Shown in pieces: positions 1 through 21,339 of a DNA stretch of 21,339 bases. Every line of letters begins with the position of its first letter. Position 1 is the stretch's first letter. The notes beneath the pieces are model-generated. The model saw only the letters and a program-made list of their open reading frames with translations, did no database searches and had not been told where the DNA came from. The translations under genes were made by a program, and so were the position numbers. The DNA comes from a virus: positions 1 to 21,339 of the IMG/VR virus record IMGVR_UViG_3300006735_000323; one strand, given 5' to 3'.

Positions 1-207
1 TCCATAGATCATAGCTGAAACGCCTTTAATAATAGCACTATTAATACTACTACCGTTGTACAGCTCTAGTAAGTATTGAGGGTATAGGTTATCTTCTCCA
101 AAAGATATATAGTTTTTATTAGAAAATTCACCTATTGAGGGTAGGTTAAATTCTGATAAATGTAATACCGATATTTCAGATTTATTTTTATGCTGTTTGT
201 GTTCCAT
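1..207 (-). CDS. Phage portal protein, N-terminal part (cut by window edge)
   Basis: An open frame of 69 codons starts with ATG at 207 and runs off the left edge without a stop. The stretch around residues 33-55 reads YISFGEDNLYPQYLLELY followed by NGSSINSAIIKGVSAMIYG. The pattern 'G-[ED]-[DN]-N-L-[YF]-P-Q-Y-L' with a following 'SAII..' helix is what I recognise from the N-terminus of portal proteins in Bacteroidetes phages. The portal forms the dodecameric ring at one head vertex through which DNA is packaged and to which the neck attaches. The start overlaps the end of the preceding gene by 20 bases, suggesting coupled translation. Only about 69 residues are visible, so the call rests on this motif; the crown, wing and stem domains lie outside the window. 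Confidence 0.72.
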   Translation of the reverse strand, partial: MEHKQHKNKSEISVLHLSEFNLPSIGEFSNKNYISFGEDNLYPQYLLELYNGSSINSAIIKGVSAMIYG

Positions 208-706
208 ATTCTACGTTAGTATTAGTCGTTGTACTACTTACATCATTAGTAGTATATTGTGTAAAGCTACTTACTGGTGCTTGATTGTATTGATCGTCAA
301 ATTGTCTTTGAAGAAAAAGCTGTTCTGTCCAATCTATCTTAGTAGCATTAGCTACATCTAAATTAGTAGTGCTGGTTTGATAATAAAAAGTAACATTATA
401 CACTTCTTCACTTGGTAAAAAAACATTGCCAGTTTTTCTTAAAGCCTCGCTGTCTAATAAACCGTTAAAACTAGTATTGTATAATTGATAACCTAATCTA
501 TAAAATCTATTATTCCTATTAGCTGTACCTTTGGGCGCTATTGCTGTCTTTACCCAGTTAGTATTAGTGCCTCTAAATTGAGCTAACACTACATTAGTAA
601 AAGGATCAGTAGAGTCATTTAAGCCAGTAATAGATTCTACATTTATATAAAAATATAATTGCTTAGAATAGACAGCAGTGTCTGAAGTAAAATTAATCTG
701 ATACAT
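188..706 (-). CDS. Unrecognised probable virion protein, 172 aa
   Basis: A complete ORF with an ATG start inside the 3' end of the preceding 48-aa gene (14-base overlap) and a stop inside the portal gene start. The protein is rich in Thr, Asn, Tyr and aromatic residues, looks beta-rich, and ends in a Ser/Thr/Asn-rich low-complexity tail (about residues 142-172). There is no signal peptide, membrane segment or cysteine cluster. I do not recognise the family. Its place between the capsid/tail-tube genes and the portal suggests a minor head, neck or decoration protein, but that is context only. Confidence 0.7.
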   Translation of the reverse strand: MYQINFTSDTAVYSKQLYFYINVESITGLNDSTDPFTNVVLAQFRGTNTNWVKTAIAPKGTANRNNRFYRLGYQLYNTSFNGLLDSEALRKTGNVFLPSEEVYNVTFYYQTSTTNLDVANATKIDWTEQLFLQRQFDDQYNQAPVSSFTQYTTNDVSSTTTNTNVEYGTQTA

Positions 707-839
707 CTTTATATTCTTTTATTACTTTTATACTATACTCTTCTACTAGAGCTTGCTTTTCTTCTTTAGAATTTAACTTAGACCTTTTGTCTATATATTC
801 TTTTACTATATCTTCATGAAAAATAACCTTTCTAATCAT
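693..839 (-). CDS. Small charged protein, 48 aa, unknown function
   Basis: Found by reading the gap between the 72-aa and 172-aa genes. ATG at 839 overlaps the stop of the preceding gene as TAATG, and the frame stays open for 48 codons to TAA at 693-695, inside the next gene. The product starts MIRKVIFHEDIVKEY and is almost entirely charged and helical (KRSKLNSKEEKQALVEEY), with no cysteines or hydrophobic segment. The TAATG junction, the same type used at 10798 and 12948, and the 14-base overlap with the following ATG support a real coupled gene. Function cannot be assigned; a small head-completion or assembly factor is possible from position alone. Confidence 0.6.
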   Translation of the reverse strand: MIRKVIFHEDIVKEYIDKRSKLNSKEEKQALVEEYSIKVIKEYKDVSD

Positions 840-1057
840 TAGTCAGTATACTCATTATAAGGGTTTTCTTCTACTTCTATTTTTTCTATTTTCTCTACCT
901 TCTTTTTCTTTTTTGGTTTAGGTATGTCATTTGTGAAATACTTTTTTTTAGCCTCATCACTAAGTTTTTCTATTTGGTGTGGTTGTAGTTCACCGAAAGA
1001 TAGATTCATAGTACCAGGTTTATAGTCTCTGTATTTTTCTTTTACTTTCCAAGCCAT
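839..1057 (-). CDS. Small basic protein, 72 aa, downstream of capsid/tail genes
   Basis: First gene of the unit that follows the terminator at 1161-1194. The N-terminal half (MAWKVKEKYRDYKPGTMNLS) looks like a small beta domain, followed by a helix (LQPHQIEKLSDEAKKKYF) and a Lys-rich linker (KPKKKKKVEKIEKIEVEENP). Small proteins of this plan occur next to capsid genes in many Bacteroidetes phages, but I cannot name the family with certainty. A candidate promoter-like element lies just upstream (1075-1103). The gene is followed without a gap by the 48-aa gene (TAATG). Confidence 0.65.
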   Translation of the reverse strand: MAWKVKEKYRDYKPGTMNLSFGELQPHQIEKLSDEAKKKYFTNDIPKPKKKKKVEKIEKIEVEENPYNEYTD

Positions 1058-1074
1058 AATTATAAGTGTTTATA

Positions 1075-1103
1075 GTATATATAGAAATTGTTAAATCGTT
1101 TTT
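1075..1103 (-). promoter_or_regulatory. Candidate phage promoter element (copy 1)
   Basis: On the minus strand this reads AAAAACGA, 12 bases, then TATATATAC, ending 17 bases before the ATG at 1057. It aligns without gaps to the copy at 14219-14247 and closely to those at 3565-3594 and 4577-4606. It lies directly after an intrinsic terminator, where a new transcription unit needs a promoter. The 162-base gap contains no TTG on the minus strand, so the usual Bacteroidetes -33 box is absent. Confidence 0.42.
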
Positions 1104-1160
1104 ATTTGTGTGAATTGTAAAAAAAACTTAATACTATTTTATTATTTGTAAAGTTTATTT

Positions 1161-1194
1161 AATAAAAAAGGGTAATCTGTTAAGACTACCCTTT
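1161..1194 (-). terminator. Intrinsic terminator after the probable major tail protein gene
   Basis: On the minus strand a perfect 8-bp stem AAAGGGTA/TACCCTTT (1187-1194 with 1167-1174) can extend, past one mismatch, by 3 bp (TCT/AGA type) to a 4-base loop. It is followed by a T-rich tract (six Ts overlapping the stem end, then ATT). It lies 26 bases past the stop at 1220. The rest of this 162-base gap holds the promoter-like element at 1075-1103 and no open frame. Confidence 0.8.
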
Positions 1195-1219
1195 AATAGT
1201 ATTGAGTAACGATTATTGA

Positions 1220-1858
1220 TTAAGTACCTACAGTGATTACTAAATTAGCTTCATCACTAAGACCGTCAAACGGATAGCCTACAGTCGCAGTACCAGCGTT
1301 ATCACCAGGTCCAGCTGTAGCAGGTAACCAGATTAAAGGATCAGTTTCTTCAGCTCTTAGTTCTATAGTGAAACCAGTCATGTCACCTTTAGCAGCGCCA
1401 GTTACAATAGTCCCACCAGAAACATCTACACCATTATTCATTCCTAATAAGAATACGTTATCGTTCATATCTTGTACAAATACTTGACTTCTGTTGTAGC
1501 ACATCAATTTAATTTCATTTGATTGTGCAGCAGTAAGCTTTTGTAAAGATACTGATAAAGTTTGTTCAAAGAATGTAGTACCAGTAGCAGGGTCAGTAGT
1601 AGCGTTTACAGTCATTGAAGATAGGTTAGGTCTAAGATCATACTGAAATACAGTAGTTTTATCAGTACCACCTACATCAGCTGCTATATCCCATTTAGTA
1701 AAGCCAGCAGCAGTCATAGTACCAGCTGTAGCGCCACTTCCTAAAGTACATACACTACGGATATTAGAACAATAGTTATTTGTAAAGAAGATTTTTTTTA
1801 AGCCACCTATTTGATCTTTACAGTCAACTAGAACGCCTCGTAATAATGTGCAACTCAT
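1220..1858 (-). CDS. Probable major tail (tube) protein, 212 aa
   Basis: The protein begins MSCTLLRGVLVDCKDQIGG and contains features I associate with tail-tube-like proteins of Bacteroidetes phages: an N-terminal 'DC+D..GG[IL]KK' strand; a central segment with TGTTFFEQTLSVSLQKL, then EIKLMCYN and an 'FVQDMNDNVFLLGMNNG' hairpin; and a late 'GDMTGFTIEL.A.E.DP' segment (about residues 160-180). The family call is from memory of those patterns. The frame stays open to an ATG at 1909, but that start lies inside the terminator hairpin at 1883-1907 and adds 17 atypical residues, so the ATG at 1858 is preferred. The gene sits alone between two terminators, so it is probably transcribed by read-through from the capsid gene. 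It could instead be a head decoration protein. Confidence 0.62.
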   Translation of the reverse strand: MSCTLLRGVLVDCKDQIGGLKKIFFTNNYCSNIRSVCTLGSGATAGTMTAAGFTKWDIAADVGGTDKTTVFQYDLRPNLSSMTVNATTDPATGTTFFEQTLSVSLQKLTAAQSNEIKLMCYNRSQVFVQDMNDNVFLLGMNNGVDVSGGTIVTGAAKGDMTGFTIELRAEETDPLIWLPATAGPGDNAGTATVGYPFDGLSDEANLVITVGT

Positions 1859-1882
1859 TTTAAAAGTTTTTATTTTGTTTAT

Positions 1883-1907
1883 AAAAAGGGGGAATATTTC
1901 ACCCCCC
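1883..1907 (-). terminator. Intrinsic terminator between capsid and tail-tube-like genes
   Basis: Minus strand: GGGGGG, a 9-base A/T-rich loop, CCCCC, then TTTTTAT. The G/C stem is 5 bp (1903-1907 with 1888-1892), with five Ts directly after it (1887-1883). It begins 14 bases beyond the capsid gene stop. Such pure G/C runs are striking in this AT-rich genome. Confidence 0.78.
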
Positions 1908-1921
1908 ATTAATTGTTAATA

Positions 1922-2848
1922 CTATCCAGCGTATAAAACCATATCACTACCGAAAGCGTAATTAACGCCAGCAGTAAATCGCATTATAACTCTAATATTA
2001 TCTGAACCGTCTAGGTTAGTCATGTCTAATAATTTCACTTCTGAGTTAGAACCGTCAGAACCAAAAAACATATTAGATACTCTTCCTGCGATCATAGTGT
2101 CATTAGCTAAACCTGGTGCGTGTGCTAATCTTACACCATTGTAAGATAAGTTCCAACCTTCTCTCATATTGTACTCATTAAAGTAACCTAGAGCAGCTTG
2201 AGCTTGTATATAGAATCTCCAAGCTGAAGTAGGTACAAAGATTCTTAAATCTTCTTTACCATATACAGCAGTAGGTATAGCGTCTACTACAGTCCCTAAT
2301 TTAGCTACAATATTAGAAGCGTCTAGAGCAGCAGCACCAGCAACATCTACTACATCACCATCAGCTAGACATAATTTTCTAAAGCCATCAAAACTACCAT
2401 TATCACCGTCTGTACCATTCCAGATAGATTGTTCTATTTCTTGTGAAACTCTAGCAGCTGTTTGTCCTATAATATAGTCAGCAAAAGAAGTAGGTAAAGT
2501 TCCATTAAGACCTGCTGTCATGTTAGCACCTTCCCAAGAAGCTAAATAATCTTCTTTACAAAGCTGCATATTTACGTCAAAGTCTCTAGGTTCTAATACT
2601 CTTTCTGCGTAAGTAAGTGTACCAGAATCAGTAAAGTCACAAGTAGAATCAGCCATCAAATTACCTGCTGTTCCAGCTATAGTAATCTTTCTTAAGTTCG
2701 CTTTGTATTTTACATTGTTCAAAAAAGTTATGTTATTTTCAGCTAAAGTAGTTCCAGAAAGTAACGCAGCTGACATATACCCTGCTGCTGCTTCACCAGC
2801 ATAGTTAGAAGTTACAGTATCAGCAAAATTATATTTTTTATTCGCCAT
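1922..2848 (-). CDS. Major capsid protein, HK97-fold type, 308 aa
   Basis: This is probably the icosahedral shell protein. It follows, in transcription order, a prohead protease gene and a scaffold-like gene, the standard capsid trio. The length fits HK97-fold capsid proteins that lack a fused scaffold domain. Features I recall from Bacteroidetes phage capsids include 'VNMQLCKEDYLASWEGANM' (about 92-110), 'LPTSFADYIIGQTAARVSQEIEQSIWNG' split over 118-145 (spine-helix-like), a 'GSFDGF' turn, and a C-terminal 'DNIRVIMRFTAGVNYAFG' strand pair. The protein is acidic and has no signal peptide or membrane segment. The start ATG has an A-rich leader (AAATAAA) with no clear ribosome-binding site. The gene ends 14 bases before a terminator, which fits a highly expressed transcript end. 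Confidence 0.85.
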   Translation of the reverse strand: MANKKYNFADTVTSNYAGEAAAGYMSAALLSGTTLAENNITFLNNVKYKANLRKITIAGTAGNLMADSTCDFTDSGTLTYAERVLEPRDFDVNMQLCKEDYLASWEGANMTAGLNGTLPTSFADYIIGQTAARVSQEIEQSIWNGTDGDNGSFDGFRKLCLADGDVVDVAGAAALDASNIVAKLGTVVDAIPTAVYGKEDLRIFVPTSAWRFYIQAQAALGYFNEYNMREGWNLSYNGVRLAHAPGLANDTMIAGRVSNMFFGSDGSNSEVKLLDMTNLDGSDNIRVIMRFTAGVNYAFGSDMVLYAG

Positions 2849-2870
2849 TTTATTTAAGTTTAATTATTAA

Positions 2871-3545
2871 TTATTTATTTCTATTTATAAAGTATGCTAC
2901 TCTTTCCTGTGTAGAAAGCTTAGACATATTAACAGCTTCTTTCTTAGAAGTGTGTTCTGGGTTGTGTTTAAACCCATTAGCACCTGGTTCTTTTTCTAGT
3001 TCTACTATTTTAGATTTCAAGTGTTCTACTTCTTCTACTAAACTGTTTACCATATCTTTGGACATTTCAACCTTATCGCCTTCTTTGATCTCTTCTGTAT
3101 TTTCTTCTTTCATTTCTACCTCTACATCTTTATCTTCGCCAAATACTCTATTTTCAAGTTCTTCTACTCTGTCTTTTAGTTCTTCATAAGATTTTGCCCA
3201 GTCTGCTTTTTCAGCTGGTGTTTCATCTTCTTCTGCCATTTCTTCTTTTTCTTCTTCGTACTCTTCTTCTTTTTGCTCTTCGTCAGCACCGAAGTCTACT
3301 ATCTTACTATCTTTATCTACACTAACTTTACTACCGTCTTTTAGTGTGTACGTGCCTTCAGTTAAAGGTGTAGCTTCACCGTCATCAGAAATTACAAATA
3401 CTTCAGAACCTACGTTCATTTTTTCATCTTCTGTAGCTACTACCCTACCATCATCTAGTATAGCTTCAGCATACATTTTTATTTCTTTTGAATCTTTGTT
3501 ATCTACTGATAATAAAGTCTTAATTTTTTCAAGTGTTTTATTCAT
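2871..3545 (-). CDS. Scaffold-like head assembly protein, 224 aa
   Basis: Three regions are visible. Residues about 1-22 are a basic helix. Residues about 24-88 are a small beta-rich domain (AILDDGRVVATEDEKMNVG through TYTLKDGSKVSVDKDSKIVDFG). A very acidic Glu/Lys-rich region follows, with predicted coiled coils (about 90-185), and then a Lys/Asn-rich end (STQERVAYFINRNK). It lies 22 bases before the capsid gene and after the protease gene, the usual place of the scaffold. Scaffolds guide capsid subunits into a prohead and are then cleaved or expelled. The assignment rests on composition and context, since scaffolds are poorly conserved. Confidence 0.68.
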   Translation of the reverse strand: MNKTLEKIKTLLSVDNKDSKEIKMYAEAILDDGRVVATEDEKMNVGSEVFVISDDGEATPLTEGTYTLKDGSKVSVDKDSKIVDFGADEEQKEEEYEEEKEEMAEEDETPAEKADWAKSYEELKDRVEELENRVFGEDKDVEVEMKEENTEEIKEGDKVEMSKDMVNSLVEEVEHLKSKIVELEKEPGANGFKHNPEHTSKKEAVNMSKLSTQERVAYFINRNK

Positions 3546-3564
3546 CTTTAGTAATGATTTTATA

Positions 3565-3594
3565 GTTATATATTAATATTTAAAAATTGTTTTT
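3565..3594 (-). promoter_or_regulatory. Candidate phage promoter element (copy 2)
   Basis: Minus strand: AAAAACAA, then 10 bases, then TTAATATATAAC, ending 19 bases before the ATG at 3545. The same 12-base TTAATATATAAC occurs upstream of the protease gene at 4577-4588, and both have an AAAC box at the same distance (30 bp overall). It lies in the 53-base gap between the protease and scaffold-like genes. Confidence 0.4.
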
Positions 3595-3598
3595 CAGC

Positions 3599-4570
3599 CT
3601 ACCTTTTTACAGTGCTGCTTTTTATGGCTGAACAAATTTTAGGTGCAGCTGTTTTACCGTATTTTTTTTCCATATCATTTATACACTGATCCCAAGAATA
3701 CTTTAATAAAGCCTTTTTAGTTATGTAGTCTTTCATTATTGTTAACTCTTCTTTTTCATCATTGTCTATTATCATTCTAATACGATCTAATAACTGTTCA
3801 TCTGTCATTTTATCCATCTTTACTTCTTCATGCTTTTCGCAAGCCATATAACGTATTACACCATCTTCGTTGTGTTCATGATAACCAGTGCAGTTTTTAA
3901 ATAATTTAGCGTATGTTTCAGCTTCTTCTTTTGTAGCGAATAAAGGTTCACCATCTAAAGCACCTACTACAGCTATATTATCTTCTAAGTCTTTTAGGTT
4001 AGTTTTTCTTTTAGAAGCCTCTATTAAAACGTCAGTGAAATATCCTTCTATACTAAAACCTTTTACAGATTTTTCCTTCACCTTTTGCCACACGTCATTA
4101 TTGTCTACTTTCATTTTTACAAACCAAGTACCTATAGGCATATTTTTAAAACCGTACTGGTTTGATTTATCAAACTTTTTATCTTCTTTTATCCAGCTCT
4201 CTACAACGCTTAAACCTTGTATAGTTTCCTTGTGTTCATAGGTAGCGTTATTGTTTCTTAGATTAATCATAAATAGTTCCTGCGCCTTTTTAATAGTATC
4301 TTCACTAAAGTATACAAAATACTCTTCGTTCTCTTCCTGATCGTAGCGCACTATCTCCTTATTAGGTATGAGTACAGCACCTACTAAAGTCTTTTTTTCT
4401 TCGTCTAATTTTGCTAAGGATAGGAAATTATCTTTATTGAAAAAAACCCAGTCAGCCTCAATCGCTGGAAATTCTACTAGGCTTATAGCCTCTATACCGT
4501 AGCGTTCAGCTCTCTCATCAATAACTAGTTCTACTAACTTTTTCTTTTTGTTTTTCTTTTTTTCTGTCAT
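3599..4570 (-). CDS. Prohead protease, XkdF-like serine protease with C-terminal extensions, 323 aa
   Basis: The N-terminal part (about 12-185) resembles the PBSX XkdF family of putative phage head-maturation serine proteases: 'VIDERAERYGIEAISLVEFPAIEADWVFF' split over 16-44, a candidate catalytic His at 113 (ATYEHKE) and Ser at 173 in VKGFSIEGYF. It should cleave scaffold and capsid delta regions inside the prohead. Two small domains follow. Residues 208-249 contain 'KEEAETYAKLFKNCTGYHEH' and 'MACEKHE'. Residues 289-318 contain 'YSWDQCINDMEKKYG' and 'PKICSAIKS', a short Cys-containing motif seen in other phage proteins, to my recollection. The N-terminus is very Lys-rich. It lies directly upstream of scaffold and capsid genes, as expected. 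The catalytic residues are my reading from motif context. Confidence 0.78.
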   Translation of the reverse strand: MTEKKKNKKKKLVELVIDERAERYGIEAISLVEFPAIEADWVFFNKDNFLSLAKLDEEKKTLVGAVLIPNKEIVRYDQEENEEYFVYFSEDTIKKAQELFMINLRNNNATYEHKETIQGLSVVESWIKEDKKFDKSNQYGFKNMPIGTWFVKMKVDNNDVWQKVKEKSVKGFSIEGYFTDVLIEASKRKTNLKDLEDNIAVVGALDGEPLFATKEEAETYAKLFKNCTGYHEHNEDGVIRYMACEKHEEVKMDKMTDEQLLDRIRMIIDNDEKEELTIMKDYITKKALLKYSWDQCINDMEKKYGKTAAPKICSAIKSSTVKR

Positions 4571-4576
4571 TATACT

Positions 4577-4606
4577 GTTATATATTAAAGTTCAATTTTT
4601 GTTTAT
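4577..4606 (-). promoter_or_regulatory. Candidate phage promoter element (copy 3)
   Basis: Minus strand: ATAAACAA, 10 bases, then TTAATATATAAC, ending 6 bases before the ATG at 4570 and overlapping the tape-measure stop codon. If TATATA acts as a -10 box, transcription would start at or next to the ATG, giving a nearly leaderless message. Shared with three other gene starts. Confidence 0.4.
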
Positions 4607-7140
4607 AGGGTGCTTTGTAAATCAAGTTCTGACTGTAAAGCTTGTGCGTTACTAATATCTGTTTCTACTACAAACGCCTGTACTGGTGGCTGTTCATTAC
4701 CAGCTGCACCGAAGTTTATTCTAGGCACAGCACCAGCACCCATATCATCATCTACACCACCAACATCATCTACACCACCTTCACCACCACCACCACCACT
4801 AACACCTAAAGCGCCTTTAGCTTGCGCTACACCAGCAAATACAATAGCTAACATTTGTGCTACTAGCATAGGTGTTACCACTGGCGCACCTGGACCAGCA
4901 GCAGCAGCAGCCGATAAAGCAGCAGTATAAGCAGAGCTAATTTGTCTACCTGTATCTATAGCTATTTGTGCAAGTGCTGCTTTCTTTTCTTTTTTCCTTT
5001 GCTTTTCTTCTATTCTGTTTTTTTCTTTATTAAATTTTTCTTCGCTTATTGCACCATTTTTAAACTTCTTTTCTAGTTCGCCTATTTCTTTCTGTGCGCC
5101 TAGACCTGCTATATCTACTATACTGTGCATAGAGCTTAAAGCAAGGTCTGTCATTTTACGTTTGTTTTCTTTTTCTTTTTGTAAATCTTCTGACCTATGT
5201 CTGTCAGTTACTTCATCATATTGTCTTATATACTCTTCTTCTGCTTCTAGTCTTTGTTGATCCGTTAAGCCTTCTATCTCTAATACTTTATCTAAGTGTG
5301 TTTGTAAAGCGTTTAATTCCTTTTCCCTTACGTTTAACTCTTCTACTTCTATATACTTGTAAAACTCAGTCTTGGCTTGCTCTTGCTTATCTATATAACT
5401 TTGTTCTATTGCTTCTAAAGCGTCAGTTTTTTGCTTTTCTAGTTTCGCTGTAGCCTCAGCGTTACCCTGTGCTTTACCTATTAATTCATCATATTTTTCT
5501 TCTGCTAGTCTTATTTCTCTATCTTTAGTTTCTTCAAAGTGTAAGAATAGCGATTCGTCAGCTTGTTTCTGTAATATTTCCTTTGTGTCTATTGCTCCTT
5601 GTTCTGTTTCATATATTTGCTTGTTATACTTGTCTATTATAGCTTGTTTATCAGCGTTAAAGCTGTCTGTTATAGCTAAATTTTTATTTAAAGATTCTTC
5701 TGTATACTCTATTTGTTCATCAGTAATAGCAATTACTTCTTCGCCTGAGGCTTTTGTTATTCTTTCAATATTAGCTAACCCCTCTGCAAAGGCTTCCTGC
5801 TGACTAAAATATTGACTGTTAAGCTGTGAACGTGCTGACATTAATTGAACACTAGTTGTAAATGAATCACTGTATAAATCCTCTATATCCACACCAAATT
5901 TCTCTGCTGTAGCTTTTACTATCTTGCCTATTTGTTCAGATTTCTTTTGTTGAAATTCGTACAATTCTTCCAAGTTTGCAAAATTTTCTCCACCTTGCAG
6001 ACCAACTTTTTCCATTTCTAATTTAGCTGTTTTAGAAAAATTGTCTAATTTTTCTTGATTAGACTTTTCTAATTGCTTATTAGTTTCTTCAAAGTTTCTT
6101 AACTCTTCTTTTTTTATCTCTATATTTTTCTTAGCATTTTTTTGACTTTGTTCTAGGGCAGCTAATTCTTCTTTTTTCTTCTTTTTTAAAAAATCTATTT
6201 GTTCTTGATTAGCCTTTTCTGCATTATCAAATTGTTCATTTAAAGTTCTAGCTGCACGTTTTTTAACATCTATATCTTCATTCTGTAAGTCAATTAATTC
6301 TTGTAGCATTTCTGCCTCTGCCTTTAATTGTTCCTCTCTTTTTGCAGATGCTTCTTTTTGTTGTGCTTCCCTTTCTCTTTCTAATGAGTTTAGATTAGTT
6401 AATTGTTCTGAACGCTGTCCTGTAATCCTTTCGTCAATTTCTGCTAATTTTGTCTTAGCCTCTATTAAAGCTGTTTGTAGGTCTATATTGTCTTTATTTA
6501 GAGCTAACTCCATTTCAGCTAATCTTAGGCTTTCTTGCGCTAAACCTTTTTCATGTTCTAACTGTTCAGCTAAAACCTTACCTAGTTCAAAATTTGCTGC
6601 TATTCTTTCTTCTATACTCAAGCTTTCGTCATCTCTTATTTGTCGCATTAACTCAGCTTCTTTTTGATACTGTAATTGTAGTAACCCTAGTTCAGCTGTT
6701 AATAATTTAACTTTATTTCTTTGCTCTACTAAAGCGTTAGCTGAATCATTAGCTGCGCTTGTAAACCCAAATAAAGACCCAATGACATCAGAAACGACAT
6801 CTATCATAGCCTCTATTACGCCTACTACAAACTCTAAAGCCTTACCTACCGCGTCAAATATTGGTTTTAACTTTAGCATTATACGACTAAAAGCATCTGT
6901 GATTTTTTGATTAGATTGAAATAGTCCTGTTAATTGAGATAGTAAGCCAATGAATAAACCTATCCCTGCTGCCTTAATAGCTAAACCTACTTTTTTAAAA
7001 CCGTTGCTCATAAAGCCTAAGCCTTTTTGTGCTATCTTTCCACCTGTTCCAACGTTTTTTAAACCCTTACCAACTTTATCTATATTTTTTTCAGCTTGTT
7101 TAGTTTCTACGCCTAGTAATATTTTTAGATTTTTAATCAT
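4603..7140 (-). CDS. Tail tape measure protein, 845 aa
   Basis: A long protein with the layout of tape measures. The N-terminus is basic and Gly-rich (1-50), followed by hydrophobic helices (about 52-73 and 95-125: AAGIGLFIGLL and FVVGVIEAMIDVV). A long Glu/Lys/Gln-rich helical and coiled-coil region spans about 135-740. Near the C-terminus is an Ala-rich hydrophobic segment (SSAYTAALSAAAAAGPGAP to MLAIVFAGVAQA), then a Gly/Asp linker (GGGGGEGGVDDVGG) and a short tail (PPVQAFVVETDISNAQALQ). It sets tail length by spanning the tail lumen. At the usual 1.5 angstrom per residue, 845 residues would fit a tail of about 125 nm, suggesting a siphovirus. The start overlaps the stop of a 56-residue gene (ATGA). 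Unusually, capsid genes rather than further tail genes follow it. Confidence 0.88.
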   Translation of the reverse strand: MIKNLKILLGVETKQAEKNIDKVGKGLKNVGTGGKIAQKGLGFMSNGFKKVGLAIKAAGIGLFIGLLSQLTGLFQSNQKITDAFSRIMLKLKPIFDAVGKALEFVVGVIEAMIDVVSDVIGSLFGFTSAANDSANALVEQRNKVKLLTAELGLLQLQYQKEAELMRQIRDDESLSIEERIAANFELGKVLAEQLEHEKGLAQESLRLAEMELALNKDNIDLQTALIEAKTKLAEIDERITGQRSEQLTNLNSLEREREAQQKEASAKREEQLKAEAEMLQELIDLQNEDIDVKKRAARTLNEQFDNAEKANQEQIDFLKKKKKEELAALEQSQKNAKKNIEIKKEELRNFEETNKQLEKSNQEKLDNFSKTAKLEMEKVGLQGGENFANLEELYEFQQKKSEQIGKIVKATAEKFGVDIEDLYSDSFTTSVQLMSARSQLNSQYFSQQEAFAEGLANIERITKASGEEVIAITDEQIEYTEESLNKNLAITDSFNADKQAIIDKYNKQIYETEQGAIDTKEILQKQADESLFLHFEETKDREIRLAEEKYDELIGKAQGNAEATAKLEKQKTDALEAIEQSYIDKQEQAKTEFYKYIEVEELNVREKELNALQTHLDKVLEIEGLTDQQRLEAEEEYIRQYDEVTDRHRSEDLQKEKENKRKMTDLALSSMHSIVDIAGLGAQKEIGELEKKFKNGAISEEKFNKEKNRIEEKQRKKEKKAALAQIAIDTGRQISSAYTAALSAAAAAGPGAPVVTPMLVAQMLAIVFAGVAQAKGALGVSGGGGGEGGVDDVGGVDDDMGAGAVPRINFGAAGNEQPPVQAFVVETDISNAQALQSELDLQSTL

Positions 7141-7307
7141 TTTTCAAATAGTCTTTTAAATTGTTTTTTAACTTTTTTATAGTCTTTAGTGTATTCTTGT
7201 TGACCGTATATAAAGTAGTATTCTTTGCCTGGTAATTCTTGCTTTGTAATTACACTTAATACTATAGGTATCATTTTACCTTTTGTTTTCATTTCTTTTA
7301 ATTCCAT
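7137..7307 (-). CDS. Small basic protein, 56 aa, directly upstream of the tape measure gene
   Basis: Found in the gap between two large tail genes. ATG at 7307 overlaps the end of the 1166-aa tail gene by 10 bases, and the TGA overlaps the tape-measure ATG (ATGA). The product (MELKEMKTKGKMIPIVLSVI, later LPGKEYYFIYGQQEYTKDYKK) is Lys-rich with one moderately hydrophobic stretch (IPIVLSVI). Both junctions are coupling overlaps, which is strong support for a real gene. I do not recognise it. Its position suggests a tail assembly helper acting with the tape measure, but the main tail chaperone is elsewhere (13447-14213). Confidence 0.62.
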   Translation of the reverse strand: MELKEMKTKGKMIPIVLSVITKQELPGKEYYFIYGQQEYTKDYKKVKKQFKRLFEK

Positions 7308-10300
7308 AATAACATCCCAGCATTTTGAAACAGTATACCGTTTCCGTTTTGATATATAGCACGTTGTAGTAGTGGTGTTTCACTGTTACCTAGTGGCTGT
7401 ATTAATAGTTTTACTTTTGCTAACCATCTTGTAACATTATCTCCAGAATGGGTTACTGATAACTTAACGTAATTGAAATTAGCGTCATAAGTATTTATAT
7501 TTACGGTAGGTTCTGGAAAGTCGTTATCTCTTACTTCTTTTTCCTTTGTTCCACCAGAAGGACCAGAAAAGGTTTTAACCTCATTAAAAGGACTTACTAG
7601 CACTGTGTAGTATTCAAAGAAACCTACCTTACCTATAAAGCCAGTAGTACCAGCTACAATAGTCCCCATCAATTCTATATTGACATAAGCCATACTACCA
7701 AGTGGTAAAGACAGTACCCTATCATTTACATTTTGCTGGCGTAAGTTTTCAGCAGTAGTACCGTTAGTAACACATTCTAAATAGAACGTAGATTCTTGTG
7801 CAGACAGTCCACTATTTCTAGTTATAATATTAGTGGCTGAATTTTGTATCGGCATAGGTGGTAGAGCTAGCATTTGATTATCACCTAGTACGCCACTTAA
7901 ATTATTTAAATTAGTTCCATTATTAACGCCTAATCCATTTTGAGTACCTGTGTATGTACTAGAATTATGATAACAAATACCTACACCAGTAGTAGCGTTA
8001 GTTTGTTGAAAGGTCCAGTTTGGGTTTAACTCTTCACAGCAAGCGTTAGTAACATCTGCTGTACTACCGTCAGTAGGATCAATAAAGGTTATCGTACCAT
8101 TTGTGTTAAATAGACTAGGCGTTACAGCACAGTCATAATTAAGCTTAGATATAGCTTTTAACAGTTTTACCTTAGTAGTTTCTTTACCACCTACTACATA
8201 GTTTTCTACGCTTAAAACTCTCCATAATGTATTCTTTAAGTATATAGGGTTTTGAAATTTAAAATTGTGAATGTCAGTTTCATCAAGGTCTAAATAACAT
8301 TCCATTATTCTAGCTTCATCACTATATATTTCGTTTATATATTGCGCCCAGTAATCTAAGTAATAACCGTGATTTGTTACACCCTCACCAAATATATTAA
8401 AAGTAAAACCTGTAATGAATTGTGGTTTGTAATATTCCCAGTGCAACATTTTTGTACTTGCTGAAATATCACTTATTGTATTCATGTCATACGGTAGACA
8501 TAGTGGGAATTTATTATCCATACTTAGCGCTTCTGTATCACCATAAATAGTATAAGCGCCACTAATTAAGTTAAATTCCCAGTCATTGTTCCATTGGTCG
8601 TTAAGGTCTGTTAAGGTAATAGGTGTACCACCATAAAAAAATAACATAGGTTTACCGTCTGTAATAGGGGTTCTGTTTCCATCACTATCTACTTCAAAAT
8701 TAAACGCTATCGCTACTTCATCATTAGCTGACATACTAGCCATATTATTGGTCCAGTGTCCTATCCCTTGTGCTATATAAGGTGCATATATACTAGGTGT
8801 TTTAAAGTTACCTTTTGCGAAGTCATTGGTGTTTAATTGCTTAACGCTACCCCATACCCTATTCCATTTATCAGTATAGCTTTTATTTAGATAGTCTTTA
8901 TTTTCTAAGTCTGTGAATAGTAATTCCCTTTTTTGAAGTTCGTTAGTAGTTCTTAAAGTTTGTTCTTTTGATACATCTAGTTTATCAGTCCAGTATTGTA
9001 TACTACCACCATCTATATAGTCTTGGTAAGGTTCTATAATTAGGTTTTTAGCGTTTTGTGGATCAGACATTACTATCAAGTTATATCTATTTAGTAAGTC
9101 TTTTACAAAGTCTGATTGTGTTAAGTCTGGTAAGTTTTCAATTATCTGTACTTCTGCGTTCACACCACCATTATTATATATACCTTCATTGTTTATAGTT
9201 TGCATTGTACCACTATTTACCTGTGCAGCGAAAACTTCATTACCTATATTATTAGTAGGATAGAAATATAGTTCAGCATAAACGTAACCACTTATTAAAA
9301 CAGCTGTACTTATTTCTGACATAAACTGTACTGGTGCTGTTACACCAGGATTGATAGATACACTTTGTTCACCATAAAATTCGCCATTACCTAAGAACCA
9401 AGTTAACACTACATTATAACCATCTATATCACTACCAGTAAGGGTAGTAGCTGACGTAACTACTTCTAAGTCAGTCTGTATTGTTATACCCCCAGCAGGT
9501 AGTACGCCTGGTGTATCTGGATTATAAGGTATAGTTAGTGTAGGACCTACTGTGCCGAAAGGCATAGTATTAGAATAAATATTATTATCATTAAAAGTAA
9601 TAGTATCAAATTGGAAACCGTTTACATACAGCTGATTAGCAAAGCCAGTAGCAGATATATTGTACCCCATTGTAGTATCAGTAATAGCAGAACTTATACT
9701 AGCTGAAAAACCATTATAAATTTTAACCCTTGTTCTTTCGTATTGTGGCGCTAACGTCATAAATTGTTTACCAAAAAAAGTACTTTTATCTTGCGTGTCA
9801 CCAGTCAAACCTAAGAAAGAACTAGTAATCTGGTAGCCTGCTTTCTGTGCTATAATCTTTAAAAGTCTTTGTACCCTTATAGCTGGCTTTAGGTTTTGTG
9901 ATTGCACTAAACCGTAGTAGTTAGCGTTTTCTTGAAGCGTAGTATAGTTACCCATATTTTCATTTAACGGATCAAGGTAATCAGGATTCCAGAACATACT
10001 GTCACATAAGGGTAAGTTAGTATGTCCATAGTCTATTATAGGGTACATTATATCGTTATCTACTACAGAGCCTAAAGTAGTTAAGCCAGGATCATAACTA
10101 GCTTTTATATTAGCTAAAGTATTCATATGGTCCAGCTGTTGATCTATAGTTCCATCTTCATTTATAAAAGCGTCTCTAAGCTTTTTACTTTTTATATCAG
10201 CGAAGAAATTAGCAGTGTCACCAAATACTATTACTTCATAAAGTCTAGCGTTTAAATAGATTGATTTAAGCTGTATATAACCGTCTAGCTGTGGTATACT

Positions 10301-10798
10301 ATCTACTAATATTACAGCCTTGTATTTAGTCTTAGTATTATATATTAAAGTATCTAAATTAACGTCAAACCAGTTTTCAAAGAATTTATTATTTTCATTC
10401 GTAAAAGGTATTTTTATAGTCTGACTAAAATTAGACTTTCTATTCTCTGGTTCTTTGACATCTAACCAGTTATAGTTTATTCTAACATTAGGCGCTTTTT
10501 CTAAGTCTATCTCATAAGGCGTATTAGGTGTGTAAAATAAGCTTGCATTGTCTGGGATAGCTACAGATACACTGAATAAAGTAATTGCTGTAGCGCTATC
10601 TACTGATTTTATTACACCGTATACTACACCTGCATTATCTACTAAACTATCATTTGCTACAAATACTGTAGTAGCGTCTACTGTATCTACAGCTATTACT
10701 GTTTCTGAAGCCGATACTGGATAGGTAGAACCAGGATTGTTTATTAAAACGCCTGAATTGGTTAAGGTAGGTCTATATACTACTAGTCTTGTATTCAT
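7298..10798 (-). CDS. Large tail tip/baseplate-like protein, 1166 aa
   Basis: The largest gene in the window. The N-terminal part has a segment rich in repeated Val/Thr/Asp strands (20-90), then a motif I recall from large tail proteins of Bacteroidetes phages: 'NYNWLDVKEPENRKSNFSQTI' split with 'KIPFTNENNKFF' (about 108-140). A long beta-rich body follows, including 'QNLKPAIRVQRLLKIIAQKAGY', which is typical of hub- or baseplate-like tail proteins. A Cys pair (ACCEEL) and a Thr/Asn/Gly-rich C-terminal third (about 900-1166) could form a fibre or adhesin portion. It probably sits at the tail tip and may contact the host surface. It starts at TAATG, overlapping the stop of the 498-aa gene. There is no membrane segment or catalytic motif. 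The exact tail position (hub versus fibre) is uncertain. Confidence 0.68.
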   Translation of the reverse strand: MNTRLVVYRPTLTNSGVLINNPGSTYPVSASETVIAVDTVDATTVFVANDSLVDNAGVVYGVIKSVDSATAITLFSVSVAIPDNASLFYTPNTPYEIDLEKAPNVRINYNWLDVKEPENRKSNFSQTIKIPFTNENNKFFENWFDVNLDTLIYNTKTKYKAVILVDSIPQLDGYIQLKSIYLNARLYEVIVFGDTANFFADIKSKKLRDAFINEDGTIDQQLDHMNTLANIKASYDPGLTTLGSVVDNDIMYPIIDYGHTNLPLCDSMFWNPDYLDPLNENMGNYTTLQENANYYGLVQSQNLKPAIRVQRLLKIIAQKAGYQITSSFLGLTGDTQDKSTFFGKQFMTLAPQYERTRVKIYNGFSASISSAITDTTMGYNISATGFANQLYVNGFQFDTITFNDNNIYSNTMPFGTVGPTLTIPYNPDTPGVLPAGGITIQTDLEVVTSATTLTGSDIDGYNVVLTWFLGNGEFYGEQSVSINPGVTAPVQFMSEISTAVLISGYVYAELYFYPTNNIGNEVFAAQVNSGTMQTINNEGIYNNGGVNAEVQIIENLPDLTQSDFVKDLLNRYNLIVMSDPQNAKNLIIEPYQDYIDGGSIQYWTDKLDVSKEQTLRTTNELQKRELLFTDLENKDYLNKSYTDKWNRVWGSVKQLNTNDFAKGNFKTPSIYAPYIAQGIGHWTNNMASMSANDEVAIAFNFEVDSDGNRTPITDGKPMLFFYGGTPITLTDLNDQWNNDWEFNLISGAYTIYGDTEALSMDNKFPLCLPYDMNTISDISASTKMLHWEYYKPQFITGFTFNIFGEGVTNHGYYLDYWAQYINEIYSDEARIMECYLDLDETDIHNFKFQNPIYLKNTLWRVLSVENYVVGGKETTKVKLLKAISKLNYDCAVTPSLFNTNGTITFIDPTDGSTADVTNACCEELNPNWTFQQTNATTGVGICYHNSSTYTGTQNGLGVNNGTNLNNLSGVLGDNQMLALPPMPIQNSATNIITRNSGLSAQESTFYLECVTNGTTAENLRQQNVNDRVLSLPLGSMAYVNIELMGTIVAGTTGFIGKVGFFEYYTVLVSPFNEVKTFSGPSGGTKEKEVRDNDFPEPTVNINTYDANFNYVKLSVTHSGDNVTRWLAKVKLLIQPLGNSETPLLQRAIYQNGNGILFQNAGMLLWN

Positions 10799-12294
10799 TA
10801 GCTATTTGTTCTTACTTTGTTAGCGTACTCTAAATTGATAGTATACTGTATTTTTATCTTATTATTTACGCTTGTTTTCTTTGTGTATTTATTGTCTGTT
10901 ATATTAACTGGATATACTATATTGTTATCACCTAAAATTTGTACGTTTGTAGATGTGAATAACTCTTCAAGCCAAGCACCCTCAGTATCATTAAGCCAGT
11001 CACTATTTATAGTTAGCCTTTTAGTAGCTTCAGTATATAAAGTGTTTTTACCTCTATCATAGTTATTATAATCAAATGTTGTACTATCCCAAGTACCAGG
11101 CACACTAGAACTATTAGACCTTTTAATGTCTAAACTTTCTACTGACTTACCCCTAAAATTCATGTAGTCATAAGCACCTAGCTTATTAACCCAAGCTAGT
11201 CTGACGTTATCGTATCTAGTACAGCTTTGGTGTCTATCGTCTACACCAGTAGCATTACTGTCTTGACTAGCACCGTATCTATAAAAGTGGTAAAACTTAG
11301 TACACCTACTAGCTAAGGTATGATCCCTAGCGCCAAAGATTCTATAGTACGCCCAGTTAGCAAAGTTACTAGGTCTAGCAGTAGCGCTAGTTTCAGCACC
11401 ACCACCGTCATCTACGACTTCGCCAGCTTGCGTTTCTAGGTTAGCTGTACCACATCCAAAGTATAGTAAAGATTCTGCTACTGTGCCAGCTTGTGCGTTT
11501 GTAGCGCCACCATTAGTATTATCGTTTACAAAAAAATGAATGGTATTACCACCACTTGTACCAGTTATAACATTACCTAAACCGTCAAAATATTGTATAC
11601 CTATATATTCTATCTTCTTTCCAACAGTTATTACACCACCAGATTCACCTTGTTTAAAGCATACTGTAAGCTCATCTACATTATCTGACGCTGTACTACT
11701 ACCTCTTACAAATTGTATATTAGGTGCGTTAGTAAAGAAACTATAGCTGTCTGGTGCTGTCGTATCATTCATAAAAAACCCTAAAGGAAAGTTACTACCA
11801 TTAACATCTAAACCCCCTATATTTGTAGCTGTCTTAGTATAAGGCGTTGTAGCTATTGTGCTAGTTAAAACAGCATTAGCTTGGTTAAGCGTTTCTGTAG
11901 GTGCTGTAGTAGCAGACGTTGACTTTTCAAACCCTGCTTCAATTTTTACTATTATTAACTGATCGTCATTTTGTGAGAATATTTTAGTATTTGCTTTTAT
12001 ACCCAGTGTGTGTATACTATCACTTGTAGAATTTGCATTAGATTCTTGCGTCTCTAAGTACGTTCTAACTATTTTATGTACATCTACTATACCTACATTT
12101 ACTTTATTCTTATATACCTTTACTTTAGCTATTTCTGTATAACTTGTAAAGTCCGTTGTACTAATAAATACTTGTGCTATGTATCTAAATTTAGTAGCGT
12201 TATAGTTTGCAGCGTCATCATCTTTTAATACAAATACCATAGGGCTATTTGCTGCTGATACTACACTAGGTTTCTGTTCTATTGTATATGCCAT
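10798..12294 (-). CDS. Minor tail / distal tail-like protein, 498 aa
   Basis: The N-terminal region (MAYTIEQKPSVVSAANSPMV, then VFVLKDDD and KFRYIAQVFIS) looks like a beta-sandwich tail domain. A Thr/Ser/Asn/Gly-rich middle (about 125-310) follows. A conserved-looking segment spans 361-382 (YDNVRLAWVNKLGAYDYMNF), a motif I recall from minor tail proteins of Bacteroidetes phages next to the large tail-tip gene. The C-terminus returns to regular beta structure. It overlaps the next gene start by TAATG and starts 3 bases after the neck protein. It probably links tail tube and tip; no enzymatic motif is seen. Confidence 0.62.
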   Translation of the reverse strand: MAYTIEQKPSVVSAANSPMVFVLKDDDAANYNATKFRYIAQVFISTTDFTSYTEIAKVKVYKNKVNVGIVDVHKIVRTYLETQESNANSTSDSIHTLGIKANTKIFSQNDDQLIIVKIEAGFEKSTSATTAPTETLNQANAVLTSTIATTPYTKTATNIGGLDVNGSNFPLGFFMNDTTAPDSYSFFTNAPNIQFVRGSSTASDNVDELTVCFKQGESGGVITVGKKIEYIGIQYFDGLGNVITGTSGGNTIHFFVNDNTNGGATNAQAGTVAESLLYFGCGTANLETQAGEVVDDGGGAETSATARPSNFANWAYYRIFGARDHTLASRCTKFYHFYRYGASQDSNATGVDDRHQSCTRYDNVRLAWVNKLGAYDYMNFRGKSVESLDIKRSNSSSVPGTWDSTTFDYNNYDRGKNTLYTEATKRLTINSDWLNDTEGAWLEELFTSTNVQILGDNNIVYPVNITDNKYTKKTSVNNKIKIQYTINLEYANKVRTNS

Positions 12295-12297
12295 TTT

Positions 12298-12948
12298 TTA
12301 TAATTTTACTTGTATTTCCATTTGTTTACTAGGTAGCTTACCTATTAAGCTTTCTACGTCTAATAGAAAAGCTTCCGTTACTTCGTCTGGTATTTTCTTA
12401 GAATGTACTTCTACTGGTCTACTTACAAACATAGTTCTTTCTAGACCTCTTCTTCTTATTGCATACCCCATAGCATAAGCTAAACTATTTATAGACCTAT
12501 CGCCTAAGCTTATAGGCTTGTTTCTAATCCATCTTTTTAAAGCGTTTACTAGCTCACCTGCTGGATTATCAAAAGATTTATCAAACTTAAAGCGACTGTT
12601 ACCACCCCTTGCTAGCCCAGTACCACCCCTTTTACCTAGTTCTCCTTTTTTCGTTGTACCCTTTTTTATACCCCCAGTTCCTTGTACACCTTGATCTACA
12701 TATTGCCAGTAGTCAGCAGCGTCACCAAACTCTAAACCTAGTTCTATTGTGCTTTTTGTACTTTTCATGATGTAATGATAGTTACTATATAGCGTGTTTC
12801 CTTGTGTGGTTTTCTTTTTACTATGTAGTATTTTTCTACCATCTTTGATTACGTTAGAACCAAATCTAGTTATAGCTTTTTCTAAGTGCTTTACTTCGCC
12901 TTTTACAAACTTACCGTCTACCCCCCTTAATTTTAGTTTTATAGCCAT
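12298..12948 (-). CDS. Neck / head-tail connector protein, HK97 gp10-like, 216 aa
   Basis: A basic protein with an N-terminal helical region (1-60) and the motif AADYWQYVDQGVQGTGG (77-93), followed by a Lys/Gly-rich stretch (GTTKKGELGKRGGTGLARGG). The 'Y-x-x-[YFV]-V-[ED]-x-G' pattern near residues 80-90 is typical of the HK97 gp10-like family of head-tail joining proteins. The C-terminal part is helical (SINSLAYAMGYAIRRRG). The start overlaps the preceding stop (TAATG). Position next to a tail-completion-like gene supports a role at the neck, where head and tail meet. Confidence 0.66.
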   Translation of the reverse strand: MAIKLKLRGVDGKFVKGEVKHLEKAITRFGSNVIKDGRKILHSKKKTTQGNTLYSNYHYIMKSTKSTIELGLEFGDAADYWQYVDQGVQGTGGIKKGTTKKGELGKRGGTGLARGGNSRFKFDKSFDNPAGELVNALKRWIRNKPISLGDRSINSLAYAMGYAIRRRGLERTMFVSRPVEVHSKKIPDEVTEAFLLDVESLIGKLPSKQMEIQVKL

Positions 12949-13460
12949 TAGATATTAGGGTTTGAATCAGAAGGGTTTATAGGTGCATTACATAAGTTAT
13001 TAGTATTATTAACTTGTAACGATATAGTAGATGACCAGCCAGTCAAAATATTAGCGAATCTAGCTGTAAAAGGATCAGAATTTATAGGCATTTCTATTAC
13101 CACTTCATTAGCTGCATAACTTGTTTTTTTACCACTATCACCCCCACTAGTTTGTATAGATAGGTTCTGTTTGAAGTCTGCTATAATGTCCTGCGTAATT
13201 TCTAGTGTATTGGTCCATACGTCATTTCTATTACTTAAATCTTCTTTAAGGACATCTAACACAAATACAGTCACAGAATACGTTAAAACGCCTTGCTCTA
13301 TAGTAGCGCTACCTGGTTCACAGTATAGTATCGGAAAGTCTTGTAGGTCCATCTTATTTATATCTACTTCATCTAAGAACCCAGAATGAAAAGAATTTAT
13401 TACGTAGTGATTGTCAGCTACGTTATTAAAGGTTTTTATTATGTTACTAAATGTTACCAT
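12948..13460 (-). CDS. Tail completion / terminator-like protein, 170 aa
   Basis: The N-terminus (MVTFSNIIKTFNNVADNHYV) and the segment 'LDEVDINKMDLQDFPILYCEP' resemble small neck/tail-terminator proteins of Bacteroidetes phages, with an alpha/beta core. A strand (VLTYSVTVFVLDVLKED) and a helix (TNTLEITQDIIADFKQNL) follow. A C-terminal stretch with 'DPFTARFANILTGWSSTISLQV' suggests the final beta hairpin. Its start lies inside the end of the frameshifted chaperone reading frame (14-base overlap). It may cap the tail tube; the assignment is from pattern memory and context. Confidence 0.55.
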   Translation of the reverse strand: MVTFSNIIKTFNNVADNHYVINSFHSGFLDEVDINKMDLQDFPILYCEPGSATIEQGVLTYSVTVFVLDVLKEDLSNRNDVWTNTLEITQDIIADFKQNLSIQTSGGDSGKKTSYAANEVVIEMPINSDPFTARFANILTGWSSTISLQVNNTNNLCNAPINPSDSNPNI

Positions 13461-14213
13461 AGTTATTATTTTCTATACTTGATTTATCCTGCTGGTACGA
13501 TAGGTATGTTAATACCATATACAGTTCCAGGTTTGTTATTTCTTTTATTTTTGTTATATCTTCTAAGCACAAAGAAAATACCACATTATACCACCCCCAT
13601 TTACTAGTTAGTGTAGCGCTTTTTTGTTCATCTTCTTCATCATTTGACGTTCCTTTCTCAAAGACCTGACCAAACCTATTGATAGTGTTCTTCCTAAACA
13701 AAAAAAAAAATTTAAAGCAGCTATTGAAGGTAAAGCAGGAAACTTTAAATATTCGTTTTCTAGCTCTTCACTAGGACTGTAAGACTCTATACTATACCTT
13801 GTTTTAGTTTCTTTTACTATTGGTCTATATAATATGCTCATAATCTTGTGCAAGTTCTTCTGTGCGTCTTTACAATAGCTTTCTATATCTACGTATTCAC
13901 CTAGCGTTATTTCGCTTAGGTTTGGCACAAAACCGTATTTTATACCATTCCATTCTACTTTCTTTTGTAGCTCTTCTGTGCTAGGTTCTTCTTTTAGTAG
14001 GACCGTTAATTCTTTAGCGATCTTATTAATGTCGTTATAACTCATTCTATCCATCACCCCCCTATCAATATTGCACATTATACAAATACATTCTAGATTA
14101 AACTCATCTTTAGAAAGCTTTTTACCTTTCAGTTCTTGAAACTTTCGGTACATTTCTATAGTTACAGCGTTCCAATCTTGTGGGATTTGTAATGTTATTT
14201 CTTCTTTTGCCAT
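13447..14213 (-). CDS. Tail assembly chaperone, predicted -1 frameshift product (about 255 aa)
   Basis: The frame-0 protein (stop at 13608) is followed by an overlapping frame in the -1 register that stays open to TAG at 13447-13449. It has no ATG or good start near the overlap; the nearest start is a TTG inside the T11 run. Its C-terminal residues (LTSKWGWYNVVFSLCLEDIT, then ELYMVLTYLSYQQDK) match a block I associate with the end of tail chaperones in Bacteroidetes phages. This is the lambda G/GT arrangement: a short chaperone, and a longer form with a T-like domain that recruits tail-tube subunits to the tape measure. A slip at 13620-13625 would give 198 + 57 = 255 residues. A slip at the T run (13700-13710) would give a similar length with a different acidic linker. 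Here the chaperone is far from the tape measure (about 6.5 kb). Confidence 0.62.
13608..14213 (-). CDS. Tail assembly chaperone, short form, 201 aa
   Basis: The frame-0 product starts at ATG 14213 after a promoter-like element. The N-terminus (MAKEEITLQIPQDWNAVTIE) and helices (MYRKFQELKGKK, ECICIMCNIDRGVMDRMSY) are followed by a beta segment 'WNGIKYGFVPNLSEITLGEYVDIESY' (about 107-132). The terminal region is FPALPSIAALNFFFCLGR, then a basic helix (LRKERQMMKKMNKKALH). The overall plan, helical with a small beta unit, fits tail chaperones that coat the tape measure before the tube assembles. The basic C-terminal helix ends at the site of the predicted frameshift. Confidence 0.66.
   Translation of the reverse strand: MAKEEITLQIPQDWNAVTIEMYRKFQELKGKKLSKDEFNLECICIMCNIDRGVMDRMSYNDINKIAKELTVLLKEEPSTEELQKKVEWNGIKYGFVPNLSEITLGEYVDIESYCKDAQKNLHKIMSILYRPIVKETKTRYSIESYSPSEELENEYLKFPALPSIAALNFFFCLGRTLSIGLVRSLRKERQMMKKMNKKALH
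13620..13626 (-). other. Candidate -1 ribosomal slippery site (CAAAAAA)
   Basis: In the mRNA sense the frame-0 codons are AAC AAA AAA GCG CTA CAC TAA. Lys-tRNA on the second AAA can slip back one base and re-pair fully with AAA, joining the -1 frame (AGC GCT ACA). The position, three codons before the short-form stop, parallels lambda G/T. Confidence 0.45.
13700..13710 (-). other. 11-T homopolymer: alternative slippage site
   Basis: The coding strand has 11 consecutive Ts (frame 0: AAT TTT TTT TTT TGT). One inserted T, or a -1 slip, also joins the second reading frame. Runs this long are prone to polymerase slippage and to sequencing error. Confidence 0.4.
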
Positions 14214-14218
14214 TTGTA

Positions 14219-14247
14219 GTATATATAAAAAGTTAATATTCGTTTAT
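14219..14247 (-). promoter_or_regulatory. Candidate phage promoter element (copy 4)
   Basis: Minus strand: ATAAACGA, 12 bases, then TATATATAC, ending 5 bases before the ATG at 14213 and overlapping the terminase stop. It aligns gap-free over 29 bases with the copy at 1075-1103. It heads the tail module. Confidence 0.42.
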
Positions 14248-15413
14248 AATATGTAATACTTACCACTATAATTAGTAGTTAGCTTATTCAAGGCGATATA
14301 TCTAACAGCGTCTATTATATGGTCTTGCTGGTTAGTAGCAGGCTTATTTACTATCTGACCGTTTCTATCCGTAAGCCATTTGTAGTATTTAAACTCATGT
14401 AGTGCGTTTGTACTATTCTTAGTTATATGTAGCTTAAAACGTCTTAAAACGTCTATCCCCATATTTATACTGTCAGCACCTTTACGAGCAGGAAACATTA
14501 AGAATCCCATACGTCTAATCTCTTCCCCACTCTTAGGCTCTGCTGAATCGTATATTATTTCTGTTCTATTGCTTACGTTTAATTCCCTTAGCTTTAAAGC
14601 TATATCTTGATTAGTTAACCCCTTACTATATAATAGCTCATTTATGTACAAACTATCATTTAATTTATACACTTCTACTATTGCTGTGGGGTCGTTACTA
14701 TACCCAAAGTCCATACCGAGTGAAACTAGATTTGCATTTGCAGGCACTTCGTTAGCTATTTCAAACTGTCTGAAAATAGTTTCTGTAGGCTGTGCCATAT
14801 CACCCAGTCCGTATATTTGCCAGTAATTACTATCTAATTCTTTTAGTCTTTCTATTTCCTTAATGGTTTCTTCTGGTAAAAAAGGGTTGTCTAAATAGGT
14901 AGATTTAATAAATGTGCAGTCATCCCTATTCATTACTTTATCATATATCCAGCTGTACGGATCACTAGGATTAAAGTCTAAATAGATGTTTTCTGTACAC
15001 CTCAACGACAACTGAACGAAATCTTCCATAGTGAACTCTGTGCTTTCATTCATCCATAGGACAGCTCTCTGCCTACCTCTGACCTTATCTGGCATATCCA
15101 CAGAAATAAACTCTATTAGATTGTTATTTAGCTTATAAGTAAGTTCTGATTTATTATGCTTGCTAGGATTGTATAAATTATGATGTTCTAGTATATTAAA
15201 GAAGTCTCTATAAGCACTAGATTTAAGTGCAGGTAAAGTCTTTCTACATATTGTATATACCTTACCTTGTTCTTGTAACGCTTTTAAAATGATTAACTGT
15301 GCTAAAGAATAAGTTTTACTACTTCTAGTACCCCCTTGATTAACGACTATTCTAGTAGTAGCGTTAAGGTTTTTCTGTAGAACTACTGTCCCCTTTAGGT
15401 TTAACGATTTCAA
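14244..15413 (-). CDS. terL: Terminase large subunit, 389 aa
   Basis: The packaging motor ATPase and nuclease. Walker A is GGTRSSKT (27-34). Walker B is AVLWMNE (117-123), with the likely catalytic Glu at 123. A coupling-like segment follows (LDFNPSDPYSW). The RNase-H-like nuclease has acidic residues at D235 (GMDFGYSNDPTA), D289 (IIYDSAEP) and D364/D368 (DHIIDAVRY). Length is on the short side but complete. The start is TTG at 15413, two codons after an in-frame TAG, with no in-frame ATG before about residue 108, past Walker A; so TTG or another non-ATG start must be used. It overlaps the small-subunit gene by 50 bases, consistent with coupled translation. The enzyme acts with the portal, which here lies about 14 kb away. 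Confidence 0.93.
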   Translation of the reverse strand: MKSLNLKGTVVLQKNLNATTRIVVNQGGTRSSKTYSLAQLIILKALQEQGKVYTICRKTLPALKSSAYRDFFNILEHHNLYNPSKHNKSELTYKLNNNLIEFISVDMPDKVRGRQRAVLWMNESTEFTMEDFVQLSLRCTENIYLDFNPSDPYSWIYDKVMNRDDCTFIKSTYLDNPFLPEETIKEIERLKELDSNYWQIYGLGDMAQPTETIFRQFEIANEVPANANLVSLGMDFGYSNDPTAIVEVYKLNDSLYINELLYSKGLTNQDIALKLRELNVSNRTEIIYDSAEPKSGEEIRRMGFLMFPARKGADSINMGIDVLRRFKLHITKNSTNALHEFKYYKWLTDRNGQIVNKPATNQQDHIIDAVRYIALNKLTTNYSGKYYIL

Positions 15414-15744
15414 TTTCTATCTTTTTTATTTCTTCATCATTAGAAGTTAGATTTATATTCTGCTGCTGTATATAACCTCTCTTATGTCCTTTATGCTGTA
15501 AGTAAAATATAATACTTCTTTCTTTTTCCTTTTGTATATTCTTAAATAACTGGCTTTCAACAAAGTCTAGTTTTACATTATCTATTTCGTCTACTTTCTT
15601 TTTAAATACTTCATCTTCTTTATACCATTTGTAGAAACTAGACCTGCTTATATTTGCTTTAGTACAAGCTGTAGATACTATACCTAATGAATTTTCTAAG
15701 CTTTCTAAAAGCATTTTTTTCTTTATGTGTTCTTTTTTGTCCAT
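15364..15744 (-). CDS. terS: Terminase small subunit, 126 aa
   Basis: A DNA-recognition subunit of the packaging motor. The N-terminal region has a helix-turn-helix (LLESLENSLGIVSTACTKAN, then ISRSSFYKWYKEDEVF; about 13-48), typical of phage TerS DNA-binding domains. A helical oligomerisation region (FKKKVDEIDNVKLDFVESQL) and the 'IIFYLQHKGHKRGYIQQ' segment follow; a 'KHKG.krGY' motif is common in this family. The C-terminus is a charged tail (KPKGDSSSTEKP). It lies directly before terL with a 50-base overlap, and 10 bases after the ParB-like gene. Confidence 0.85.
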   Translation of the reverse strand: MDKKEHIKKKMLLESLENSLGIVSTACTKANISRSSFYKWYKEDEVFKKKVDEIDNVKLDFVESQLFKNIQKEKERSIIFYLQHKGHKRGYIQQQNINLTSNDEEIKKIEIEIVKPKGDSSSTEKP

Positions 15745-15754
15745 ATTAATAAAT

Positions 15755-16246
15755 TTATTTTATAGTTACATTATACCCTTTACCCTTTAAATCTTCGTAT
15801 AATTCATTAGCAGTAATGGTATCTTTTTCTTTTACTGTTATAGTTATGTCTTTATCTTCGTCTATTTTGTCTATATTAAACCCTAGTTCTATGTCTTTAA
15901 AACCCCATTCTTTTAAGTCTACTACATCAAAATTACTTAATAGGTCTATATCCCACTGTCCACCATTCTTATTTAGTCTTACGTTTAATTCTTTTTCATC
16001 TTCTTCGCTTAGGTTTACGCTTACTGTAGGCACTTTTTCTGCGCCCATTTCACGTAATATTTGTAAACGCTGGTGACCACCGATCACATTATATAGTCTT
16101 TCTGGGTTTATGTTTATTACTATTGGTTTACACAGTCCAAATTTGTCTATAGACTTTTTTAAATCTTCATACTGTTTACCAGTTATCTGTCTAGGGTTGT
16201 ATAGTGACGGTTTAAGACTGTCTATCTTTATTAATGTAATTTTCAT
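15755..16246 (-). CDS. ParB/sulfiredoxin-fold domain protein, 163 aa
   Basis: The N-terminal domain carries the ParB-type pattern: 'IDSLKPSLYNPRQ' (8-20), 'LKKSIDKFGLCKPIVI' (29-44) and the signature GGHQRLQILREMG (56-68). Residues 88-101 (NVRLNKNGGQWDID) and 'LKEWGFKDIEL' are typical of phage and methyltransferase-associated ParB-like proteins, in which the motif forms a nucleotide-binding or nuclease site. No ParB HTH domain follows, so plasmid-partition function is unlikely. It overlaps the HNH gene by 35 bases and lies two genes after a DNA methyltransferase. Such proteins often neighbour or are fused to methyltransferases and terminases; the precise role is unknown. Confidence 0.82.
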   Translation of the reverse strand: MKITLIKIDSLKPSLYNPRQITGKQYEDLKKSIDKFGLCKPIVININPERLYNVIGGHQRLQILREMGAEKVPTVSVNLSEEDEKELNVRLNKNGGQWDIDLLSNFDVVDLKEWGFKDIELGFNIDKIDEDKDITITVKEKDTITANELYEDLKGKGYNVTIK

Positions 16247-16502
16247 ATAAATATTTATTAATTAATTCTAGGTGTCTTATTCTTACGTAAACGTTGAAAT
16301 TTTTATCTGTCTCTGCAAGATTGTGACAATCTCTACACAAAGCGCTTAAATTCTCTACAAAGTCCATACATTTAGAACCACCTAATTTTCTAGCTTGTAT
16401 ATGGTGGATGTCTACAGCTTCACTACCACACATTTCACACCCTATAAAATCGCTTTCATCTAAGTAAAAGAATGTCATATATACCTTAGTATGATTTCTC
16501 AT
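16212..16502 (-). CDS. HNH endonuclease, 96 aa
   Basis: A compact HNH domain: a first Cys pair (C22, C25), then VDIHHIQARKLGG (30-42) with the catalytic His pair, 'ENLSALCRDCHNLAE' (50-64) with the Asn and the second Cys pair (C56, C59), and His 60. The two CxxC pairs should bind a structural zinc. Its start overlaps the methyltransferase stop (ATGA), and its end overlaps the ParB-like gene. Small HNH proteins near terminase genes assist packaging in HK97-like cos phages; the proximity here (about 800 bases upstream of terS) suggests the same, though a free-standing homing nuclease is an alternative. Confidence 0.85.
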   Translation of the reverse strand: MRNHTKVYMTFFYLDESDFIGCEMCGSEAVDIHHIQARKLGGSKCMDFVENLSALCRDCHNLAETDKNFNVYVRIRHLELINKYLYENYINKDRQS

Positions 16503-17143
16503 TTTCTAATTCTTTCTTCTGCTATTTTAAAAGTTTTTGCATTTAACTCACTACCAAAATAGTTAGCATTTAATTTTTTAACACAAACCCCAAAAGTTCC
16601 ACTTCCCATAAAGCCGTCCCAAACTTTATCATTTTCGGAAACAATCCATTCAAGTATAGGCATTATTAATTTTTCAGGCTTACCCCAAACCCCTAATGCT
16701 TTGCCTACATTTCTTGGAACTTCAATTACACTATTTAACATTTTCCTTTCTCTTGGTGTATAAATTCTATCCCCCAAGTTTTTATCTCTCCCTATACACC
16801 CCTTTCCTTTTTTTTGTGGCGTTCTATCTGTATTATACTCCCCAGTGTAAGCCTCATTTTTTATCTCTCCATATATTAAGATATGTTCATGAGTATGTCT
16901 TGGCATTTTATGACTTACCCACCTACCATCTTTAAAGTACCATATCATTTCAAATTTAGGTATACCAAAAATTTTATCTATATAATGTTTATTTTGGAAG
17001 TTGGTAAAGCATACATAAGTTTTAGCCTTTGGAATGTAGTTAATATTTTTCCATTCATCAAAAGGTGGGTCAAAAAGGCAAACATCAAACTCTCCTTTAT
17101 TTTCTTTGTAATCTGCGTTATATAACTTTACAAGACTTTTCAT
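16499..17143 (-). CDS. DNA methyltransferase (N4-C/N6-A type, beta-like motif order), 214 aa
   Basis: Motif IV DPPF (25-28) is near the N-terminus and the AdoMet-binding motif I is near the C-terminus (DGFMGSGTFGVCVKKL, 176-191, then 'YFGSELN'). This circularly permuted order is that of beta-class amino-methyltransferases. 'GKPEKLIMPILEWIV' (154-168) is the typical helix before motif I, with Lys-Pro-Glu. There is no separate target-recognition domain and no restriction partner in the window, so an orphan methyltransferase that protects phage DNA, or modifies host sites, is likely. It overlaps the HNH gene (ATGA) and the preceding gene (26 bases). Target base and sequence cannot be read from the protein. 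Confidence 0.88.
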   Translation of the reverse strand: MKSLVKLYNADYKENKGEFDVCLFDPPFDEWKNINYIPKAKTYVCFTNFQNKHYIDKIFGIPKFEMIWYFKDGRWVSHKMPRHTHEHILIYGEIKNEAYTGEYNTDRTPQKKGKGCIGRDKNLGDRIYTPRERKMLNSVIEVPRNVGKALGVWGKPEKLIMPILEWIVSENDKVWDGFMGSGTFGVCVKKLNANYFGSELNAKTFKIAEERIRK

Positions 17144-17486
17144 ATACCTTTTTAAGATTGTTTATTATTTGCTTATTACACGGTGAACAGCTTTTCCATT
17201 TTGGGGGTTCGCCAAATACACTATGATATAAAGCTGATACTATAGTCTTTTCACCAGGCGTTAGCATACCACTATTTACCGTTGGAAATACCTCTTCGTA
17301 TATCTTAATCTCATCTTCTGTAAACTGTCTTATGTTTCTGAAGTTTGGAAATAGCTGGTTAAGCTGCTTTCTTCTTTCTTCACAACCACAGTCATCACCT
17401 AGTACAGCTTTAGCTACCTTATCTATACCAGTAGCAGCTGTGATAGAAGCTATTGTGTCGCCCAAACCTTTATTTTTTTTGCTCAT
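17118..17486 (-). CDS. Conserved-looking protein with CxC and CxxC pairs, 122 aa
   Basis: The N-terminus is 'GLGDTIASITAATGIDKVAK' with a following DDCGCEERR (C33, C35). A region 'LNQLFPNFRNIRQFTEDEIK' and a helix-rich middle follow, and the C-terminal 'WKSCSPCNKQIINN' carries C100 and C103; there is a last Cys at 119. The two pairs could bind a metal. I recall proteins with a 'GLGD..[ED].[IF]T..TG...[DG]DCGC' start near this place in Bacteroidetes phages, but no function. It overlaps the sigma-like gene by 17 bases and the methyltransferase by 26. No membrane segment, so it is not a holin. Confidence 0.66.
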   Translation of the reverse strand: MSKKNKGLGDTIASITAATGIDKVAKAVLGDDCGCEERRKQLNQLFPNFRNIRQFTEDEIKIYEEVFPTVNSGMLTPGEKTIVSALYHSVFGEPPKWKSCSPCNKQIINNLKKVYEKSCKVI

Positions 17487-18006
17487 ATTTTAAATATTTT
17501 TTAACTATTCGTATTGATTTACCTAAAGTATTTCTATTAATCTTCGTAGCTTTTTCTAAAGATGATAAACTATGTCCTTCAGAATAATATACCCTAAACA
17601 CTGAAGCGTCAAACCATCTAACGTTTTTTAACTTATCTTCTATCCATTTTAACCGTTCTTCATTAAGTATTAATTCGTCTATATGCTTACCCCTATTTTG
17701 GAAAGCTCTAGTATTAAATATATATTCTTTTAAATATTGTTTATTTATACTATAATATTTTTTATACTTACTAAAAAAAGGTGACGTTCCAGAATGATAT
17801 TGATTTACTAACATTTTTATAACATAGTACGCCAGTTCTTTACGTTTTATCATTCCTTGTATTAATTCTTGATCCTTATTGTATAAGTCTAGTAATACGT
17901 CATGTAATAAATCTTCATAGTCTGGTAGTGTGTTAGACGTAATATTCTTACTTATATTTAATAAGGTGGCATAGTTCTTGCTTATATATAAGTTTAATAT
18001 TTTCAC
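17470..18006 (-). CDS. Sigma-70-like (ECF-type) protein, 178 aa
   Basis: The start is GTG at 18006, overlapping the preceding TGA (GTGA); the next in-frame Met is at residue 52, so GTG is the likely start. Residues 28-43 (PDYEDLLHDVLLDLYN) resemble sigma region 2.1. 'AYYVIKMLVNQYHSGTSPFF' (59-78) could be the rest of region 2. The C-terminus (WFDASVFRVYYSEGHSLSSL, then EKATKINRNTLGKSIRIVKK; 131-170) fits a region-4 helix-turn-helix. It may direct RNA polymerase to phage promoters; four promoter-like elements found here are possible targets. It could instead be an unrelated DNA-binding protein, since region 2 similarity is weak. Confidence 0.6.
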   Translation of the reverse strand: MKILNLYISKNYATLLNISKNITSNTLPDYEDLLHDVLLDLYNKDQELIQGMIKRKELAYYVIKMLVNQYHSGTSPFFSKYKKYYSINKQYLKEYIFNTRAFQNRGKHIDELILNEERLKWIEDKLKNVRWFDASVFRVYYSEGHSLSSLEKATKINRNTLGKSIRIVKKYLKYEQKK

Positions 18007-18278
18007 AGTTTAGATACGCCTAGTTCTAATAATTGTTCATATTCCCAAAGTCCAAGCCTACTACCTTCTATTTTTACATTTGTTTTATACTTATTATATA
18101 ATTCTTTTTCTTTTAAATGTATATAATTATCATAGTCTATACCCTCAAAATCTGTATCTAAATCTCTAAGTATAAATGTTTTTTCTTTTTTACCATCATT
18201 TACAAAAAATATAAAACAGTGTGTAAATACTTTATGGCTTGGGGTTCTAATATTTTTAAAAAATCTAAATGGTTTCAT
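18003..18278 (-). CDS. Unrecognised small protein, 91 aa
   Basis: Reads MKPFRFFKNIRTPSHKVFTH at the start, then 'FIFFVNDGKKEKTFILRDLD', an acidic segment, and a C-terminal 'LGLWEYEQLLELGVSKL'. It is rich in aromatic and charged residues, has no catalytic motif, and seems a small alpha/beta fold. It starts inside the end of the VRR-NUC gene (14 bases) and its stop overlaps the GTG of the sigma-like gene. No function can be assigned. Confidence 0.65.
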   Translation of the reverse strand: MKPFRFFKNIRTPSHKVFTHCFIFFVNDGKKEKTFILRDLDTDFEGIDYDNYIHLKEKELYNKYKTNVKIEGSRLGLWEYEQLLELGVSKL

Positions 18279-18615
18279 TTTGATAGTTCATTATTGTTTC
18301 TATTACTTGATCTAAGGTATAGCATATCACGGCTTTATACCCTCTTGCGTTTAGTTTAGCTATCCAGTCTTTCTGTGCTGGTGAAGGTTTATTATATCCT
18401 ACTTTAAGTTCTATCATTAAGCCATGATATTTGCCGTAGTGTGATGGTTCAAATATTAACAAGTCTGGTACACCTTTTTTATATTGTTTTTTTATAATTG
18501 ATTTTTGTTTCCAGTTAGTACGACCTAAAAACACACCACCTAAAGTAGATGTAAAAAGCATTTTAGTATGGTTAAGATACTCTACTACTGAATTTTGTAA
18601 ATCTATTTCTTTCAT
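18265..18615 (-). CDS. VRR-NUC domain nuclease, 116 aa
   Basis: A PD-(D/E)XK-type nuclease. The N-terminal helix (KEIDLQNSVVEYLNH), 'KKGVPDLLIFEP' (47-58, with the key Asp at 51), 'GLMIELKVG' (65-73, with Glu 69 and Lys 71) and 'SPAQKDWIAKLNARGYKAVI' (78-97, with the conserved Gln 81) are the usual VRR-NUC markers. Stand-alone phage VRR-NUC proteins are thought to act on branched DNA during replication or recombination. Its start overlaps a 47-residue gene (ATGA). It lies just after the replication-initiator-like gene, which supports a DNA metabolism role. Confidence 0.88.
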   Translation of the reverse strand: MKEIDLQNSVVEYLNHTKMLFTSTLGGVFLGRTNWKQKSIIKKQYKKGVPDLLIFEPSHYGKYHGLMIELKVGYNKPSPAQKDWIAKLNARGYKAVICYTLDQVIETIMNYQNETI

Positions 18616-18755
18616 TTTCTATTATCTATAAATATTGTTAGCTGTATTAATAGTAAGTATATTCGTAACTCAAAATATGGATGGTTTTTATCTGCTTCAA
18701 AATGTCTTACACCAAGCATTAAACCGTTCCAAATAAAGCTTATTATAATATTCAT
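18612..18755 (-). CDS. Small protein with hydrophobic C-terminal half, 47 aa
   Basis: Found in the 136-base gap between replication-like and VRR-NUC genes. ATG at 18755 overlaps the preceding TGA (ATGA) and its own TGA overlaps the next ATG (ATGA). The product begins MNIIISFIWNGLMLGVRHFE and continues 'HPYFELRIYLLLIQLTIFID'. The 'GVRHFE....PY.ELRIYL' pattern recalls tiny proteins seen near replication genes of Bacteroidetes phages. Two hydrophobic stretches could be membrane-associated, but it is too short to be sure. Coupling overlaps on both sides are good evidence that it is translated. Confidence 0.66.
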   Translation of the reverse strand: MNIIISFIWNGLMLGVRHFEADKNHPYFELRIYLLLIQLTIFIDNRK

Positions 18756-19543
18756 CTTTTAAGCCATTTAATTTTACCGTCATAACTATTTACCTTCTTT
18801 ACATATCCTAAGCTTTCTAAGTGCTTGTAATAGCTTCTAAGCGCTGTGTGATCTTGCTCTAGTCTTTTAGCAAAATGTATATCGTAGTAGTCTGGAAATT
18901 TAGGTTCTGTCGTTTTAGATGTCTTTTCAAACTTAGCATTTAATCTTACCCACCGTTTATATCGTAGTGAAGTGTTCCAGGTTTTTTCTAGTTCCCATCT
19001 CATCTTCCCTTTACTATTTTCTTCAGTCCAATAGTCTAAGAAATCTTCTATAAATTCTTTAGGACTTAATTCTTTAATATCATTTAAAAATTTGTCCTTT
19101 GGGGATATACTAATATTATTATTTAATATTATTTCTTTATTCTTATTAATAGTTTTAGAATCGTTTAATATCTTGTTATAGAAATTTTCACATTCTAGTA
19201 TTGTATTTTTTTCATTACTAGTTTTTAAAATTTTTAATATCTGTGATTCGTTTATCTTAAAATGTAATTTAGCTGGTATACCCTTTCTTACCACCTTTAC
19301 TATTTCCCATTTAACAAGAGTAGCTATAACCTTGCTTATTTGGTGGTAAGATAGAGTAGTATGACAGCTAAGGTTTTTTATAGTACAAAAGAACATACCG
19401 TCTTTTAGCTGGTTTTTTTCTTGAAAATATGTTTGCTGTTGATATAAGTGAGATAGCACAACACTAGCCTCTATACCTAGAGAAGTCAAAAATACCTTAT
19501 TAACAATGAGAAAAGGCGAAGAGGCTAGTATTGATTTTTTCAT
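18752..19543 (-). CDS. Replication-initiator-like winged-helix protein, 263 aa
   Basis: The N-terminal domain (about 20-98) is a winged helix: 'GIEASVVLSHLYQQQTYF' (23-40), 'MFFCTIKNLSCHTTLSYHQI' (50-69) with recognition helix 'SYHQISKVIATLVKWEIVK', and 'LHFKIN' as the wing. A low-complexity Asn/Ile/Lys linker follows (100-155). 'FIEDFLDYWTEENSKGKMRW' (164-183) with 'ELEKTWNTSLRYKRW' is a module common in phage replication proteins of Bacteroidetes. A third region (218-263, YYKHLESLGYVKKVNSYDG) may be another winged helix. Together this suggests origin binding and helicase recruitment, like lambda O or DnaD-type proteins. The AT-rich linker DNA carries a direct repeat (19111-19133). Confidence 0.62.
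   Translation of the reverse strand: MKKSILASSPFLIVNKVFLTSLGIEASVVLSHLYQQQTYFQEKNQLKDGMFFCTIKNLSCHTTLSYHQISKVIATLVKWEIVKVVRKGIPAKLHFKINESQILKILKTSNEKNTILECENFYNKILNDSKTINKNKEIILNNNISISPKDKFLNDIKELSPKEFIEDFLDYWTEENSKGKMRWELEKTWNTSLRYKRWVRLNAKFEKTSKTTEPKFPDYYDIHFAKRLEQDHTALRSYYKHLESLGYVKKVNSYDGKIKWLKR
19111..19133. repeat. Direct repeat (TAATATTATT) in AT-rich core of the initiator-like gene
   Basis: The 10-base unit occurs at 19111-19120 and 19124-19133, 13 bases apart, in a nearly pure A/T stretch (about 19080-19260) encoding the low-complexity linker. It is a possible origin iteron pair, as in lambda O, though base composition alone could produce it. Confidence 0.35.
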
Positions 19544-19567
19544 ATTGGTTATTTAATTTAAAATTTT

Positions 19568-19583
19568 ATTATTTAAAAATAAT
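19568..19583. repeat. AT-only inverted repeat upstream of the initiator-like gene
   Basis: ATTATTT, 2 bases, AAATAAT: 7-bp perfect arms in the 73-base gap between the SSB-tip gene and the initiator-like gene, 25 bases before the ATG at 19543. It could be an operator for the nearby XRE protein or a weak hairpin. Such palindromes arise by chance in A/T DNA. Confidence 0.3.
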
Positions 19584-19616
19584 TCTATTTATATAAAACT
19601 TATTAACATAGTATTG

Positions 19617-20069
19617 TTAGAAAGGTAGATCTGCTTCTACCTTAGTTTTTAATTCTACCTCTGTTTCCTCATAACCTTTAAAGCTTTTTAACTTAAAGTA
19701 TTCATCTTTAATAACTTCATCTATTTGGCTTTTATCTATTTTACCATAACAGTATCTTAGGTTAGCCATATTAGTAGCCTGTGCGTGTCGTATTCTATCC
19801 TGTGTATCTATATCATTATTTGTATACTTAGCAGAAGTAGTATTAGTAGCGCTATTATTATTAAACTTACTATCTCCTTTAAATGGAAATTTTACCGATC
19901 CTTTATCATTTATAGTATATTCTACTTCGTCACCTATATTTTGATATATTGAATTTTTCTTTTTATAAACTTTTCCTATATCCCCATTTTCAAAAGATAT
20001 ATGGAAAACGTACATATCGTACAGCATATCTGGCTGTAATTTTAAATCTTTAATTATTGATTTTTTCAT
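19617..20069 (-). CDS. Probable ssDNA-binding-type protein with SSB-like C-terminal tip, 150 aa
   Basis: The N-terminal half is beta-rich: 'LYDMYVFHISFENGDIGKVY' (16-35), 'NIGDEVEYTINDKGSVKF' (44-61), compatible with a small OB-type domain. A Asn/Thr/Ser-rich flexible linker follows (68-90), then a helix-rich part (RIRHAQATNMANLRYCYGKI), and the protein ends in VEADLPF. An acidic stretch followed by [IL]-P-F at the very C-terminus is the hallmark by which SSB proteins bind replication partners. It precedes the initiator-like gene. The N-terminal part does not match classical SSB that I can recognise, so it may be an SSB analogue or an SSB-tip mimic. Confidence 0.52.
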   Translation of the reverse strand: MKKSIIKDLKLQPDMLYDMYVFHISFENGDIGKVYKKKNSIYQNIGDEVEYTINDKGSVKFPFKGDSKFNNNSATNTTSAKYTNNDIDTQDRIRHAQATNMANLRYCYGKIDKSQIDEVIKDEYFKLKSFKGYEETEVELKTKVEADLPF

Positions 20070-20075
20070 GTGTAT

Positions 20076-20300
20076 TTAGTATTTAATTAATAATTCGTTA
20101 ACATCTACTTTTAGTATATTACATAATTCTAGTAGCTCAGATACTTTAAAAGTTCCTGGGTGGTCTATTTTTGAAAGTATACTAGGGTAAGACAAACCCA
20201 ATTTTTTAGCAAGGTAATTTTTTTTAACCTTGTTTCTTATCATTATCCTGTATATAGATTCCCTTACAGTTTGCGTAGTGTTTAATACTTTATATTTCAT
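20076..20300 (-). CDS. XRE/Cro-like HTH regulator, 74 aa
   Basis: Residues 17-72 form a compact helix-turn-helix: 'YRIMIRNKVKKNYLAKKLGL' with the turn at AKKLGLSYPSILSKI (31-45), then 'FKVSELLELCNILKVDVNEL', the usual last two helices of Cro/C1-type domains. With no other domain, it is a Cro-sized DNA-binding protein. It overlaps the preceding gene by 11 bases and ends 6 bases before the SSB-tip gene, so it belongs to the early operon. No divergent partner regulator is seen, so this need not mean lysogeny. Confidence 0.82.
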   Translation of the reverse strand: MKYKVLNTTQTVRESIYRIMIRNKVKKNYLAKKLGLSYPSILSKIDHPGTFKVSELLELCNILKVDVNELLIKY

Positions 20301-20508
20301 TATCTTTTTTATTTATTAATGTTGTAATCATATCGTAATATTTATTATACATTTTATTAAATGTAACTTTTACAGCAGGTCTCATAACATACCCCCTAAA
20401 CTCATGATAGTTATTTCTATATAGAGTTTCATGCTCATCTCCATATATTCTTTTGACCTCTTCTAAAGCTAAATATTCAGCTAATTCTATTAAATCTAAA
20501 TTTACCAT
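20290..20508 (-). CDS. Unrecognised small helical protein, 72 aa
   Basis: Reads MVNLDLIELAEYLALEEVKR, then 'HEFRGYVMRPAVKVTFNKMY' and a Lys/Asp/Asn-rich end. Mostly helical and charged, no cysteines and no membrane segment. It starts after a 27-base A/T-rich gap and overlaps the XRE gene by 11 bases. No family recognised. Confidence 0.62.
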   Translation of the reverse strand: MVNLDLIELAEYLALEEVKRIYGDEHETLYRNNYHEFRGYVMRPAVKVTFNKMYNKYYDMITTLINKKDNEI

Positions 20509-20535
20509 AACAGTTTTTTTTAATAAATATAAAAA

Positions 20536-20790
20536 TTATTTATTTGTTTCTTGCAGGTAGTTTATCATATCTACACCATCTTCTATTAAATGGTATTTTT
20601 TAAAAGGTCTAGAAGTACCGTAACGATCTTTGTATTTAACGTAACTAGATTCAATAGTATAACCGTCTTTTTTTAAGTCTCTTATTACACTAGGTATATG
20701 TAGTATGTGTAATTGTGTAAAACCTTCCATAGTGGTTATAGTATTTTTTTCTTCTTTAAAATACCTTAACAGTTTTTCTTTATGTGTCAT
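20536..20790 (-). CDS. Small winged-helix-like protein, 84 aa
   Basis: The sequence 'THKEKLLRYFKEEKNTITTM' and 'IPSVIRDLKKDGYTIESSY' has the spacing of a winged helix: first helix, short strand with Thr-Thr, recognition helix, then 'DLKK.GY.I' leading to wing strands (VKYKDRYGTSRPFKKYHLIE). This resembles small HTH_39-type phage proteins ('..L..yLk.g..iT..eA...l....l...I.dLr..G..I'). It could regulate early genes or bind DNA during replication. The start overlaps the stop of the 62-aa gene (ATGA). Confidence 0.6.
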   Translation of the reverse strand: MTHKEKLLRYFKEEKNTITTMEGFTQLHILHIPSVIRDLKKDGYTIESSYVKYKDRYGTSRPFKKYHLIEDGVDMINYLQETNK

Positions 20791-20975
20791 ATCTTATTTA
20801 TGTATTTATTTAATTTTTCTTTCATATAAGGTATATTAATAGTGTGTAATAATTGATAGGTAGATACTTTTATTATTAATTCATTACCATTATCATCATA
20901 CCCCCCTATATGGGTTTCTTCACCATCACAAGCAAACGTAGTAAGCTCTGATGTTTCTATATATTTAACAGCCAT
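20787..20975 (-). CDS. Unrecognised small protein, 62 aa
   Basis: Starts at ATG 20975, overlapping the preceding stop (TAATG). The N-terminal part is 'YIETSELTTFACDGEETHIG' with 'GYDDNGNELIIKVSTYQLL', a small beta-rich unit, then a helix (YMKEKLNKYINKI). It holds one Cys and several acidic residues. Similar small early proteins occur in Flavobacteriia phages, to my memory, without known function. Confidence 0.6.
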   Translation of the reverse strand: MAVKYIETSELTTFACDGEETHIGGYDDNGNELIIKVSTYQLLHTINIPYMKEKLNKYINKI

Positions 20976-21339
20976 TATTCTTTAGACCTTAAATAATCTT
21001 CGTAATCTCTCATAACTTCATCATGGTCTATATCTTCGTTACCTTGTATAATATCTTGCATAAATGACGATCCTATTATTTTAATTTCATTATGGGGTTT
21101 AGTATATAAAACACTTAGCATATCATCTAATTGTTTTTTAGTACCTATAAATTGTGAACTCTCATAACTACTACTAGGTAAGTCATTAAAATTTTCGCCA
21201 GTTATATGGTCCTTTACAACGTCTAAAAATGTACCTTTGTAATCTATATAGTCTATTTGCCATTTAGCCTTTACAGTATTATATAACTCAGGTTTATTTA
21301 GTTCCTTTGAACGTGCTGACTTAATCCTGTACTCTACAA
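20975..21339 (-). CDS. Partial ORF, C-terminal 120 residues, unrecognised
   Basis: Open from the right edge to TAA at 20975-20977, which overlaps the ATG of the next gene (TAATG). The visible protein includes 'YRIKSARSKELNKPELYNTV', 'AKWQIDYIDYKGTFLDVVKD', a Ser/Asn-rich stretch, and an acidic end 'GNEDIDHDEVMRDYEDYLRS'. The start lies outside the window, since no ATG occurs before the middle of this segment. It looks like the end of a larger early protein; I cannot name the family. The acidic tail may be a protein-interaction region. Confidence 0.62.
   Translation of the reverse strand, partial: VEYRIKSARSKELNKPELYNTVKAKWQIDYIDYKGTFLDVVKDHITGENFNDLPSSSYESSQFIGTKKQLDDMLSVLYTKPHNEIKIIGSSFMQDIIQGNEDIDHDEVMRDYEDYLRSKE

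Follow-up and report, generated by a model that had tools for sequence, protein, structure and literature searches.

Phage lambda shifts reading frame near the end of gene G by means of a ribosomal heptamer. Accounts of the G/GT frameshift, which is taken to be a general feature of long-tailed phages, usually describe it as ribosomal and conserved. The lambda G and GT tail assembly chaperones and the ribosomal −1 frameshift behind them have been reviewed (PMC5009743). Another tail gene, that of P2 gpE (E+E′; phrog_103, phrog_166), has an oligo-T slip site and also shifts in the −1 direction. Transcriptional slippage, on the other hand, is used by dnaX of Thermus thermophilus and by IS elements (PMC5009743, PMC3711429).

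The DNA analyzed here, referred to as the window, is a stand-alone 21-kb viral record (IMG/VR record IMGVR_UViG_3300006735_000323, positions 1 to 21,339). Like lambda G/GT, it has in its tail gene block a single gene that would give a short and a −1-extended form. Unlike in lambda, the site is a run of T residues (T9–T11 across the family) at which a long stretch of dual coding opens. The gene comes directly after that of the large terminase TerL and precedes the tape measure by several genes. The oligo-T site, the −1 direction, the tail gene setting and a weak match to phrog_166 are shared with P2, which has T6 followed by G, whereas the family described here never has fewer than nine Ts. The features in common with dnaX and IS slippage are a homopolymer of at least nine A or T residues, early stops in the alternative frames and no need for RNA structure, although those systems are a cellular gene and transposases and this one is a putative tail chaperone. 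From the sequence comparisons set out below, the gene in the window probably gives rise to two nested proteins, a putative G/GT-type chaperone pair, through RNA polymerase slippage at its T11 run. The broader proposal, that in a large family of Bacteroidota tailed phages the ratio of the two chaperone forms is set by RNA polymerase slippage on a run of nine Ts or longer and not by a ribosomal frameshift, is put forward a little more cautiously, as the better bet.

The overlapping frames and the T run

The minus strand of the window carries a late gene block (Table 1), in which the 201-aa ORF is separated from the probable tape measure gene by four genes (ORFs of 170, 216, 498 and 1166 aa), with a prohead protease following the tape measure. 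As described in the initial annotation, a −1 frame runs across part of the 201-aa ORF and carries the sequence WGWY...ELYMVLTYLSYQQDK; it proved to be open from 13767 to a stop at 13447. That this frame has no normal start, also stated there, needs a qualification, as a TTG at 13701, on the 3′ edge of the T run, formally qualifies as one, but it is limited to the immediate clade of the window. A slip at the T run or at the A6 tract alike would yield a fused product of 255 aa. With entry at the T11 run, the junction is predicted to read ...IAALNFFF-LFRKNTINRFGQVFEKG..., and not MNKK-SATLTSK as had been expected, and the predicted tryptic peptides are FPALPSIAALNFFFLFR, which spans the junction and would be specific to the long form, and FPALPSIAALNFFFCLGR for the short form. 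The next gene begins within the end of the −1 extension (13447–13460), and its translation may be coupled to that of the long form.

Table 1. Positions of the late-block features in the window.
Feature	Position	Strand	Remarks
Small HTH protein	15364–15744	−	Probably small terminase subunit
Terminase large subunit TerL	14244–15413	−	Terminase_3; immediately upstream of the 201-aa ORF
Frame-0 ORF, 201 aa	13608–14213	−	Short (G-like) product of putative tail-assembly chaperone gene
T11 run	13700–13710	−	AAT TTT TTT TTT TGT in frame 0; conserved, predicted slip site
In-frame heptamer T TTT TTT	13704–13710	−	Inside the run; could also serve ribosomal −1 slippage
−1 frame C-terminal extension	13447–13701	−	84 codons plus stop; predicted to be read only after the shift
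TAG ending the +1 frame	13694–13696	−	Just after the run, within TTTAGG invariant in near relatives
Dual-coded overlap	13608–13699	−	T run to frame-0 stop; purifying selection indicated on both frames
A6 tract	13620–13625	−	Not conserved; rejected as slip site
KWGWY block	13588–13602	−	Core of the −1 extension
Next gene, 170 aa	12948–13460	−	Start overlaps end of the −1 extension
Probable tail tape measure protein	4603–7140	−	Downstream, same orientation; phrog_18891, 8.6e-5

A first set of 17 close relatives was fetched, one of which (L017) diverges before the run. The other 16 all carry the −1 frame, have a T10–T11 run at the same codon and in the same register (16/16) and keep the −1 frame from the T run through KWGWY to its end, or, for L004, to the end of the contig only. 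Wider searches were made with alignments of the fused protein, and one search used patterns from frame-0 peptides alone and was therefore not biased toward the −1 block. Altogether 387 loci reach the site (the window included, and some sharing a contig), representing 333 distinct sequences, which group into about 108 lineages when very roughly 75% identity is used, with the relatives that have the T run extending down to about 25% identity and including the cultured Nonlabens phages. The run was present at every one of the 387 loci, as T9 in 291, T10 in 89 and T11 in 7, and no T7 or T8 run was seen at the site; since the surveys had lower limits of five to seven Ts, shorter runs would have shown up. 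A KWGWY-type block in the −1 frame goes with the run across the family. The register of the run relative to frame 0 varies among the relatives, and the length differences, from 9 to 11 Ts, preserve the relation between the frames.

Differences were counted by codon position of frame 0 in 71 independent pairs. The 60 codons ahead of the run gave 227/119/787, the overlap as a whole gave 91/237/194 and its first 30 nt gave 30/53/72. Since the second codon position of frame 0 coincides with the third of the −1 frame, both frames are, by this comparison, read from the run onwards, with dual coding beginning right after it (first 30 nt versus upstream, p about 2e-15). The overlap of the two frames is far beyond chance, as the −1 block is conserved among those relatives whose sequence extends to it. 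The pattern indicates that the frameshift occurs at the T run family-wide and that the −1 frame, entered there, is translated as a fusion. With the overlap conserved, both frames under selection and the slip site invariant, the comparative evidence argues that, through a change of frame, one gene yields a short protein and a longer version extended at its C terminus. Alignment with relatives had been named as a check in the initial annotation; both frames proved to be conserved in the overlap, and the −1 frame downstream of it as well, which backs the earlier idea of a 255-aa fusion by −1 recoding in a two-form, G/GT-like gene.

How the frame may be changed

The fusion could also be produced elsewhere in the gene, and the site originally proposed was the A6 tract three codons before the frame-0 stop, where C AAA AAA G is indeed seen and where ribosomal −1 slippage (C AAA AAA) would yield the 255-aa fusion. 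An A6 at most 30 nt from the frame-0 stop is present in only 10 of 328 distinct relatives, versus a T run at 387 of 387 loci, and it is missing near the stop in most of the 16 close relatives. Selection on the −1 frame already acts far upstream of the A6. The frame-0 stop falls 3′ of the WGWY codons in 201 of 326 relatives, in which a slip near the stop could not make the product. By its rarity, the position of the stop and the upstream constraint, the A6 is excluded family-wide and is a most improbable slip site; an A-rich ribosomal heptamer does not describe this gene family, contrary to the view that the A6 fits the lambda pattern better than the upstream T run. The fusion hypothesis holds, the A6 site does not, and the T run poses the question of whether the ratio of products is controlled at the level of transcription.

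Another alternative is two separate proteins, with the −1 ORF having its own start. Candidate starts are the TTG in the window, an ATG overlapping the frame-0 stop in the Nonlabens phages, which are annotated as having two proteins with a TAATG overlap, and an ATG before SKWGWY in one T9 clade. A conserved start of this kind, named in the initial annotation as something that would refute the fusion, is not what the family has: local starts do occur in some clades, but ATG, GTG and TTG are all absent between the run and WGWY in 213 of 326 relatives, and the −1 frame is conserved right up to the run. Independent initiation is accordingly unlikely, with most relatives having no start codon, and only marginally more credible than the A6. 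Hardly any weight at all attaches to a homopolymer sequencing error or to phase variation by indels in the run, which is suggested by a T10 locus with fused frames (L344) next to its near-identical T9 counterpart (L359), since this is one exception in 387 loci, and the same frame relation is found in all other contigs and in two cultured genomes. L344 (1001–1747), with both frames in one ORF where L359 has the usual two, is either a natural or an assembly single-base variant, and it spells out the predicted long product.

In the mechanism favored here, RNA polymerase would slip on the T run and add one U in a fraction of the transcripts (U12 instead of U11), and ordinary translation of these would give the 255-aa long form with its KWGWY domain. 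Unslipped mRNA would give the 201-aa short form in frame 0, and transcripts shifted in the opposite direction would lead to an immediate stop. The same run could also be used by the ribosome. The −1 frameshift would then be programmed, as it is for lambda G/GT and P2 E+E′, with tRNA-Phe slipping in tandem at U UUU UUU and the extra Ts only adding efficiency or encoding conserved residues; this is a possible, if rather doubtful, explanation. Runs of at least nine Ts necessarily contain an in-frame T TTT TTT, so ribosomes may slip there too, and a ribosomal slip on U UUU UUU would result in the same 255-aa protein as an extra U added by the polymerase. The heptamer (of the X XXY YYZ type) is present in all relatives, T TTT TTT is a known ribosomal slip motif (PMC4066793), and the annotated shift site of P2 gpE uses T6 (GGT TTT TTG). 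U_UUU_UUY is an efficient motif in E. coli, and about 61% of heptamers need no stimulator in order to shift (PMC4066793).

A heptamer alone, however, would permit T7, T8 or U_UUU_UUC, the last being a motif on which E. coli ribosomes also slip well (PMC4066793), and none of these occurs in the roughly 108 lineages. Among the 333 distinct sequences there are never fewer than nine Ts and never a C at position 7 of the heptamer, which is T in 333/333, and this lowers the likelihood of ribosomal slippage. For 65 lineages a C at that position would alter neither protein and would leave U_UUU_UUC as a ribosomal motif, yet it is never seen, compared with C at 128 of 341 similar sites in the rest of the overlap where the change is likewise silent in both frames; this test is weaker with product codon odds (P 0.009 at 108 lineages, 0.24 at 31). 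From the codon usage of the family, and assuming independent lineages, about 82 of 108 lineages would be predicted to have not even an in-frame heptamer, and T TTT TTT is seen in all. Ten sequences were folded and compared with shuffles, and no stimulatory RNA structure was found downstream of the run (z −1.2 to +1.2); inspection by eye noticed no Shine-Dalgarno-like stimulator.

An A or T homopolymer of at least nine, a criterion of programmed transcriptional realignment, is found at 387 of 387 loci (T9–T11), although nine Ts is not an absolute threshold, since E. coli polymerase slipped 5–10% on T7/T8 in one study (PMC6260861). The +1 frame stops 0–3 codons after the heptamer (5th–95th percentile of 333; median 2), and this quick stop, which closes the frame that single-base deletions would open, could be a by-product of dual coding. 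There were four register changes on the tree, and compensation between the Ts upstream and downstream of the heptamer gave 1e-6 by lineage and 0.18 when only independent changes were counted. Some of the length of the run may be maintained because both frames encode hydrophobic residues there. Because of the nine-T floor, the invariant T, the lack of RNA structure and the immediate +1-frame stop, slippage by the polymerase is considered the likelier route and slippage by the ribosome the less likely one, and both could operate together. A single T-to-C change that preserves the ribosomal motif would tell the two apart. In the literature searched, which took in a minority of subscription papers, no tail chaperone was described as using transcriptional slippage. 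If the switch between chaperone forms does occur at transcription, what is conserved would be the ratio of the products rather than the means of decoding, and this ratio would be subject to whichever RNA polymerase transcribes the late genes.

Protein identity, hosts and annotation

A G/GT-type role in tail assembly is suggested by anatomy, that is, by two nested products and a gene between TerL and the tape measure. The 201-aa protein matches the profiles phrog_32199 (6e-15) and phrog_166 (0.0028), the latter a “tail protein” family that is weakly matched by 27 of 48 members (best 4.6e-5) and is matched by P2 gpE at 4e-7; a comparison of the gene family with P2 gpE by hhalign was not significant. 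AlphaFold gave a confident model of the 201-aa protein (pLDDT 87.9), and the −1 extension folded poorly on its own (pLDDT 59). No significant match to the chaperone candidate was obtained in PDB searches by sequence or fold, Pfam and NCBIfam searches gave nothing significant, and a BFVD fold search gave significant E-values for uncharacterized phage proteins only. Flavobacterium phage 6H (L413:10048–10927) encodes a protein with weak similarity in fold, R9VW65 (191 aa), and the sequence after its gene, which carries no annotation, is open in the −1 frame; the gene has no T9 run and may recode by another route.

A first search of genome contigs gave nothing, and a second gave two metagenome-assembled genomes (MAGs), of a Flavobacterium sp. 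and of Bacteroidetes, in which two relatives were located. Together with the Nonlabens phages, these relatives make Bacteroidota hosts a fitting assignment. The cultured Nonlabens phages P12024S and P12024L have a frame-0 protein that is 28% identical, a T9 at the homologous place and a −1 frame with SFRERL... and KWSWY/KWGWY. The pair of genes after TerL in these phages (phrog_32199 and phrog_38404) has the same architecture as in the window and is annotated as two unrelated hypothetical proteins. A simple annotation rule, in which TerL is followed by an ORF of about 200 aa with a run of at least nine Ts and then by a KWGWY block in the −1 frame, would unite two such “hypothetical proteins” across hundreds of viral contigs. 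In P12024S, genes 38 and 39 (L019:3995–4689) are the two frames of one gene, and phrog_32199 and phrog_38404 its two halves.
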